A stretch of DNA of 64,000 nucleotides from Variovorax paradoxus (lineage in GTDB: Bacteria; Pseudomonadota; Gammaproteobacteria; Burkholderiales; Burkholderiaceae_C). Each line of letters begins with the position of its first letter. The stretch's first letter is position 1. The stretch covers positions 804,001 to 868,000 of the forward strand of contig NZ_CP102931.1 of assembly GCF_024734665.1 (NCBI RefSeq), in the 5' to 3' direction. Position numbers and translations under genes: made by a program. Of this stretch, positions 1 to 64,000 are shown piece by piece. The notes beneath the pieces were generated by a model, which did no database searches, was not told the DNA's origin, and saw nothing but the letters and a program-made list of their open reading frames with translations.

Positions 1-1063
1 GGCCCAGCGTTTCGTCGAAAGCCTTGACCTGCGCGAGCGCGTTCTGGCCGGTGTTGCCGTCGATCACCAGCAGCACCTCGTGCGGCGCCGTGGCATCGGC
101 CTTGGTGACGACGCGCTTGATCTTCTTCAGCTCGTCCATCAGGTGCAGCTGCGTCGGCAGGCGGCCGGCCGTGTCGACCAGCACCACGTCCTTGCCGCGG
201 GCCTTGCCGGCGTTCACCGCATCGAAACTCACGGCCGACGGATCGCCGCCCTCGTTGCTCACGATCTCGACCGTGTTGCGGTCGGCCCAGACCAGCAGCT
301 GCTCGCGAGCCGCGGCGCGGAAGGTGTCGGCCGCGGCCAGCAGCACCGAGGCGCCTTCGGTGGCCAGGTGCTTGGTGAGCTTGCCGATGGAGGTGGTCTT
401 GCCCGCGCCGTTGACGCCGGCCACCATGATGACGGTGGGCGTGAACTGGCCGATGACCAGCGGCTTCTCGAGCGGCTTGAGCAGGTCGGCCACGGCCTCG
501 GCCAGCAAGACCTTGACCTGCGTGGCGTCGGTGGCCATCTGGCGCTTGACGCGGCCCCGCAGGTCGTCGAGCAGGTATTCGGTCGCCTTGACGCCGGTGT
601 CGGCCATCAGCAGGGCGGATTCGAGTTCTTCGTAAAGCGCGTCGTCGATCTGCGCGTTGACGAACACGGCCTGGATGCCAGTGCCGGTCTTGCGCAGGCC
701 GGTCTTGAGCTTGTCGAACCAGCCCTTGCGCTCGGTGGCGACGGCGATTTCGGCGGCGGGTGCAGGAACCGGCGCGGGAGCTGGGGTCGGAACAGGCGAT
801 GGAACGAATGCGGGGGCTGGTGCGGGTGCCGCTACTGGAGTTGCGACAGGCGCTGGCGCCGGGGAGGGCGCTGGTGCTGGTGCTGGTGGCGCAGCAGGAG
901 CCGGCGTTTCTTCGGCCGCCGGCTTCGAGCCAAACCAGCTCGAAGGCGAGAACACCGAGCGCGCCGGCGCAGCATCGGGGGCGGGCGCCGGTGCGGCTGG
1001 CGGGGTAGGCGCCGGCGTATCGGGGGTTTCGGCAGGCGGTTTTTTCTTGAAGAAACTGAACAT
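1..1063 (-). CDS. ftsY: Signal recognition particle receptor FtsY (partial, 3' end outside window)
   Basis: FtsY is the membrane-associated GTPase receptor that docks SRP-ribosome complexes at the Sec translocon. The reverse strand from the ATG at 1063 begins MFSFFKKK, a short basic start, followed by a long Pro/Ala-rich linker (about residues 9-103). The NG domain follows, with the P-loop GVNGAGKTT near residues 216-224 and the G3 motif DTAGR further on. The frame is still open at base 1, so only about 354 residues are visible and the C-terminal end of the G domain is missing. The linker has replaced the usual acidic A domain. The gene is divergent from the M16 peptidase genes, with only 29 bases between the two starts, so the promoters must be compact or overlap. 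Family assignment is very secure. Confidence 0.95.
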   Translation of the reverse strand, partial: MFSFFKKKPPAETPDTPAPTPPAAPAPAPDAAPARSVFSPSSWFGSKPAAEETPAPAAPPAPAPAPSPAPAPVATPVAAPAPAPAFVPSPVPTPAPAPVPAPAAEIAVATERKGWFDKLKTGLRKTGTGIQAVFVNAQIDDALYEELESALLMADTGVKATEYLLDDLRGRVKRQMATDATQVKVLLAEAVADLLKPLEKPLVIGQFTPTVIMVAGVNGAGKTTSIGKLTKHLATEGASVLLAAADTFRAAAREQLLVWADRNTVEIVSNEGGDPSAVSFDAVNAGKARGKDVVLVDTAGRLPTQLHLMDELKKIKRVVTKADATAPHEVLLVIDGNTGQNALAQVKAFDETLG

Positions 1064-1092
1064 CAGGAGCTTTTTACAATCCGACCCATTCT

Positions 1093-2532
1093 ATGAAACA
1101 CCTCCCGCCACGCCGTGCTGCGTCTGGTGCGGTGCTGGCGATGGCGCTTCTGGCGCCATGGGCCATGCCTGCGCAGGCCCAGACTACCCAACCTTCCGCC
1201 GCCGCAGCCGCGGCGCCCGGCCCTCAGCAATTCACGCTTGCCAACGGCATGACGCTGATCGTCCAGCCCGACCGGCGCTCGCCCACGGCGGTGCAGATGG
1301 TCTGGGTCCGCGTCGGCTCCATCGACGAAGTCGACGGCACCTCCGGTGTGGCACATGCGCTCGAACACATGATGTTCAAGGGCACCAAGGACATCAAGCC
1401 CGGCGAGTTCTCGCGCCGCGTGGCGGCCCTCGGCGGCCAGGAAAACGCCTTCACCACCCGCGACTACACCGGCTACTACCAGCAGATTCCGGTCGGCAGC
1501 CTCGAACAGGTGATGAAGCTCGAATCGGACCGCTTCGCCAACAACCAGTGGCCCGACGACGAGTTCAAGCGCGAGATCGAGGTGGTCAAGGAAGAGCGCC
1601 GCCTGCGCACCGAAGACCAGCCCCGTGCGCTGCTTGGCGAACAGCAGAACGCCGCCGTCTTCACCGCCTCTCCCTACCACCGCCCCGTAGTCGGCTGGAT
1701 GAGCGACCTCGACGCGATGACGCCCGAGGACGCACGCGCCTTCTTCAAGCGCTGGTACGTGCCCGCCAACGCCGTGCTCGTGGTGGCCGGCGATGTCGAC
1801 GTGGCCCAGGTGCGCGCCATGGCCGAGAAGTACTACGGCCGCATCCCTTCGAGCGCCGTGCCTGCGCGCAAGCCGCGCACCGAGCCGGCGCAGCGCGGCA
1901 TCCGCCGAATCGAACTGAAGGCTCCGGCCGAGCAGGCGTATGTGTCGCTGGCCTTCCGCGTGCCGCAGCTCGCCAGCATCGACGACGCGAGCAGCGACGC
2001 CTGGGCGCTGGTGGTGCTGTCCGCCGTGCTCGACGGCTACGCCGGCGCGCGGCTCGACCGCGCGCTTACCCAGGGGCCCGATCGCGTCGCCGATTCGGCC
2101 GGCGCCTATTCGGGCTTCATGGGCCGCGGCCCGCAGCTCTTCGTGCTCGACGGCGTACCAGCCGCCGGCAAGAGCGCCGAGGTGGTCGAGGCCGCGCTGC
2201 GCGCCCAGCTGGCGCGCGTCGCCAAGGACGGCGTGGGCGAAGCCGAATTGGCCCGCGTCAAGACCCAGTGGGTGGCAAGCGAGACCTACAAGCGCGACTC
2301 GGTGATGGCGCAGGCGCGCGAACTCGGCAGCAACTGGGTCCAGGGCCTGCCGCTCGATGCCAGCGAGCGCATCGTCGCCCGGCTGCAATCCGTCACGGCC
2401 GCCCAGGTGCAGGCCGTGGCCGCCAAATACTTCGGTGACGACCAGCTCACGGTCGCCACGCTGCGCCCCCTGCCGCCCGAAGCCAAGCCCCGTGGCCGTG
2501 GCTTCGCGGCGCCCGCAGGCGAAATGCGCTGA
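1093..2532 (+). CDS. M16 family zinc metallopeptidase, catalytic subunit
   Basis: This is a 479-residue pitrilysin-superfamily protease, predicted to be exported. The N terminus is a signal peptide (basic start, hydrophobic stretch, AQAQ cleavage near residue 30). The inverted zinc motif HALEH lies at residues 88-92, and the downstream glutamates of EVVKEERR near 162-170 supply the third metal ligand. The size matches bacterial two-subunit processing-protease-like enzymes. It is followed 17 bases later by a second M16 gene lacking the zinc motif, so the two products probably form a heterodimer, as is known for other M16B pairs. The substrate is not known. Divergent from ftsY, an arrangement I recall as common in Burkholderiales. 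Confidence 0.9.
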   Translation: MKHLPPRRAASGAVLAMALLAPWAMPAQAQTTQPSAAAAAAPGPQQFTLANGMTLIVQPDRRSPTAVQMVWVRVGSIDEVDGTSGVAHALEHMMFKGTKDIKPGEFSRRVAALGGQENAFTTRDYTGYYQQIPVGSLEQVMKLESDRFANNQWPDDEFKREIEVVKEERRLRTEDQPRALLGEQQNAAVFTASPYHRPVVGWMSDLDAMTPEDARAFFKRWYVPANAVLVVAGDVDVAQVRAMAEKYYGRIPSSAVPARKPRTEPAQRGIRRIELKAPAEQAYVSLAFRVPQLASIDDASSDAWALVVLSAVLDGYAGARLDRALTQGPDRVADSAGAYSGFMGRGPQLFVLDGVPAAGKSAEVVEAALRAQLARVAKDGVGEAELARVKTQWVASETYKRDSVMAQARELGSNWVQGLPLDASERIVARLQSVTAAQVQAVAAKYFGDDQLTVATLRPLPPEAKPRGRGFAAPAGEMR

Positions 2533-2549
2533 AAGACAGGTCCCGTTCC

Positions 2550-3926
2550 ATGAAAACTCTCAAGAAGATCGCCCAGTGCGCCCTGCTCGCAGGCGTCACC
2601 GCCATCGTGGGCATCACCAGCGCGCAGGCCGCGCTGCCCATCCAGCAGTGGACGCTGGCCAACGGCGCAAAAATCTACCTCGTAGCGACCAACGCGCTGC
2701 CGATCGTCGACGTGCAGATCGACTTCGACGCCGGCAGCCGCCGCGACCCCGCACCACAGGCTGGCCTGGCCAGCACCACCGCGACCATGGTCGAGAAGGG
2801 CGTGCGCGCCGGCAAGAGCGGCGAACCGGCACTCGACCAGAACGCCCTGGGCGAAGCCTGGGCCGATCTGGGCGCCAGCTTCGACGTGAGCGCCGGCACC
2901 GACCGCACCAGCTACTCGCTGCGCACACTGTCCGACCCTGCGTTGCTGAACAAGGCGGTGGCGCTGGCGTCGCGCGAGATCGGCGAGCCGGCTTTCCCCG
3001 ACGACGTGTGGCTGCGCGAGCGCGAACGCATCAACGCGGCCATCAAGGAAGCCAACACCAAGCCCGCGACTGTTGCAGGCCGCGCGTTCGCACAAGCCGT
3101 GTACGGCGTGCACCCCTACGGCCAGGAGGTGACGGAGGAGACGCTGGCGCGCATCGACACCGCTGCCATGCGCCAGCGCTACCAGCAGCTCATCGTGCCG
3201 TGCCGCGCCAAGCTCAGCATCGTGGGCGCCGTGACGCGCGCCGAGGCCGAGACGATCGCGACCACGCTGCTGTCGCGCCTGCCCGGCCCCGAGGCGTGCA
3301 CGCCGCTGCCGGCCGTTGCAGCTGTAGCCGCGCTCACCGCGCCCAAGGACGAGCGCATTTCCTTCGACTCGGCGCAGGCCCACGTCTTCATCGGGCAGCC
3401 CGGCTATCCGCGCAAGGACCCGGACCACTTCGCGCTCACGCTCGGCAACTACGTGCTCGGCGGCGGCGGGTTCGTCTCGCGCCTGATGAACGAGGTGCGC
3501 GAGAAGCGCGGCCTGACCTACAGCATCTACAGCGGCTTCGCGCCGGGGCTCGAGGCGGGCGCCTTCCGCGTCGGCTTCCAGACCCGGCCCGACCAGGCCG
3601 AAGAGGCCGTGAAGATGTCGCGCGAAGTGCTCGCAAAGTTCGTGGCCGAAGGCCCGACCGCCAGCGAACTGAAGGCCGCGAAGGACAACCTGATCGGCGG
3701 CTTTCCGCTGCTGCTGGACAGCAACCGCAAGCTGATCGGCAACGTCGCCAACATCGCCTGGCACGACCTGCCGCTGGACTACCTCGACACCTGGACCGCG
3801 CGCATGAACGCGGTCACGGCAGCCGACGTCAAGGCCGCCTTCCAGCGCAAGCTGCAGCCCGAGCGCATGGTGACGGTGGTGGTGGGCGGCAAGGACGCCA
3901 GCAAGACAGCCAAGGCGCAGCCCTGA
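2550..3926 (+). CDS. M16 family peptidase-like protein, non-catalytic partner
   Basis: This 458-residue exported paralogue of the preceding gene has a signal peptide ending near AQA at residues 25-27. Where the active subunit has HxxEH, this protein reads ASTTATMVEKG (about residues 74-84), so the zinc site is absent. It keeps the C-terminal substrate-gripping motif REKRGLTYSIYS (about residues 314-325), whose Arg/Tyr pair is typical of non-catalytic M16B subunits. It therefore most likely completes the chamber of a heterodimer with the product of 1093-2532. The two genes are separated by 17 bases and share an operon. A convergent LysR gene begins 7 bases after the stop, with no clear terminator between them. 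Confidence 0.87.
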   Translation: MKTLKKIAQCALLAGVTAIVGITSAQAALPIQQWTLANGAKIYLVATNALPIVDVQIDFDAGSRRDPAPQAGLASTTATMVEKGVRAGKSGEPALDQNALGEAWADLGASFDVSAGTDRTSYSLRTLSDPALLNKAVALASREIGEPAFPDDVWLRERERINAAIKEANTKPATVAGRAFAQAVYGVHPYGQEVTEETLARIDTAAMRQRYQQLIVPCRAKLSIVGAVTRAEAETIATTLLSRLPGPEACTPLPAVAAVAALTAPKDERISFDSAQAHVFIGQPGYPRKDPDHFALTLGNYVLGGGGFVSRLMNEVREKRGLTYSIYSGFAPGLEAGAFRVGFQTRPDQAEEAVKMSREVLAKFVAEGPTASELKAAKDNLIGGFPLLLDSNRKLIGNVANIAWHDLPLDYLDTWTARMNAVTAADVKAAFQRKLQPERMVTVVVGGKDASKTAKAQP

Positions 3927-3933
3927 CCGGCGG

Positions 3934-4851
3934 TCACACCACCAGGGCGTGCGGGCCGCCGCTGGCGGCAGCCCGCACCGCCGCCCCCAGCCGTTCGAGC
4001 AGCCGCGGCGCAGCGCGCGCCTGCTGCCAGTAGAGCGGCACCGGCAGCGTGGAGCCGGGCACCAGCTCCACCAGCCTGCCTTCGCTGATCGCACCGGCCA
4101 CCATGCTGGCCGGATGCATGCCCCAGCCCATGCCCGCGCACGCTGCCTCGACAAAAGCGTTGGGCGAAGGGATCCAGTGCCGCGGCGTCTCGACGTTGCG
4201 GTGGCAGATGCGCCGCACCCAGCGCGTCTGCAGCCGGTCCTTGCGGTCGAACACCAGGCTCGGCGCTTCCGCCAATGTGCGCGCGCCCACGCCCTTGGAG
4301 AAATGTTCGCGCACGAACCCGGGGCTCGCGGCTGCCACGTAATGCATCGTGCCCAGCGCCTCGCTGTTGCACCCCGCCACCGGTTGCGCCAGCGCTGTGA
4401 CCGCCGCGAACACCGCGCCGCTGCGCAGCCGTTCGGCCGTGTGGTCCTGGTCGTCCACCGTGAGATCGAGCAGCGCGGCCTGTTCCTGTGTGGCGAAGGC
4501 CGCGGCGGCGGCCACGAACCAGGTCGCAAGGCTGTCTGCGTTGACGGCCACGCGCACCGTGACGCGCTCGCCGCCCGCTTCGTCGCCGCCCATGCCGAGG
4601 GCGGGCAGGGCCTCGCGCAGCTCGTGCTCCAGCATGCCCACGCGCTCGACGTGCCGGCACAGCTGCAGCCCCGCTTCGGTCGCGACGCAGGGCTGGCCGC
4701 GCACCAGCAGCGCGCCGCCGGTGCGCTCTTCGAGCTGCCTGATGCGCTGCGACACCGCCGAGGGCGTGACATGCAGCGCGCGGGCGGCGCGCTCGAAGCT
4801 GCCCTCACGCACGACGGCGGCGAGGGCGTTCAGGGCGGCATAGTCGAGCAT
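3934..4851 (-). CDS. argP: LysR-family regulator, ArgP (IciA) type
   Basis: A 305-residue LysR-type regulator. The N-terminal winged helix-turn-helix lies at about residues 15-60 (GSFERAARALHVTPSAVSQR), followed by a type-2 periplasmic-binding-like effector domain. The opening MLDYAALNALAAVVREGSFE resembles ArgP, which senses lysine and arginine and activates the argO exporter gene. Divergent 75 bases away is a LysE/ArgO-type exporter gene, the classical partner, which supports this naming over a generic LysR call. Effector and targets are inferred from family and neighbourhood, not seen. Start ATG at 4851. Confidence 0.85.
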   Translation of the reverse strand: MLDYAALNALAAVVREGSFERAARALHVTPSAVSQRIRQLEERTGGALLVRGQPCVATEAGLQLCRHVERVGMLEHELREALPALGMGGDEAGGERVTVRVAVNADSLATWFVAAAAAFATQEQAALLDLTVDDQDHTAERLRSGAVFAAVTALAQPVAGCNSEALGTMHYVAAASPGFVREHFSKGVGARTLAEAPSLVFDRKDRLQTRWVRRICHRNVETPRHWIPSPNAFVEAACAGMGWGMHPASMVAGAISEGRLVELVPGSTLPVPLYWQQARAAPRLLERLGAAVRAAASGGPHALVV

Positions 4852-4926
4852 GGTGATGAAGTAAAACTGAATTGGATTAAGAAAGTTTAGTTTGAATTAA
4901 TACTGTGCGGGCGGCATCCTCGAAGC
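4852..4926. promoter_or_regulatory. Divergent argP/argO promoter region
   Basis: This 75-base gap separates the two divergent starts. It holds an AT-rich stretch (about 4861-4900, with runs such as TTAAGAAAG and TTTGAATTAATA) that stands out in this GC-rich chromosome. Such a segment is expected to carry both promoters and the LysR T-N11-A operator. No exact operator was fixed. Confidence 0.45.
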
Positions 4927-5562
4927 ATGCAAGCCGTACACGTCACCACCGCCTTCGCCAACGGGCTCTTCATGAGCCTGGTCCTCATCGTCGCCATCGG
5001 CGCGCAGAACGCCTATGTGCTGCGCCAGGGATTGCGCCGTGAACACGTGGGCGCGGTGGTGCTGTTCTGCGCGGCCAGCGACGCGGTGCTGATTGGTGCC
5101 GGCGTTGCAGGCATGGCGCAGGCGCTGCAAGGACGGCCGATGCTGGCCACCGTGCTCGCGGGGCTCGGCGCGGCCTTTCTCTGCGGCTACGGGCTCAAGG
5201 CGCTGTGGCGCTCGCGGCAGCCCGCCGCTCTGCAGACCACGGCGCAGGGCGCTTCGCTGTCGCGCGTGGCCGTGGTGGCGCAGGCAGCCGGCTTTACGCT
5301 GCTGAATCCGCACGTCTACCTCGACACGGTGCTGCTCGTGGGCAGCGCGGGCGCGCAGTACGCGGGGCTGCTCAAAGTCTGGTTCGTGGCGGGTGCCGCC
5401 ACGGCGAGCGCGCTGTGGTTCACCTCGCTGGGCTTCGGCGCGCGGCTGCTCGCACCGGTGTTCGCGCGTCCGCGCGCCTGGCAGATGCTCGACGCGCTCA
5501 TTGGGGGCACCATGCTTCTGTTGGCCGCCATGCTGGCACAGCGAGCGCTTGCAGGGCTCTGA
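4927..5562 (+). CDS. argO: LysE/ArgO-type amino acid exporter
   Basis: A 211-residue inner-membrane protein of the LysE/RhtB superfamily, which exports basic amino acids by proton-motive force. Five to six hydrophobic segments are evident (for example around residues 9-30, 40-60, 70-95, 115-135, 145-170 and 185-205). The N-terminal signature IGAQNAYVLRQGLRREH is typical of the ArgO/LysE branch, and the central LLNPHVYLDTVLL carries the conserved NPxxYLD element. Divergent from the ArgP-type gene, its likely activator. The real substrate (arginine, lysine or a toxic analogue such as canavanine) cannot be read from the sequence. Confidence 0.88.
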   Translation: MQAVHVTTAFANGLFMSLVLIVAIGAQNAYVLRQGLRREHVGAVVLFCAASDAVLIGAGVAGMAQALQGRPMLATVLAGLGAAFLCGYGLKALWRSRQPAALQTTAQGASLSRVAVVAQAAGFTLLNPHVYLDTVLLVGSAGAQYAGLLKVWFVAGAATASALWFTSLGFGARLLAPVFARPRAWQMLDALIGGTMLLLAAMLAQRALAGL

Positions 5563-5594
5563 AAGCGGGCACGCGGCGGCGTTAAGCTCGCCGC

Positions 5595-6245
5595 ATGCCC
5601 CAGAAAGCCGCCCCCGCCTCCCGTCCCGCCGCACCCAAGCCCAAGCGCCCGTCGAAGCCCAGCGAGGTGCGCATCGTCGGCGGCGAATGGAAGCGCACCC
5701 GCCTCGCCGTGGCCGACAAGCCCGGCCTGCGCCCCACACCCGATCGCGTGCGCGAAACCCTGTTCAACTGGCTCGCGAGCCTGGCCGGCGCTGGTGGCGG
5801 CGAACTGCCGGGATGGCAGTGCGTCGACGCCTTCGCGGGCACCGGCGCACTCGGCTTCGAGGCCGCATCGCGCGGCGCGGCGAACGTGCTGCTTTGCGAG
5901 CAGGACGCCGCGCTGGTCGCGCAGCTCCAGGCCGCCAAGACCAAGCTGAGTGCCGAGGCTGTGCGCATCGAGCGCGGCAACGGCGTCACCGCGCTCGAAC
6001 GCGCGCCGGCCGGCAGCCTCGATGCCGTGTTCCTCGATCCGCCCTTCGACAGCACAGCCCTCTACGAACCGGCCCTGCGCGCCGCCGCCCGCGCGCTGCG
6101 TGCCGGCGGCTCGGTGTACCTCGAAGCGCCGCGCCGCTGGAGCGACGAAGAACTGGCCGCCTTCGGCCTCGTCGGATTCCGTTACCTGAAGGCCGGCGCC
6201 GTGCACGCCCATCTGTTGCGGCTGGCTGCCGAGGGGACTGCATAA
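5595..6245 (+). CDS. rsmD: 16S rRNA (guanine(966)-N(2))-methyltransferase RsmD
   Basis: RsmD methylates N2 of G966 in 16S rRNA during 30S assembly. The 216-residue protein has a Pro/Lys-rich N-terminal tail (residues 1-22), then [12 protein letters not shown], the [15 protein letters not shown] element, the SAM-binding loop [13 protein letters not shown] (78-90) and the catalytic DPPF (148-151). Length and motif order match the family, apart from a slightly longer N terminus. It lies directly upstream of coaD (43 bases), the common rsmD-coaD pairing. Confidence 0.95.
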
Positions 6246-6288
6246 TCCGCCGAACAAGCCGCACCGGCAGCATGAGGAAGAAGCAACC

Positions 6289-6792
6289 ATGGCCAGCAAC
6301 GTCATCGCGGTTTACCCCGGCACATTCGACCCCATCACCCTCGGCCACGAGGACGTGGTGCGCCGTGCCACCCAGCTCTTCTCCAAGGTGATCGTCGCCG
6401 TCGCGGCGGGCCACCACAAGAAGGCGCTGTTCACGCTGTCAGAGCGCATGGACATGGCCCGCGAGGCCGTCAAACCCTACAGCGACCAGGTCACCGTCGA
6501 GAGCTTCTCGGGCCTGCTGCGCGACTTCGTCGTCGCGCGCGGCGGCAAGGCCATGGTGCGCGGCCTGCGCGCCGTGACCGACTTCGACTACGAGTTCCAG
6601 CTCGCGGGCATGAACCGCTCGCTGATGCCCGATGTCGAGACCGTGTTCCTGACACCCAGCGACAAGTACCAGTTCATCTCCAGCACCTTCGTGCGCGAGA
6701 TCGCCATGCTCGGCGGCGAGGTCCACAAGTTCGTTTCTCCCAATGTGGAGCAGCAGCTGGCGGCAAAAGTCCGCAGCCTCGGCCGTGAATAA
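6289..6792 (+). CDS. coaD: Phosphopantetheine adenylyltransferase CoaD
   Basis: CoaD transfers AMP from ATP to 4'-phosphopantetheine, the penultimate step of coenzyme A synthesis. The 167-residue protein has the nucleotidyltransferase motif [12 protein letters not shown] (residues 9-20), a T/HxGH-type site, and the ISSTFVREI signature in the C-terminal third. Length is standard. The start ATG at 6289 is preceded by GAGGAAGAAG. pxpB begins 6 bases after its stop. In many related genomes I recall a yfhL-type ferredoxin following coaD; here that gene lies almost 20 kb away at 26065. Confidence 0.97.
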
Positions 6793-6798
6793 GCCGCG

Positions 6799-7461
6799 AT
6801 GAGCGGCACCCCGCCGCCCCGGCTGCATCTTCTGGGCGATGCAGCGCTGCTCTGCGAGCTGCCCGCGCCGGCCACTCTGGCGCAGCAGCAGCGCATCTGG
6901 GCCCTTGCGGAGCGCGCCCGCCAGTGGCCCGGCGTCGGCGAAACGCTTCCGGGCATGAACAACCTCACGCTCACCTTCGACCCGACCGCGATCGATCTCG
7001 ACGCGCTCACTGCGTACGTTCTCGAGGCATGGCCGAAGCTGCCGACTGGTGGCGTTGCGGGCCGGTTGGTCGAGATTCCGGTGTCCTATGGCGGCGAGCA
7101 CGGGCCCGACCTGGCCGATGTCGCGGCCCACACCGGCCTCACGCCGGCCGAGGTGGTGCGGCGCCACAGCGCCGGTGAGTACATCGTCTACCTGCTGGGC
7201 TTCCTGCCGGGCTTCGCCTTCATGGGCGGCCTGGCGCCCGAACTCGCCACGCCCCGCCGCGCCGAGCCGCGCACCGCGGTGCCTGCGCGCTCGGTCGGCA
7301 TCGGCGGCGAGCAGACCGGCATCTATCCGCTGGTGTCGCCGGGCGGCTGGCAACTGATCGGCCGCACCTCGCTCGAGCTGTTCGACCCCGCAGCCGAATC
7401 GCCTACGCTGCTGCGCCCAGGTGATCGCGTGCGTTTCGTCGCAGAGAGCGTGCAGACATGA
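6799..7461 (+). CDS. pxpB: 5-oxoprolinase subunit PxpB (KipI family)
   Basis: PxpB is one of three subunits of the ATP-dependent prokaryotic 5-oxoprolinase, which opens 5-oxo-L-proline (pyroglutamate) to L-glutamate. The 220-residue protein shows the KipI/AHS1 hallmarks: an early GDAALLCELP segment, PGMNNLTLTFDP, the PVSYGGEHGPDL motif, YLLGFLPGFAFMGGL, and SVGIGGEQTGIYPLVSPGGW. The stop overlaps the pxpC start by 4 bases (ATGA), so the two subunits are probably translated in a coupled way. First gene of the pxpB-pxpC-pxpA-pcp string. Confidence 0.94.
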   Translation: MSGTPPPRLHLLGDAALLCELPAPATLAQQQRIWALAERARQWPGVGETLPGMNNLTLTFDPTAIDLDALTAYVLEAWPKLPTGGVAGRLVEIPVSYGGEHGPDLADVAAHTGLTPAEVVRRHSAGEYIVYLLGFLPGFAFMGGLAPELATPRRAEPRTAVPARSVGIGGEQTGIYPLVSPGGWQLIGRTSLELFDPAAESPTLLRPGDRVRFVAESVQT

Positions 7462-8456
7462 TCGTCATCCGCAAACCCGGCGTGCTCGCGTCGGTGCAGG
7501 ACCTGGGCCGGCACGGCCATCGCCAGCTCGGCATCTGCCCGGGCGGCGCGCTCGACGTGCTGGCGCTCACGCTGGCCAACCGGCTCGTGGGCAACGCCGA
7601 TGGCGCGGCGGGCCTGGAGCTCACAATGGGCGGCTGCGAGCTGCAGTTCGAAGCCGACACGCGCATCGCCCTCACCGGCGACGACTTCAGTGCCAGCCTC
7701 GACGGCGTGCCGCTGTGGCCCTGCTGGAGCGTGCCGGTCGCGGCCGGCCAGACGCTCAGGCTCGCGGGCGCCAATGCGCCCGGCGTGAAGAAGGTCGGCC
7801 TGCGCAGTTGGCTGGCAGTGGCGGGTGGCATCGACGCGCCGCAGATCCTCGGCTCGCGCAGCACCGACCTCAAGGCCGGCTTCGGCGGTCACGAAGGCCG
7901 TGCGCTACGCAAGGGCGACCGACTGCCGACGGGCGCATCGCCGCTCAATGATGCGCAGCGCGAACGCCGAGTCTTCGGCCTGCGCGGTCCCGACTGGGGC
8001 CCGGACGAAGGCGACGCAGCCATTGCCCTGCGCGTGCTGCCCGGCCCCGAATTCGAGCTGTTCACGCTGGCCGCGCGCGAGCAGCTGTGGGGCGAGCGCT
8101 GGCGCATCACGCCGCAGAGCAACCGCATGGGCAGCCGGCTCGCGGGCGCCGAGCTCAAGCGCAAGCGCAGCGGCGACATGCTCTCGTCGGGCGTGATCCC
8201 CGGCACGATCCAGGTGCCGCCCTCGGGCCAGCCGATCATCCTGATGGGCGACGCGCAGACCACCGGCGGCTATCCGCGCATCGGCGTGGTCATTCGCGCG
8301 GATCTCTGGAAGCTCGCGCAGGCGCCGCTCAATGGCAAGCTGCGCCTCGTGCAGGTCGACCAGCCGCAGGCGCTGGCCGCATGGGCCGACCAGCAGCGCT
8401 ACCTGTCGCAGGTGGCACAGGGGCTGGCTGCTGCAGGCTGGCCGAGCCCGGCATAG
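7458..8456 (+). CDS. pxpC: 5-oxoprolinase subunit PxpC (KipA family)
   Basis: PxpC (KipA/AHS2 domain) partners PxpB in 5-oxoproline cleavage. The 332-residue protein opens with [16 protein letters not shown], the characteristic AHS2 start, then [20 protein letters not shown], the central [13 protein letters not shown] element and the late [20 protein letters not shown]. Length is normal. Its ATG overlaps the pxpB stop, and pxpA follows after 34 bases. The KipA name from Bacillus refers to sporulation kinase control, but in this three-subunit context the metabolic role is the better assignment. Confidence 0.94.
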
Positions 8457-8490
8457 ACTCCGCGGAACTCGCGGAAAAGGAAGCCCCACC

Positions 8491-9231
8491 ATGCAAATCG
8501 ACCTCAATGCCGACCTCGGCGAAGGTGCAGGCAGCGACGAAGCCCTGCTCGCACTCGTCAGCTCCGCCAACATCGCCTGCGGCTGGCATGCGGGCGACGC
8601 GAAGACCATGCAGCAGTGCGTGCGCTGGGCGATGCAAAACGGCGTGGCCATCGGCGCGCACCCCAGCTTTCCCGACCGCGAGAACTTCGGCCGCAGCACC
8701 ATGCACCTGCCGCCCGACGAGATCGTGGCCAACGTGCTCTACCAGGTGGGCGCGCTGGCGGCCATCGTGAAGGCCGAGGGCGGCAAGCTCTCGCACGTGA
8801 AGGCGCACGGCCAGCTCTACAACCAGGCCGTGAAGGAGCCCGAGCTGGCGGACGCGCTGTGCGAGGCGGTGCGCCGCTTCGACCCCTCGCTCAAGTTCTT
8901 CGGCCTCGCGGGCAGCAACATGATCGACGCGGCCCGTCGCGCTGGCCTCTCGCCGGTCGAAGAAGTGTTCGCCGACCGTGGCTACATGCCCGACGGCAGC
9001 CTCGTGCCGCGCAGCCAGCCCGGCGCGCTGATCGAGAGCGAGGAACAGTCGATCGCGCAGACGCTCTCGCTGGTGCGCGACCACCGCGTGACCGCCATCG
9101 ACGGCAGCGTCGTGCCCGTCAACGCGCAGACCGTGTGCCTGCATGGCGACGGCGCCCATGCGCTGGCCTTTGCGCGGCGCATCCGCGAACGGCTGCAGCA
9201 GGAAGGCATTGCCGTCCAGGCGATGGCCTGA
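8491..9231 (+). CDS. pxpA: 5-oxoprolinase subunit PxpA (LamB/YcsF family)
   Basis: PxpA completes the 5-oxoprolinase. The ATG at 8491 is chosen over earlier in-frame starts because it gives the canonical opening [16 protein letters not shown] and follows the purine-rich GGAAAAGGAAG. The 246-residue product carries the family motifs [35 protein letters not shown] and [17 protein letters not shown]. Length is standard (about 245-255). The frame upstream of 8491 is only the overlap with pxpC. Confidence 0.94.
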
Positions 9232-9262
9232 CGGACAACCTGAACACGCAACGGGCCGCGCC

Positions 9263-9925
9263 GTGGCAGCAAAGCCCATCAACGTCCTGCTGACCGGCTT
9301 CGATCCTTTCGAGCAGGAGGCGGTCAATCCCTCGTGGGACGCCGTTCGCGCACTCGACGGCTGGAAGGTCGGTCGCGCGACGGTGCATGCACGCCAGGTG
9401 CCCTGTGTCTTCGGTGAGGCCATCGATGTGCTTGCCCGCGCGATGGACGAGCTTCAGCCGCAGCTGGTGCTGTGCATCGGCCAGGCCGGCGGGCGCGCGG
9501 AGTTCACGCCGGAGCGCATCGCCATCAACATCGACGACGCCCGCACGGCCGACAACAAGGGCCGCGAGCCCATCGACGTGCCCGTGGTGCCGGGGGCTCC
9601 CGCCGCGTATTTCTCGACGCTGCCGATCAAGGCCATGGTGCGTGAGCTACGCGCGGCCGGCGTGCCGGCCTCGGTGTCGAACAGCGCGGGCACCTTCGTC
9701 TGCAACCACATCTTCTACGGCCTGATGCACCGCATCGCGACGCATCCGGTGCCGGGGCTGCGCGGCGGCTTCATCCACATTCCGTACCTGCCGGAGCAGG
9801 CGGCGCGGTTTCCGGGTGCGCCGAGCATGTCGCTGGAAACGATGGTCAAGGCCCTGCGCATTGCCGTGACGACCGCACTCGCGGTGAAGCACGACGTTGC
9901 CGAAACCGGCGGCCAACTGCACTGA
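9263..9925 (+). CDS. pcp: Pyroglutamyl-peptidase I (pyrrolidone-carboxylate peptidase)
   Basis: Pcp removes N-terminal pyroglutamate from peptides, releasing 5-oxoproline, the substrate of the PxpBCA enzyme encoded just upstream. The GTG at 9263 is chosen because the protein then starts [16 protein letters not shown], matching the family start; a longer in-frame reading overlaps pxpA. The catalytic triad can be placed: Glu near 84 in [13 protein letters not shown], Cys147 in [12 protein letters not shown] and His172 in [12 protein letters not shown]. The 220-residue length is normal for this C15 cysteine peptidase. Cytosolic; no signal peptide. Confidence 0.93.
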
Positions 9926-9949
9926 GGCGGCCAGCCGGCGCCGGTACGT

Positions 9950-10663
9950 TCAGATGGCGGCCGGAAAGTGCTTGGCCAGCCAGCCGTTGAGTGCCGCGTT
10001 GACGAGCTCGGGCTTTTCCATCGTCAGCATGTGGCCGCAATCGGGCACCCACACGACTTGCGCCTGCGGCAGCAGCGCAGCCATCTCGCTCGTGCATTCG
10101 GGCGGCGCGAGCCGGTCTTCGTCGCCGCACACCAGCAGCACCGGCGCGCGCAGCGACGCCAGGTGCAGGCGTGCATCGGGCCGCCGCATCACCGCGCGGT
10201 TCTGGCGGATGAGCTGCTCGGCGCCCGCGCCCAGCACGATGTCGAGGTAGCGCTGCACCATCACCGGGTCGGCCGCCTGCGTGGGATGGAAGGCGAAGTA
10301 GACGTTCGGCTCGATCACGTCGCGCACTTCGCCGCGCTCGAAGTATTCGATGGCGCCTTCGCGCAGCGTGAACATGTCGGGCGTCTCGGGCCGTGCGCTG
10401 GTGCCGAGCAGCGCGAGCCCGGCAATGCGCCCGGGCGCCTGGCGGGCCGCCTCCATGGCAACCATGCCGCCCATCGAGGCGCCGCACAGAATCAGCGGCC
10501 CCTCGTTGTCGCGCAGCACGGCTGCGGCCATGCCCTCGATGGTGTCGTTGTGCCGCTGGACGTCGCTCACGCGGGCGTCGAAGGCGGGGGGAAGGGCGGG
10601 CAATTGGGCTTCCCAGATGCGCTCGTCGCAAGCGAGGCCGGGCAGCAGGATGAGATTGGGCAT
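9950..10663 (-). CDS. Alpha/beta hydrolase
   Basis: A 237-residue single-domain alpha/beta hydrolase, likely an esterase or carboxylic-ester/thioester hydrolase. The ATG at 10663 gives MPNLILLPGLACDERIW, the usual first strand and oxyanion region. The nucleophile elbow is GASMGG (Ser63), the acid is probably in CGDEDRLAPPE, and the histidine is in DCGHMLTMEKPE. No signal peptide. Substrate unknown. It converges on pcp (24 bases between the stops) and is divergent from the Yip1-like gene, with a 125-base gap. Confidence 0.85.
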   Translation of the reverse strand: MPNLILLPGLACDERIWEAQLPALPPAFDARVSDVQRHNDTIEGMAAAVLRDNEGPLILCGASMGGMVAMEAARQAPGRIAGLALLGTSARPETPDMFTLREGAIEYFERGEVRDVIEPNVYFAFHPTQAADPVMVQRYLDIVLGAGAEQLIRQNRAVMRRPDARLHLASLRAPVLLVCGDEDRLAPPECTSEMAALLPQAQVVWVPDCGHMLTMEKPELVNAALNGWLAKHFPAAI

Positions 10664-10788
10664 GGAGACGGATTTTGCGCGAATGCGGCAACCAGCGTCG
10701 CGGCATGGCGCATGGCATAGGCTTCCTGGCCAGCAGTCATCCGCAAGCGGCCTCGGCATACTTTTGAGACCCATGCCGAGGACTCTCA

Positions 10789-11370
10789 ATGAACCTGGTT
10801 GAACGCGTGCAGTCCATCCTGCTCAAGCCCAAGGCCACCTGGCCCGAGATCGACTCGGAGCAGGCTGATGCTGCCTCGCTTTACAAGAACTACGTGATGA
10901 TCCTCGCGCTGATCCCGGCGGTGGCGAGCTTCATCGGCCTGTCGCTGATCGGCATCGGCGCCTTCGGCGTGAGCTTTCGCGTGCCGATCGTCTCGGGGCT
11001 CGCGAACATGGTCGTGGGCTACGTGCTGTCGCTGGTGATGGTGTTCGTGCTTGCACTCATCATCGACGCAATGGCGCCGACCTTCGAGGGCACCAGGAGC
11101 CAGATCGGCGCGCTCAAGTTGTCGGCCTATGCGAGCACCGCGGCCTTTGTCGGCGGCATCTTCAGCCTGCTGCCCTCGCTGTCGGTCCTTGGCGCGATGG
11201 CGGCGCTGTACGGCGTGTACCTGCTCTACACCGGCCTGCCAGTCCTCATGAAGTGCCCACCCGACAAGGCCATTGCGTACACCGCCGTGGTGGTGGTCTG
11301 CGCCATCGTCGGCGGCTTCATCATCGCGTGGGTGCTGGCGCTGCTCACGCCGTCGCCCGTGAGACTCTAG
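10789..11370 (+). CDS. Yip1-family inner-membrane protein
   Basis: A 193-residue membrane protein with about five hydrophobic segments: roughly residues 33-55, 65-95, 115-135, 138-155 and 163-188. The soluble N terminus NLVERVQSILLKPKATWPEI has the conserved W and acidic residues typical of bacterial Yip1-domain proteins. Function in bacteria is unknown; the name comes from the eukaryotic Yip1 fold. It stands alone on the plus strand before the phosphatase gene. Confidence 0.78.
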   Translation: MNLVERVQSILLKPKATWPEIDSEQADAASLYKNYVMILALIPAVASFIGLSLIGIGAFGVSFRVPIVSGLANMVVGYVLSLVMVFVLALIIDAMAPTFEGTRSQIGALKLSAYASTAAFVGGIFSLLPSLSVLGAMAALYGVYLLYTGLPVLMKCPPDKAIAYTAVVVVCAIVGGFIIAWVLALLTPSPVRL

Positions 11371-11446
11371 GCGCGGTGGCGGTCGAGCAACAGCTTGCGG
11401 GGTGCAAAAGCCCGAGCGTCACGCGCACGGTGGAAAATGGGTGGCA

Positions 11447-12145
11447 ATGCCAACGCCCAAGCCCGACACCACCACCGACCTGATCCTCATCCGCCACGGC
11501 GAAACCGCCTGGAACCGCGAATTGCGCTTTCAGGGGCATGCGGATGTTCCGCTCAACGACATCGGCCACGAGCAGGCCCGCCGCCTCGGCCTGCGGCTGG
11601 CTGGAGAGACGGTGGTGCAGCACATCATCAGCAGCGACCTCATGCGCGCGCAGCAGACCGCGGCGCCCGCGGCGTCGCAGCTGTCGCTGCCGGTGGTCAC
11701 ATCGGCGGGGCTGCGCGAGCAGTTCTTCGGCGTGGTCGAAGGCATGCGCTCCGACGAAATCCAGAGCCTGCATCCGCGCGCCTGGGAAGAGTGGCTGGAG
11801 TTCCGCGAGGACCACGCCATGCCCGAAGGCGAGACGGCGCGCGAGTTCCACACGCGCATCATCGCGGCGCTGGGCAGCATCGCCGCCGCACACAAGGGGC
11901 AGCATCTCATCGTCGTCACGCATGGCGGCGTGCTCGACATGGTGTGGCGCACCGCTCAGGGACTGAGCCTGAGCGGGCCGCGCCGCAGCGACATTCCCAA
12001 TGCGGGCTTCAACCGCATCCGCATCGCCGACGCGGCCCGGCCCGACGACATCGAGATCGTCGAATGGGCCGACACGCGGCACCTGGCCGACCTGCCGCCG
12101 CAGCCTACCTACGACCAGACGCGGCACCTGAAGAACAAGGATTGA
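11447..12145 (+). CDS. Histidine phosphatase family protein (phosphoglycerate mutase-like)
   Basis: A 232-residue branch-1 histidine phosphatase. The phospho-acceptor motif LIRHGETAWN (His about 17) is near the N terminus, followed by FQGHADVPLN, and the second catalytic histidine lies in VVTHGGVLDMVWR. The conserved glutamate region is LREQFFGVVEG. The substrate may be a sugar phosphate or other phosphomonoester, and a true glycolytic mutase role is not implied. The ATG at 11447 is chosen; a GTG six bases upstream is in frame and possible. It converges with the deacylase gene (16-base gap). Confidence 0.87.
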   Translation: MPTPKPDTTTDLILIRHGETAWNRELRFQGHADVPLNDIGHEQARRLGLRLAGETVVQHIISSDLMRAQQTAAPAASQLSLPVVTSAGLREQFFGVVEGMRSDEIQSLHPRAWEEWLEFREDHAMPEGETAREFHTRIIAALGSIAAAHKGQHLIVVTHGGVLDMVWRTAQGLSLSGPRRSDIPNAGFNRIRIADAARPDDIEIVEWADTRHLADLPPQPTYDQTRHLKNKD

Positions 12146-12161
12146 GGAAGGGCCCTCGGCC

Positions 12162-13757
12162 TCAGCCGCAGCTGCCTGCCTTCGGCGTGCGCAGCAGCGG
12201 CTGGCCGGCGCCAACGCCCGTGGGCTTGCCGCCGTCGACGGCGAGCCGCCCATTCACCAGCACCGTGCTCACGCCTTCCGACAGCAGCGCTGGCTGCGTG
12301 TAGGTGGCTTTCGCCGCATAGCGTGCCGGATCGAACACCACCACGTCGGCGTAGTAGCCCGGGCGCAGGTGCCCGCGCTGCTTCAGCCCCAGCGTGTCGG
12401 CCGTGAGCGACGAACTGCTGCGGATGAACTGCGCCAGCGAGATCGTGTGCTCCTTCACCACGTACTGGTCGTACTTGCGCGCGAAGGTGCCGTAGGCGCG
12501 CGGATGGCCCAGCGACGAGTCGGACGAGGTCATGACCCACGGCCGCTTCATGAAGGCGCGCACGTCGTCGTCGCTCTGGTTGAACGAGGCGATCATCAGG
12601 TCGCCGTCGCGCAGCACCGCGATGGCGGCTTCCACCGGATCGGCGTTCGATGCCTTGGCCACGTCGGCCAGCGTCTTGCCCACGTACTTCGTGCTGCCCG
12701 CCGAGAACAGGATGGCCTCGGGGCCGCCGCGCAGCCGCAGGTTCTCGCGCATGTCCTTGCGCAGGCGCTCCTGCTGCGAGGCGTCGTCGAAGCGCTGCAG
12801 CGTCGCCGCACGGCCACCCTCGTTGGCCCAGGGCGGCAGCAGCGCGGCCGAGAAGCGCGTGCTCGACGCGGTCCACGGATAGTGGTCGGCCGTGATGTCC
12901 AGCCCGCCCGCGCGTTCCTTCTCGATGCGCTTGATGATGTCGCCGCTCTGGCCCTGCACGTCGACGCCCAGCGCCTTGATGTGCGCCACGTGCACCGGCA
13001 GCTTCGCCTCGTGGCCGATGCGGATCGCCTCGTCGATGGAGCCCTTGAGGCCGATGTTGTACATGGACTCGTCGCGGATGTGGCTGTCGTACAGGCCGCC
13101 GTGCCGCGCCGCCACCTTCGCGAGCTCGATGACCTCCTCGGTTTTCGAGAAGTTCTGCGGCGTGTAGAAGAGCCCGGTCGAAAGGCCAAGGGCGCCTTCG
13201 CACATGCCCTGGCTCACGCGCTTCTTCATCGCCTCGAGCTGCTCGGGCGTCGGTGCCCGGTTGGCTTCGCCCAGCTCGCTCATGCGCACCGGGCCGAAGC
13301 CCACGTACATGGCCACGTTGGTGCCCACCGGCGCGGCACGCAGCTTCTGCGCCTGCGCCGCGATGTCGAAGCCGCCGAAGCCGTCGTTGCCGATTACCGC
13401 GGTGGTCACGCCCTGCGTGATGAACGGGATGTTCAGCCGCTTCTTCGGATCGTTCGAGTGCAGGTCGGCATCCGCATGCGTGTGGGCGTCGATGAAGCCC
13501 GGGGCCACCACCATGCCCGTGGCGTCGATGACGCGCCTTGCCGTGAACTGCGCTGGCGCCGCCTTGCCCGCGAACACGATGCGGTCGCCCGCGATGCCGA
13601 CATCGCCCACCACCGGCGTGTCGGAGTCGCCCGTGTAGACGGTGCCGCCGCGCAGCAGCAGGTCGAGCGCGACGGGCGTTCCGTCGGCGGCATGCAGGGT
13701 GGGTGCGAAGGGTGCGAGGGCCGAGAGAACGGTCAGCGTGACGAGAGACTTGCGCAT
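12162..13757 (-). CDS. N-acyl-D-amino-acid deacylase (D-aminoacylase), exported
   Basis: A 531-residue amidohydrolase-superfamily enzyme that hydrolyses N-acyl-D-amino acids to a D-amino acid and a fatty or acetic acid. A signal peptide is clear at residues 1-23 (MRKSLVTLTVLSALAPFAPT, cleaved near HAA). The metal-site motif DAHTHAD falls at 90-95. Family motifs SHIRDES (metal ligand), ITADHYPW and SDSSLGHPRAYGTFARK follow. The ATG at 13757 is chosen because it opens the signal peptide. Export suggests action on periplasmic substrates such as acylated D-amino acids. Alternatives within the family (dihydroorotase-like, prolidase-like) are less likely given these motifs. Confidence 0.87.
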   Translation of the reverse strand: MRKSLVTLTVLSALAPFAPTLHAADGTPVALDLLLRGGTVYTGDSDTPVVGDVGIAGDRIVFAGKAAPAQFTARRVIDATGMVVAPGFIDAHTHADADLHSNDPKKRLNIPFITQGVTTAVIGNDGFGGFDIAAQAQKLRAAPVGTNVAMYVGFGPVRMSELGEANRAPTPEQLEAMKKRVSQGMCEGALGLSTGLFYTPQNFSKTEEVIELAKVAARHGGLYDSHIRDESMYNIGLKGSIDEAIRIGHEAKLPVHVAHIKALGVDVQGQSGDIIKRIEKERAGGLDITADHYPWTASSTRFSAALLPPWANEGGRAATLQRFDDASQQERLRKDMRENLRLRGGPEAILFSAGSTKYVGKTLADVAKASNADPVEAAIAVLRDGDLMIASFNQSDDDVRAFMKRPWVMTSSDSSLGHPRAYGTFARKYDQYVVKEHTISLAQFIRSSSSLTADTLGLKQRGHLRPGYYADVVVFDPARYAAKATYTQPALLSEGVSTVLVNGRLAVDGGKPTGVGAGQPLLRTPKAGSCG

Positions 13758-13895
13758 GGGCGATGGGGCCTTGAAGGCTTCTTGTCGATAGGGAGCGGCC
13801 AGTTTAGGAGCCGCCTCCGGGTCATCGCCAATTCCTTTTGCACCATGCCCCATGACCTGAAGGCATGGGCTGCCGGGCAGTGCTCGCAGATGCGC

Positions 13896-15254
13896 TCAGG
13901 CGTGCGTCGCAAGCTGCCCGAGGCCGAGGCGCTCGTACACCGCTGCCGTCTGCCGGCGCAGGCGCAGCGACTCGGGCTGGCCATTGAGCTGTTGCTGGAG
14001 GATGCCCTGGGCAGCGGACAGCGAAGCCTCCGTGCCGCTGCGCACCAGCGCATCGAGATACACCTGCTCGAACAGGTCGCGCTGCGCGTGGCTGCCGCCG
14101 ATCTCGATCATGCGCGGCAGGGCAGTGCCGAGCCCTTCGATGGCTGCCGCGAGATCGCCGTGCGCATGCGCCACCAGTCCATGCGCGGCCGGCACGCACA
14201 CGCGCTGCCATGCCGCGCGCGTCGATGCCGGCGCGTTCGGCGCGAAGGCCACTATGTTGCGCAGCAGAACCTCCGCCTCGGGGCGCCCGGCGCGCGCCAG
14301 GCCGTAGAGGTATTGCAGGTCGAGAAAGGGCAGCACGTGGTCGGCCTGGCGCTGCAGCAGGTAGCCCGCCACGTCGTCCCAGCGCCCTCCCACGTCGATG
14401 CCCGCGAGCTCCAGCCGCGCGAGCAGCGAGACTGCGCCGATCTGGTCCTGCGAGTAGTCCTTCACCACACCCCATGCATGCTCGTCGTACACCGCAAGCG
14501 CCTCGACGTCGCGGCCCAGGTCGATCAGGAACAGGGCCACGTGCCACCAGTTGTGCGTGACCATGAACGAATTGAGCCCGGTCCACGTGTCGCTCACGCC
14601 CTGCATGAACGCCAACCCCTCGGCGAGCCGACCTTCGGTGAGCATCACATGCGCCAGCGCGTGGTGCGCCCAAGGCTCCTTACGGCACATCGAGATGGCG
14701 CGGCGGGCGCTAGCCTCGGCTTCGCGCATCAGGTGGCATTGCTCGTAGCCGAAGGCCGCCATGCCGTGCACATAGGGCACGTCGGCAGCATGCGGCAGCA
14801 CCGCGAGCACCAGCCGCAGCATGCCGGGGCAGTCGCCGGTGTTGAAGCAGTGGTACTGGCCGAGCTTGACCGACACCAGATCGCGCGGATGCTCGCGCGC
14901 CTGCTCCGCGTGCAGCGAGATGGCGCGGGCGATGTCGCCGTCGGCCCAGGCCTCGGTGGCCGCGATGTAGCGCTGCTCGCGCGGTGTGGCGCGTGCGGCG
15001 CCGGCGCGGGCTTTGTCGAGAAAGGGCCGGGCGTTGGCGACGGCCTCGCGCGATTCGGCGAACAGGTGCAGCGTGGCGCAGTAGGCCTGCACGATAGGGC
15101 TCGCATCGGTGTCGGCCACGGCGATCAGATTGACCGCGCGGGCCTCGGTCGAGATGAAGCCCATGACGAAGTCGTCGACCAACGGCAGGCTGGCGGGGTC
15201 GTCGAGGGTGAGCGGGTTGCCGAGGCTGTCGGCGAGTTGTTTTCCGAGGGGCAT
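13896..15254 (-). CDS. Tetratricopeptide-repeat protein, TTC38-like
   Basis: A 452-residue soluble alpha-helical protein without signal peptide. The helical-repeat pattern and segments such as EQRYIAATEAWADGDIARAI, VPYVHGMAAFGYEQCHLMRE, PWAHHALAHVMLTEGRLAEG and NSFMVTHNWWHVALFLID are those of the TTC38 (tetratricopeptide repeat protein 38) family found in bacteria and animals. No enzymatic motif is visible, and its function is unknown in any organism I can name. It lies 39 bases from the tautomerase gene on the same strand and could be co-transcribed with it. Confidence 0.8.
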   Translation of the reverse strand: MPLGKQLADSLGNPLTLDDPASLPLVDDFVMGFISTEARAVNLIAVADTDASPIVQAYCATLHLFAESREAVANARPFLDKARAGAARATPREQRYIAATEAWADGDIARAISLHAEQAREHPRDLVSVKLGQYHCFNTGDCPGMLRLVLAVLPHAADVPYVHGMAAFGYEQCHLMREAEASARRAISMCRKEPWAHHALAHVMLTEGRLAEGLAFMQGVSDTWTGLNSFMVTHNWWHVALFLIDLGRDVEALAVYDEHAWGVVKDYSQDQIGAVSLLARLELAGIDVGGRWDDVAGYLLQRQADHVLPFLDLQYLYGLARAGRPEAEVLLRNIVAFAPNAPASTRAAWQRVCVPAAHGLVAHAHGDLAAAIEGLGTALPRMIEIGGSHAQRDLFEQVYLDALVRSGTEASLSAAQGILQQQLNGQPESLRLRRQTAAVYERLGLGQLATHA

Positions 15255-15293
15255 GGCGGCATGGTGCCATGCCCCCGGAGATGCTTCAACGAC

Positions 15294-15692
15294 TCAGACG
15301 CCGGCCTGCTGGTGGCGGTACTCCTGCGTCTTGCCGCCGTAGCCGTAGGCCGCGCCGCGCGCGTCGATCACGTGGATGTACGACACCTCGTGCAGGTCCG
15401 GCCGGATCTTCGCCATGGCCGCGTGCACCTCGCGCAGGTAGCGCGCCTTCTCGGCCTTGGTGTTGGTCTCATCGGTGATGCTGATGTCGAGGTGGAACGC
15501 CGACTTGCCGAGAGAGGCCAGCGTCTGGCCGCCGATGAACCAGGTGTCGGCGGCGATGTACTGCACGGTGATGGCGATCACCGGCAATTGCTTGCCGAGC
15601 ACGCTCTGGGTGAGCTCGGCGACCGTGTCGACTGTCTTGCGGGTGAGGGCGGCGTCGGGTTGGCCGGAGAGGTGGACGACGATGTGGGGCAT
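15294..15692 (-). CDS. 4-oxalocrotonate tautomerase-family protein
   Basis: A 132-residue member of the tautomerase superfamily. The ATG at 15692 gives MPHIVVHLSGQ, exposing Pro2 as the catalytic amino-terminal proline after Met removal. It is longer than classic 62-residue 4-OT subunits and resembles the double-length forms. An upstream in-frame ATG (15749) would bury the proline and is rejected. Divergent from a LysR-type regulator 111 bases away, which probably controls it. Substrate unknown. Confidence 0.82.
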   Translation of the reverse strand: MPHIVVHLSGQPDAALTRKTVDTVAELTQSVLGKQLPVIAITVQYIAADTWFIGGQTLASLGKSAFHLDISITDETNTKAEKARYLREVHAAMAKIRPDLHEVSYIHVIDARGAAYGYGGKTQEYRHQQAGV

Positions 15693-15769
15693 GGTGGACT
15701 CCTGGGTGAATGAGTGGTCGATGGGGTGATTGTGGGAACTCACTATCAATCGGAAAAGCGGGAAGATAT

Positions 15770-15782
15770 GATGGATTCCATC
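15770..15782. promoter_or_regulatory. Candidate LysR operator dyad between tautomerase and LysR gene
   Basis: The 13 bases GATGGATTCCATC form an almost perfect dyad (only the central base is unpaired) inside the AT-richer divergent intergenic region 15693-15803, about 22 bases before the LysR start. Position and symmetry suit a LysR-type recognition site (T-N11-A) for autoregulation and control of the tautomerase gene. Inferred, not tested. Confidence 0.4.
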
Positions 15783-15803
15783 GAATTAACGGATGGATAA
15801 ATC

Positions 15804-16664
15804 ATGCAAGGCTTTGACCTGGAGCAGTTGCGCACGCTGGCGGCAGTCGTCGACGCAGGCAGCCTGACGGCCGCCGCGCCGCGCGTCTTTCTTTCGCAGT
15901 CGTCGGTCAGCGAGCAGATCCGCAAGCTGGAAGAGCGGGCCGGGCAGTCGCTGCTCACGCGCAGCAAGGCGGGCGTTTCACCCACTGAGGCGGGTGTGCG
16001 GCTGCTGGGCTATGCGCGGCGCATCCTGGCGCTGAGCGACGAGGCGTTTCGCGACCTGCATGGCGAGACGCTGCAGGGCGAACTGCGCCTTGCCGTCACC
16101 GACTACTTCCGGCCTGGCGACCTGACGCGGCTGCTGGGGCGGCTCGGCGAGAGTTATCCGCAGGTGCGGCTGCACGTCAGCATCATGAAGAGCGACGACC
16201 TGCGCGCTGCATATGCGCGGGGAGATTTCGATGTGGGGGTGGCGATGAACATCGCCGGGGTTTCCGCCGCACAGCCCCGGGCGTCGGTGATCCGGCGCGA
16301 ATCGCTGGTGTGGCTGGGCGCTGCGGGCATGCGGCTCGTGCGCGGCGAGCCGGTGCGGCTGCTGGCATTGCCGGACACCTGCTCGCTGCATCAGTTCACC
16401 GTGGCGCTGTTGCGGCGCCGGCGGGTGCCCTATGCGTTGGCGCACGTGGCTTCGGGCGTGGCGGGGCTGCAATCAGCGCTGGCTGCGGGGCTGGGCGTGG
16501 CCTGTCTCAACGAATCGGCCATCAGCGACGGCGTGGCGCGGCTGGCCACTCCCCACGGGTTGCCGGCGCTGCCACGTGTGGCCTTCGAGTTCTTGCCCGG
16601 TCGCAGGGGAGAAACGGCGTTCGTGACCCGGGCCCGGGAGCTGCTGGCGACCCATCTGGTGTGA
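15804..16664 (+). CDS. LysR-family transcriptional regulator
   Basis: A 286-residue LysR-type regulator. The N-terminal helix-turn-helix lies at about residues 18-40 (AGSLTAAAPRVFLSQSSVSE), followed by a substrate-binding-like effector domain (residues ~90-285). The early DLEQLRTLAAVVDAGSLTAA is the standard family opening. Divergent from the tautomerase gene, which is its best candidate target. The effector is unknown. The YitT-type gene starts 41 bases after its stop on the same strand. Confidence 0.87.
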   Translation: MQGFDLEQLRTLAAVVDAGSLTAAAPRVFLSQSSVSEQIRKLEERAGQSLLTRSKAGVSPTEAGVRLLGYARRILALSDEAFRDLHGETLQGELRLAVTDYFRPGDLTRLLGRLGESYPQVRLHVSIMKSDDLRAAYARGDFDVGVAMNIAGVSAAQPRASVIRRESLVWLGAAGMRLVRGEPVRLLALPDTCSLHQFTVALLRRRRVPYALAHVASGVAGLQSALAAGLGVACLNESAISDGVARLATPHGLPALPRVAFEFLPGRRGETAFVTRARELLATHLV

Positions 16665-16705
16665 GCCCGGCCCTGGGGTGGCGCGGGATTTGCGTCACGT
16701 CTGCC

Positions 16706-17332
16706 ATGGATGCGCCACCCCCTACCACCCCACCGGAATGGCTGCGCCATTCCCGTTTCGACGACGCGCAGGCGATCTTTTCGGGCACCTTGTTCGTCGC
16801 CATCGCCATGATGCTGTTCGGCCAGGCGGGCCTGCTCACGGGCGGCACGGCCGGCGTCGCGTTTCTGTTGCACTACGCCACCGGCGTGAGCTTCGGCAAG
16901 CTGTTCTTCCTGGTCAACCTGCCGTTCTACTGGTTCGCATGGCGCCACATGGGCCGGGCGTTCACGATCAAGACTTTCTCTGCGATTGCCTTGCTCTCGC
17001 TGATGACCGATTGGGCGCCGCGCTACCTGTCGATCGACTCCTTGCACCCGGCCTTTGCGGCCGTGCTCGGTGGCTTGCTGCTGGGCACTGGCTGTCTGTT
17101 CCTTGCCCGCCATCGCGCAAGTCTGGGCGGTGCGACCGTGTTGACGCTGTATCTGCAGGAAAAGCGCGGCTGGCCTGCTGGCAAGGTGCAGATCGGTATC
17201 GACTGCACGGTGGTGTTGCTTGCCCTGTTCGTGATTCCGCCGCAGCGTGTGGGGTGGTCGGTGCTGGCGGCTGTGGTTATGGGGCTGTTTCTCTGGATCA
17301 ACCACAAGCCTGGAAGGTATGCGGCGACTTGA
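16706..17332 (+). CDS. YitT-family membrane protein
   Basis: A 208-residue integral membrane protein with about five or six hydrophobic helices. The first segment AIFSGTLFVAIAMMLFGQAG and the motif LLTGGTAGVAFLLHYATG are typical of the YitT (DUF161) family, often described as a 5-TM permease-like family of unknown function. The C-terminal DUF2179 domain of Bacillus relatives is absent. Start ATG at 16706; earlier in-frame codons overlap the LysR gene in another phase. It ends just before the tandem hairpin structure and converges with the amidase gene. Confidence 0.82.
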   Translation: MDAPPPTTPPEWLRHSRFDDAQAIFSGTLFVAIAMMLFGQAGLLTGGTAGVAFLLHYATGVSFGKLFFLVNLPFYWFAWRHMGRAFTIKTFSAIALLSLMTDWAPRYLSIDSLHPAFAAVLGGLLLGTGCLFLARHRASLGGATVLTLYLQEKRGWPAGKVQIGIDCTVVLLALFVIPPQRVGWSVLAAVVMGLFLWINHKPGRYAAT

Positions 17333-17352
17333 GCTTGCTGTTCCGGGGTGCG

Positions 17353-17445
17353 TGCGAATGACACCGGGTGCTCCCCTCCGCGAATGTCCCCCGCCTTCGG
17401 CCTCCTCCTTTATTTCGCTGCGGGGAGCACCCGATGCCATTCGCA
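17353..17445. repeat. Hairpin 1 of tandem structure: 23-bp stem closing a 47-base conserved core
   Basis: The left arm 17353-17375 and right arm 17423-17445 are inverted repeats matching at 21 of 23 positions. On the minus strand both irregular pairs become G.U. They enclose a 47-base core (17376-17422), which reappears inverted at 17514-17561. On the minus strand the core reads CGCAGCGAAATAAAGGAGG at its 5' end. It sits in the convergent YitT/amidase gap, where it could end both transcripts, but it has no terminal U-run of the usual type. Confidence 0.85.
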
Positions 17446-17446
17446 C

Positions 17447-17489
17447 ATGGACGCAGCGCTTATGCCGGCCGATCGACCGCTGCGTCCAT
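17447..17489. repeat. Hairpin 2 (central): 12-bp perfect inverted repeat
   Basis: ATGGACGCAGCG at 17447-17458 is exactly complementary to CGCTGCGTCCAT at 17478-17489, leaving a 19-base loop. It begins one base after hairpin 1 and ends one base before hairpin 3, so it occupies the centre of a larger mirror-like arrangement in which the flanking cores face opposite directions. Confidence 0.85.
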
Positions 17490-17490
17490 C

Positions 17491-17584
17491 GATCACGTCG
17501 ATGGTGTGCTCTGCGCAGCGAAATAAAGGAGGAGGCCGCAGGCCGGGGGACATTCGCGGAGCAGAGTACGCCGTCGGCGTGATC
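17491..17584. repeat. Hairpin 3 of tandem structure: inverted copy of the conserved core in a different 23-bp stem
   Basis: The left arm 17491-17513 and right arm 17562-17584 pair at 19 of 23 positions by Watson-Crick rules, and the other four are all G.U on the plus strand. The enclosed 48 bases (17514-17561) are the reverse complement of the hairpin 1 core, with two substitutions and one inserted base. The outer stem sequence differs from that of hairpin 1 at most distal positions, yet remains self-complementary. Only the loop-proximal GTGCTC segment is shared between the two stems. Confidence 0.85.
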
Positions 17585-17609
17585 GCTCCCCGAACAGCAC
17601 CAAACAGCG

Positions 17610-18998
17610 TCAAGGCGCAACAGGCCAGGGCCGCTGCGGCTCCCGAATCTGCTCAAACGCACGCGAAACGCGCAGCACTCCGAGATCGTCGAAGCGCTGC
17701 CCCGCAATCTGAAGACCGATCGGCAATCCACTCGCCGAGTACCCGCAGTTGACCGAAGCCGCCGGCTGCTCCGACATGTTGAATGGCACCGTGAACCCGA
17801 TGTGCTCCAGTGGCCGCAACGGGTCATTCGTGGGCGAGGGCGCCTCGGCCGCCGCCGGCATGTTCGGCGACACCGGCGAGATGACGTAGTCGAACCGCGC
17901 GCAGGCGCTCACCGCCGCCACGCGCGTCGCATGGAACTGGCTGAAGCTGCGGAACACGTGTTCGCCGCTGAATTCCGCCGCACTCTCAGCCCATTCGCGG
18001 ATGTAGGGCAGCACCTTCGAGCGCTGGTCGGCGCGCAGGCCCTTCATGTCCACCAGCGAGCGCATGCGCCACAGGTGGTCCATGCCGTCGAGCAACGCCT
18101 GCGACATGAAAGGCTGCATCGGTTCGATGATGGCGCCTGCCTTTTCCAGCAGGCGTGCTGCGTGTTCGACCGCTGTCTGGATTTCAGGTTCTACCGCCAG
18201 TCCGCAGCCCGCGTCGAGCAGCAGGCCGATGCGCAGGCCGCGCAGATGGTCGGGGGACACGTCGAAGCCGGCCCAATCGATGTCCTGCGGCGGCAGGTTC
18301 ATGCTGTCGCGCGCATCGGGCTTCGACAGCGCCTGCATCGCCAACGCGGCGTCGCCCACGGAGCGCGTCATCGGTCCTGCAGCGCGGCCCATGTACGGTG
18401 GATCGATCGGAATGCGCCCCAGGCTCGGCTTGAGCGTGAAGATGCCGCACCAGCTCGCGGGCAAGCGCAGCGAGCCGCCGATGTCCGTGCCCAGGTGCAG
18501 CGGGCCGTAGCCCGCGGCCGTTGCGGCGCCCGCACCCGCGCTGGAGCCGCCCGGCGTCAGGCGCAGATCCCACGGATTGCGTGCCAGCGTGTGAAAGCTC
18601 GACAAGCCCGAAGACAACATGCCGTAGTCCGGCATCGTCGTCTTGCTCACGATCACCGCGCCGGCTTCTTTCAAGCGTGCGGCTGGCGGCGCATCGGCAG
18701 CCGCGGGCTTCAGGTCGACAGCGGCAGTGCCGGCTGGCATCGGATCGCCGCGCGTTGCGATGTTTTCCTTGATGGTGGCCGGCACGCCGTCGAGCGGGCC
18801 GAGCGCATCGCCGCGCTGCCAGCGCACTTCCGAAGCGCGCGCCTGTTCGAGCGCGGCCTCGGGCCTGAAGAGCCAGGTGGCCTGCAGGTGCGGCTCCCAG
18901 CGCTCGATCTGAGCGATCACGGCCTGCGTGACCTCGACCGGCGAGAGCTTGCGGTCGCGGTAGGCCGCGGCAAGCTCCTGTGCGGACAGGTCGTTCAA
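17610..18998 (-). CDS. Amidase (amidase-signature family)
   Basis: An amidase-signature hydrolase acting on carboxylic amides. From the TTG start at 18998 the product is 462 residues. The Ser-cisSer-Lys triad is visible: Lys77 in PATIKENI, Ser at about 152 in TPGGSSAGAG, and nucleophile Ser176 in TDIGGSLRLP. The TTG overlaps the stop of the upstream binding-protein gene as TTGA, implying coupled translation. A GTG at 19004 is an alternative start. As the last gene of the peptide ABC operon, it probably processes an imported amide or peptide. It could be confused with GatA, but no gatB or gatC is nearby and the context is catabolic. Confidence 0.9.
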   Translation of the reverse strand: MNDLSAQELAAAYRDRKLSPVEVTQAVIAQIERWEPHLQATWLFRPEAALEQARASEVRWQRGDALGPLDGVPATIKENIATRGDPMPAGTAAVDLKPAAADAPPAARLKEAGAVIVSKTTMPDYGMLSSGLSSFHTLARNPWDLRLTPGGSSAGAGAATAAGYGPLHLGTDIGGSLRLPASWCGIFTLKPSLGRIPIDPPYMGRAAGPMTRSVGDAALAMQALSKPDARDSMNLPPQDIDWAGFDVSPDHLRGLRIGLLLDAGCGLAVEPEIQTAVEHAARLLEKAGAIIEPMQPFMSQALLDGMDHLWRMRSLVDMKGLRADQRSKVLPYIREWAESAAEFSGEHVFRSFSQFHATRVAAVSACARFDYVISPVSPNMPAAAEAPSPTNDPLRPLEHIGFTVPFNMSEQPAASVNCGYSASGLPIGLQIAGQRFDDLGVLRVSRAFEQIREPQRPWPVAP

Positions 18999-20482
18999 CC
19001 CCACGACAGCGCCGACAGGTCGTTCACGAAGATCGGGTTCTCTTTCCAGATGCCCTTGACGTTCTTCTTTGCGACGGTCGGGAACTGCGGCTGGTACAGG
19101 AAGCCGTTGGCCGCGTCGGTGGCCAGCAGCTTCTGCGCGTCGCCCAGCAGCTTGTTGCGCTCGGTGGCGTTGGCCGTGGACTTGATCTTGTCGAACAGCG
19201 TGTTGAAGGCCTTCGACTGGTAGCCCCAGTAGTAGTCCGACTTGGCGTAGTTGCCGAGATCGAAGGGCTCCACGTGCGAGACGATCGACAGGTCGTAGTC
19301 CTTGTTGCCGTAGGTGCCGCTGAGCCATTGGGCCCACTCCACGTTCTGCACCTTCACCGTGATGCCGATCTTTGCGAGCTCGGCCACGATCACCTCGCCG
19401 CCCTGGCGTGCATATGGAGGCGGCGGCAGCGTCATGGTGAGTTCGAGCGGCGTCTTCACGCCGGCTTCGGCCAGCAGCTTCTTGGCCTTCTCGATGTCGA
19501 AGGGGTTGATGCCCGTGGTGTCGACATAGCCCGCAGCACCCGGCACGTAGTGGCTGCCGATGGGCACGCCGAAGCCGTCGGCCGCGCCTTCGATCACGGC
19601 CTTGCGGTCGATGGCGGCAAGAATCGCGCGGCGCACGCGCACGTCGTCCAGCGGCTTCTTCTTGTTGTTGATCGAAAGAATCGTCTTGGCGCGCGAACCG
19701 GCCAGGATCACCTGGAACTGCGGGTTCGCCTTGAACTGCGGCACCACGCGCGTGCCGATGCGCGCGAACACGTCGACGTCGCCCGACAGCATGGCGGCGG
19801 CCTGCGCGGCGGTGTCGGAGATGAAGCGGAACGTGACCTTGTTGATCTTCGCGGTGGCGGGGCTGCGAAAGCCTTCCCACTTGCTCAGCGTGATCGACGA
19901 GCCCTTGGCCCAGCTGTCGAGCTTGTAGGGGCCGGTGCCGACCGGCTTGGTGGCGTTGCCCTCGGCGCTCTTGGGCTCGACGATCACGGCCGTGGCCTGG
20001 CCCAGCACGAAGGGCAGGTCGGGGTCGATCTCCTTGTTGATGATGACGACGGTGTAGTCGTCCACCACCTGCGTTGCGAGGTTGGCGAAGGTGCGCTTGT
20101 CCTTGTTGGTGCTCTTCTCGCCGCCAGCGCGGTCGAACGAGAACTTCACGGTGGCCGCATTGAAGGGCTCGCCGTTCTGGTACTTCACGCCGCGGCGGAG
20201 CTTGAAGGTGTAGGTCTTCAGGTCGGGCGAGATTTCCCAGCTCTCGGCCAGCAGCGGCGTGACGCTGCCGTCGGCGTTGATCTTGGTGAGCGTCTCGAGG
20301 ATGTTGTAGTGCACCACCTCGGCGATGGCGGCGGCGGCGCCGGTGGTCGGGTCGAGCCCCGGCGGCTCGAGCGCCATGCCGATCACGATGGCGTCCTTCC
20401 GGCCCTGCGCCATGCCGGCAAGCGGGGTGGCCAGCGCAACGGTGGCGCCAGCGGTGGTGAGAAGGGTGCGGCGGTTCAACAT
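18995..20482 (-). CDS. Peptide/amide ABC transporter substrate-binding protein (family 5), copy 1
   Basis: A 495-residue DppA/OppA-type (SBP family 5) protein. The ATG at 20482 opens an export signal with a twin-arginine start (MLNRRTLLTT, then a hydrophobic stretch to MAQG), so Tat or Sec export to the periplasm is possible. Family features include EPPGLDPTTGAAAAIAEVV, the LAESWEISPDLKTYTFKLR segment and YQNGEPFNA. It is a close paralogue of the next gene upstream (20711-22204) along nearly its full length. A 228-base gap separates the two, and the amidase start overlaps its stop. Ligand unknown. Confidence 0.92.
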   Translation of the reverse strand: MLNRRTLLTTAGATVALATPLAGMAQGRKDAIVIGMALEPPGLDPTTGAAAAIAEVVHYNILETLTKINADGSVTPLLAESWEISPDLKTYTFKLRRGVKYQNGEPFNAATVKFSFDRAGGEKSTNKDKRTFANLATQVVDDYTVVIINKEIDPDLPFVLGQATAVIVEPKSAEGNATKPVGTGPYKLDSWAKGSSITLSKWEGFRSPATAKINKVTFRFISDTAAQAAAMLSGDVDVFARIGTRVVPQFKANPQFQVILAGSRAKTILSINNKKKPLDDVRVRRAILAAIDRKAVIEGAADGFGVPIGSHYVPGAAGYVDTTGINPFDIEKAKKLLAEAGVKTPLELTMTLPPPPYARQGGEVIVAELAKIGITVKVQNVEWAQWLSGTYGNKDYDLSIVSHVEPFDLGNYAKSDYYWGYQSKAFNTLFDKIKSTANATERNKLLGDAQKLLATDAANGFLYQPQFPTVAKKNVKGIWKENPIFVNDLSALSWG

Positions 20483-20710
20483 ACGTGTGATCTCCGGATA
20501 GACAACAAGCCAGGTTCGAATGACGACTGCTCCGGCGTGCGCCATGCCCCGAAGGGAGGCGCGACGCCGCGAAAGACACGACACGCAGCACGAAAGATGC
20601 CACGTGCGCAGCCGGTCATTCTCTCGCAGCGGGCGAGCCGGCGCGCGGCCCGCGGGGCGGTTTTTCCTCGGGACGTTCCCGTAGAGTCCCGCAACGAGGG
20701 GGTGCCCGGA

Positions 20711-22204
20711 TCAGCCCCAGGACAGGGCCGCGATGTCGTTCACGAAGATCGGCGCGTCCTTCCACAGCCCGCGCAGGTTGCGCGCCGCCACGGTAATGAA
20801 CTGCGGCTGGAACAGGAAGACGTTGGCCGCGTCTTCCGCCAGCAGCCGCTGCGCGTCGCCCAGGTAGCGCAGGCGGTCGGCGGCGCGCGCGGCGTTGCGC
20901 GCCTTGTCGAAGACCTCGTTGAACTTCGCCGACTGGTAGCCCCAGTAGTACTCGGGCTTGGTGTAGTTCACCAGGTCGAAGGGCTCGACGTGCAGGATCA
21001 GCGAGAGGTCGTAGTTCTTGTTGCCGTAGGTGCCGCTGATCCATTGCGCCCACTCGACGTTCTGGATCTTCGCGACGATGCCCACCTTGGCGAGCTGCGC
21101 AGCGATCAGCTCGCCGCCCTGGCGTGCATAGGGAGGGGGCGGAAGCACGAGTTCGAGTTCGAGCGGCGTCTTCACGCCGGCCTCGGCCAGCAGCTGCTTG
21201 GCCTTTTCGACGTTGTAGGGGTTGATGCCGGTGGTGTCGACATAGCCCGGCGCGCCCGGCACGTAGTGACTGCCAATGGGCACGCCCCGGCCGTCGACGG
21301 CGGCTTCGACCACCGCCTTGCGGTCGATGGCTGCGGAAATCGCGCGGCGCACGCGCACGTCGTCCAGCGGCTTGCGCTTGTTGTTGATGGCCAGGATGGT
21401 CTTGCCGCGCGAGGCGTTGAACACCACCTGGAAGCGCTTGTCGTTCTGGAACTGCGGCAGGCTGCGCGACACCGAAGCGTGCGGAAACAGATCGATGTCG
21501 CCCGAGAGCAGCGCTGTGGTCTGCGCGGCCGGCTCGGAGATGAAGCGGAAGCTGGCCTTGCGGATCTGCACCGTGTCGGCATTGCGCCAGCCGTCCCACT
21601 TGGCGAGCACGATGCCCGAGCCCTTGGACCAGCTGTCGAGCCTGTAGGGCCCGGTGCCGACCGGCTTGGTGGCGTTGGTCTCTACGGTCTTGGGCTCGAC
21701 CTGGATTGCCGAGGCCTGGCCCAGCAGGAACAGCAGGTCGGGCTCGATCTCCTTCGTGATGAGCACCACCGTGTGCTCGTCGACCGCCTGCGTCGCGATG
21801 TTGGTGAAGGTGCGCTTATCCTTGTTGGTGCTGTTGGCCGCGGCCGCGCGGTCGAACGAGAACTTGACGCTCTGCGCATTGAAGGGCTCGCCGTTCTGGA
21901 ACTTCACGCCGCGCCTGAGCTTGAAGGTGACGGTCTTCAGGTCGGGCGACACCTCCCAGCTGTCGGCCAGCAGCGGCGTGACATTGCCGTCGGAGTTGAT
22001 TTTGGTGAGGGTTTCGAAGACGGTGTAGAGCACCACCTCGGCGATCTCGGCGCCGGCCTTGGCCGTGGGGTCGAGGCCCGTGGGCTCCAGCGTGAGGCCG
22101 ATGACCAGCGCATCTTTTTTTCTCTGCGCCAGCGCGATGGTCGGCAGGGCCAGCGGTGTCAGGGCTGCGGCGCCGGTGGCGAGCAGGGTGCGTCGTTTGA
22201 GCAT
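20711..22204 (-). CDS. Peptide/amide ABC transporter substrate-binding protein (family 5), copy 2
   Basis: A 497-residue paralogue of the neighbouring binding protein, with the same domain layout and an RR-containing signal (MLKRRTLLATGAAALT, cleaved near ALAQ). Shared segments such as QNGEPFNA, NKDKRTF, ATQAVDEHTVV and NNKRKPLDDVRVRRAI show a duplication within this operon. Several loop regions that contact ligand in family 5 differ between the copies (for example around VQIRKASFRFISEPAAQTTA). The copies may therefore recognise different ligands while sharing one permease. It lies 115 bases downstream of the DppF-type ATPase gene. Confidence 0.92.
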   Translation of the reverse strand: MLKRRTLLATGAAALTPLALPTIALAQRKKDALVIGLTLEPTGLDPTAKAGAEIAEVVLYTVFETLTKINSDGNVTPLLADSWEVSPDLKTVTFKLRRGVKFQNGEPFNAQSVKFSFDRAAAANSTNKDKRTFTNIATQAVDEHTVVLITKEIEPDLLFLLGQASAIQVEPKTVETNATKPVGTGPYRLDSWSKGSGIVLAKWDGWRNADTVQIRKASFRFISEPAAQTTALLSGDIDLFPHASVSRSLPQFQNDKRFQVVFNASRGKTILAINNKRKPLDDVRVRRAISAAIDRKAVVEAAVDGRGVPIGSHYVPGAPGYVDTTGINPYNVEKAKQLLAEAGVKTPLELELVLPPPPYARQGGELIAAQLAKVGIVAKIQNVEWAQWISGTYGNKNYDLSLILHVEPFDLVNYTKPEYYWGYQSAKFNEVFDKARNAARAADRLRYLGDAQRLLAEDAANVFLFQPQFITVAARNLRGLWKDAPIFVNDIAALSWG

Positions 22205-22319
22205 GAAGCGGTGTCCTCGGAACAGGGGGCAAGCATCATCCGCGAGAGCAGGGCGCCAGCGCAACCAGATGCTTATGACCCACTCATCCTAGAGACGGTG
22301 GGCGACGCTTCGGTGTCAG

Positions 22320-23147
22320 TCAGGCCGGCAGCAGCGTGCCGCCCGTGGGTGTGCGCGGCACCGCATCGAGCAGCGTGCGCGTGTACTCGTGCTGCGCGTG
22401 ATGGAAGAGCTCGGCGGGCGGACCCTGCTCGACGATCTTGCCTTTCCACACCACGCAGACTTCGTCGCACAGGTGGTTGACCACCGCAAGGTCGTGGCTG
22501 ATGAGCAGGTAGCTGATGCCGAACTGCTGCTGCAGGTCTTGCATGAGGTTGAGCACCTGGGCCTGCACGGATACGTCGAGCGCACTCACCGGCTCGTCGG
22601 CGACGATGAGCTTGGGGCGCGTGATGAGCGCGCGCGCAATCGCAATGCGCTGACGCTGTCCGCCCGAGAACTCGTGCGGGTACTTGTCCATGTCGGTGGT
22701 GCGCAGGCCAACCGCTGCCAATGCTTCGGAAGCGCGTTCGCGCTGCACGGCGCGGCTGGTCTCGGCCAGCGCTTCGAGCGGCTCGGCGACGATGCGCGCG
22801 ACGGTCTGGCGCGGGTCGAGCGAACCGTAGGGGTCCTGGAACACCATCTGGAAATCGCGCCGCGCGGTGCGCAGTTCGGCCTTCGGCAGCGCATGCAGGT
22901 TGCGGCCTTCGAGCGAGACAGTGCCGGAGGTAGGCGTGTCGAGCGCCATCACGAGGCGCGCGATGGTCGACTTGCCCGAACCCGATTCACCGACGATGCC
23001 CACGCTCTTGCCGGCCTGCACCTCGAAGCTCACGCCGTTGAGCGCCTTCACGGTCGGCGGCGGGCCGAAGAGCTTTTCGCGCGGCAGTGCGTAGTGGCGT
23101 ACGAGATCGGTGACCTGCAGCAGCGGTGAAGTGGTGGTCGCGCTCAT
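22320..23147 (-). CDS. Peptide ABC transporter ATP-binding protein, DppF/OppF type
   Basis: A 275-residue ATPase subunit on the cytosolic face of the importer. Walker A is GESGSGKS (53-60), the signature is [16 protein letters not shown], and Walker B is LIVADEPVSALD. The N-terminal RHYALPREKLFGPPPTV insert is typical of DppF-type subunits. The ATG at 23147 overlaps the stop of the DppD-type gene by 4 bases. It is shorter at the C terminus than E. coli DppF and lacks most of the Cys-containing tail. Confidence 0.92.
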   Translation of the reverse strand: MSATTTSPLLQVTDLVRHYALPREKLFGPPPTVKALNGVSFEVQAGKSVGIVGESGSGKSTIARLVMALDTPTSGTVSLEGRNLHALPKAELRTARRDFQMVFQDPYGSLDPRQTVARIVAEPLEALAETSRAVQRERASEALAAVGLRTTDMDKYPHEFSGGQRQRIAIARALITRPKLIVADEPVSALDVSVQAQVLNLMQDLQQQFGISYLLISHDLAVVNHLCDEVCVVWKGKIVEQGPPAELFHHAQHEYTRTLLDAVPRTPTGGTLLPA

Positions 23148-24133
23148 GGTGCGATGGCCCCTTCCGTGGCGATCTCTTCGAGCCGGATGCAACGCACCGC
23201 GTGGTCCTGCGGCAGCATCGTCGCTGGCGGCCGGGTGGTCTTGCAGGCATCGACGGTGTAGCTGCATCGGCCCGCGAACGGGCAGCCCTTCGGCAGGTCG
23301 ACCAGTTCGGGCACGCTGCCCTTGATGGTGGCCAGCCGCAGGCCGCGCGGTGCACCGATGGCGGGGCGTGCGGCGAACAGGCCCTGCGTGTAGGGATGGG
23401 CGCGGCGTGCGAACACCGCCTCGGTCGGGCCGCTCTCGACCACGCTGCCGCCGTACATCACGAGCATCTTCGAGACCGTCTGCGCGATCACGCCGAGGTC
23501 ATGCGAGATCAGGATCAGCGCCATGCCGCGCTCGGCCACGAGGCTCTGGATCAGTTCGAGGATCTGCTTCTGGATGGTGACGTCGAGTGCGGTCGTCGGC
23601 TCGTCTGCAATCAGCAGGTCGGGGCCGCAGGCGAGCGCCATCGCGATGCCGATGCGCTGGCGTTGGCCACCCGAGAACTGGTGCGGGTAGGCATCGAGGC
23701 GCGAGGCGGCGTCGGGAATGCCCACGCGGTCGAGTAGCGCGAGCACTTCCTTGCGCGCATCGGCCTTCGAGAGGCCGCGGTGCAGCCGAAGCGGTTCGCC
23801 GACCTGGCGCGCGATGGTGTGCACCGGGTTCAGTGCCGTCATCGGCTCCTGGAAGATCATGCCGATGCGGTTGCCGCGGATCTGGCACATGGCTTTCTCG
23901 TCGCGGCCGATGAGCTCGGTGTCGTCGAAGCGGATGCTGCCCGTGACCTTCGCGGTCGAGGGCAGGAGGCCCATCAGCGACATCACGGTGATCGACTTGC
24001 CACAGCCCGATTCGCCGACGATACCCAGCGTTTCGCCGCGCTCGAGCGTGAAGCCGATGCCGCGCACGGCCTCGGCGGGGCCGCGCTGCGTCTGCAGTTC
24101 GATGTGCAGGTCTTTGACTTGGAGCAGGGGCAT
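23144..24133 (-). CDS. Peptide ABC transporter ATP-binding protein, DppD/OppD type
   Basis: A 329-residue ATPase subunit. Walker A is GESGCGKS (40-47), the signature is [17 protein letters not shown], and Walker B is [12 protein letters not shown]. The C-terminal oligopeptide-transporter extension with cysteines ([19 protein letters not shown]) is intact; in related subunits this tail can bind an Fe-S cluster. Encoded between the permease and the DppF-type ATPase, with 5 bases upstream and a 4-base overlap downstream. Confidence 0.93.
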
Positions 24134-24138
24134 CTTGC

Positions 24139-25014
24139 TTACCTTGCCCGCGCCAGACGCGGATCGAGCAGGTCACGCAGCCCGTCGCCGAGCAGGTTCA
24201 GGCCGAGCACCGCGAGTGCGATGGCCATGCCGGGGAACACCGCGAGCAGGGGCGACTGGAACATCATCGTCTGCGCTTCGCTGAGCATGCGGCCCCACGA
24301 AGGTTGCGGCGGCTGTGTGCCCAGGCCCAGGTAGGAGAGGGCAGCCTCGGCGAGGATCGCGATGGCGAAGCGGATCGTGATCTGCACGATCAGCACGGCC
24401 GAGATGTTGGGCAGCACGTGCTGCATCGTGATCGCGAAGGGCCCCTTGCCGCAGGCACGCGCTGCGGCCACGTATTCGCGCGACCAGATCGCGTTAGCCG
24501 AGGCGCGCGTGATGCGCGCGAAGGTCGGGATGTTGTAGATGCCGATCGCGATGATCGCGTTGACGATGCCCGCGCCGAATACGGCGGTCATCATGATGGC
24601 CGAGAGGATCGCAGGGAAGGCGAGCGAGAAGTCGGTGAGCCGCATGATGGCTTCCTCGACCCAGCCGCGTTTTGCCGCCGCCAGCAGGCCCAGTGCGGTG
24701 CCGACCACGAGGCCGATGCCGACCGCGATCACGCCCACGAGGATCGACGCGCGCGCGCCGACCAGCAGCAGAGAAGCCACGTCGCGCCCGTAGGTGTCGG
24801 TGCCCAGCCAGTGCGCGCCTGTCGGCGGCTTCAGCTTGTTGGCCATGTCCATGTCGTAGGGCGACCAGGGCGTCCAGACCAGCGAAACGCCGGCGGCGAG
24901 CAGCAGGAGCAGCGTCAGCGCGCCGCCCAGCACGAAGCTGCGGTGATGCAATGCGCGGCGCCAGAAGCCGGGGACCTTGAGCGCAGCAGCGCTCGGAGCT
25001 GTGATCGCGTTCAT
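24139..25014 (-). CDS. Peptide ABC transporter permease, DppC type
   Basis: A 291-residue inner-membrane permease with about six transmembrane helices, starting with a hydrophobic segment at residues ~28-48. The N-terminal PPTGAHWLGTDTYGRDV is the classic DppC/OppC motif, and the EAA loop (EYVAAARACGKGPFAITMQH) contacts the ATPases. The ATG at 25014 overlaps the stop of the DppB-type gene (ATGA). Confidence 0.93.
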   Translation of the reverse strand: MNAITAPSAAALKVPGFWRRALHHRSFVLGGALTLLLLLAAGVSLVWTPWSPYDMDMANKLKPPTGAHWLGTDTYGRDVASLLLVGARASILVGVIAVGIGLVVGTALGLLAAAKRGWVEEAIMRLTDFSLAFPAILSAIMMTAVFGAGIVNAIIAIGIYNIPTFARITRASANAIWSREYVAAARACGKGPFAITMQHVLPNISAVLIVQITIRFAIAILAEAALSYLGLGTQPPQPSWGRMLSEAQTMMFQSPLLAVFPGMAIALAVLGLNLLGDGLRDLLDPRLARAR

Positions 25015-25961
25015 ATGTCGCTGGCCTTGATGCGCGGATCGATCACGGCATACAGCACGTCGACCACGAAGTTCACGATGACCACCATGGCCGCCAGCAG
25101 CATCACGCAGTTGCGCACCACGATCAGGTCGCGGTTGCTGATGGCCTGGAAGATCAGCCGGCCCAGGCCCGGCAGGTAGAAGACGTTCTCCACCACGATG
25201 GTGCCGGCCAGCAGCTCGGAGAACTGCATGCCCATCACGGTAATGACGGGGATCATGGCGTTGCGCAGCACGTGGGTCCACAGCACCGCACGTTGCGACA
25301 CGCCCTTGGCGCGGGCGGTGCGCACGAAGTCTTCGCGCATCACTTCGAGTACGGCCGAGCGCGTGATGCGCGCGAGGATTGCTGCTTGAACAACGGCAAG
25401 AGACAGCGCCGGCAGCAGCAGCGACTTGATGCCCGAGAAGATGCCTTCGCTCCAGCCCTCGAAGCCGCCAGCGGAGAACCACTGCAGCTGCACCGAGAAC
25501 ACGAGGATCAGCAGGATGGCGAACCAGAAATTCGGAATGGCGATGCCGACCTGGGCCATGCCCATCAGGCCGACGTCGCCAAGCTTGTTGTGGCGGGCAG
25601 CGGCTGTGACGCCCACCAGCAATGCAATCACGACGGTGAGGGCCATCGCCAACATGGCCAGAGGCACGGTGAGCGCGAGGCGCTCCAGGATCAGGTCGAG
25701 CACCGGCGAGCTGTAGGCGTAGCTGTCGCCGAGGTTGCCGGTGAGCAGGCCGCCGATCCAGTGCCAGTAGCGGGTCCATGCGGGCTGGTCTAGGCCAAGC
25801 TTGGTGGCAAGCGCCGCGACGGCTTCGGGCGATGCGTCCGGCCCCATCAACATCTGCGCGGCGTTGCCTGGCAGGATCTCGAGGACGAGGAAAACGATGA
25901 TCGAGGCGCCGATCAACGTGCCGATCAGCGTGGCGAGGCGCTTGAATAGAAACAGACTCAT
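25011..25961 (-). CDS. Peptide ABC transporter permease, DppB type
   Basis: A 316-residue inner-membrane permease, first gene of the operon by transcription order. The opening MSLFLFKRLATLIGTLIGAS is the typical DppB amphipathic start and first helix. The EAA motif is DFVRTARAKGVSQRAVLWTH, and six membrane segments are evident. The ATG at 25961 is chosen; an upstream in-frame extension has no family resemblance. The 103 bases to the divergent ferredoxin start should contain the operon promoter. No convincing -35/-10 pair was fixed. Confidence 0.92.
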   Translation of the reverse strand: MSLFLFKRLATLIGTLIGASIIVFLVLEILPGNAAQMLMGPDASPEAVAALATKLGLDQPAWTRYWHWIGGLLTGNLGDSYAYSSPVLDLILERLALTVPLAMLAMALTVVIALLVGVTAAARHNKLGDVGLMGMAQVGIAIPNFWFAILLILVFSVQLQWFSAGGFEGWSEGIFSGIKSLLLPALSLAVVQAAILARITRSAVLEVMREDFVRTARAKGVSQRAVLWTHVLRNAMIPVITVMGMQFSELLAGTIVVENVFYLPGLGRLIFQAISNRDLIVVRNCVMLLAAMVVIVNFVVDVLYAVIDPRIKASDI

Positions 25962-26007
25962 GGGGCGGGGCGCAGCATAACTGACTCCTGCAACAAGTGT
26001 GCCCTGA

Positions 26008-26831
<824 letters not shown>

Positions 26832-26867
26832 TTTTTATTTCTCTCCCTCCTGCACTGCGATGGCCGG

Positions 26868-27500
26868 CTAGGTGGCGGCAGGCGCGCCTCCGTCGCCGGG
26901 CTCCCGCCGCGGCGGTTTGGGCCGGGGCGGTTTGCTCGTGTGAATGACCAGGGTCGCCTTCTCCATCTCGCCCGCTACCAGCGCGGGGATCGCGTGCAGG
27001 GTGCGAGTGATGGCGTCCTCGATCGCTTCGCGTTGTTCCTTGAGCGGCTTCTTGAGCACCCAGTTGACGACCTCCGACTTCACACCGGGGTGCCCAATGC
27101 CCAGGCGCAGCCGCCAGTAGTCGCCGGTGCCCAACTGCGCGTGGATGTCGCGCAGTCCGTTGTGGCCGGCATGGCTGCCGCCGAACTTGAGCTTGACCTG
27201 GCCCGGGACCACGTCGAGCTCGTCGTGCGCCACGAGGATTTCCTCGGGCGCGATCTTGAAGAAGCGGGCGAGGGCGGCCACCGACTTGCCCGACAGGTTC
27301 ATGAAGGTCTGCGGCTCCAGCAGCCAGATGCTCTGGCCGCCGATGTTGGCGCGCGCGGCCAGGCCGTGGTAGCTGCGCTCGGGCACCAGATTGAGTTTCC
27401 AGTCGCGCGCGAGGGCGTCGATCCACCAGAAGCCCGCGTTGTGCCGCGTGGCTTCGTACTCAGGGCCCGGGTTTCCGAGGCCGACGAACAGCTTGATCAT
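26868..27500 (-). CDS. pth: Peptidyl-tRNA hydrolase
   Basis: Pth recycles tRNA by cleaving peptidyl-tRNA released from stalled ribosomes. The ATG at 27500 gives [15 protein letters not shown]. Key residues Asn10 (GLGNPG) and His20 (TRHNAGFWW) are in place, with NLSGKSV, HDELD and [13 protein letters not shown] following. At 210 residues it is a little longer than average because of a Pro/Arg/Gly-rich C-terminal tail (from about 190). Divergent from the lipoprotein gene at 27650. Confidence 0.96.
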
Positions 27501-27649
27501 GGGCGGGATTATCCGTGTCGAGGCAGGCGCTCGTCGTGGACGTTTTGAATCATTCTGATACGATTTTCGGTGCCCGCCGCAACGCAATGTTCGACGGGGA
27601 AAACAGCAATTACAGCAACAGCACACCCCGTCTGGGGAGGAGAGAAATC

Positions 27650-28276
27650 ATGACAGTTCAGTTCATGGCGCAGCCGCGTCATCGTTGGACGCGCCTGCTT
27701 GGTGCGCTAGCAACCGGCCTGATGGCCCTGGCAATGGTCGGCTGTGCCAGCCACTACGTAGATGGCAGCACGAAGGAAGTGGACGCAGCAACCTTCAGGA
27801 AGCCTGCGGCGCCTGCGCCAGTGCAGGTTCTTTTCGAGTTCGAGACAAAGGGTGTTTCCAACACACGCGCAACGGACGCGCTGAAGAAGCAGGTGGTCGA
27901 GCAGGTGCGTGGCAGTGGGTTGTTCTCGGCCGCGGATGAAAAGCCCGTGCCGAACGGCGCGTTGCTAGGGGTCAAGCTCAACAACGTGCCGATGCAGGAC
28001 GACGCGTTCAGCAAGGGCTTCGCGACGGGCCTGACCTTCGGACTCGCGGGCTCGCAAGTCTCCGATGGCTACATCTGCACGGTGCAGTACATGGCGCCTG
28101 GCAAGGAGCCGGTGGTCAAGGTTGTGCGTCATGCGATTCACACGACGATTGGGGCCGCGGCGACACCAGGCAATTCCCGGAAGGCGAAAGACATCACCGA
28201 TGCGGTGAACACCATGGTTCGGCAGATCGTCGGCAATGCGCTGAACGATCTATCGCGTGATCCCGCATTCAACTGA
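27650..28276 (+). CDS. Lipoprotein, function unknown (first of adjacent pair)
   Basis: A 208-residue predicted lipoprotein. The signal peptide ends in the lipobox LAMVGC (Cys32), with Ala-Ser after the cysteine, compatible with outer-membrane sorting. The mature part contains EFETKGVSNTRATDALKKQV and a Gly/Phe-rich segment (KGFATGLTFGLAG). A strong ribosome-binding site, GGGGAGGAG, precedes the ATG at 27650. A second lipoprotein gene starts 5 bases after the stop, so the two are almost certainly co-expressed. I do not recognise the family. Confidence 0.8.
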   Translation: MTVQFMAQPRHRWTRLLGALATGLMALAMVGCASHYVDGSTKEVDAATFRKPAAPAPVQVLFEFETKGVSNTRATDALKKQVVEQVRGSGLFSAADEKPVPNGALLGVKLNNVPMQDDAFSKGFATGLTFGLAGSQVSDGYICTVQYMAPGKEPVVKVVRHAIHTTIGAAATPGNSRKAKDITDAVNTMVRQIVGNALNDLSRDPAFN

Positions 28277-28281
28277 GCACG

Positions 28282-28881
28282 ATGAAAGACGGCACCATGT
28301 CCTCGAGCCTCATTCGAAAATTTGCGCTCGCCGTTGCTGGCGCCACCCTTGTGCTGCTCACCGGTTGTGCGCAGGTCAAGCTGGCGGAGCCGTCAGCCAG
28401 CATCGACAACATCCAACTGGCAAAGTCTTCAGGTCTCGCGCCTGTGGCCGTAGGGGCCTTTGTGCCTGCGGCAGGCTTGCCGAAGAGCGTTGACCAAAGC
28501 GTGAGCATCCGCAGCAACACTTTCTTCTCGCCCTATGACAGTTCGTTTTCCAAGTACCTCCAGCAAACGCTGAGCGTCGAGTTGAAAGGGGCCGGCTTGC
28601 TCGAGTCGACGAGCAAGACGGTCATTGGCGGGCAGCTGACAAAGAGCACGGTCGAAGCGGGCGCATCGCAGGGCGCGGCCAGCCTGGGCGCGCGCTTCAA
28701 TGTCAGTCGCGATGGCAATACCGTGTACGAGAAGGAACTGGTCGAGAACGACAACTGGCCGTCTTCTTTCGTCGGGGCTGTCGCGATTCCTGATGCAGTC
28801 AATCACTACACGGCGCTCTATCGCCGACTGGTGGCTCGTCTGTTCAAGGACGAGGCCTTCAGGGCAGCCGTCAAACCCTGA
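28282..28881 (+). CDS. Lipoprotein, function unknown (second of adjacent pair)
   Basis: A 199-residue predicted lipoprotein with lipobox LLTGC (Cys29). The mature domain has the pattern SNTFFSPYDSSFSKYLQQTL, then SKTVIGGQLTKSTVEAG and a C-terminal VNHYTALYRRLVARLF. Such small alpha/beta lipoproteins are often envelope accessory factors, but no function can be assigned. An internal ATG at 28297 (MSSSLIRK) is an alternative start giving a tighter signal peptide. Followed by a strong bidirectional-looking terminator. Confidence 0.8.
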   Translation: MKDGTMSSSLIRKFALAVAGATLVLLTGCAQVKLAEPSASIDNIQLAKSSGLAPVAVGAFVPAAGLPKSVDQSVSIRSNTFFSPYDSSFSKYLQQTLSVELKGAGLLESTSKTVIGGQLTKSTVEAGASQGAASLGARFNVSRDGNTVYEKELVENDNWPSSFVGAVAIPDAVNHYTALYRRLVARLFKDEAFRAAVKP

Positions 28882-28897
28882 ACATCAGCCCAAAAAC

Positions 28898-28928
28898 AAA
28901 AACGCCCACTCGACGAGTGGGCGTTTTT
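28898..28928. terminator. Bidirectional rho-independent terminator
   Basis: AACGCCCACT and AGTGGGCGTT form a 10-bp stem around the small loop CGACG. It is flanked by an A-run on the left and a T-run on the right, so it can terminate both the plus-strand lipoprotein transcript and the minus-strand rplY transcript. Confidence 0.85.
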
Positions 28929-28968
28929 AAGGTTGCAACGAGCGCGGTGCTCGTTCTTCGCAAGAGGG

Positions 28969-29655
28969 TTACTTCTTGGCAGGCGTCTTGGCAGCGGGGG
29001 TCTTGGCTGCAGGAGCAGCCTTGCCACCCTTGCCGGCCGGCGCTGCTGCGGCGGCTGCATCGGCAGCGCCTTCAGCGGGTGCGTCGACTTCTTCAGCCGC
29101 CGGCGACACGGCCGAAGCCAGCACCGGGTTGACCTTGCCGTGGCTGACCCACTTCACGCCCTTGGGCAGCTTGATGTCCTTCAGCGTGACGGTGCCGTTC
29201 TTCTTCAGGCCCGACAGGTCGACTTCGATGAACTCCGGCAGGTCGGTCGGCAGGCAGTTCAGTTCGAGTTCGGTCGTCACGTGATTGACCAGGTTCAGGT
29301 CGATCTTGACGGCTTCGGATTCTTCTTCACCCTTGAAGTGCAGCGGCACCTTCAGGGTCATGCGGGTCTTGGCATCGACGCGCTGGAAGTCGATGTGTTG
29401 CACCAGCTGGCGGAACGGGTGGTATTGCACGTCGCGCAGCAGAACCTTGCTGACGTTGCCGCCCAGTTCCATTTCGAGCACGCTCGAATGGAAGGCTTCC
29501 TTCTTCAGGGCGTGCCACAGCGCGTTGTGATCGATCTCGATCAGTTGCGGCTGGGTGTCGCCACCGTAGACGATGCCGGGGGTCTTGCCCGAGATGCGGA
29601 GACGGCGGCTCGCACCCGTGCCCTGCTTTGCGCGCTCAAAAGCGACGAATTTCAT
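28969..29655 (-). CDS. rplY: 50S ribosomal protein L25/general stress protein Ctc
   Basis: This is a 228-residue L25, a 5S rRNA-binding protein, in the long (CTC/TL5) form with a beta-barrel N-terminal domain ([20 protein letters not shown]), a C-terminal beta domain (through [12 protein letters not shown]) and an Ala/Lys/Pro-rich tail (from about residue 190, ending [14 protein letters not shown]). The ATG at 29655 is chosen over an upstream in-frame ATG because it gives the canonical start. It is transcribed in the same direction as prs, 85 bases downstream. Confidence 0.95.
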
Positions 29656-29740
29656 AACTAGCTCCTGTGAGAGTCCCACCGCGACCAGTGCGACTCCGGT
29701 TCAAAAAGGCTTCAGTAAGAAGCCCGCTCTTTGTCTCGGA

Positions 29741-30715
29741 TCAGAACAGGTTGTCCTGGTCCGAGAACAGACTCATCACCGACTCGCCCTTGGCAATGCG
29801 CTGGATCGTTTCGGCGATCAGCGGTGCCACGGAGAGTTGGCGGATCTTTCCGCAGGCATTGGCGCCGTCGGAAAGGGGAATGGTGTTGGTCACGACCACT
29901 TCGTCGAGGGCCGAGCCCTGCGTGATGCGCTCGATGGCCGGGCCCGAGAAGATAGGGTGCGTGCAGTAGGCGTAGACGCTCTTGGCGCCGCGCTCTTTCA
30001 GCACTTCGGCTGCTTTGACCAGCGTGCCGGCCGTGTCGATCATGTCGTCCATGATCACGCAGTTGCGGCCGTCGATCTCGCCGATGACGTTCATGACTTC
30101 GCTGACGTTGGCCTTCGGACGGCGCTTGTCGATGATGGCGAGGTCGCAGTTCAATTGCTTGGCCAGCGCACGGGCGCGAACCACGCCGCCGACGTCGGGC
30201 GAGACCACGATCAGGTCTTCGTAGTTCTTCGCGCGCAGGTCACCGAGCAGCACCGGCGAGGCGTAGATGTTGTCGACGGGGATGTCGAAGAAGCCCTGGA
30301 TCTGGTCGGCGTGCAGGTCCATCGTGAGCACGCGCTCGACACCGACGGTTTCCAGCAGGTTGGCCACGACCTTGGCCGAGATCGGCACGCGGCTCGAACG
30401 CGGGCGGCGGTCCTGGCGGGCATAGCCGAAATAGGGAATCACGGCGCTGATGCGTTCGGCCGAAGCGCGCTTGAGCGCGTCGACCATGATCAGCAGTTCC
30501 ATCAGGTTTTCGTTGGTCGGTGCGCAGGTCGACTGCACCACGAACACATCGCGCGCCCGGACGTTTTGGTTGATCTCGACGGTGACTTCACCGTCGGAGA
30601 AGCGACCGACGCGTGCGGCGCCCAGCGAGGTGCCGAGGTTGTGCGCGATTTCTGCAGCAAGGCCCGGATTGGCGTTGCCGGTGAAAACCATGAAATCAGG
30701 GTGATTAGCCTGCAT
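29741..30715 (-). CDS. prs: Ribose-phosphate pyrophosphokinase
   Basis: Prs makes 5-phosphoribosyl 1-diphosphate from ribose 5-phosphate and ATP. The 324-residue enzyme shows [22 protein letters not shown], the metal/PRPP motif [14 protein letters not shown], and the phosphoribosyl loop [16 protein letters not shown]. The ATG at 30715 yields [20 protein letters not shown]. Length fits class I enzymes. The 140 bases upstream, before tRNA-Gln, must hold its promoter together with the tRNA terminator. Confidence 0.97.
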
Positions 30716-30821
30716 GAGCGCGTCCCGGCAGTGCAAATTGGCTTAGGAAGCCGCCAAAAGGTTTGTGATGCGTGGCGGCCGGTGAGCCGCCGATTATTGC
30801 AGCGGGTGGGCTGCAAAAGAA

Positions 30822-30845
30822 GACTGCGGCCGTTGGGCCGCAGTC
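30822..30845 (-). terminator. Terminator of tRNA-Gln transcript
   Basis: GACTGCGGCC and GGCCGCAGTC make a perfect 10-bp stem with a 4-base loop. Reading the minus strand, the stem is followed by TTCTTTTG, so it terminates transcription coming from ispE/tRNA-Gln before the prs promoter. Confidence 0.7.
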
Positions 30846-30855
30846 GTTGAAGATT

Positions 30856-30932
30856 TGGCAGGGGAGAAAGGATTCGAACCTTTGCATGCTGGAATCAAAA
30901 TCCAGTGCCTTAACCAGCTTGGCGACTCCCCT
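30856..30932 (-). tRNA. tRNA-Gln (anticodon TTG)
   Basis: On the minus strand the 77-base cloverleaf has an acceptor stem AGGGGAG/CTCCCCT, anticodon arm CTGGA-TTTTGAT-TCCAG with anticodon TTG, T-arm GGTTCGAATCC, discriminator G and an encoded CCA. It lies between ispE and prs, the usual betaproteobacterial position. Confidence 0.95.
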
Positions 30933-31002
30933 ACACGGGTCGATGGTTTTCACCATCAACCGATATATGTCGCATCGAACCGAATGAACGGTCCGATCAT
31001 CT

Positions 31003-31884
31003 TCAGGTTGCCCATCCCAAGAGCGGATGGACTTCCAGGTTGCTGCATTGACGAACCTGCCAGCCTTCGGGGGCTTCGAGCAGTTCCGCTTCCTGCGGCG
31101 CTTGCGGCATCTTCGCGAACACCGAACTTCCGGAGCCGGTCATCCGGGCCTTCAACCCCTGGGCGCCGAGCCATTCGATGGCGTCGGTGACGGCGGGGCA
31201 AAGTCGCTGGGCAACCGGCTGCAGGTCGTTGTGGCCGAAGTCGAAAACCGGGTTTCCCAGGTTCGTCGCTTCCAGCGATTCGCTATCTGCAGCAAAGCCC
31301 GAGATTATAGCAACAGGTGTGGCGCGTTGAAGATCGGAAGCCGAAAAAATTAATCGGGTATCGAGTCCCTCGGGTGGTTTGGCCACCGCGAAACGCGCCG
31401 ACGGCAGTGTAACCGGTGTGATTTCCTCGCCGATGCCCTCGACCCACGCGTTGCGGCCGCCGAGGAAGAAGGGCACGTCGGCACCCAGCTTCAGGCCGAT
31501 GTGGGCCAGCCGCGACAGGGGCAGGTTGAGCCCCCACAGGCGGTTCAGCGCGAGCAGGCAAGTGGCGGCATCCGAAGAGCCGCCGCCCATGCCCGCCTGG
31601 GCCGGCACATGCTTGGCCACGCCGATGTGAGCGCCCTGGCCAGGCGCGGCGAATGGCTGCAGGGCGCGTGCCGCGCGCAGGATCAGGTCGTCCGCGGGCA
31701 GTTCGGTCGTCAGGTCTTCGCGGCTTAGCTGCCCATCGCGCCGGAGTTCGACGTGCAGCGTGTCGCACCAGTCGATCAGCATAAAGACCGACTGCAGCAG
31801 GTGGTAACCGTCGTCGCGCCGGCCGGTGATGTGAAGGAAGAGATTGAGCTTGGCCGGCGCGGGAAGGTCGTAGATCGCCTTCAT
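31003..31884 (-). CDS. ispE: 4-diphosphocytidyl-2-C-methyl-D-erythritol kinase
   Basis: IspE phosphorylates CDP-methylerythritol in the MEP isoprenoid pathway. The 293-residue GHMP kinase has the substrate motif PAPAKLNLFLHITGRRDDGYH near the start and the ATP-binding loop AGMGGGSSDAA (97-107), plus MTGSGSSVFA near the C terminus. The ATG at 31884 overlaps the lolB stop by 4 bases (ATGA), so lolB and ispE are coupled, as in many proteobacteria. Confidence 0.96.
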   Translation of the reverse strand: MKAIYDLPAPAKLNLFLHITGRRDDGYHLLQSVFMLIDWCDTLHVELRRDGQLSREDLTTELPADDLILRAARALQPFAAPGQGAHIGVAKHVPAQAGMGGGSSDAATCLLALNRLWGLNLPLSRLAHIGLKLGADVPFFLGGRNAWVEGIGEEITPVTLPSARFAVAKPPEGLDTRLIFSASDLQRATPVAIISGFAADSESLEATNLGNPVFDFGHNDLQPVAQRLCPAVTDAIEWLGAQGLKARMTGSGSSVFAKMPQAPQEAELLEAPEGWQVRQCSNLEVHPLLGWAT

Positions 31885-32417
31885 GACCGCTCGAACACGA
31901 TGCGCAGGTCGGCCCGGGGGCTCGGCGATTCGCGCACGGCCTGCAGCCGTCCGTTGCCGAGTTGCGCAAGATCGGGCTTCCAGCCGGGGACGGGGTCGTT
32001 GCGGCCTGCGAGCCAGCCGAACAGCGCGCCGACCGGAATGGCAGCGCCGGTGGCGGCCTCGATCAGTTCGTCGACGGAGTCGAAGCGACGTGTCTTGCTG
32101 CCGTCCTTCAGCAGGGCCTCGCCCGGCGTCCAGTGCAGTTGCGCCAGCGTGCTGCCGATGGGCGTCGTGAGCGTCAAGTCGCCCGCGTCGGCGGAGCCGC
32201 GCAACTCGAACAGCGCAGCGAAGGTCTGCACCGGTTCGCTCTCGATGCGCAGCGACATCCGGCCGCTCCAGCTGTCCGAGGATTTCGGTGCGGAAGAGCC
32301 GCCCGACAGCTGCGCGCAGCCTGCCATCAGGAGAAAGGCCGCTCCACCCGCTGCCAGAAGGGTGCGGCGGCCGTGACCGGCCTGTGCTGGCGCGAATGCC
32401 CCTGCTGCCTGCGCCAT
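31881..32417 (-). CDS. lolB: Outer-membrane lipoprotein insertion factor LolB
   Basis: LolB receives lipoproteins from LolA and inserts them into the outer membrane. The 178-residue precursor has a long, Ala-rich signal peptide with lipobox LLMAGC (Cys34). The mature domain shows SWSGRMSLRIES, FELRGSADAGDLTLTTPIGS and GWLAGRNDP, typical of the LolB half-barrel. The order TPR-lolB-ispE supports the assignment; the TPR gene ends one base upstream of its start. Confidence 0.92.
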   Translation of the reverse strand: MAQAAGAFAPAQAGHGRRTLLAAGGAAFLLMAGCAQLSGGSSAPKSSDSWSGRMSLRIESEPVQTFAALFELRGSADAGDLTLTTPIGSTLAQLHWTPGEALLKDGSKTRRFDSVDELIEAATGAAIPVGALFGWLAGRNDPVPGWKPDLAQLGNGRLQAVRESPSPRADLRIVFERS

Positions 32418-32418
32418 G

Positions 32419-34284
32419 CTATGGCTTCACCCGCAGGCGTTTCAGCGTTTCCTGCAGCGTCTCGTTTTCGGCATCGCTCAGCAGGGCTTCTTTCCAGATC
32501 GTGACCGCGCGGTCTTTCTGGCCGGTGCTCCACAGGACTTCGCCGAAATGCGCGCCGATCTCGGGATCGGGCCGCGTCTTGTAGGCTGCTTCGAGGATGC
32601 GGATCGCCTCGGCCGTGTTGCCGAGCCGGAACTCGACCCAGCCCAGGCTGTCGGCGATGAACGGGTCTTCCGGCGCCAACTGCACCGCCTTCTGGATCAG
32701 CGTGCGTGCCTCGTCGAGCCGGATCTTGCGATCGGCGAACGAATAGCCCAGCGCGTTGTATGCGTTCTGGCTCTCGGGCTTGAGCTGGATGAGCCGGCGC
32801 AGCAGGCGCTCCATGTCGTCGAGGCGGTTGAGCTTCTCGGCGACCATGGCCTGGTCATAGACGAGGTCGCCGTCGTCCGGCGCCGCCACCGAGGCCTGGG
32901 CGAGCATGTCGTAGGCCGCCTGGAATTGCTTTGCATCGCGCAGCAGTTGCACTTCGGCGAGGAATTTCTGCTTCTTGTCGTCGGGCGTGCGCTCGGGCAG
33001 GCCGCGGATGATTTCGCGCGCCTGGGGCAGCTTGCCCTGGCGGGCCAGCAGGGCTGCGCGGCGGGTTTGCGCGGCTACCAGTTCGTCGGGGCCGTCGACG
33101 CGCGCGAGCCAGCGCTCGGCTGCCGTGAAGTCCTTGCGCCGTTCCGCCAGTTGCGACAGCGCAAAGTACGCCTGCGATACGCCGCGCTTGCGGTCGGCGG
33201 CGTCATTGACATCGCCGTCGGCGTCCTTGTTGGCGCTGCGGCTGCCCGACAGTTCGATGAAGCGCTTGATCGAAGTCTCGGCCGCGGCGTCCTGTTTGGC
33301 CTGCATCTGGAGGCTGCCGAGCAGCAGCCATGGCTCAGCAAGTTCGGGCCGCGACGTGGTCACTGCCTGGAGTTGCGTGGTGGCATCGTTGAAGCGCCGG
33401 TCCTCGACGAGCGCGCGGGCGTAGGCAATGCGCAGGTCGGGCGTGGCCTTCGGGTTGTTGTTCAGGTAGCGCGTGACGATTGGCTCGGCGAGCGGCTGGC
33501 CGGGGTCGATCATTTCGAGCGCCAGTGCAGCGGGTGCATCGGAGCTTGGGTCGATCTCCTGGCCCTTGCGCGCGGCTTCCAGTGCGCCGGAAGCATCGCC
33601 TGCATTGAGGCGCAGCCGGCCGACGGTGGCCCAGGCCAGTCCGCCGGTGGTCGGGTTCTTCAGCTCGTCGACCAGGGCCTGTTCGACCACCGAGGCGGCC
33701 AGCTTCTTGTCGGCGGCGCGCGAGTAATTGCGCGCGATCACGGCCATCAGCAGCGGGCGTTCGATCTGCGACGTGGCCGCCACTTCGGCGCGCAGCGGCT
33801 CGACGGTTTCGCTGATGCGGTTCAGCGCAATAAGGATCTGCAGTTCGATGCGGCGTGCATCACGCGAAGTCGGCAGGGCTTCCTGCCAGGCGCGTGCCGC
33901 GGCGAGTGCCGCATCGCCGGAGCGCGATTGCAGGGCGATCTCGACCGCGCGCTGGAACAGCTTGCCGTCGCGCAGCCGGCGGGCGGCATCGAGCACCAGC
34001 GCGTAGCCGGAGCCGGGGTCGCCGGAGCGGGCGGTCATTTCGCCCATAAGGATTTCGTAGAACAGGTCGGCCGTCAGCGCGGAGGGCTGCGGTGCGGGTT
34101 CGCTGGCGGCCTTGGCCGTGATGGGCTTGGGCCTTGTCGAGGGCTTCGGCTGTGCCGATTGTTCGATGGTCAGCGCGGGGCCGTTGGGGGTTGCAGGAGC
34201 GGGAGATTGTGCGTGGGCGGCACAAGCCAGCAAGGCGAGAGACGCGGCCGCCGCAAGGCGGTGTCGGCGGGGCGAAAGATTCAT
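32419..34284 (-). CDS. Exported tetratricopeptide-repeat protein
   Basis: A 621-residue protein with a signal peptide (LAAAASLALLACAAHAQ, cleavage near residue 25), then a Pro/Lys-rich linker and a long array of TPR-type helical pairs (about residues 65-610). These include AYFALSQLAERRKDFTAAER, ESQNAYNALGYSFADRKIRL and ADSLGWVEFRLGNTAEAIRI. It is the large TPR protein commonly encoded before lolB in beta- and gammaproteobacteria (PA4667-like). It probably works in the periplasm or outer membrane; its precise role is unknown. Divergent from mutM, with 80 bases between the starts. Confidence 0.88.
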   Translation of the reverse strand: MNLSPRRHRLAAAASLALLACAAHAQSPAPATPNGPALTIEQSAQPKPSTRPKPITAKAASEPAPQPSALTADLFYEILMGEMTARSGDPGSGYALVLDAARRLRDGKLFQRAVEIALQSRSGDAALAAARAWQEALPTSRDARRIELQILIALNRISETVEPLRAEVAATSQIERPLLMAVIARNYSRAADKKLAASVVEQALVDELKNPTTGGLAWATVGRLRLNAGDASGALEAARKGQEIDPSSDAPAALALEMIDPGQPLAEPIVTRYLNNNPKATPDLRIAYARALVEDRRFNDATTQLQAVTTSRPELAEPWLLLGSLQMQAKQDAAAETSIKRFIELSGSRSANKDADGDVNDAADRKRGVSQAYFALSQLAERRKDFTAAERWLARVDGPDELVAAQTRRAALLARQGKLPQAREIIRGLPERTPDDKKQKFLAEVQLLRDAKQFQAAYDMLAQASVAAPDDGDLVYDQAMVAEKLNRLDDMERLLRRLIQLKPESQNAYNALGYSFADRKIRLDEARTLIQKAVQLAPEDPFIADSLGWVEFRLGNTAEAIRILEAAYKTRPDPEIGAHFGEVLWSTGQKDRAVTIWKEALLSDAENETLQETLKRLRVKP

Positions 34285-34364
34285 CTGACCATAATAATCC
34301 AGGCTTTTGAACGAACCTTGCGTGGGGCTTAGTCAACGCCGCATTTGCCGGAGATTTACTTTTC

Positions 34365-35177
34365 ATGCCTGAGCTTCCCGAAGTCGAAGTCACCCGTCGC
34401 GGCTTTGCCGACCGCATTGCGGGCGCGCGCATCGACGCAGTGCGCATCGGCAAGCCTCTGCGCTGGGCCCTGATGGTGCTGCCCGAGGCGCTGGTCGGGC
34501 GGCAGGTGCACGAGGTGCGGCGGCGCGGCAAGTACCTGCTGATCGATCTCGATCGCGGCATCCTGCTGCTGCACCTGGGCATGTCGGGCAGCCTGCGTTT
34601 CGACACGGCATTGCCGCCGCCTGGGCCGCACGATCATTTCGACCTGGTCACGGACCGAGGCACGCTACGGCTCAACGACCCGCGCCGCTTTGGCGCCGTG
34701 GTCTACGTGGAGGACGAGGCCGCCCCGTGGGCCATCAAGTTGCTCGGCGGCCTTGGCATGGAGCCGCTGGGCGATGCCTTCGATCTCGACGCCTTCCACG
34801 CCGGCCTGAAGAAGCGAAAGAGCGCCGTCAAGCAGGTGCTGCTGGCGGGCGACGTGGTGGTGGGCGTGGGCAACATCTACGCGTCGGAGGCGCTGTTCCA
34901 GGCTGGCATCCGGCCGACGCTGTCGGCGGCGCGCATCAGTCGTCCGCGGGCGGCCAGGCTTCACGCAGCCGTGCGCGAAATCCTGGCCCGGGCGGTGGAG
35001 AAGGGCGGCAGCACGCTACGAGATTTCTCCAATGTGGACGGACAGAATGGCTATTTCCAGCTTGAAGCGACCGTTTATGGCCGTGCCGGCGAGCCCTGTC
35101 GGGTTTGTGCAACGCCGATCCGGCAGCTGCGCCAGGGGCAGCGCTCCACCTACTATTGCCCCAATTGTCAGAAGTAG
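34365..35177 (+). CDS. mutM: Formamidopyrimidine-DNA glycosylase (Fpg/MutM)
   Basis: MutM removes 8-oxoguanine and ring-opened purines and cleaves the abasic site. The 270-residue protein starts [14 protein letters not shown], with catalytic Pro2 and Glu3. It has [12 protein letters not shown] (conserved Lys), the helix-two-turn-helix [16 protein letters not shown] and the C-terminal zinc finger CRVC...CPNC, ending at the typical Gln-Lys. It partners functionally with MutY (37241) in the GO repair system; the two genes are separated only by a dynamin-like GTPase gene. Confidence 0.96.
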
Positions 35178-35289
35178 GCGCCGGGTCCAGATGCCGGATT
35201 CAGACGTGGATCTCAGGAGAAACAATTTGGAGACGTTGGTTGGTCGCCTCCCGATGCTATATTTGTAAATTGTTTCTTACATATTTCCC

Positions 35290-37251
35290 TTGAGCCGCTC
35301 CTTCAACCAACAACTCGATCAGCACGGTGCGTGGCGGAGCAATTTCGCCCACCGGCTGCAGTGGCTGTCCCGCTGGCTGACCGAGAACGAGCTGCTCGAC
35401 CAGGCAGTGGCGGAGCGCCTGCGCGGGCTCGAAACGCAGATCCGCACCAGCAAGGTCATGGTCGCCTTCGTGGCCGAGTTCTCGCGCGGCAAGTCGGAGC
35501 TGATCAACGCGATCTTCTTCGCCGGCTACGGGCGGCGCATCATGCCCGCGAGCGCCGGCCGCACGACGATGTGTCCGACCGAGCTGGGCTACGACGCCGC
35601 GCTCGCGCCCAAGCTGCGCCTGCTGCCAATCGAAACCCGCTTGGAGCCACACTCGCTGGCCCATTGGCGCGAAAAGCCAATGCGTTGGACCGAGATCGCC
35701 ATCGACGTCGGCAACGCCGAGCATCTGGCGCAGGCCATGAGCAAGGTGGCCGAGGTGCGCTGGGTCGCCAAGGATGAAGCGCGCACGCTGGGCTTCTGGA
35801 ACGAGGACACCCCCGACGACAACCCGGTGCAGGACGCTGAAGGCCGCGTCGAAATCCCGCGCTGGCGCCATGCGGTGCTGAACATGCCGCACCCGCTGCT
35901 GGAGCAGGGGCTGGTGATTCTCGACACCCCGGGCCTGAACGCGATCGGCGCCGAGCCCGAACTCACGGTGAGCCTGATTCCGCAGGCGCACGCCGTGGTC
36001 TTCATCCTGGGCGCCGAAACCGGCGTGACGCGCTCCGACCTTTCCATCTGGCGCGAGCACCTGATCACCGAGGACGAAGGCAACGACACGCGCTTCGTGG
36101 TGCTCAACAAGATCGACACGATGTGGGACACGCTGAGCACGCCCTCGCACATCGAGCAGCAGATCGAACGCCAGCGCGAAGGCGCGGCCCGTTTGCTCGA
36201 AGTGCCGCTGGCGCAGGTGCTGCCGGTGTCCGCGCAAAAAGGGCTGCAGGCCAAGATCCAGCACGACGGCCAGCTGCTGCAGGCCAGCCGCCTGCCGGCG
36301 CTCGAATCGTTGCTGGCTGAAGGCGTGCTTGGCAAGCGCGAAACCATGCTGCGGCTCGCGGTCGACGCGGGCATGACGGCGCTGCGCGCCGAGGCCGAAC
36401 GCATCCTGAAAGTGCGCCAGCGCGACCTGGCCGAGCAGGCGCTCGAACTGCAGGGGCTGCGCGGCAAGAACGTCTCGGTGATTCGCCACATGCGTGCGCG
36501 CATCGACCAGGAACATGCCGAGTTCGAAGGCAGCAACACGCGCATCCTGGCGCTGCGCTCGGTGCAGGGCAAGCTGCTGCGCGAGGTGTATGCCGTGCTC
36601 GGCCGCACCGCGCTGAAAGCCGACATGGTGCGGCTGTCGGCCGCGCTCAAGCGGCCCGGCGTCAAGTTCAACGTCCGCAAGGTGTACGGCGAGACTTTCG
36701 ATTCGCTGCGCAACAACCTGCGCGAGGTGCAGGCGACCACGGCCGAAATCCAGTCGATGCTGCACGCCACCTTCCGCCAGTTGAATGCCGAGCAGGGCTT
36801 CACCCTGCAGGCGCCGGCCGAGCCCGATCTGACGGGCTTCGAGCAGGAGCTTGGGCAGATCGAGCGCAGCCACATCCACTACCTGGGCGTGGGCAACCTG
36901 CTGAAGCTTGCGCAGGCCGACTTCTGCGACAAGCTGGTTCGCGCGCTGGCCAGCCGGCTGCGGCTCGTCAACGAAGCAGCCATGACCGAGGTCGAGCGCT
37001 GGAGCAAGGGCGCGAGCGCGCAGATCGACGCGCAGCTCAAGGAGCGCCGCCGCAACTTCAGCAAGCGCATCGAGGCCATTGAGCGCATCCAGAGCGCGGC
37101 GGGCAACCTCGACGAACGGCTGATCGAACTGGCTGCGCAAGAGAGCAATCTCGCCGAGCTTCATGTGCAGCTGCGCGAGTTCACTTCGCTGATAGCGCAG
37201 CACGGAAAGCCGCAGGTCGCGGCCACTGTCGGCGAACTGCGTGCGGCCTGA
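35290..37251 (+). CDS. Dynamin-family GTPase
   Basis: A 653-residue large GTPase with an N-terminal G domain and a long helical stalk-like region. G1 is AEFSRGKS (62-69, Ala in place of the first Gly), G2 Thr lies in AGRTTMCPTE, G3 is DTPGL (212-216) and G4 is NKID (273-276). Residues ~400-640 are rich in heptad-like helices. No transmembrane helix is obvious. The TTG at 35290 is the first possible start after an in-frame stop, but it lacks a clear ribosome-binding site. The end overlaps mutY by 11 bases. Bacterial relatives remodel membranes; the role between two DNA-repair genes is unknown. Confidence 0.85.
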   Translation: MSRSFNQQLDQHGAWRSNFAHRLQWLSRWLTENELLDQAVAERLRGLETQIRTSKVMVAFVAEFSRGKSELINAIFFAGYGRRIMPASAGRTTMCPTELGYDAALAPKLRLLPIETRLEPHSLAHWREKPMRWTEIAIDVGNAEHLAQAMSKVAEVRWVAKDEARTLGFWNEDTPDDNPVQDAEGRVEIPRWRHAVLNMPHPLLEQGLVILDTPGLNAIGAEPELTVSLIPQAHAVVFILGAETGVTRSDLSIWREHLITEDEGNDTRFVVLNKIDTMWDTLSTPSHIEQQIERQREGAARLLEVPLAQVLPVSAQKGLQAKIQHDGQLLQASRLPALESLLAEGVLGKRETMLRLAVDAGMTALRAEAERILKVRQRDLAEQALELQGLRGKNVSVIRHMRARIDQEHAEFEGSNTRILALRSVQGKLLREVYAVLGRTALKADMVRLSAALKRPGVKFNVRKVYGETFDSLRNNLREVQATTAEIQSMLHATFRQLNAEQGFTLQAPAEPDLTGFEQELGQIERSHIHYLGVGNLLKLAQADFCDKLVRALASRLRLVNEAAMTEVERWSKGASAQIDAQLKERRRNFSKRIEAIERIQSAAGNLDERLIELAAQESNLAELHVQLREFTSLIAQHGKPQVAATVGELRAA

Positions 37252-38320
37252 AGCTTCCGCCTCCACGGCGGTTGCTGGCTTGCAATTGCCCCCGGATTTC
37301 GCTGCGCAGATCGTGAGCTGGCAGCGCAGCCACGGGCGCAGCCAGTTGCCTTGGCAGAACACCCGCGACCCGTACCGCGTTTGGCTGTCGGAGGTGATGC
37401 TCCAGCAGACGCAGGTGTCGACGGTGCTCGGTTACTTCGCGCGCTTTCTCGAACGCTTTCCCGACGTGAAGGCGCTGGCCGCCGGCACCGAGGACGAGGT
37501 ATTCGGGCTCTGGAGCGGGCTGGGCTACTACAGCCGCGCGCGCAACATGCACCGCTGCGCGCAGGAAGTCGTCGCGCGCTTCGGCGGCGAGCTTCCGCGC
37601 ACTGCCGCCGAGCTCGTCACCTTGTCCGGCATCGGCCGCTCGACCTCGGCCGCCATTGCCGCCTTCTGCTTCGGCGAGCGCGTGGCGATCCTCGACGGCA
37701 ACGTGAAGCGCGTGCTGACGCGCGTTCTCGGCTTTGCGGGCGACATGTCTTCGACGGCGCAGGAGCGTGCGCTGTGGGATCTGGCAACGCAATTGCTGCC
37801 GCCGGCAGAGCAGAAGGAAGCCATCGCGAGCTACACGCAAGGCGTGATGGACCTGGGCGCCACGGTGTGCCTGCCGCGCAAGCCGAGCTGCATGATCTGC
37901 CCGGTCAACAAGACCTGCGCGGCCCTGCGGGAAGGCGCGCCGGAGCGCTACCCCGTCAAGACCCGCAAGCTCAAGCGCAGTGCCCAGTCGCTCTGGCTGC
38001 TGCTGGCGCGCGACGCGCAAGGCCGTGTGTGGCTGGAGAAGCGGCCGTCGAAGGGCATCTGGGCCGGGCTCTATTGCCTGCCCGTGTTCGACAGCCGCGA
38101 AGATCTTCTGGCTGCACTGCCGATGGCCGCGCGACGCGGCGTGCAGGACCTGCCGGCCTTCGTGCATGTGCTGACCCACAAGGACCTTCACCTGCATCCG
38201 GTGCAGCTTCAGGGCAGCCAGCCGCAAGGCGATGGCGCGCGCTGGGTCGAGGCCGAGGAGTGGGGCCGGCTGGGCCTGCCGGCGCCGATGCGCAAGCTGC
38301 TGGAGAGCAGCGAGGCCTAG
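37241..38320 (+). CDS. mutY: A/G-specific adenine glycosylase MutY
   Basis: MutY excises adenine opposite 8-oxoguanine. The 359-residue enzyme has the catalytic Glu51 in SEVMLQQTQV, the helix-hairpin-helix LSGIGRSTSAAI (128-139), the catalytic Asp152 in ILDGNV, the [4Fe-4S] cysteines at 210, 217, 220 and 226 (C-x6-C-x2-C-x5-C), and a C-terminal NUDIX-like domain that reads the 8-oxoG. The GTG at 37241 lies inside the end of the GTPase gene (11-base overlap), so their translation may be coupled. Confidence 0.96.
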   Translation: MRPEASASTAVAGLQLPPDFAAQIVSWQRSHGRSQLPWQNTRDPYRVWLSEVMLQQTQVSTVLGYFARFLERFPDVKALAAGTEDEVFGLWSGLGYYSRARNMHRCAQEVVARFGGELPRTAAELVTLSGIGRSTSAAIAAFCFGERVAILDGNVKRVLTRVLGFAGDMSSTAQERALWDLATQLLPPAEQKEAIASYTQGVMDLGATVCLPRKPSCMICPVNKTCAALREGAPERYPVKTRKLKRSAQSLWLLLARDAQGRVWLEKRPSKGIWAGLYCLPVFDSREDLLAALPMAARRGVQDLPAFVHVLTHKDLHLHPVQLQGSQPQGDGARWVEAEEWGRLGLPAPMRKLLESSEA

Positions 38321-38327
38321 TTGTCGG

Positions 38328-39206
38328 TCAGCTCGCGTCGAGCTCGCGGTGTCGCTTGAGTGCACCCCAGCGTGCACCGAACGACCGTGCCAGCTGCTCG
38401 ACCAGGAACACCGAACGGTGCTGCCCGCCCGTGCACCCGATGGCCACCGTCACATAGCTGCGATGGTCGCGCGCCAGTGCATCGAGCCAATGCGTGAGGA
38501 ACTGTTCGATGTCGTTGTACATGCGGGCCACGTCGTCGTGCTCGCGCAGCCATTCGATCACCGGCTCGTCGCGGCCCGTGAGCGGGCGCAGCGCGGGCAC
38601 GTAGTGCGGGTTTGGCAGCATGCGCACGTCGAACACGTAGTCCGCATCGAGCGGCACGCCGCGCTTGAAGGCGAACGATTCGAACACCAGCGTCAACGCA
38701 CTCTGCGGCGCGGAGATCAGCGACTTGATGTAGCTCTGCAGCTGCGCCGGCCGGATCAGGCTGGTGTCGATCACGTCGGCGCCGTCGCGCAGGTCGGCCA
38801 GCAATTCGCGTTCGAGCTCGATGGCCTGCATCAGCACGCGGTGCTGCTCGGGCACGTCGGCGCGGCCTTCCTGGCGCGAGAGTGGGTGGCGGCGGCGGGT
38901 TTCTGAGTAGCGGCGCAGCAGGGCGTCGGTGGTCGCGTCGAGGAACAGCGAACGCAGCGAGATCCCGCCGTCACGCCGCAGCGCTTCGAGCTGCTGCGGA
39001 ACGATGGGCAGCGAGACGCCGCTGCGCACGTCCATGGCAATGGCCACGCGCGGCGTCTGCTGTTCGTGCTGCAACGCGATGAAGGACGTCAGCAGTTCGG
39101 GCGGCAGGTTGTCGACGCAGTAGTAGCCCGCGTCTTCCAGCGCATGCAGGGCCACCGACTTGCCTGAGCCCGACATGCCCGTGATGAGCACGAGGTCGAG
39201 GTTCAT
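38328..39206 (-). CDS. rapZ: RNase adapter protein RapZ
   Basis: RapZ is a nucleotide-binding protein. In enterics it guides RNase E to the GlmZ small RNA; in other bacteria its role is less clear. The 292-residue protein has Walker [12 protein letters not shown] (10-20), Walker B-like elements, and the C-terminal phosphofructokinase-like part with [20 protein letters not shown]. Its start overlaps the recN stop by 4 bases. It converges with mutY (7 bases between the stops). Confidence 0.93.
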
Positions 39207-40885
39207 GGCGCGGTCACCGAGGTCTTGTGGCCGAGCATTTCGCGTGCGTGCGCGAGCGAAGTCTGCGAGACCTTCTCGCCGCCCAGCATGCGGGCGATTT
39301 CCTTGGCGCGGTTGTCGTCGTCGAGGCGCGACACGCCGCTCTCGGTGCGCGGGCCGTCCTTGCCGGCTGCTGCCGTCTGGCGCTTGGCCACCACGAGGTG
39401 ATGGTCGGCGCAGGCGGCCACCTGGGGCAGATGCGTCACGGCGAGCACCTGGCGGTCGCGGCCGAGCTGCTTCATGAGGCGGCCGACGGTATCTGCGACC
39501 GCGCCGCCGACGCCGGCATCGACCTCATCGAAGATCAGGGTCTGTGCGGCGCCGAGCTGGCTGGTGGTGACGGCAATGGCCAGCGCAATGCGCGACAGTT
39601 CGCCGCCCGAAGCCACCTTGCCGATGGCGCGCGGCGTACTGCCGGTATGGCCGGCCACGAGAAAGGCCACGTCTTCGAGGCCGGCGCGGCTGGGCTGCGC
39701 CAGCGGCTGCAGTTCGACATCGAAGCGCCCGCCCTGCATGCCTAGGCCTTGCATCGCATCGGTGACAGCCTGGGCGAGGCGCGGCGCAGCCTGCTTGCGG
39801 ACCTTGCCGAGCGCCTTGGCTTCCTTCATGTAGGCCTGTTGTGCGTTTTGCTCGGCGCGCTCAAGGCCTTCGAGATCGCTTTGTGCATCCAGCGCCTGCA
39901 GCTCGGCCTGCCAGCCGGCCAGCAGCGCCGGCAGTTCGGCGGGCGGGCGCTTGTAGCGGCGCGCGAGCGACATCCAAAGGCCCATGCGCTCGTCCAGCTC
40001 GGCCAGGGTTTGCGGATCGGTGTCGGCGTCGCGCAGGTAGCCGTGCAGCGTGTGGGCAGCGTCGGAGGCCTGGGCCACGCACGAGGCGAGCACCTCGCCC
40101 AGCGCGCGGAACTCGGGCTCGATGTGCTCGCAGTTCTGCAGCAGCGTGAGCGCGCGCGTAAGCGCGGGGAGGGCGCCGTTGTCGTCGTCTTCCAGTGCCT
40201 GGCTGGCGCCCTGGGCCGCGTCGATCAGGGCCTGCGCGTTGGAGATGCGCGAGTGGTTGGTCGACAGCTCTTCCCACTCGTCGACGCCCGGTGCGAGCTT
40301 GGCGACTTCGGAGATCTGCCATTGCAGCCGCTCGCGTTCGCGCTGCAGCGAGTCTTGCGCCGAGCGCGCGTGTTCGAGCGCGGAAAGCGCCTGCCGCCAG
40401 CTTTGCCACGCGGCGTCGAGCGCATCGGTGCGCACGCCTGCATAGGCGTCGAGCAGGCCGCGCACGGCCTCGGGCCGCGTCAGGCTTTGCCAGGCGTGCT
40501 GGCCGTGGATGTCGAGCAGGCGGTCGCCAAGCTCGCGCAGCTGCGTGGCCGTGGCCGGGCTGCCATTGATCCAGCCGCGGCTGCGGCCCTGCAGATCGAC
40601 GGTGCGGCGCAGCAGCAGCGCGTCGCCGGCTTCGAAGCCGCCTTCGTCGAGCCATGTGTCCAGGGCCGGGTCGGCGTCGAATTCGGCGCTCACGTCGAGC
40701 CGCTCGGCGCCTTCGCGCACCGCACCGGCGTCGGCGCGATTGCCCAGCGCCAGTTGCAGCGCGTCGATCAGGATGGATTTGCCCGCGCCGGTTTCGCCGG
40801 TCAATACCGTGAAGCCGCCGGACAGGTCGAGTTCGAGTGATCGCACGATCACGAAGTCGCGCAGTGCGATGCGTCGCAGCGCCAT
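39203..40885 (-). CDS. recN: DNA repair protein RecN
   Basis: RecN is an SMC-like ATPase acting early in double-strand break repair. The 560-residue protein has Walker [11 protein letters not shown] (30-39), a central coiled coil (about residues 150-370), the signature [14 protein letters not shown], Walker [14 protein letters not shown] and the D-loop region. It lies in the order nadK-recN-rapZ on the minus strand, one base after nadK. No LexA box was found in the short space upstream, so any SOS control would act at nadK. Confidence 0.95.
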
Positions 40886-40886
40886 T

Positions 40887-41798
40887 TCAGGAGCCCCCTT
40901 CGTTCCAATGAAGTTTCTTGCGCAAGGTGTCGAAATAGCTCCAGCCGCGCGGGTGCAGGAAGCGCACTCGAAAGTCGGAGCGGCGCACCACCACGCGGTC
41001 GCCGATGGCGAGCGAGGCCAGCGACTGCATGTCGAAATTGGCGCTGGCGTCGCGTCCGCCCACCAGCTCGATCACGATCTCGTCGGCATCGGGCAGCAAC
41101 ACCGGGCGATTCGAGAGCGTGTGCGGCGCGATCGGCACCAGCACCCAGCCCGGCACGGCCGGATGCAGGAGCGGCCCGCCGGCCGAGAGAGCGTAGGCCG
41201 TCGAGCCTGTGGGCGTGGCGATGATCAGGCCGTCGGCGCGCTGATTGGCCACGAAATGGCGGCCCACCGATACGCGCAACTCGACCATGCCGGAGGTGGC
41301 GCCGCGATTGACGACCACGTCGTTCATGGCGAGCGCGTCGAACACCGAGGCGCCATCGCGCACGACCTGCGCATGCATCAGGCTGCGGTGGTCTTCCTCG
41401 TACTCGCCGGCCAGCATCGGGATCAGCGTGGCCTGGTAGTTGTCGAGCGGGATGTCGGTGATGAAGCCGAGCCGGCCGCGGTTGATGCCGATCAGCGGGA
41501 TGCCATAGCTGGCGAGCTGCCGGCCGATGCCGAGCATGGTGCCGTCGCCGCCGACTACCAGGCCGAGGTCGCAGCGCTGGCCGATTTCCTCGACGCTCAG
41601 GGCTTCGTAGCGTGGATGGGCAGGGGCGCCGTCATCGTCTTCCTCGCAGGTCGAGCGCTCGACGAACACCGTGCAGCCTTGCGATTCGAGGAAGGCGCCA
41701 ATGCCTTCCATGACGCCGTCGCGCGAGTCCGCCTGCGCCCGGGCGCCGGAAGCCTGGTATTTGCCGATCAGGGCGACGTGACGAAAGCGAGAGGTCAT
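40887..41798 (-). CDS. nadK: NAD kinase
   Basis: NadK phosphorylates NAD to NADP. The 303-residue protein has the diacylglycerol-kinase-fold motif GGDGTML (83-89), the [11 protein letters not shown] loop, and [19 protein letters not shown] for NAD binding. Start ATG at 41798; the divergent hrcA start is only 31 bases away. The nadK-recN order and divergence from hrcA are typical of betaproteobacteria. Confidence 0.96.
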
Positions 41799-41829
41799 AT
41801 CTCACAAATTACAACACTAAAATCTTGCA

Positions 41830-42837
41830 ATGCTGGACGACCGTGCCAAGTTGCTGCTCAAGACGCTCGTCGAGCGCTACATCGCCGACGGGCAACCCGT
41901 CGGCTCGCGCACGCTGTCGCGTTCCTCGGGGCTCGATCTGTCGCCGGCGACCATCCGCAACGTCATGTCCGACCTCGAGGCGCTGGGGCTGATTGCCAGC
42001 CCGCACACCTCGGCCGGCCGCATTCCGACGCACCGTGGCTACCGCCTCTTCGTCGACACCATGCTGACCGCGCAGCGCGAACAGATGAGCACGCCGAGCC
42101 TCGCGCCCGACCAGCCGCAGAAAGTGATCGCCAATGCGGCGCATCTGCTGTCGAACCTGTCGCAGTTCGTTGGCGTGGTGATGGCGCCGCGGCGCGCTTC
42201 GGTGTTCAAGCAGATCGAGTTCCTGAAGCTCTCCGACCGGCGCCTGCTGGTGATCATCGTCTCGCCCGATGGCGACGTGCAGAACAGGGTGATCTTTCCG
42301 GAGGCCGACTATTCGCAGTCGCAGCTGGTCGAGGCCTCGAACTACATCAACGCGCACTATGCGGGCCTGACCATCGAGCAGGTGCGCGATCGCCTCCAGT
42401 CCGAGGTCGAAAAGCTGCGTGGCGAGATCGCCGCGTTGATGCAGGCGGCGGTGCAGGTCAGTTCCGAAGTGCTGAACGAGGCGCAGGAAGACGACGTCGT
42501 GATCTCGGGCGAGCGCAACCTGCTGGCGGTGAGTGATTTCTCCAGCGACATGGGGCAACTGCGCCGGGCCTTCGAGCTCTTCGAGCAGAAGGCCCAATTG
42601 ATGCGCCTGCTCGACGTGTCGAGCAAGGCCGAAGGGGTGCGCATCTTCATCGGCGGGGAGAGCCAGGTGGTGCCCTTCGAAGAGCTCTCCATCGTCAGTG
42701 CCAACTACGAGGTCGATGGACAGGTCGTGGGCACGCTGGGCGTGATCGGGCCGACGCGCATGCCCTACGAACGCATGATCCAGATCGTCGACATCACATC
42801 GCGCCTGGTGAGCAATGCGCTGAGCCATCGCAAGTAG
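41830..42837 (+). CDS. hrcA: Heat-inducible transcription repressor HrcA
   Basis: HrcA represses groE and dnaK operons by binding CIRCE elements. The 335-residue protein starts with [20 protein letters not shown] and the winged helix [20 protein letters not shown], followed by [21 protein letters not shown], and ends with the usual [20 protein letters not shown]. No CIRCE element was seen nearby. It is divergent from nadK across a very short gap and followed by a CAT-anticodon tRNA. Confidence 0.96.
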
Positions 42838-42852
42838 GCGCCGCGGCGCGAA

Positions 42853-42858
42853 TAGAAT
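42853..42858 (+). promoter_or_regulatory. -10 box of CAT-anticodon tRNA gene
   Basis: TAGAAT lies 10 bases before the mature 5' end. The same spacing is seen at both tRNA-Arg genes downstream. No consensus -35 element was recognised. Confidence 0.4.
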
Positions 42859-42868
42859 CGGGCCGCGT

Positions 42869-42945
<77 letters not shown>

Positions 42946-42991
42946 CCGCTTCTTGTTTTTGCCCGTTTTCGGAACGAGCCTCAGAACAGGC

Positions 42992-42997
42992 TATAAT
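42992..42997 (+). promoter_or_regulatory. -10 box of first tRNA-Arg(ACG)
   Basis: A perfect TATAAT, 10 bases before the tRNA 5' end and preceded by GGC as at the second copy. The -35 region is poor. Confidence 0.45.
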
Positions 42998-43007
42998 CGA
43001 AGGCTCA

Positions 43008-43084
43008 GCGGCTGTAGCTCAGTTGGATAGAGTACTTGGCTACGAACCAAGGGGTCGTGGGTTCAATTCCTGCCAGCCGCACCA
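43008..43084 (+). tRNA. tRNA-Arg (anticodon ACG), copy 1
   Basis: A 77-base cloverleaf with acceptor GCGGCTG/CAGCCGC, anticodon loop CTACGAA (anticodon ACG, read as ICG after deamination), T-arm GGTTCAATTCC, discriminator A and an encoded CCA. It is followed by its own terminator and is identical in sequence to the copy at 43202. Confidence 0.95.
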
Positions 43085-43091
43085 TCTCCAG

Positions 43092-43125
43092 AAATGCCCG
43101 GAAGATTCATCTTCCGGGCATTTTT
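43092..43125 (+). terminator. Terminator after first tRNA-Arg
   Basis: AAATGCCCGGAAG and CTTCCGGGCATTT pair perfectly (13 bp) around a six-base loop, followed by a T-rich tail (TTTTTCTTTT region). It separates the two tRNA-Arg units. Confidence 0.85.
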
Positions 43126-43185
43126 CTTTTGCGCCTTCGCATGGATTCGGCCGGGCAAATGCAGAAAGGGTCGAAGAAAGCGGGC

Positions 43186-43191
43186 TATAAT
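43186..43191 (+). promoter_or_regulatory. -10 box of second tRNA-Arg(ACG)
   Basis: A perfect TATAAT at the same 10-base distance from the tRNA as in copy 1, also preceded by GGC. The second tRNA therefore probably has its own promoter, which would also be the nearest promoter for greB. Confidence 0.45.
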
Positions 43192-43201
43192 TGCAAGCTG
43201 T

Positions 43202-43278
43202 GCGGCTGTAGCTCAGTTGGATAGAGTACTTGGCTACGAACCAAGGGGTCGTGGGTTCAATTCCTGCCAGCCGCACCA
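43202..43278 (+). tRNA. tRNA-Arg (anticodon ACG), copy 2
   Basis: It is identical over its 77 bases to the copy at 43008-43084, including the encoded CCA. The flanks (apart from the GGCTATAAT promoter element) differ, so this is an older or gene-conversion-homogenised duplication. A terminator and then greB follow. Confidence 0.95.
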
Positions 43279-43285
43279 TTACAAG

Positions 43286-43317
43286 AAAAGCTCGCAACGA
43301 AAGTTGCGGGCTTTTTT
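43286..43317 (+). terminator. Terminator/attenuator between tRNA-Arg copy 2 and greB
   Basis: The stem AAGCTCGCAAC/GTTGCGGGCTT (one mismatch) with a GAAA tetraloop is followed by TTTTTT. It ends 5 bases before the greB ribosome-binding site, leaving no room for a separate promoter after the hairpin. Confidence 0.8.
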
Positions 43318-43335
43318 CATTTGGAGGATTCTGCT

Positions 43336-43911
43336 TTGAGCAAGGCATTCACCAAGGAAACAGACTCTGACGGGGATGACGACGGCGCCGATGGCGCGTT
43401 GCCTCCGTTGCCCGCAGGCAGCAAGAACTACATCACCCCCGAAGGCTACGCGCGCCTGCGCGACGAGCTGCTGCAGCTGATGGACGAGGAGCGGCCGAAG
43501 ATCGTCGAAACCGTGCATTGGGCAGCCAAGAATGGTGACCGCTCCGAGAATGGCGACTATCTCTACGGCAAGAAGCGCCTGCGCGAGATCGATCGCCGTA
43601 TCCGTTTTCTCACCAAGCGCCTCGAAATCGCGGAGGTCACCGATCCCTCGGTGCACCACGGTCGTGATCAGATCTTCTTCGGTGCCACCGTTCGCTATGC
43701 CGACGAGACGGGCGACGAGCGCAGCGTCACGATCCTCGGCATTGACGAAGCGGAGAGCGCGAAGTCGCAGGTCAGCTGGATTTCGCCGATTGCCCGGGCA
43801 TTGCTCAAGTCGCGCGAAGGCGACGTGGTGAAGCTCGTCACGCCGGGTGGGGCGCACGAGGTCGAGATTCTGTCGGTGAGCTATCCGGAGCCGCGCCCAG
43901 TCGCGACGTAA
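43336..43911 (+). CDS. greB: Transcription elongation factor GreB
   Basis: GreB rescues backtracked RNA polymerase by stimulating transcript cleavage. The TTG at 43336 follows GGAGGA at a good distance and gives a 191-residue product. An N-terminal acidic, Asp/Gly-rich extension (about residues 5-30) precedes NYITPEGYARLRDELLQLMD. The coiled-coil tip carries the acidic residues in GDRSENGDYLYGKKRLREID, and the C-terminal FKBP-like domain includes FFGATVRYADE and SWISPIARALLKSREGD. GreB rather than GreA is indicated by GKKRLREIDRRIRFLTKRLE. Confidence 0.93.
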   Translation: MSKAFTKETDSDGDDDGADGALPPLPAGSKNYITPEGYARLRDELLQLMDEERPKIVETVHWAAKNGDRSENGDYLYGKKRLREIDRRIRFLTKRLEIAEVTDPSVHHGRDQIFFGATVRYADETGDERSVTILGIDEAESAKSQVSWISPIARALLKSREGDVVKLVTPGGAHEVEILSVSYPEPRPVAT

Positions 43912-43918
43912 CGGAACT

Positions 43919-46183
43919 TCAGGGGGCGGGAACCGTCCTCGATGCGGTCAGCACCGACGCGGTACGTCGGGCCGCGCGCAACACCGCATCCAGGTGCGTG
44001 CGGTCGCGCACGGCGATCACGAAGCGCAGGTCGGTCGAATCCTGCGGGGTTTCGTCGGCCATTTCCACATGCGTGATGTCTGCTTCCGCATCGGCCAGCG
44101 TGGCCGCGACCCGCGCCAGCACGCCCTTGTCGTTGCGTACGGTGATGACCACTCCGGTCTCGAAGGCTCGTGTGGGTTCATCTGCCCATTCGACGGCGAA
44201 GAAGCGTTCGCTGTCTTTGTGGCGCAACCGCTGGCCGACGCCGCAGTCTTCCGTGTGCACCACCAGGCCTTCGCCATGGCCGAGGTAGCCGACGATCTGG
44301 TCGCCAGGAATCGGCCGGCAGCACAGTGCAAAGCGCACTGACGAGTTCTCGCTGCCGTCCAGTGTGACCGCGCCCTGCGACACAGTTTCGTGCGAGATGA
44401 AGCGCTCGCGGCTCAACAGCAGCGCGTCGGGCCGTTCGCCCAGCTCGGAGAGCATTGCGACCAGTCGTTTCGCGACGATGCTGGCAATGCGCTTGCCCAG
44501 GCCGATGTCGGTCAGCAGTTCGGAGCGGGTGCGGTTGCCGGTGAAGCGCAGCAGCTTCTCCCACAGCGCCTGATGTTCCTCGTCTTCCTCGGGCAGCTTG
44601 CTCAGGCCTTCGGCGCGCAGCGCCTGCGCGAGCAGCTTTTCGCCCAGGCCTTCGGACTCGGCGTGCGCCAGGGTCTTCAGATAGTGGCGGATCTTGGAAC
44701 GCGCCCGGCCGGTTCGCACGAAGCCCAGCCAGGCCGGGTTGGGCGTCGACACCGGCGCGGTGATCACCTCGACCACATCGCCGTTCTTGAGCTCGGTGCG
44801 CAGCGGCACCTGGTCGCCGTTGATGCGCGCGGCCGAGGTGTGGTCGCCGATGTTGCTGTGAATGGCGTAGGCAAAGTCGACCACCGTGGCGCCGCGGGGC
44901 AGCGCCATGATCTGGCTCTTGGGCGTGAACACATAGACCGCGTCCGGAAACAGGTCGACCTTGACGTGGTCCCAGAACTCGGCGGCGTCGCGTGTTTCGT
45001 CCTGGATGTCGAGCAGCGATTGCAGCCACTTGGTGCCCAGTCGATCGTTGCTGGCCGCGTTCGGCTCGGCCGCCTTGTACAGCCAGTGTGCAGCCACGCC
45101 CGACTCGGCCACCACATGCATCGCCTCGGTCCGAAGCTGGAACTCGACGCTCACGCCGGCCGGGCCGACGAGCGTGGTGTGCAGCGACTGGTAGCCGTTG
45201 AGCTTGGCGATCGCGATGTGGTCCTTGAACTTGCCCGGCAGGGGCTTGTACATCTGGTGCAGGATGCCCAGGCCGGTGTAGCAGGCGATCACGTTCGGCA
45301 CGATCAGGCGGAAGCCGTAGATGTCGGTCACCTGGGCGAAGCTCAGGTGCTTTTCTTCCATCTTGCGGTAGATCGAATAGAGCGTTTTCTCGCGCCCCGC
45401 AATGCGCAGCGTCATGTTGGCTGCGGCAAAGGCGGTTTCGACCTCGCGCTGCACCTTCTGGATCAGGTCGCGACGTCGGCCGCGCGCCTTGGCCACGGCC
45501 TTCGACAGCGTGGCATAGCGCCACGGTTTCAGATGCCGGAAGGACAGCTCCTGCAACTCGCGGTAGGTCTGGTTCAGCCCGAGGCGATGCGCGATGGGCG
45601 CGTAGATCTCCAGCGTTTCGCGCGAGATGCGGCCCCACTTTTCACGCGGCGCATCGGCCAGCGTACGCATGTTGTGCGTGCGGTCCGCCAGCTTGACCAG
45701 GATCACGCGCACGTCGCGCGCCATGGCCAGCAGCATCTTGCGGAACGACTCGGCCTGGTTTTCTTCGCGGGTGTTGAACTGCAGCTTGTCGAGCTTGGTC
45801 AGCCCGTCGACCAGTTCGGCCACTGGGGCGCCAAAGCGCTCGATGAGTTCGGGCTTTGTGACGCCGCAGTCTTCGATGGCGTCGTGGAGCAGGGCCGCCA
45901 TCAGCGCCTGCGCATCGAGCTTCCACTCGGCGCATTGCGCCGCCACGGCGATGGGGTGGGTGATGTACGGCTCGCCGCTGTTGCGCAGCTGTCCGAGGTG
46001 GGCCTCGTCGGCGAAGCGGTAGGCGCGGCGGACCAGCTCGGTGTCTTCAGGGCTCAGGTAGTCGAGACGCGCGGTCAGTGCGGCAAAGCTTGCGGCGGCC
46101 GCGTTCAGCGCAGCCGGACTCGGCTTCGGCGTGCCCTTGGGGGCATGGGACTGAGATTTGGCTACCGCGCTCATGGCTACCAC
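43919..46183 (-). CDS. spoT: Bifunctional (p)ppGpp synthetase/hydrolase SpoT
   Basis: A 754-residue long RelA/SpoT homologue controlling the alarmone (p)ppGpp. The N-terminal HD hydrolase motif HDAIED (100-105) is intact, followed by LVKLADRTHNMRT. The synthetase domain contains VTDIYGFRLIVPN and NGYQSLHTTLVGP, a TGS domain begins near VYVFTPKSQIMALP, and a C-terminal ACT domain (VVITVRNDKGVLARVAATLA) closes the protein. The intact HD site marks it as SpoT-type rather than hydrolase-dead RelA. ATG at 46183; an internal start at 46174 is possible. It lies 84 bases downstream of rpoZ. Confidence 0.95.
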   Translation of the reverse strand: MVAMSAVAKSQSHAPKGTPKPSPAALNAAAASFAALTARLDYLSPEDTELVRRAYRFADEAHLGQLRNSGEPYITHPIAVAAQCAEWKLDAQALMAALLHDAIEDCGVTKPELIERFGAPVAELVDGLTKLDKLQFNTREENQAESFRKMLLAMARDVRVILVKLADRTHNMRTLADAPREKWGRISRETLEIYAPIAHRLGLNQTYRELQELSFRHLKPWRYATLSKAVAKARGRRRDLIQKVQREVETAFAAANMTLRIAGREKTLYSIYRKMEEKHLSFAQVTDIYGFRLIVPNVIACYTGLGILHQMYKPLPGKFKDHIAIAKLNGYQSLHTTLVGPAGVSVEFQLRTEAMHVVAESGVAAHWLYKAAEPNAASNDRLGTKWLQSLLDIQDETRDAAEFWDHVKVDLFPDAVYVFTPKSQIMALPRGATVVDFAYAIHSNIGDHTSAARINGDQVPLRTELKNGDVVEVITAPVSTPNPAWLGFVRTGRARSKIRHYLKTLAHAESEGLGEKLLAQALRAEGLSKLPEEDEEHQALWEKLLRFTGNRTRSELLTDIGLGKRIASIVAKRLVAMLSELGERPDALLLSRERFISHETVSQGAVTLDGSENSSVRFALCCRPIPGDQIVGYLGHGEGLVVHTEDCGVGQRLRHKDSERFFAVEWADEPTRAFETGVVITVRNDKGVLARVAATLADAEADITHVEMADETPQDSTDLRFVIAVRDRTHLDAVLRAARRTASVLTASRTVPAP

Positions 46184-46218
46184 TTTAGCGTGACCGCTGT
46201 ATGGACGCGTTCAGGCAT

Positions 46219-46246
46219 AAAAAAAGCACCGCTTTGCGGTGCCTTT
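46219..46246 (-). terminator. Terminator between rpoZ and spoT
   Basis: On the minus strand GGCACCGC and GCGGTGC(C) pair around AAA and are followed by a T-run (TTTTTTTA). It lies between the rpoZ stop and the spoT start, so spoT either has its own promoter or depends on readthrough. Confidence 0.75.
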
Positions 46247-46267
46247 TCGTTGCAGGGCTGCGTCAGA

Positions 46268-46471
46268 TCAGCCCGGCACCTTCTTGAGCATTTCGAGGCC
46301 GATCTTGCCTTCGGCGATTTCGCGCAGGGCGGTCACGGCGGGCTTGTTCTTGCTCTCGATCTTCGGGGCATGGCCCTGGCTCAGCATGCGCGCACGGTAC
46401 GTGGCGGCCAGGACGAGCTGGAAACGGTTCGGGATATTGACGAGACAGTCTTCGACGGTGATGCGGGCCAT
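46268..46471 (-). CDS. rpoZ: RNA polymerase omega subunit
   Basis: A 67-residue omega subunit, which assists RNA polymerase assembly and forms part of a ppGpp-binding site in proteobacteria. The sequence starts [20 protein letters not shown] and contains [11 protein letters not shown] and [17 protein letters not shown], fully typical. Encoded between gmk and spoT, as usual. Confidence 0.96.
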
Positions 46472-46511
46472 GATGAGAATCTTTCTGTCTGTGAGCGGAT
46501 GAACTCGGATA

Positions 46512-47150
46512 TCAGGGGATGTTCAGTGCGGCGAATGTGTCGGCACGTGCACGGCGCTGTGCGGAATACCGGAGCCGCTGAGCGTGGACGATCGCCTTGA
46601 GATCGAAAAGCGCGCGCTCAAATAACTCGTTGATTATAACGAAGTCGAATTCCCCCGCCCTGGCCATCTCTTCGGCGGCGTTCTTCAGGCGCAATTCGAT
46701 GACCGAGGCGCTGTCTTCGCCGCGCCGTTCGAGGCGGGAGCGCAGTTCTTCCCAGCTGGGCGGCAGGATGAAGATCATGACCGCGTTGGCAAAGGTCTTG
46801 CGGATCTGCAGCGCGCCCTGGAAGTCGATTTCGAGGATGACGTCGGCCCCCTGGGCGATCCGCTCCTCGATGGCCCTCTTGGAGGTGCCGTACCGGTGCC
46901 CGTGCACATGGGCCCATTCCACGAAGCCGTCCGCCGCGATCAGGGCGTCGAACTCCGTGGGCGAGGCAAAAAAGTACTCGCGGCCGTGCTTTTCCTGCCC
47001 GCGCGGCGACCGGGTCGTGTGCGAAACCGAGGGCTGCACGGCCGAATCGAGTTCCATGAGCGCCTTGACCAGGCTCGATTTGCCGGCCCCGCTGGGCGCG
47101 GCCACCACGAAGATATTGCCGGGGTAATCCATTCTTTCGCTCGTCGTCAT
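46512..47150 (-). CDS. gmk: Guanylate kinase
   Basis: Gmk phosphorylates GMP/dGMP. The 212-residue protein has the P-loop [12 protein letters not shown] (18-29), the GMP-binding region [20 protein letters not shown] and [16 protein letters not shown]. The start overlaps the yicC stop by 4 bases. Together with rpoZ and spoT it places GTP/ppGpp metabolism in one cluster. Confidence 0.96.
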
Positions 47151-48070
47151 TCGATGTTCTGCACCTGCTCGCGCATCTGCTCGATCAGGACCTTCATGTC
47201 CACGCCGATGCGCGTGAGCTCCAGCGCCGCCGACTTCGAGCCCAGGGTGTTGGCCTCGCGGTGCAGCTCCTGGATCAGGAAGTCGAGGCGCTTGCCGATT
47301 TCTCCGCCCTTCTTGAGCAGTCGCTCGATCTCGTCGAGGTGCGAGTTCAGCCGGGTGAGCTCCTCGGCCACGTCGATGCGGATCGCAAAGGCGGTGGCTT
47401 CGGTCAGCGCGCGGTCCTGGGCGGCTTCGGGCAGCGTACCGCCCGTGCCGGCGGTCAGGCCCATGGCCTCCTGCCAGCGCTCCAGGAAGCGGGTGCGCTG
47501 CTGTTCGACCAGCTGCGGCACCAGCGGACCGGCCTGCAGCACCAGGGTGCGCAGCTGGCCCAGGTGGGCTTCGAGCATCTTGGCCAGCCGCGCGCCTTCG
47601 CGCTGGCGGGCCGACATCAGGCCTTCGAGCGCCTTGCCGGCGACATCGAGCAGGTCGGGGGCCCAGTCGCCGCGGGCGGCGCTGTCGCCGCCGGCCAGAC
47701 GCAGCACGTCGGCCACGCTCAGGTCGCGGGCACTTGGCAGCCAGGCCTTGATGCTGTCCTGCACCCCGTTGAGCCGCTGGAGCAGCTTGACGGAGGGCTC
47801 GACCACACCGGCCTGGGCCGTATTCTCGATGGCGGCCCGCACTTCGACCTTGCCGCGCTTGAGCTTGCCCGTGAGCAGCTCGCGCAGCGCGGTTTCATGC
47901 TGGCGCAGCTCCTCCGGCAATTTGAAGGTGAGATCGAGGAAGCGGCTGTTGACCGAGCGGATTTCTACCCCGAGCCGACCCGCGGCGGCAGGCCGTGCCT
48001 CGGCTTCGGAGTGGCTGCCTGCGGACCCGTTCTGGCCGCTGGCGTAGCCGGTCATGCTGTAAACTGGCAT
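47147..48070 (-). CDS. yicC: YicC-family endoribonuclease
   Basis: A 307-residue YicC-like protein, a family shown in E. coli to be an endoribonuclease. The opening [15 protein letters not shown] and the [20 protein letters not shown] region are the family hallmark, as is the C-terminal [20 protein letters not shown]. Coupled to gmk by a 4-base overlap. Divergent from the Ser/Thr kinase gene, with 91 bases between. Confidence 0.92.
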
Positions 48071-48161
48071 TGCGCCTCACTGTGGTTTTGCTTGCATGCA
48101 CCGAGGCGTCGGCACGGCGTTCGCTTGCCGCACCATCGCCTTCGGGCGAAACTCCCGGATT

Positions 48162-49169
48162 ATGTCAAAGGTCAAGCCTACGCCCCTGTTGCCCGATACG
48201 GTCATTGGTGGTTACCGCGTTGTACGCCGGCTTTCCGCAGGTGGGTTCGGTGTCGTCTATCTCGCCATCGACCCCAGCGGACAGCAGGTGGCCATCAAGG
48301 AATATCTGCCGTCCTCGCTTGCCACGCGGGGGCCTGGCGAGCTCGCGCCGCAGGTGCCGCCGGAGAAGCTGTCCCTCTACCGGCTGGGGCTCAAGAGCTT
48401 CTTCGAAGAGGGCCGCTCGCTCGCGCAGATCTCGCACGCCTCGGTGGTCAGCGTGCTCAATTTCTTCCGCGAGAACGAAACCGTCTACATGGTCATGAAC
48501 TACCTGGAGGGCGCGACCCTGCAGGATTTCGTGGTCACGGCGCGCGACCTGAAGAAGCAAAAAGTGTTTCGCGAGTCGACCATCCGTTCGCTGTTCGACG
48601 AGATCCTGCGCGGCCTGCGCATCGTCCACCAGTACAAGATGCTGCACCTGGACATCAAGCCGGCCAACATCTTCGTCACCGACGACGACCGCGCCGTGCT
48701 GATCGACTTCGGCGCCGCGCGCGAAGTGCTCAGCAAGGAAGGCATCTTCATCCGCCCGATGTACACCCCCGGCTTTGCGGCCCCCGAGATGTACCGGCGC
48801 GACTCGTCGATGGGCCCGTGGACCGACATCTACGCCATCGGCGCATGCATCTACGCCTGCATGCAGGGTTATCCGCCCAATGACGCGCCGCGGCGCATCG
48901 AGAAAGACCGGCTCAGCCTGTCGCTGTCGCGCCTGCGGGGCGTGTACTCCGACAACCTGATCGAGGTGGTCGAGTGGTGCATGTCGCTCGACCCGCTGTC
49001 GCGCCCGCAATCGGTCTTCGCGCTGCAGAAGGAGCTCAGCCGCGAAGGCGAGCGCCGCTACACCAAGCTCACGGTGGGCGAGAAAGTGCGCCTGTCAATC
49101 GACAACATCCGCTCTTTCGACAAGAAGAGTCTGCCCAAGGCTGCTGCGCCCACCACGCGCCCTGCATGA
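48162..49169 (+). CDS. Eukaryotic-type serine/threonine protein kinase, cytosolic
   Basis: A 335-residue Hanks-type kinase consisting of the kinase domain only: no transmembrane helix or PASTA repeats. The Gly-rich loop is LSAGGFGVVYLA (24-35), the catalytic Lys is 46 (VAIKEY), the catalytic loop is HLDIKPANI with Asp164 (an HLD instead of HRD motif, a non-RD kinase), and the metal motif is IDFG (181-184). The activation segment is PMYTPGFAAPEMYR. A PP2C phosphatase gene follows after 4 bases, so they form a kinase-phosphatase pair; substrates are unknown. Confidence 0.92.
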   Translation: MSKVKPTPLLPDTVIGGYRVVRRLSAGGFGVVYLAIDPSGQQVAIKEYLPSSLATRGPGELAPQVPPEKLSLYRLGLKSFFEEGRSLAQISHASVVSVLNFFRENETVYMVMNYLEGATLQDFVVTARDLKKQKVFRESTIRSLFDEILRGLRIVHQYKMLHLDIKPANIFVTDDDRAVLIDFGAAREVLSKEGIFIRPMYTPGFAAPEMYRRDSSMGPWTDIYAIGACIYACMQGYPPNDAPRRIEKDRLSLSLSRLRGVYSDNLIEVVEWCMSLDPLSRPQSVFALQKELSREGERRYTKLTVGEKVRLSIDNIRSFDKKSLPKAAAPTTRPA

Positions 49170-49173
49170 CATC

Positions 49174-50082
49174 ATGAAATTCTCCGTCTTCCAGGTCAGC
49201 CGCAAGGGCGGACGTCTCAAGAACGAAGACCGCATGGGCTATTGCTACACGCGGGAATCGAGCCTGTTCGTGCTGGCCGACGGCATGGGCGGCCACCCGG
49301 AAGGCGAGGTTGCGGCGCAGCTGGCGCTGCAGACCATTGCCGCGCTCTACCAGCGCGAGGCGCGCCCCGTCGTGAAGGACGCCAAGGCCTTCCTGGCCGA
49401 GTCGGCCATGGCCGCGCATCAGCAGATCATGCGTTACGCGAGCCACAAGGCCATGCTCGACACGCCGCGCACCACCGTCGTCGCGGCCGTGCTCCAGGGC
49501 ACAACCGCGACGTGGATGCACTGCGGCGATTCGCGCCTGTACGTCGTGCGCGACGGCCGCCTGCTGGTGCGCACGCGCGACCACTCGCACGCCGAACGCC
49601 CCAAGCCGCACGGCTCCGACATGCCCGTCAACCGCAATCTGCTGCTGACCTGCCTCGGCTCGCCGACCACGCCGCTGTTCGACGTCTCGGCGCCGCTGCA
49701 GCTGCAGCGCGGCGACCGCATCATGCTGTGCTCCGACGGCGTCTGGGGCGTGCTCGACGACGAACTGATCGTGCACACCCTCTCGTCCGACAAGCCCGTG
49801 TCCGACGCCGCCCCCGATCTCGCCGAGATGGCCCTGCGCAAGGGCGGTGCCCACAGCGACAACGTCACGCTGATCGCGCTCGAATGGGAAATGCCCGACA
49901 GCACGGGCGACGATCGCAGCGGCGTGTCTACCGAAACCATCGAAGACGGCGTGTTCGCCTCGACCATCCAGGCCGGCATGCCGTCGGACAACGAAATCGA
50001 CGACCTCGACGAAGACGCCATCGAGCGCTCCATCGCCGAAATCAACGAAGCCATTCGCCGTTCCGCTGCACGCAAGACCTGA
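49174..50082 (+). CDS. PP2C-family serine/threonine phosphatase
   Basis: A 302-residue metal-dependent phosphatase. Metal-site motifs are visible: NED (17-19), [15 protein letters not shown] (34-48), [28 protein letters not shown] and the late [13 protein letters not shown]. After the catalytic domain an acidic tail (about residues 245-302, with [20 protein letters not shown]) may mediate binding. Encoded 4 bases after the kinase gene, it probably reverses the kinase's phosphorylations. No membrane segment. Confidence 0.93.
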
Positions 50083-50120
50083 GCGCGCGGCTTTTCTCTT
50101 TCTTTTCTGTTCTCCAACAA

Positions 50121-50855
50121 ATGACTGCTTTCACACGAAGCGGCGGCCGCGCCGCCGACCAGCTGCGCCCGGTGCGCATCACCCGCGGCTTCACCATCCA
50201 CGCCGAAGGCTCGGTGCTGATCGAGTTCGGCCAGACGCGCGTGCTGTGCACCGCCTCGGTCGAAGAGAAGGTGCCGCCGCACAAGAAGGGCAGCGGCGAA
50301 GGCTGGGTCACCGCCGAATACGGCATGCTGCCGCGCGCCACGCACACCCGCAGCAGCCGAGAGGCGGCCAAGGGCAAGCAGACCGGCCGCACGCAGGAAA
50401 TCCAGCGCCTCATCGGCCGCTCGATGCGCGCCGTGTTCGACCTCGCCGCCCTCGGCGAACGCACCATCCACCTCGACTGCGACGTGCTGCAGGCAGACGG
50501 CGGCACGCGCACCGCGGCCATCACCGGCGCCTTCGTCGCCGCGCAGGACGCCGTCAACAAGTTGCTGGCCGCCGGCACCCTCAAGGCCTCGCCCATCAAG
50601 GGTCACGTGGCTGCCATTTCGGTGGGCATCGTCGAAGGCACGCCGCTGCTCGACCTCGAATACACCGAAGACTCCGCCTGCGACACCGACATGAACGTCG
50701 TCATGACCGGCGCCGGCCATTTCGTCGAAGTGCAGGGCACGGCCGAAGGCGTGGCCTTCACGCGCGAAGAAATGAACATCCTGCTCGGCCTGGCCGAGAA
50801 GGGCATCGGCGAGCTCGTGACCCTGCAACAGCAGGCGCTGCTGCCATCGAACTGA
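50121..50855 (+). CDS. rph: Ribonuclease PH
   Basis: RNase PH is a phosphorolytic 3'-5' exoribonuclease that trims tRNA 3' ends. The ATG at 50121 gives [20 protein letters not shown], the canonical start. The 244-residue protein has [58 protein letters not shown] and the phosphate-site Arg residues. Longer in-frame readings overlap the phosphatase gene. Followed by rdgB after 53 bases. Confidence 0.97.
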
Positions 50856-50908
50856 CCAACAGCTACTGGCGCTCGCCGAACGGGCGCCACAGCCACTTTT
50901 GACTTTTT

Positions 50909-51508
50909 ATGAAACTGGTTCTGGCTTCTAACAACGCAGGCAAGCTCGCCGAACTCCAGCAGCTGTTTGCCGAGCTGTCCGTCACCCTGGTGCCGCAGTC
51001 GGCACTGGGCGTGGGCGAGGCTGAAGAACCCTTCCGCACCTTCGTCGAGAACGCACTGACCAAGGCGCGCCACGCCAGCGCCGCCACCGGCCTGCCGGCC
51101 ATGGCCGACGACGCGGGCCTGTGCGTCGATGCCTTCGGCGGCCTGCCGGGCGTCGACACCGCCTTCTACGCCACGCAGTTCGGCTACACCAAGGGCGACG
51201 CCAACAACGTGAAGGCGCTGCTCGAACAGCTCGACGGCGTGGCCAACCGCCGCGCCGCGCTCGTGAGCACGCTGGTCGCGCTGCGCAGCCACGACGACCC
51301 CGAGCCGCTCATCGCCGTCGGCCGCGTGGTCGGCGAGATCGCGCCCGCACCCGTTGGCGACAACGGCTTCGGCTTCGACCCCGTCATGTACCTGCCGGCC
51401 TTCGGCAAGACCTTTGCCCAGTTGCCGCCCGAAGTGAAGAACGCCAACAGCCACCGCGGCCGCGCGGCGCAGGCCATGCTGGCGTTGATGCGCGAGCGCT
51501 GGCTGTAA
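50909..51508 (+). CDS. rdgB: XTP/dITP diphosphatase (RdgB/HAM1)
   Basis: RdgB hydrolyses non-canonical purine nucleotides such as dITP and XTP to keep them out of DNA. The 199-residue protein starts MKLVLASNNAGKLAELQQLF, with the FVENALTKARHASAATGLPA and DDAGLCVDAFGGLPGVDTA motifs, and ends NSHRGRAAQAMLALM. Standard length. Its stop shares a base with the hemW start (TAATG). Confidence 0.96.
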   Translation: MKLVLASNNAGKLAELQQLFAELSVTLVPQSALGVGEAEEPFRTFVENALTKARHASAATGLPAMADDAGLCVDAFGGLPGVDTAFYATQFGYTKGDANNVKALLEQLDGVANRRAALVSTLVALRSHDDPEPLIAVGRVVGEIAPAPVGDNGFGFDPVMYLPAFGKTFAQLPPEVKNANSHRGRAAQAMLALMRERWL

Positions 51509-52770
51509 TGGCCACCACCTTCCCGATCCTGCCGGCGCAGCCCACGGGCGCGCCGCAGGCCAACGACGTGCTGCACTGGATGCGGTCCGGTCCGCTGCAA
51601 CTCAGCGCGCTGCCGCCGCTGTCGCTCTACATCCACCTGCCGTGGTGCCTGCGCAAATGCCCATACTGCGACTTCAACTCGCACGAATGGCGCGCGGCGA
51701 GCGAGGCCGAGATCGACGGCATTCCCGAGGCGGCGTACATCGACGCGCTGGTGGCCGACCTCGACGCTGCATTGCCACTCATCTGGGGCCGCACCGTCCA
51801 CACCATCTTCATCGGCGGCGGCACGCCCAGCCTGTTCTCGCCGCAAGCCATCGACCGCTTGCTGGGCGACGTGCGTGCGCGCCTCAAGCTCACGCCCGAC
51901 TGCGAGATCACGCTCGAAGCCAACCCCGGCACCTTCGAGCGCAACCGCTTCCGCGCGTACCGCTCGGCTGGCGTCACGCGCCTTTCGGTGGGCGTGCAGA
52001 GCTTCAACGACGAGCACCTGAAGGCGCTGGGCCGCGTGCACGACCGTGCGCAGGCCATCGCAGCCCTGGAAGAGGCCGCGAGCACCTTCGACACCTTCAA
52101 CCTCGACCTGATGTACGCGCTGCCGGGCCAGACCCTGGAAGGCCTCGACGCCGACCTGTCGCAGGCACTGGCGCTCGCGCCGCCGCACATCTCGGTGTAC
52201 CACCTGACCATCGAACCCAACACCTGGTTCGCCAAGTTCCCGCCCACGCTGCCCGAAGACGACATTGCCTACGCCATGCTCGACCGCATCACCGAGCGCA
52301 CCAGCGCCAGTGGCATGTCGCGCTACGAGGTGTCGGCCTATGCGCGCGAGGGGCACCAGTGCGCGCACAACCTCAACTACTGGCAGTTCGGCGACTACCT
52401 TGGCATTGGCGCCGGCGCGCACAGCAAGCTGAGCTTTGCGCACCGCATCGTCCGGCAGGTGCGCTTTCGCGAGCCGCGCCTGTACATGGAGAACGCGCGC
52501 GCGGGGGCCGCGGTGTCGCAGAGCGACGAAGTGGCGCTGGCCGATCTGCCGTTCGAGTTCATGCTCAATGCGCTGAGGCTGAAGACGGGCTTCACGCTGC
52601 CGCAATTCAGCGAACGCACGGGGCTGGCGATGACGTCGATCCAGCGTGGTCTTGAAGAAGCAGAGCGCAAGGGGCTCGTGGCACGCGACCTGTTTCGCGT
52701 GTGGCCGACCGAGCGCGGACTGGATTTTCTGAGCGATCTGCAGGCGATGTTCCTGCCCGATGAAGAGTAG
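51508..52770 (+). CDS. hemW: HemW-type radical SAM protein (coproporphyrinogen III oxidase-like)
   Basis: HemW is now regarded as a heme chaperone; it was earlier annotated as oxygen-independent coproporphyrinogen oxidase. The 420-residue protein has the radical-SAM cysteines C47-x3-C51-x2-C54 (CLRKCPYC) and FIGGGTPSLFSPQAIDRLL. It lacks the extra features of true HemN, and its C-terminal HemW domain includes NYWQFGDYLGIGAGAHSKL. The ATG at 51508 overlaps the rdgB stop. The rph-rdgB-hemW order is common in Burkholderiales. Confidence 0.93.
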   Translation: MATTFPILPAQPTGAPQANDVLHWMRSGPLQLSALPPLSLYIHLPWCLRKCPYCDFNSHEWRAASEAEIDGIPEAAYIDALVADLDAALPLIWGRTVHTIFIGGGTPSLFSPQAIDRLLGDVRARLKLTPDCEITLEANPGTFERNRFRAYRSAGVTRLSVGVQSFNDEHLKALGRVHDRAQAIAALEEAASTFDTFNLDLMYALPGQTLEGLDADLSQALALAPPHISVYHLTIEPNTWFAKFPPTLPEDDIAYAMLDRITERTSASGMSRYEVSAYAREGHQCAHNLNYWQFGDYLGIGAGAHSKLSFAHRIVRQVRFREPRLYMENARAGAAVSQSDEVALADLPFEFMLNALRLKTGFTLPQFSERTGLAMTSIQRGLEEAERKGLVARDLFRVWPTERGLDFLSDLQAMFLPDEE

Positions 52771-52802
52771 GGCAGCGCCGTCGGCATAAAATCCACGGTT
52801 CC

Positions 52803-52890
52803 GGAGAGTTGGGTGAGTGGTTTAAACCAGCAGTCTTGAAAACTGCCGACGTGAAAGCGTCCGTGAGTTCGAATCTCACACTCTCCGCCA
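52803..52890 (+). tRNA. tRNA-Ser (anticodon TGA)
   Basis: An 88-base class II tRNA with acceptor GGAGAGT/ACTCTCC, anticodon arm GCAGT-CTTGAAA-ACTGC (anticodon TGA), a long variable arm, T-arm GAGTTCGAATCTC, discriminator G and an encoded CCA. A -10-like TAAAAT (52787-52792) precedes it. The 3' part is a plausible attachment site for the integrase remnant just downstream. Confidence 0.95.
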
Positions 52891-52914
52891 AGACGAGTAT
52901 TTTCAACACACCAG

Positions 52915-52938
52915 AACGCGCCGCAAGGCGCGTTTTTC
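52915..52938 (+). terminator. Terminator of tRNA-Ser
   Basis: AACGCGCC and GGCGCGTT pair perfectly around GCAA and are followed by TTTC. It lies 24 bases after the tRNA 3' end. Confidence 0.8.
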
Positions 52939-53031
52939 ATTGGGCAATGCCTATACTCTGCCGCCTCAAGCAGCCTTAACATGCCGTGAAAGCGCTTTTG
53001 GGATGGCCGGTGGTATGGCCGGCAGGAAGCG

Positions 53032-53238
53032 ATGCCGAAGCGATCTCGTGAACTGTCTGCAATGGAGGTAGGGCGCCTGCGCGAAGAGGGCGATCACAAC
53101 GTGGGCGGCATCCCTGGCCTGTATCTCCAAATCATCGACGGGTCACGCTCGTGGATATTGCGTTACACGATTGAAGAGCCGCGGGGGGCGCTGAGAGTCA
53201 GTGATGAGAACAGTCTTGATCGAGGGAGCCGTAGGTGA
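53032..53238 (+). pseudogene. Truncated tyrosine-type integrase (N-terminal remnant)
   Basis: A 68-codon frame starting ATG at 53032. About the first 48 residues (MPKRSRELSAMEVGRLREEG, then NVGGIPGLYLQI and SRSWILRYTI) match the N-terminal arm-binding domain (DUF4102 type) of P4-like integrases. After that the reading loses resemblance, and the core-binding and catalytic domains (R-H-R-Y) are missing. The fragment lies 142 bases downstream of tRNA-Ser, in the orientation usual for an island integrase gene. It is a scar of an integrative element whose remainder was deleted or replaced by the diguanylate cyclase gene, whose GTG start overlaps the end of this frame. Confidence 0.75.
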
Positions 53239-54734
53239 AGCGTGACGTTGGTCTTGCGAGATTCCTACTGCTTGCCGTTGTGCTTTCCGTGTCAGCGGCA
53301 ACCGCTTGGCAGATCTGGTCGACTCGAAAGCATGCGCTGGCCGAGATCGACGTCGGCAACCTCAACCTGGCCAAGGCGCTGAACATCTATGCTGACGGTG
53401 TCTTCACCCAAAGCGCAGTCCTGTTGCTCGGCCTGTCCGAGCGGCTCGAGGCGGAAGGTCGCGAGCCGGAGAGCCTGCGACGCATACAGTCGTTGGTCAG
53501 AGGTCAAGAACAGTTGCTGGACCAACTCAGTGGCATCTCCATCCTTGATGCTCAGGGCGATTCGATCCTGCAATCCAGGACGGGTGGACCCTCCGGCAAC
53601 AGCAGTGCCGAGCGCGCTTATTTTCTGCACCATCGGAACAGTCCTTCGCGGGATTTTTTCATCGGCCCGCCCATAAAGAGCCGGTCTTCCGGAGAATGGG
53701 TGATTACTATCAGTCGGCGCCTTGAAGATCCCGATGGGAAATTCACCGGCGTGGTGGCCGTCACGCTTGCCGTCGAGAGTTTCCTGCAACCCTTTGGATC
53801 GATCGACATCGGTAGTAGCGGCGCGATTAGCTTGGCGACCACCAGCGGGCAGTTGTTGGTGCGTTATCCATACCGTGAACAGGACGTGGGCCGAGACTTC
53901 TCCAAGTCGCCGAACTTCCTTCGTCACTATGCCGATGTTGCATCGGGCACTGCGTCCTTCCGCTCGAGCCTCGACGGAATTCCGCGAATCTATGCCTTCC
54001 GCAAAAGCGATCGCTACCCGGTGGTAACTACTGTTGCACTCGGCCAGAGCGAGGCGTTGCGAGCGTGGCGGCGCCAGTCACTTCTGACGCTCAGCGTGGT
54101 TGGCGTTTTGCTCGCGACCATGGCAATGGTGGGCCGGCGTTTGATCATCAACATTCAGCATCGCGTCAGTGCAGAGGCTTCATTGATGGCTGCGCGTGAA
54201 GAGCTTTTGAAAGCCAACGGCCAACTCGAACTGCTTGCGACCCAGGATCAGCTCACCGGGGTGGCCAATCGTCGTGGCTTCGATGAGACCTTGAGCTTGG
54301 AATGCCGGCGAGCCGCACGAGAAGGAGCCTCTCTTGCCTTGGTTCTCATTGATCTGGATTATTTCAAGCACTTCAATGATACCTACGGCCACTTGGCGGG
54401 CGATAAGTGTCTACAGACCGTTGCCGCGGAACTGCAGCATTGCGCTCGCCGTCCGGGAGACCTGGTCGCGCGCTATGGAGGGGAGGAACTGGTTGTGATT
54501 CTGCCTCGCACTGATCTGCAGGGCGCCAAAGACGTCGCTGACCTGCTGGTAGCGCGCATCCATGCCTTGAATATTCCGCACCGCGCGAGTCCTCACGGAC
54601 GTGTCACATGTAGCGCCGGGGCCTCGAGCTTTCAAGGAATCCATGCGGACGGCGTCGAGCGTCGGCTTATCGAAGCTGCCGATCGCGCGCTCTACGAAGC
54701 CAAAGAGTCTGGGCGCAACAGGTCGGCGAGTTGA
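53235..54734 (+). CDS. Membrane-anchored diguanylate cyclase (periplasmic sensor, GGEEL)
   Basis: A 499-residue enzyme making cyclic di-GMP. Helix 1 spans about residues 7-26, followed by a periplasmic sensing domain (about 30-280, dCACHE-like, with GISILDAQGDSI and DFFIGPPIKSRSSGEWVITI), helix 2 (about 282-300), a short coiled linker and a GGDEF domain with active site GGEEL (415-419). The inhibitory I-site RPGD (406-409) lies five residues upstream, so product feedback is likely. The GTG at 53235 overlaps the integrase remnant. Codon use is visibly less GC-rich than in neighbours, consistent with acquisition. Confidence 0.9.
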   Translation: MKRDVGLARFLLLAVVLSVSAATAWQIWSTRKHALAEIDVGNLNLAKALNIYADGVFTQSAVLLLGLSERLEAEGREPESLRRIQSLVRGQEQLLDQLSGISILDAQGDSILQSRTGGPSGNSSAERAYFLHHRNSPSRDFFIGPPIKSRSSGEWVITISRRLEDPDGKFTGVVAVTLAVESFLQPFGSIDIGSSGAISLATTSGQLLVRYPYREQDVGRDFSKSPNFLRHYADVASGTASFRSSLDGIPRIYAFRKSDRYPVVTTVALGQSEALRAWRRQSLLTLSVVGVLLATMAMVGRRLIINIQHRVSAEASLMAAREELLKANGQLELLATQDQLTGVANRRGFDETLSLECRRAAREGASLALVLIDLDYFKHFNDTYGHLAGDKCLQTVAAELQHCARRPGDLVARYGGEELVVILPRTDLQGAKDVADLLVARIHALNIPHRASPHGRVTCSAGASSFQGIHADGVERRLIEAADRALYEAKESGRNRSAS

Positions 54735-54843
54735 GTGCTGAGTATTTGTAAGCCACCGGCTGGCGCGCCGGTGCATTGGTCAGAGCGACTATTCGTCTGA
54801 GATGTAATAGTCCGCTCGAGGCCGTTGCTGACGGCTGGACCGT

Positions 54844-55068
54844 TTAGGGCGTGATGTCTGTGACGTGTTGAAGCAGAGCGAACGCCACGCGCCATGCGCT
54901 TCCGTCAAAGTAGTTTTTGAAGCCGAAGCGATTGGGGGAAGCGGACGAAAATTCGAACACCCGAAAGATGTGGCCATGAAGTTTCTTGATCTGATCGCGT
55001 TCTCCAGGCCTTCGATGCACGCCATACGCATCGAACTGAAGCGAGGCAACTCCAATGCAGTCGCGCAC
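54844..55068 (-). CDS. Possible small hypothetical protein
   Basis: A 74-codon frame on the minus strand, ATG at 55068. The C-terminal part reads RFGFKNYFDGSAWRVAFALL, a more protein-like composition than the alternative frames here. No family is recognised, and no convincing ribosome-binding site was identified. It may be a fragment of a larger gene that lost its 5' part during the rearrangements in this region. The rest of the 54735-55080 stretch contains nothing else I can support. Confidence 0.22.
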   Translation of the reverse strand: MRDCIGVASLQFDAYGVHRRPGERDQIKKLHGHIFRVFEFSSASPNRFGFKNYFDGSAWRVAFALLQHVTDITP

Positions 55069-55079
55069 TGGCCAGTAGA

Positions 55080-55615
55080 GTTGGTGTCGTTATGCGCAGC
55101 TTGGCAGCAGCGATGTGCAGCCCCCGGATACCTGATGCAGCGAGGGCGACCGAAGCGCTGGGCGGACCTGCAGGCGCACAACTGCTTGAGCTTCTCCTTG
55201 TCGAACCTGTCGCGCCCGGACGAATAAAGGTGCGCAGAAGCGCGTTGCCGTCAAGGGAACCTTGCGGGCCAACAACGGGGATGCGTTGGTCACGGCCGCG
55301 GTTGCCGGGCTTGGTGTTCTCTACGAGCCCGAATTCATCGTGGCCGACGCCATTCGGCAGGGCGCACTGGAGCGCATTGCACTGGATGCCGATACGGCGG
55401 ATCTCGGAGGGATCCATCTGGTCCGTGCGCCTGAGCGGGCGCCCCCAGCGAAGGTGCGCGTCGTGAGCGAATTCCTTGTCGCGGCATTCAACCCCAGTCC
55501 CCTGGACAATTTCATGATGTGCTACCTGCGCAGACGGCAATTGGACATGGCCGGGCGAGAATCGGCCACGCCAAGCCCGCTCTCTTGTCCTATCCGCCTC
55601 GCCAAGCTCTCGTGA
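55080..55615 (+). pseudogene. LysR-type regulator remnant, frameshifted
   Basis: Two pieces of a LysR effector domain lie in different frames. The first (about 55100-55227) reads CAAPGYLMQRGRPKRWADLQ and AHNCLSFSLSNLSRPDE, then hits TAA. The second, offset by one base, continues from 55237 with QKRVAVKGTLRANNGDAL, AAVAGLGVLYEPEFIVADAI and VRVVSEFLVAAF. These correspond to the central and last parts of the substrate-binding domain; the helix-turn-helix half is absent. The final frame stays open to a TGA (55613-55615), which overlaps the polB start as GTGA. Confidence 0.72.
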
Positions 55616-57984
55616 CGTCCACCGAACTCAAGGGCTTCATCCTCACTCGCCACTGGCGGGATGCTCCCGCCGGCACGGAGATCGAGTACTGGCTGGCAAC
55701 GGATGCGGGGCCGGTGAAAGTGGTCCTGACCTCCCAAAGCTCCGTCGCATTCGTCGCAACCCAGCACAGGGCAGCGGTAGAAGCGCACCTCGTGGCCATG
55801 CCAGGCTTGCAGATACGTGAGCTCGAGCTGAAGACTTTTCATCAGGAACCCGTCACCGGTATCTATGCGAAGCACTTCCGCCAACTCGGCCGGTTGATGC
55901 GTGCCCTCCAGGCACAGGGCATTCCCCTGCTCGAAGCCGATGTGCGCCCGCACGATCGCTACCTGATGGAACGGTTCATCACCGCTGGCGTGCTGGTGGA
56001 AGGAGGGCGGGCAGACCGCTCCACCATCGTCGACTGCAAGCTCAAGCCAGCGCCCGAGTTCCGGCCGGTGCTGAAGGTGGCGTCGCTGGACATCGAGACC
56101 AGCCAGCATGAGGCGCTCTATTCCATTGCGCTGGACGGTATGGCGGACCGCGTCGTCTTCATGCTGGGTGAGCCGCCATCCGGGTCGGGTGGGGCCATGG
56201 GCTTTTCGCTCATCTATTGCCCGACCCGCAAGGCCATGATCGAGAAGCTCAACGACTGGTTCGAGCGAAACGACCCGGACGTCATCATCGGCTGGAACGT
56301 CATCCAGTTCGACCTGCGAGTGCTTCAGAAGACAGCCAACGAGTGTGGGACGCAGCTCCTTCTGGGGCGGGAGCGGCGGCCCATCGAATGGCGTACTCAT
56401 CCGGGCAAGCAGGGCTACCTGTTCGCGCCCATGCCCGGCCGGGTGATCATCGACGGCATCGACGCCCTCAAGGCCGCCGTGTGGAGCTCTCCCTCCTTCA
56501 GCCTGGAGACCGTCTCGCAAACGTTGCTGGGCGAGGGCAAGGCCATCGGCGACGAGTACGACAAGATGGCGGAGATCGAGCGGCGGTACCAGGAAGACAA
56601 GCCCGCGCTCGCGCTCTACAACATCCGGGACTGCGAGCTGGTCCTGCGCATCTTCGACAAGGCGAAGCTGCTGCAGTTCGTGATGGAGCGGGCCCAGACC
56701 ACAGGCCTGCAGGCCGACCACTTCGGTGGCTCCATCGCCGCGTTCAGCCACCACTACCTGCCGCGGATGCATCGCCAGGGCTACGTGGCGCCGAACGTGG
56801 GCGAGATTGCGAGCAAGGCCTACCCCGGCGGCTACGTGATGGACTCGAAGCCGGGGTTCTACGACTCCGTCGTGGTGCTGGACTACAAGAGCCTCTACCC
56901 CTCGATCATCCGGACCTTCCTTGTCGATCCGGTCGGCTTCATCGAGGGCTCGAACGCTGGCGACGCGACCATGCTCGTCAAGGGCCCGCAGGGAACTGTC
57001 TTCTCGCGCGAGAAGCACTGCCTGCCGGAAATCGTGACCACGCTCTGGCGCGCCCGGGACGAGGCCAAGCGGACGAAGAACGAGCCGCTGTCCCAGGCCC
57101 TGAAGCTGCTCATGAACTCCTTCGCCGGCGTGCTGGGTGCGGCCGACTGCCGTTTCTTCAATCCCAAGCTGGTGTCCGCCATCACCCTTCGTGGCCACGA
57201 GATGATGAAGCTCACGCGCGAATTCGTGGAAGCCCGGGACTACGAGGTCATCTACGGCGACACCGACTCCATCTTCATCTGGCTCAGGCGTACCCACACC
57301 AACGAGAACGCGCACGCCGTCGCGACCACCTTGGTGAGAGACATCAACGCGTGGTGGACGAACTCCCTTCGCGAGGAGCACGGCCTGCAGAACTTTCTCG
57401 AGATCGAGTTCGACACCCACTACAAGAAGTTCTTCATGCCGACCATTCGCGGCTCGGACGTGGGCAGCAAGAAGCGGTATGCGGGCCTGAGCGTCGACGC
57501 CAACGGCAAGGAGGAGATGGTCTATCGCGGTCTCGAGATGGCCCGAAGCGACTGGACCCCGTTGGCGCGCCAGTTCCAGGAGGGCCTGCTTTCGCGCATC
57601 TTCCACGACGAGCCTTACAAGGAGTTCGTGACCGACTATGCAGAGGCGCTGCTGGCGGGCAAGATGGACGATCTGCTCATCTACAGGAAGCGCCTGCGCC
57701 ACCGCCTCGATGCCTACCTGGTCAACGTACCGCCGCAGGTACGTGCGGCAAGGATTGCCGACGATCACAACAGTCGGGTCAACCGACCCAGGCAGTATCA
57801 GAACGGCGGCTGGATCCGGTATGTCATGACTCGCAGCGGCCCTGAACCCATGGAGATTCGTCAGTCCCGAATCGACTACGAACACTACCTGACCAGGCAG
57901 CTTCAGCCGATTGCCGATGCCATTCTTCAGCCCATTGGAGAAAGCTTCATGGCTTTGACGACGTCACAGCGCGGGCTCTTCTAG
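55612..57984 (+). CDS. polB: DNA polymerase II (family B)
   Basis: A 790-residue family B polymerase resembling E. coli Pol II, which helps in replication restart and translesion synthesis. The GTG at 55612 gives VTSTELKGFILTRHWRD, aligning with the Pol II start. Exonuclease motifs are intact: DIE (160-162), NVIQFD (229-234) and YNIRD (336-340). So are the polymerase motifs DYKSLYPSII (424-433), KLLMNSFAG (498-506), YGDTDS (548-553) and KKRYAGL (620-626). No LexA box (CTG-N10-CAG type) is evident just upstream. It follows a broken LysR gene and precedes an ABC exporter. Confidence 0.94.
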   Translation: MTSTELKGFILTRHWRDAPAGTEIEYWLATDAGPVKVVLTSQSSVAFVATQHRAAVEAHLVAMPGLQIRELELKTFHQEPVTGIYAKHFRQLGRLMRALQAQGIPLLEADVRPHDRYLMERFITAGVLVEGGRADRSTIVDCKLKPAPEFRPVLKVASLDIETSQHEALYSIALDGMADRVVFMLGEPPSGSGGAMGFSLIYCPTRKAMIEKLNDWFERNDPDVIIGWNVIQFDLRVLQKTANECGTQLLLGRERRPIEWRTHPGKQGYLFAPMPGRVIIDGIDALKAAVWSSPSFSLETVSQTLLGEGKAIGDEYDKMAEIERRYQEDKPALALYNIRDCELVLRIFDKAKLLQFVMERAQTTGLQADHFGGSIAAFSHHYLPRMHRQGYVAPNVGEIASKAYPGGYVMDSKPGFYDSVVVLDYKSLYPSIIRTFLVDPVGFIEGSNAGDATMLVKGPQGTVFSREKHCLPEIVTTLWRARDEAKRTKNEPLSQALKLLMNSFAGVLGAADCRFFNPKLVSAITLRGHEMMKLTREFVEARDYEVIYGDTDSIFIWLRRTHTNENAHAVATTLVRDINAWWTNSLREEHGLQNFLEIEFDTHYKKFFMPTIRGSDVGSKKRYAGLSVDANGKEEMVYRGLEMARSDWTPLARQFQEGLLSRIFHDEPYKEFVTDYAEALLAGKMDDLLIYRKRLRHRLDAYLVNVPPQVRAARIADDHNSRVNRPRQYQNGGWIRYVMTRSGPEPMEIRQSRIDYEHYLTRQLQPIADAILQPIGESFMALTTSQRGLF

Positions 57985-58140
57985 CGAGATCGAATGGAAG
58001 TGCTCAAGACCTCTTCAGCTTTTGAGACGGCCGGTTGCCACTTCGACCGCGCGCTCCAGGAGGCAGCGAGTGCAGCCTCAGCCCCAGCGCGACCCAAGCG
58101 TAAGATTCCAGCCTCCCCCTACAGACTCAAAAGAGGTCTC

Positions 58141-59070
58141 GTGCCTTCAATCGTCTCGGTCAATCAGCTTTCCAAGACTTACGCGTCGGGATTCCAGGCA
58201 CTCAAGCGTGTCGATCTGGATATCCACCAAGGAGAGATATTCGCGCTGCTCGGCCCCAACGGGGCGGGCAAGACAACGCTGATCAACATCATCTGCGGCA
58301 TCGTCAACCCGAGCGAAGGCACGGTGCTGGCCGATGGGCACGACATCGTCACCGACTTCCGGGCCGCACGCACGAAGATCGGCCTGGTGCCGCAAGAGCT
58401 GGCCACCGACGCCTTCGAAACCGTATGGGGCACGGTGAGCTTCAGCCGCGGCTTGTTCGGCTATCCGCCGAATCCGGCCCATATCGAGAAGGTGCTTCGC
58501 GATCTTTCCCTCTGGGACAAGAAGGACACCAAGATCATGGCGCTTTCGGGCGGCATGAAGCGTCGCGTGATGATCGCCAAGGCGCTGTCGCATGAACCCC
58601 GGATTCTTTTTCTCGACGAACCCACCGCTGGCGTCGACGTGGAGTTGCGACGCGGCATGTGGGAGATGGTGCGCAAGCTGCGGGAAAGCGGCGTCACCAT
58701 CATCCTGACCACGCACTACATCGAAGAGGCCGAGGAGATGGCCGACCGCATCGGTGTGATCCGCAAGGGCGAGCTCATCCTGGTGGAGGACAAGGCCGCA
58801 CTGATGAAAAAGCTCGGCAAGAAGCAATTGACGCTGAGCCTTCGGAACGCGCTGACTGCCATTCCCGAAGCACTCGTCGACCGCTACCAGCTCGATCTGG
58901 CCGACGACGGCCACTCGCTGATCTATACCTTCGACAAGCAGGGCGACGACAACCAGATCGCCGGCCTTTTGCGCCAGCTCGGCGAGCTCGGCATCGACTT
59001 CAAGGACCTGCATTCCTCCGAAAGCTCGCTGGAGGAAATCTTCGTCAGCCTCGTGAGGGGGCAAGCATGA
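58141..59070 (+). CDS. ABC-2 type exporter, ATP-binding subunit
   Basis: A 309-residue ATPase of the YadG/CcmA/DrrA-like exporter class. Walker A is GPNGAGKTT (38-46), the signature is [15 protein letters not shown], Walker B is [10 protein letters not shown], and the H-loop is TTHY. A C-terminal extension (about 225-309) ends in [16 protein letters not shown], typical of DrrA-type subunits. The GTG at 58141 is chosen because the family start ([13 protein letters not shown]) follows at once; an in-frame ATG at 57994 would add 49 low-similarity residues. Its stop overlaps the permease start (ATGA). Cargo unknown. Confidence 0.9.
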
Positions 59071-59828
59071 ACATGTACGCAATCCGCGCCATCTACCTGT
59101 TCGAGATGGCGCGCACGTGGCGCACCCTGATGCAGAGCGTGGCCTCGCCCGTGCTCTCCACGTCGCTCTATTTCGTCGTGTTCGGTTCGGCCATTGGCTC
59201 GCGCATGGTGGATGTCGACGGCATCGCCTACGGCGCCTACATCATCCCAGGCCTTGTGATGCTGTCGCTGCTGACGCAGAGCATCGCCAATGCCTCGTTC
59301 GGCATCTACTTTCCCAAGTTCTCGGGCACGATCTACGAGGTGCTGTCCGCGCCCGTCTCGTATGTCGAGGTCGTGTGCGGCTACGTCGGTGCGGCGGCGA
59401 GCAAGTCGATCATCCTCGGGATCATCATCTTGATCACCGCCCGGTTGTTCGTGTCGTACGAGATCGCGCACCCGCTGTGGATGGTGGCGTTCCTCGTGCT
59501 CACCGCGGTGACGTTCAGCCTGTTCGGTTTCATCATCGGCGTCTGGGCCGACGGCTTCGAAAAGCTGCAGATCATTCCCTTGATGATCGTCACGCCGCTG
59601 ACCTTCCTGGGCGGGAGTTTCTATTCGATCAACATGCTGCCGCCGTTCTGGCAGAAGGTCTCGCTGTTCAATCCGGTGGTCTACCTGATCAGCGGGTTCC
59701 GGTGGAGCTTCTACGGCGTCTCCGACGTGAGCCTGCCGATCAGCATGAGCGTGACGCTGGTTTTCCTGGCGCTGTGCCTGGTCGCCGTGCGCTGGATCTT
59801 CAAGACCGGGTACAGGCTCAAGGTTTGA
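59067..59828 (+). CDS. ABC-2 type exporter, permease subunit
   Basis: A 253-residue inner-membrane permease with six hydrophobic segments, YadH/DrrB-like. The start [20 protein letters not shown], the segment [20 protein letters not shown], the [18 protein letters not shown] loop and [20 protein letters not shown] are family hallmarks. The ATG overlaps the ATPase stop, giving a complete two-gene exporter. Substrate unknown; relatives handle lipids, polysaccharides or drugs. Confidence 0.9.
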
Positions 59829-59840
59829 TTGGGCGTGTAA

Positions 59841-60110
59841 CTACTCGGCGGTTTCATCTTCCTCTTCGTCTTCGGCTTCTTCAGCGCGGCGAACCGTCAC
59901 GAAGTTTGTAGCGTCTTCCACGAATGCCATGAGCTTTTCGTCGGGCGCCATTCCGCGTACTTCGGTCTGGATGCCGTCGCCATTCTTGTAGTCGACCTGC
60001 ACGAGCGCAAAGCAGGCCAGCGGCTCTTCCATTTCTCCTTCATCGCCGCCGTCGTACACGGCGACCCACCCTTCGGCGGGCATGATCTGAAGGATCTTCA
60101 CGTCTTCCAT
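59841..60110 (-). CDS. Small acidic protein, function unknown
   Basis: An 89-residue protein, MEDVKILQIMPAEGWVAVYD at the start and a very acidic tail (residues ~75-89, mostly Glu/Asp). The hydrophobic beta-like pattern in the first 70 residues (CFALVQVDYKNGDGIQTEV) suggests a compact domain. No signal peptide or cysteine cluster. I do not recognise the family. It converges with the exporter permease gene (12 bases between the stops). Confidence 0.7.
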   Translation of the reverse strand: MEDVKILQIMPAEGWVAVYDGGDEGEMEEPLACFALVQVDYKNGDGIQTEVRGMAPDEKLMAFVEDATNFVTVRRAEEAEDEEEDETAE

Positions 60111-60267
60111 CGAGTTACTCCAAGTTCAAATAAAGATTGCGCGGCGCAGCATATCCCATGGAAAGGGCCCCGAAGGGCCCAGGATCGGCACGCAGGATCA
60201 ATCGCCATGCATGCAGACAAGAGAAATGCCACCCCCCCATTTCTAGAATTGCTGCAAAGGGGCATCC

Positions 60268-60615
60268 ATGTCACCGCCGCTCGTTCTTGCCCACGCAAGA
60301 TTGTTCGACGGCGATCGCTACTTCGGTGACGACCACCCCACCATCGGGATTTCGGACGGGAAGATTTCTTCCGTCGAACGAGATGACGGCGAGGGGGCTG
60401 CAGGCCCAGACATCCGTCGCGTGAACCTTGGGGGGCGGCTGGTGATGCCGGGCCTCATCGACGCGCACACGCATGCCACCGATCGGTGCTGTCCACGGCC
60501 AGTGCCACTTTTCCTGGAGCTCATGGCAAACGAGGACGGCTCCAGTCGAGCCGGGCGCGGCGACATGGCCGCCGGGCCTTCACCTCCCGAAGGCCGTCAT
60601 CCTGCTCGCGCATAG
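60268..60615 (+). pseudogene. Truncated amidohydrolase (N-terminal fragment)
   Basis: A 115-codon frame. The first ~70 residues form the start of an imidazolonepropionase/prolidase-like amidohydrolase: VLAHARLFDGDRYF, then VNLGGRLVMPGLIDAHTHA with the metal-binding HTH. Beyond this the sequence becomes Pro/Arg/Gly-rich and loses similarity, and the rest of a ~400-residue enzyme is missing, because the convergent sugar-permease gene ends at 60629. It is probably a deletion scar. A GGGCCC-CGAA-GGGCCC hairpin (60165-60180) lies upstream. Confidence 0.65.
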
Positions 60616-60628
60616 CGGCGTGAAGCCC

Positions 60629-61672
60629 TCAGCCCTGCTTGCGCATCGCGAAGCACGCCCCGGCCACGAGGATGAAGGCCCCGATGATGACCTTCTGCCA
60701 GGTGCTGGGTACCCCCGCCAGGATCAACACGTTATTGATCAGCGTGACCAGCACCACGCCCAGCAGCGTGCCGCCCACGGTGCCGCTGCCACCGGTGATG
60801 CGGGCGCCGCCGAGGATCACGGCGGCGATCACGTCCAGTTCGTTGCCCACCAGGTCGAAAGGATTGGCCAGCCGCGTGCTCGACACATGCACGATGCCTG
60901 CGAGGCCCGACAGGAAGCCCGCGTACGCGAACACGAAGACGTGAACGGTGCGCAGGTTGTAGCCCAGCCGCTCCGCGATCGCCAGGCTGCCGCCGATGGC
61001 GTACACCGCGCGGCCGATCAGCGTGCGGTTCAGCAGCCACCAGGTCAGCACCGCCGCGCCGGCCAGCACCAGCACGGTGGCCGGCAACACCGCGTGCAGG
61101 CCCTGCGGCGTGTCGAAGCGCCAGAGCGCGAGCTTGCCGAAGGCATCCATCGGCAGCGGCACGTTCATGAAGAACACGGTGCCGACAAAGGTCAGCAGGA
61201 TGCCGCGGTACAGGTACTGCGTGCCGATGGTCACGATCAGCGAGGGCGCCTTGAGCCAGTGCACCAGCAGGCCGTTGAGCACGCCGAGCACCGCGCCGCT
61301 GGCCGCACCCGCCACCAGCAGCAGCGCGATCGGCGCTTCCGGAAAGTAGTTCAGCACGAGCTTGGTGATGCTGTACATCGTGAGCGCGGCAATCGCCGCG
61401 AACGACACGTCGATGCCGCCCGCGGCCAGCACGATCAGCACGCCGAGCGCGAACAGGCCCAGCACCGTGCAGGCGCGCACGATGTCGAACAGCACCGGCA
61501 ACTGGAAGAAGCTCGGGTTGATCGCGCCCACCACCAGGCTCACCAGCACGATCAGCGCCAGTGTGAAGACCGAGGGGCGCAGCGCGAGCCAGTGGCGCCA
61601 GGACGTGCGGGCCCGGGGCTCGGGCGCTGCGGGCACAGCGGTGGTGTGCGCTTGCATGGTGGAAGCCGTCAT
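60629..61672 (-). CDS. Sugar ABC transporter permease (RbsC/RhaP type)
   Basis: A 347-residue inner-membrane permease with about ten hydrophobic segments. Family motifs include the LIVLAAGGIDVSFAAIAAL segment, GTQYLYRGILL and the EAA-like NELDVIAAVILGGARITGGS, then GTLLGVVLVTLINN. The ATG at 61672 overlaps the ATPase stop (ATGA). Relatives transport ribose, rhamnose or AI-2; the substrate cannot be decided here. Only this one permease gene follows the ATPase in the window. Confidence 0.9.
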   Translation of the reverse strand: MTASTMQAHTTAVPAAPEPRARTSWRHWLALRPSVFTLALIVLVSLVVGAINPSFFQLPVLFDIVRACTVLGLFALGVLIVLAAGGIDVSFAAIAALTMYSITKLVLNYFPEAPIALLLVAGAASGAVLGVLNGLLVHWLKAPSLIVTIGTQYLYRGILLTFVGTVFFMNVPLPMDAFGKLALWRFDTPQGLHAVLPATVLVLAGAAVLTWWLLNRTLIGRAVYAIGGSLAIAERLGYNLRTVHVFVFAYAGFLSGLAGIVHVSSTRLANPFDLVGNELDVIAAVILGGARITGGSGTVGGTLLGVVLVTLINNVLILAGVPSTWQKVIIGAFILVAGACFAMRKQG

Positions 61673-63258
61673 GAGAATGCGGGAGAGGGGGTGTCGGAAA
61701 CCAGCGCGCGGTACAGCTCGCTTTCGGCCAGCCCTTGCGCCTCGAAGTCGTGGGCGATGCGGCCCTTGCGCATCAGCAGGATGCGGTCGCAGTTCTGCAG
61801 CAGTTCCTGCAGGTCGTCGCTGACCAGGATCACGCCCAGCCCCTGCTCGGCCAGCCGCTGCACGATGCGGTAGATGGTGTCTTTCGAGCCGACGTCCACG
61901 CCCACGGTCGGGCCGTGCAGGATCAGCACCCGCGGATCGATGGCGAGCCAGCGGCCGATGAGCACGCGCTGCTGGTTGCCGCCCGAGAGCGACTGCACCG
62001 GGCGGTCCACGTCGGGCGTGGCGATCTGCAGGTCGGCCACGGTGCGTTCGGCCAGCGCCTGGCACTGGCGCGCATCGAGCGCGCCGAAGCGCCCGCGCAG
62101 GCGGCCGAGCACGGCCGTGACGATGTTGTCGCGGATCGGCTTGTCGAGAAAGAGGCCTTCGCTGAGCCGGTCTTCGGGCACATAGCCGATGCCCTGGCGG
62201 ATGCCGTCGGCCGGTGTCTTCAGCGTGATTTCCTTCGCTGCGAGCGAGATGCGGCCGCGGTCTGCGGCTTGCACGCCCGCGAGCGCCATCGCCAGCTCGT
62301 TGCGCCCCGAGTCGAGCAGCCCGGTGATGCCCAGGATCTCGCCCTTGTGCAGCGTGAAGCCCACGTCGCTGAACTGCGTGCCGCGGCCCAGCGCTTCGAC
62401 CTTCAGCAGCGCGTCGCCGTCATGCGAGCGGTGGCGATAGCGGGCGCCGTCGAGCTGCTTGCCGGTCATCCAGTGCGCGAGCTCGGCCTTGGTGAAACCC
62501 TTGATCGGCCCCTGCGCGACCTTGGTGCCGTCGCGGAACACGATGGCCTGGCCGCCCATGGCCATGCACTCGTCGAGCTTGTGGCTCACGAACAGCACCG
62601 CCACGCCCTGCGCGCGCAGCGCCTCGACCACGTGCACGAGGTTGTCCACTTCCTTCTGCGTGAGCGAGGTGGTGGGCTCGTCCATGATGACCATGCGCGC
62701 GCGCGTGGCCACGGCGCGCGCGATCGCCACCAACTGGCGCGTGGCAATGGGCAGTTCGTCGACGCGGCGCGCCAGGAAGGCGGCGTCGGTCGGCAGCTTC
62801 ACCGTCTCCAGCGCACGTACGGCCGTGGCCGCGACCGCCTTGCCGTCGAAACGCCGCGCCAGCTTGCCGCCGGTGCTCACCAGCTGCTCGCTGAGCGCGA
62901 CGTTTTCGGCCACGCTCATGTTCGGCAGCAGGGACAGGTCCTGGTAGACCGTCTCGATGCCGAGCGTAAGCGCCTGAAGCGGCGACAGCGCATCGTGCGG
63001 CCTGCCGTCGATCACGATGCGGCCCTGGCTCGGCGGCTGCGCGCCCGAGATGATCTTGATCAGCGTGCTCTTGCCGCAGCCGTTCTCGCCGAGCAGGTGG
63101 TAGATCTCGCCGGCCTCGATCGTCAGGTCGATGCCGCGCAGAGCGTGCACGCCCGCGAAGCGCTTGTGCACGTCCTGCACCTCAAGAAAGACGCGGCGCC
63201 CCGCCGGCGTGGCCGGGGCGTGCGTGGCCTGCATGGAGGGCGCTGCTGCAAGGGTCAT
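61669..63258 (-). CDS. Sugar ABC transporter ATP-binding protein (two-domain, RbsA type)
   Basis: A 529-residue fused ATPase with two nucleotide-binding domains. The first has Walker A GENGCGKST (57-65) and Walker B MVIMDEPTTSL. The second carries the usual degenerate P-loop (GLLDSGRNEL) and signature LSGGNQQRVLIGRWL. This asymmetry is normal for the RbsA/XylG/LsrA family. The ATG at 63258 begins MTLAAAPSM. It overlaps the permease start and lies 11 bases after the binding-protein gene. Confidence 0.92.
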   Translation of the reverse strand: MTLAAAPSMQATHAPATPAGRRVFLEVQDVHKRFAGVHALRGIDLTIEAGEIYHLLGENGCGKSTLIKIISGAQPPSQGRIVIDGRPHDALSPLQALTLGIETVYQDLSLLPNMSVAENVALSEQLVSTGGKLARRFDGKAVAATAVRALETVKLPTDAAFLARRVDELPIATRQLVAIARAVATRARMVIMDEPTTSLTQKEVDNLVHVVEALRAQGVAVLFVSHKLDECMAMGGQAIVFRDGTKVAQGPIKGFTKAELAHWMTGKQLDGARYRHRSHDGDALLKVEALGRGTQFSDVGFTLHKGEILGITGLLDSGRNELAMALAGVQAADRGRISLAAKEITLKTPADGIRQGIGYVPEDRLSEGLFLDKPIRDNIVTAVLGRLRGRFGALDARQCQALAERTVADLQIATPDVDRPVQSLSGGNQQRVLIGRWLAIDPRVLILHGPTVGVDVGSKDTIYRIVQRLAEQGLGVILVSDDLQELLQNCDRILLMRKGRIAHDFEAQGLAESELYRALVSDTPSPAFS

Positions 63259-63269
63259 GGTTCGCAGGC

Positions 63270-64000
63270 TCAGAAGGCGTACTTCTTGTAGTTCTGCTTG
63301 TCGACCTCGACCCAGGCCTGGCCCGTGACGACGATGCCGACGCCCGGCCCCTTCTTGACCGAGACCTTGTTGTAGCCCGGCACGCCCATGTCGGTGCCGT
63401 CGGTGATGGTCTTGCCGTCGATCAGCATCTTGGCTGCCTTGTTCATGACGAGGCCGGCGTCCTTCGGGTCCCAGAAGGCAATGCCGCCGACCGCGCCCGA
63501 CTCGAGGAACTTGGCCGCTTCGCTGGGCAGGCCCGTGCCGAACACGCAGACCTTGCCCTGCAGGCCGGCTTCTTCCACCGCGCGGCCGATGCCCAGCACG
63601 TCGAGCGACGACGAGCCCTGGAAGCCCTTCAGGTCGGGGTGCTTGCGCAGCATTTCCTTGGCCTTGCCGTAGGCCTTCTCGGCGTCGTTGAGCGATTCGT
63701 TCTTGGCATCGACCAGCGTCATCTTGGGGTACTTCTTCGCGTTCGAGGCGCCGCCGTCGGCCCACTGCACCTGCGACTGGCTGCCCAGCGAACCCACCAG
63801 CGAGGTCCACTTGCCCTGCTGGCCCATGCAGGCCGCCAGGCGCTCGTTGATGCGCGCGCCGTAGGCCGTGTTGTCGAAGGCCTCGATGTCGACCATGGTG
63901 TTCTTCTGGTTGTCGGCCTCGTGCGTCACGACCTTGATGCCGCGCTCCATTGCGCGCTTGAGCACCGGCTCCAGCGTGGGCGGGTCCATCGAGACCACGG
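63270..64000 (-). CDS. Sugar ABC transporter substrate-binding protein (partial, 5' end outside window)
   Basis: The C-terminal ~243 residues of a type-1 (family 2, RbsB/LsrB/RhaS-like) periplasmic binding protein. Recognisable segments are VVTHEADNQKNTMVDIEAFD, the LVGSLGSQSQVQWADG region and GFQGSSSLDVLGIGRAVEEA, ending QNYKKYAF. The start and signal peptide lie beyond base 64000. It is the first gene of this transporter operon by direction of transcription, followed by the ATPase and permease. Confidence 0.9.
   Translation of the reverse strand, partial: VVSMDPPTLEPVLKRAMERGIKVVTHEADNQKNTMVDIEAFDNTAYGARINERLAACMGQQGKWTSLVGSLGSQSQVQWADGGASNAKKYPKMTLVDAKNESLNDAEKAYGKAKEMLRKHPDLKGFQGSSSLDVLGIGRAVEEAGLQGKVCVFGTGLPSEAAKFLESGAVGGIAFWDPKDAGLVMNKAAKMLIDGKTITDGTDMGVPGYNKVSVKKGPGVGIVVTGQAWVEVDKQNYKKYAF

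Follow-up and report, generated by a model that had tools for sequence, protein, structure and literature searches.

A widespread family of paired, strand-specific hairpins with signs of mobility in Variovorax paradoxus and its relatives

The structure that fills the junction between a yitT-type gene and an amidase gene of Variovorax paradoxus is probably a non-autonomous mobile DNA element, similar to REPINs and MITEs, whose hairpins would be recognised as single-stranded DNA by an enzyme acting in trans. It lies in a window of 64,000 nt (contig NZ_CP102931.1, positions 804,001 to 868,000; Table 1). Mobility, as insertion, is well supported, and we infer recognition as single-stranded DNA from the strand bias of both hairpins and from their GNA loops. 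The element, about 260-320 bp long, consists of short terminal inverted repeats around two large inverted hairpins, and its conserved unit is a hairpin of about 96 nt comprising a 25-bp stem of free sequence, a GCA/GGA loop, a 5-bp stem, a purine loop and a small terminal hairpin.

Table 1. Coordinates of the element, its flanking genes and related loci
Feature	Position	Strand	Basis or remark
Flanking gene, YitT family membrane protein (PF02588)	16706..17332	+	gene calling, Pfam
Flanking gene, amidase (PF01425)	17610..19004	-	gene calling, Pfam
Left terminal inverted repeat GTTCCGGGGTGC	17340..17351	+	partner at right end; family consensus GTTCRGGGCGCG
Left hairpin unit (L type)	17352..17446	core on -	model R1 match 99.0 bits; L-type stem counts, 131 copies
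Spacer with middle hairpin private to few copies	17447..17489	+	
Right hairpin unit (R type)	17490..17585	core on +	model R1 match 103.4 bits; R-type stem counts, 131 copies
Core string CGCAGCGAAATAAAGGAGGAGG, left hairpin	17401..17422	-	
Core string CGCAGCGAAATAAAGGAGGAGG, right hairpin	17514..17535	+	
Right terminal inverted repeat GCTCCCCGAAC	17585..17595	+	CCCYGAA motif
Site A cargo	L288 (G000:C1:4331900-4336000) 640-3300		low-G+C accessory genes between hairpins
Site B cargo	L289 (G000:C1:1452700-1459700) 560-6240		low-G+C accessory genes between hairpins
89-residue hypothetical protein genes	L289 836-1102, L288 2751-3017, L459 9001-9270		
RAYT-like Y1 gene of the same genome	L031 1171-1866 (G000:C1:5388587-5388922)		no inverted repeat around

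A first-pass annotation of the window had noted three back-to-back hairpins (17353-17445, 17447-17489 and 17491-17584), and we found all three present as described, together with its six wobble pairs, which are indeed all G.U on the core strand (two and four G.T in the outer stems, with the core reading CGCAGCGAAATAAAGG) and read A.C on the opposite strand. Each outer stem also has one G.A and one A.G pair adjoining the core. Folded as DNA, the core strands were more stable than shuffled sequences (z -6.2 and -9.0), the opposite strands giving weaker values (z -3.0 and -6.0), and the 22-mer core occurs twice in the window versus 0.00 expected from shuffles. The whole 261 nt folded as RNA prefers one long core-to-core hairpin (-177.6 kcal/mol) over three separate ones, and the two outer hairpins are supported by conservation rather than by folding energy. 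Such conservation holds only for the outer hairpins, which pair at 21-23 of 23 stem positions in all 25 full-length copies of the same genome (an A.C on the + strand of the left stem being scored as G.U of the core strand), whereas the middle hairpin, with 12 of 12 arm pairs at the window copy, retains just 5-7 pairs in 12 of these 25 and is thus not a family feature.

The core is far from single-copy. A BLAST search of positions 17340-17600 against the 7.29-Mb genome that carries the window gave 25 full-length and 15 partial forward matches, and the same genome, scanned for a 22-base core pattern allowing at most 3 mismatches, yielded 34 + 31 = 65 sites (reversed control, 0). Matches to the element were found in 67 of 81 Variovorax genomes. 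Within the bacterial family the exact 17-base core turned up in 13 of 200 genomes (9 of 141 genera), and order-wide in 2 of 200 genomes, both from that same family. With a covariance model at E 0.001, 141 of 299 genomes and 78 of 141 genera of the bacterial family had matches, of which the weak ones may be any long hairpin, since model R1 gives as much as 49.9 bits to the opposite strand of genuine hairpins; about 74 of the 299 had a strong match (E below 1e-12, counted by hand, one genome at exactly 1.0e-12 being excluded). Neighbouring units stood in -+ order in 150 of 153 pairs. Among the 74 of 131 paired elements that carried a genome label (the other 57 did not), the nearest neighbour lay in the copy's own genome for 44, versus a mean of 9.4 and a maximum of 21 over 2000 shuffles. 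No two copies among those compared were identical (best 96%), and recent jumps were not seen. Neither phages nor viral contigs gave a match to the element, and its plasmid matches are Variovorax megaplasmids. In another genus, an ORF lies between two units that are spaced 650 nt apart (L387, G020:C14, 566-1214).

The stem-loop plan is retained in all 29 distant units short enough to fold, with a terminal hairpin of very variable length; the GCA/GGA loop is missing in a few distant units, and one (L362) pairs straight through. The internal purine loop (AUNAAGGNGGA/GGNGGACA) is near-invariant, and the Shine-Dalgarno-like string remarked on earlier is present within it, although no tie to ribosomes was seen. 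Across 127 distinct rows (from 150 aligned of 176 matches, some being opposite-strand rows), the 5-bp stem reads GCGAA/TTCGC in 82, GCGGC/GCCGC in 20 and GCGAC/GTCGC in 10. As for the element ends, of 132 canonical copies 125 have an aligned left TTCRGGG motif and 117 an aligned right CCCYGAA motif, which leaves 7 and 15 copies, respectively, without a match. In an alignment of 49 diverse units, thinned from 352 after removing 5 with less than 60% pairing and hence leaning towards pairing, 95.3% of cells pair and 28 of 32 pairs change on both sides; cells with two-sided change numbered 428 (122.7 when shuffled, at most 109 when slid), and the covariation score was 0.734 (0.199 shuffled, at most 0.174 slid).

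The strand preference of the wobble pairs is equally marked. Among 131 of the 158 paired elements (27 with other stem types being excluded), G.T to A.C counts were 285:13 in the left hairpin and 343:10 in the right, so that each core strand is kept foldable. Wobble positions 10, 16 and 17 are common to both hairpins despite their different stem sequences, and stem position 10 in 368 units is G.T in 245, G-C in 90, A-T in 28, G.A in 5 and A.C in 0. The strand-specific wobble and the covariation support the earlier proposal that folding has been maintained as RNA or single-stranded DNA, and they show that both core strands stay foldable, with the same internal loop, through selection or a copying process. 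Some of the compensatory changes could arise without selection, by template-switch repair of quasi-palindromes, although such repair would not favour G.T over A.C. Within the internal loop the middle bases 41 and 74 exchange as a pair: of 117 cases they are A/G in 93, G/A in 16, C/G in 4, A/A in 2, T/G in 1 and A/T in 1, and G/G in 0 versus 13.4 expected under independence. A two-tetrad quadruplex with free middle bases was rejected on account of this pair-like covariation. In 57 distinct terminal hairpins, the triloops are GNA in 34 of 45 and closed by C-G in 43 of 45, and a GNRA tetraloop occurs once. C(GNA)G loops are unusually stable in DNA, and RNA would be expected to favour GNRA tetraloops.

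Insertion is seen where the same gene junction occurs with and without the element. At the yitT/amidase site, both flanks were found in 21 of 29 relatives, which by eye had two cores in 4, one core in 3, remnants in 7 and nothing in 7, the empty junctions measuring 7-26 nt; since the site is occupied in many relatives, some members of the family are old and have been inherited vertically. We also sought the flanking genes of 12 other sites of the window's genome in 3 relatives (L014 gave no locus and L009 just one), and the element was absent in 26 of 30 site-by-genome cells from the 11 sites with data, where the same two genes mostly lie 1-39 nt apart. Nine of these 11 sites lacked the element in every relative seen, whereas site L024 was filled in 1 of 3 relatives and L010 in 3 of 3, once as a remnant. 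Boundaries were blurred in 10 empty-site alignments. With many copies, empty sites and copies most alike within one genome, the mobile palindromic repeat family considered in the first-pass annotation is supported. Several side observations concern the sites themselves: the flanks are G/T-rich on the left and A/C-rich on the right (for example at window positions 17320-17340), GTTCRGGG-like strings are repeated outside the element ends in several copies, and two empty sites have GTTCAGGG/GTTCGG-like strings. At the junction corresponding to site L003, one relative (L312, G404) has an unrelated 161-nt palindromic insert (CGCAAGGGACGCGAACG...) where the window's genome has the element; this insert may represent a second repeat family that uses the junction.

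The element also has a preferred gene context. The 25 full copies of the window's genome comprise 19 between tandem genes in one orientation, 3 tandem in the other, 3 convergent and 0 divergent, and the 15 partial copies 8 and 3 tandem by orientation, 2 convergent, 1 divergent and one undetermined (loci L072 and L073 were omitted from this 40-copy count), such that the preferred orientation prevails 27:6 over all tandem copies; the window's own gene junctions are 39 tandem, 9 convergent and 8 divergent. In relatives, 99 copies comprised 65 tandem in the preferred orientation, 5 tandem in the other, 29 convergent and 0 divergent, and the right end adjoined a stop codon in 94 of the 99. Of 89 tandem copies, 51 have an ATG no more than 6 nt past the upstream stop, versus 2 of 33 convergent copies (4 of 89 at either control distance), and 23 have a TGA no more than 4 nt ahead of the start (controls 5 and 3), with both present in 15; in these counts from relatives, same-site copies in sister genomes are counted separately. 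We read the ATG and TGA as a fossil stop-start junction left on both sides. The bases past the extra ATG match the downstream gene no better than chance (125 versus 116.4, sd 8.1), so that a true target duplication is unproven.

Some elements carry genes. Three pairs of partial copies in the window's genome are each one element whose spacer is interrupted, near aligned position 17463-17490, by an insert of 0.6 kb carrying an LprI-like gene, of 2.7 kb (site A) or of 5.7 kb (site B). This cargo has 53-62% G+C versus 62-68% in the flanks; ten cargo ORFs had no Pfam match, one weak partial match was to the defence family PD-T7-3 (E 7e-7), and no transposase match was found among the part of the cargo ORFs submitted. 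In 15 relatives, site A had no element in 5 (48-72 nt), an element without cargo in 2 (300 and 350 nt), one core in 2, a core plus DNA homologous to part of the cargo in 5, and in 1 a different content (1.7 kb, no core). In 12 relatives, site B had none in 5 (12-31 nt), a core plus DNA largely unlike the cargo of the window's genome in 4, and no core within 1.5 kb in 3, with G411 having a core at the far end; three loci (two matches at 75% and one of 39 bases) were left out of this survey of the two sites. In two relatives (G445 and G443) the two hairpins of site B are 3.3 and 2.9 kb apart, and the inserts they enclose align with each other and, at their ends only, with the cargo of the window's genome. 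Site B holds different content in different species. An 89-residue Variovorax protein without a Pfam or PHROG match is encoded by a cargo end piece common to sites A, B and a third site (L342). Of 12 distinct places (22 rows), 11 have its gene 486-536 nt from a hairpin, a link that is biased since most loci examined were chosen for having a hairpin; a plasmid copy of the gene has no hairpin nearby. The protein family has 146 relatives, with several clusters in single strains.

These sites allow a different reading, which we regard as quite unlikely, in which the hairpins would be the ends of a single-strand-recognised gene-cassette system. Here a recombinase would read the GGNGG/GGNGG loop of each folded core strand, insert units at stop/start junctions of operons and load or swap foreign cargo between the hairpins. 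Depending on the Variovorax species, the same site would be vacant, hold an element without cargo or hold different gene sets, and paired G tracts could, speculatively, dock two hairpins through G-rich tetrads. The integron attC site is likewise a single-strand hairpin with a variable terminal part and an unpaired internal loop, located next to stop codons, and the element shares its folded form, variable terminal part, internal loop and stop-codon neighbourhood, as well as cargo at sites A and B. However, no GTT/AAC box motif was seen in the element and its hairpins are inverted pairs rather than direct arrays. We regard it as most improbable that the element is a true REPIN, in which the single-copy RAYT (Y1 transposase) of the host would mobilise two REP-like units. 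REPs and BIMEs are described in PMC2817692 and PMC3733652. Like a REPIN or BIME, which are inverted REP dimers, the element is intergenic and present in many copies, with two inverted strand-specific hairpins and a spacer, it leaves single-unit remnants, and its copies are similar within a genome. REP units, according to PMC3733652, are 20-40 bp long with a GTAG or CGTC tag and short 8-13-bp stems, whereas the units here are about 96 nt with a 25-bp stem, a purine internal loop and a terminal hairpin, and the element has terminal inverted repeats outside its hairpins, cargo at some sites and no link to Y1. In all, 78 of 81 Variovorax genomes have a single RAYT-like Y1 gene, nearly always once and kept vertically as if domesticated, yet across 299 genomes no association of Y1 transposases with the element was found (58 of 74 strong-match genomes versus 164 of 225 others, p 0.44), no unit lay beside the 21 Variovorax RAYT genes read, the element-rich G020 has no Y1 candidate at all, and G429 and G413, which carry elements, gave no Y1 match. 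A RAYT as mobilising partner was rejected on this lack of association, neighbourhood and co-occurrence. TIRtrons, in which long terminal inverted repeats flank a RAYT gene (PMC3733652, section 16), resemble the element in that long, partly self-complementary inverted repeats occur as dispersed dimers, but no transposase gene was found inside or beside any copy checked; Variovorax does not occur in the passages of PMC3733652. The element is short and non-autonomous like a MITE, with terminal inverted repeats (GTTCRGGGCGCG at both ends) and empty sites, but no parent insertion sequence was found, no genes lie between close unit pairs, no autonomous parent element came to light, and the hairpins, not the terminal repeats, are its conserved part.

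Two further explanations place the function in RNA or in transcription. A structured RNA at gene ends, whose core-strand hairpin would act in mRNA 3' regions or leaders as a stabiliser, a processing site or a protein-binding site kept by selection, with copies spread by an unrelated process, would account for the strand-specific G.U, the preferred orientation versus transcription (19:3 and 27:6 in the window's genome, 65:5 in relatives) and the location just after stop codons. However, that orientation makes just the left hairpin sense, yet the right one keeps its bias (343:10), the triloops are mostly GNA with one GNRA tetraloop in 57, and a search of 17000-18000 against Rfam returned five weak matches (four microRNA models and one sRNA), none at gathering score, such that its families were rejected; we consider this explanation rather unlikely. 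A transcription terminator acting in both directions, or a boundary element, that selection retains between genes would fit the great stability of the hairpins and the complete lack of copies between divergent genes (99 copies in relatives and 25 full copies in the window's genome), but is very unlikely, as the genes on either side of most copies are co-directional and adjoin each other in relatives, and neither the conserved internal loop nor the wobble positions are needed for termination. The complex terminator of the first-pass annotation is not supported either, as no U-run follows the element in either direction, the downstream flanks being A/C-rich.

We return to the mobile DNA element as the probable explanation. 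An enzyme supplied in trans would recognise the core strand of each hairpin as single-stranded DNA, as with REPs in REPINs, and the element would insert into intergenic or stop/start junctions. Insertion would probably leave a short duplication of the stop-start junction, so that both neighbouring genes survive. The spacer between the hairpins can hold cargo. We found no published account of this family in a search of the open-access journal literature. It is widespread and apparently unnamed, with an unusually explicit single-strand code in its wobble positions, G.A pairs and purine loop, and its natural empty, filled and cargo-bearing sites are useful for finding the enzyme of the element. 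How large hairpin repeats spread in the absence of a RAYT could be tested directly on this family, and the exchange of cargo, if true, would give accessory genes one more way of settling in soil and plant-associated bacteria.
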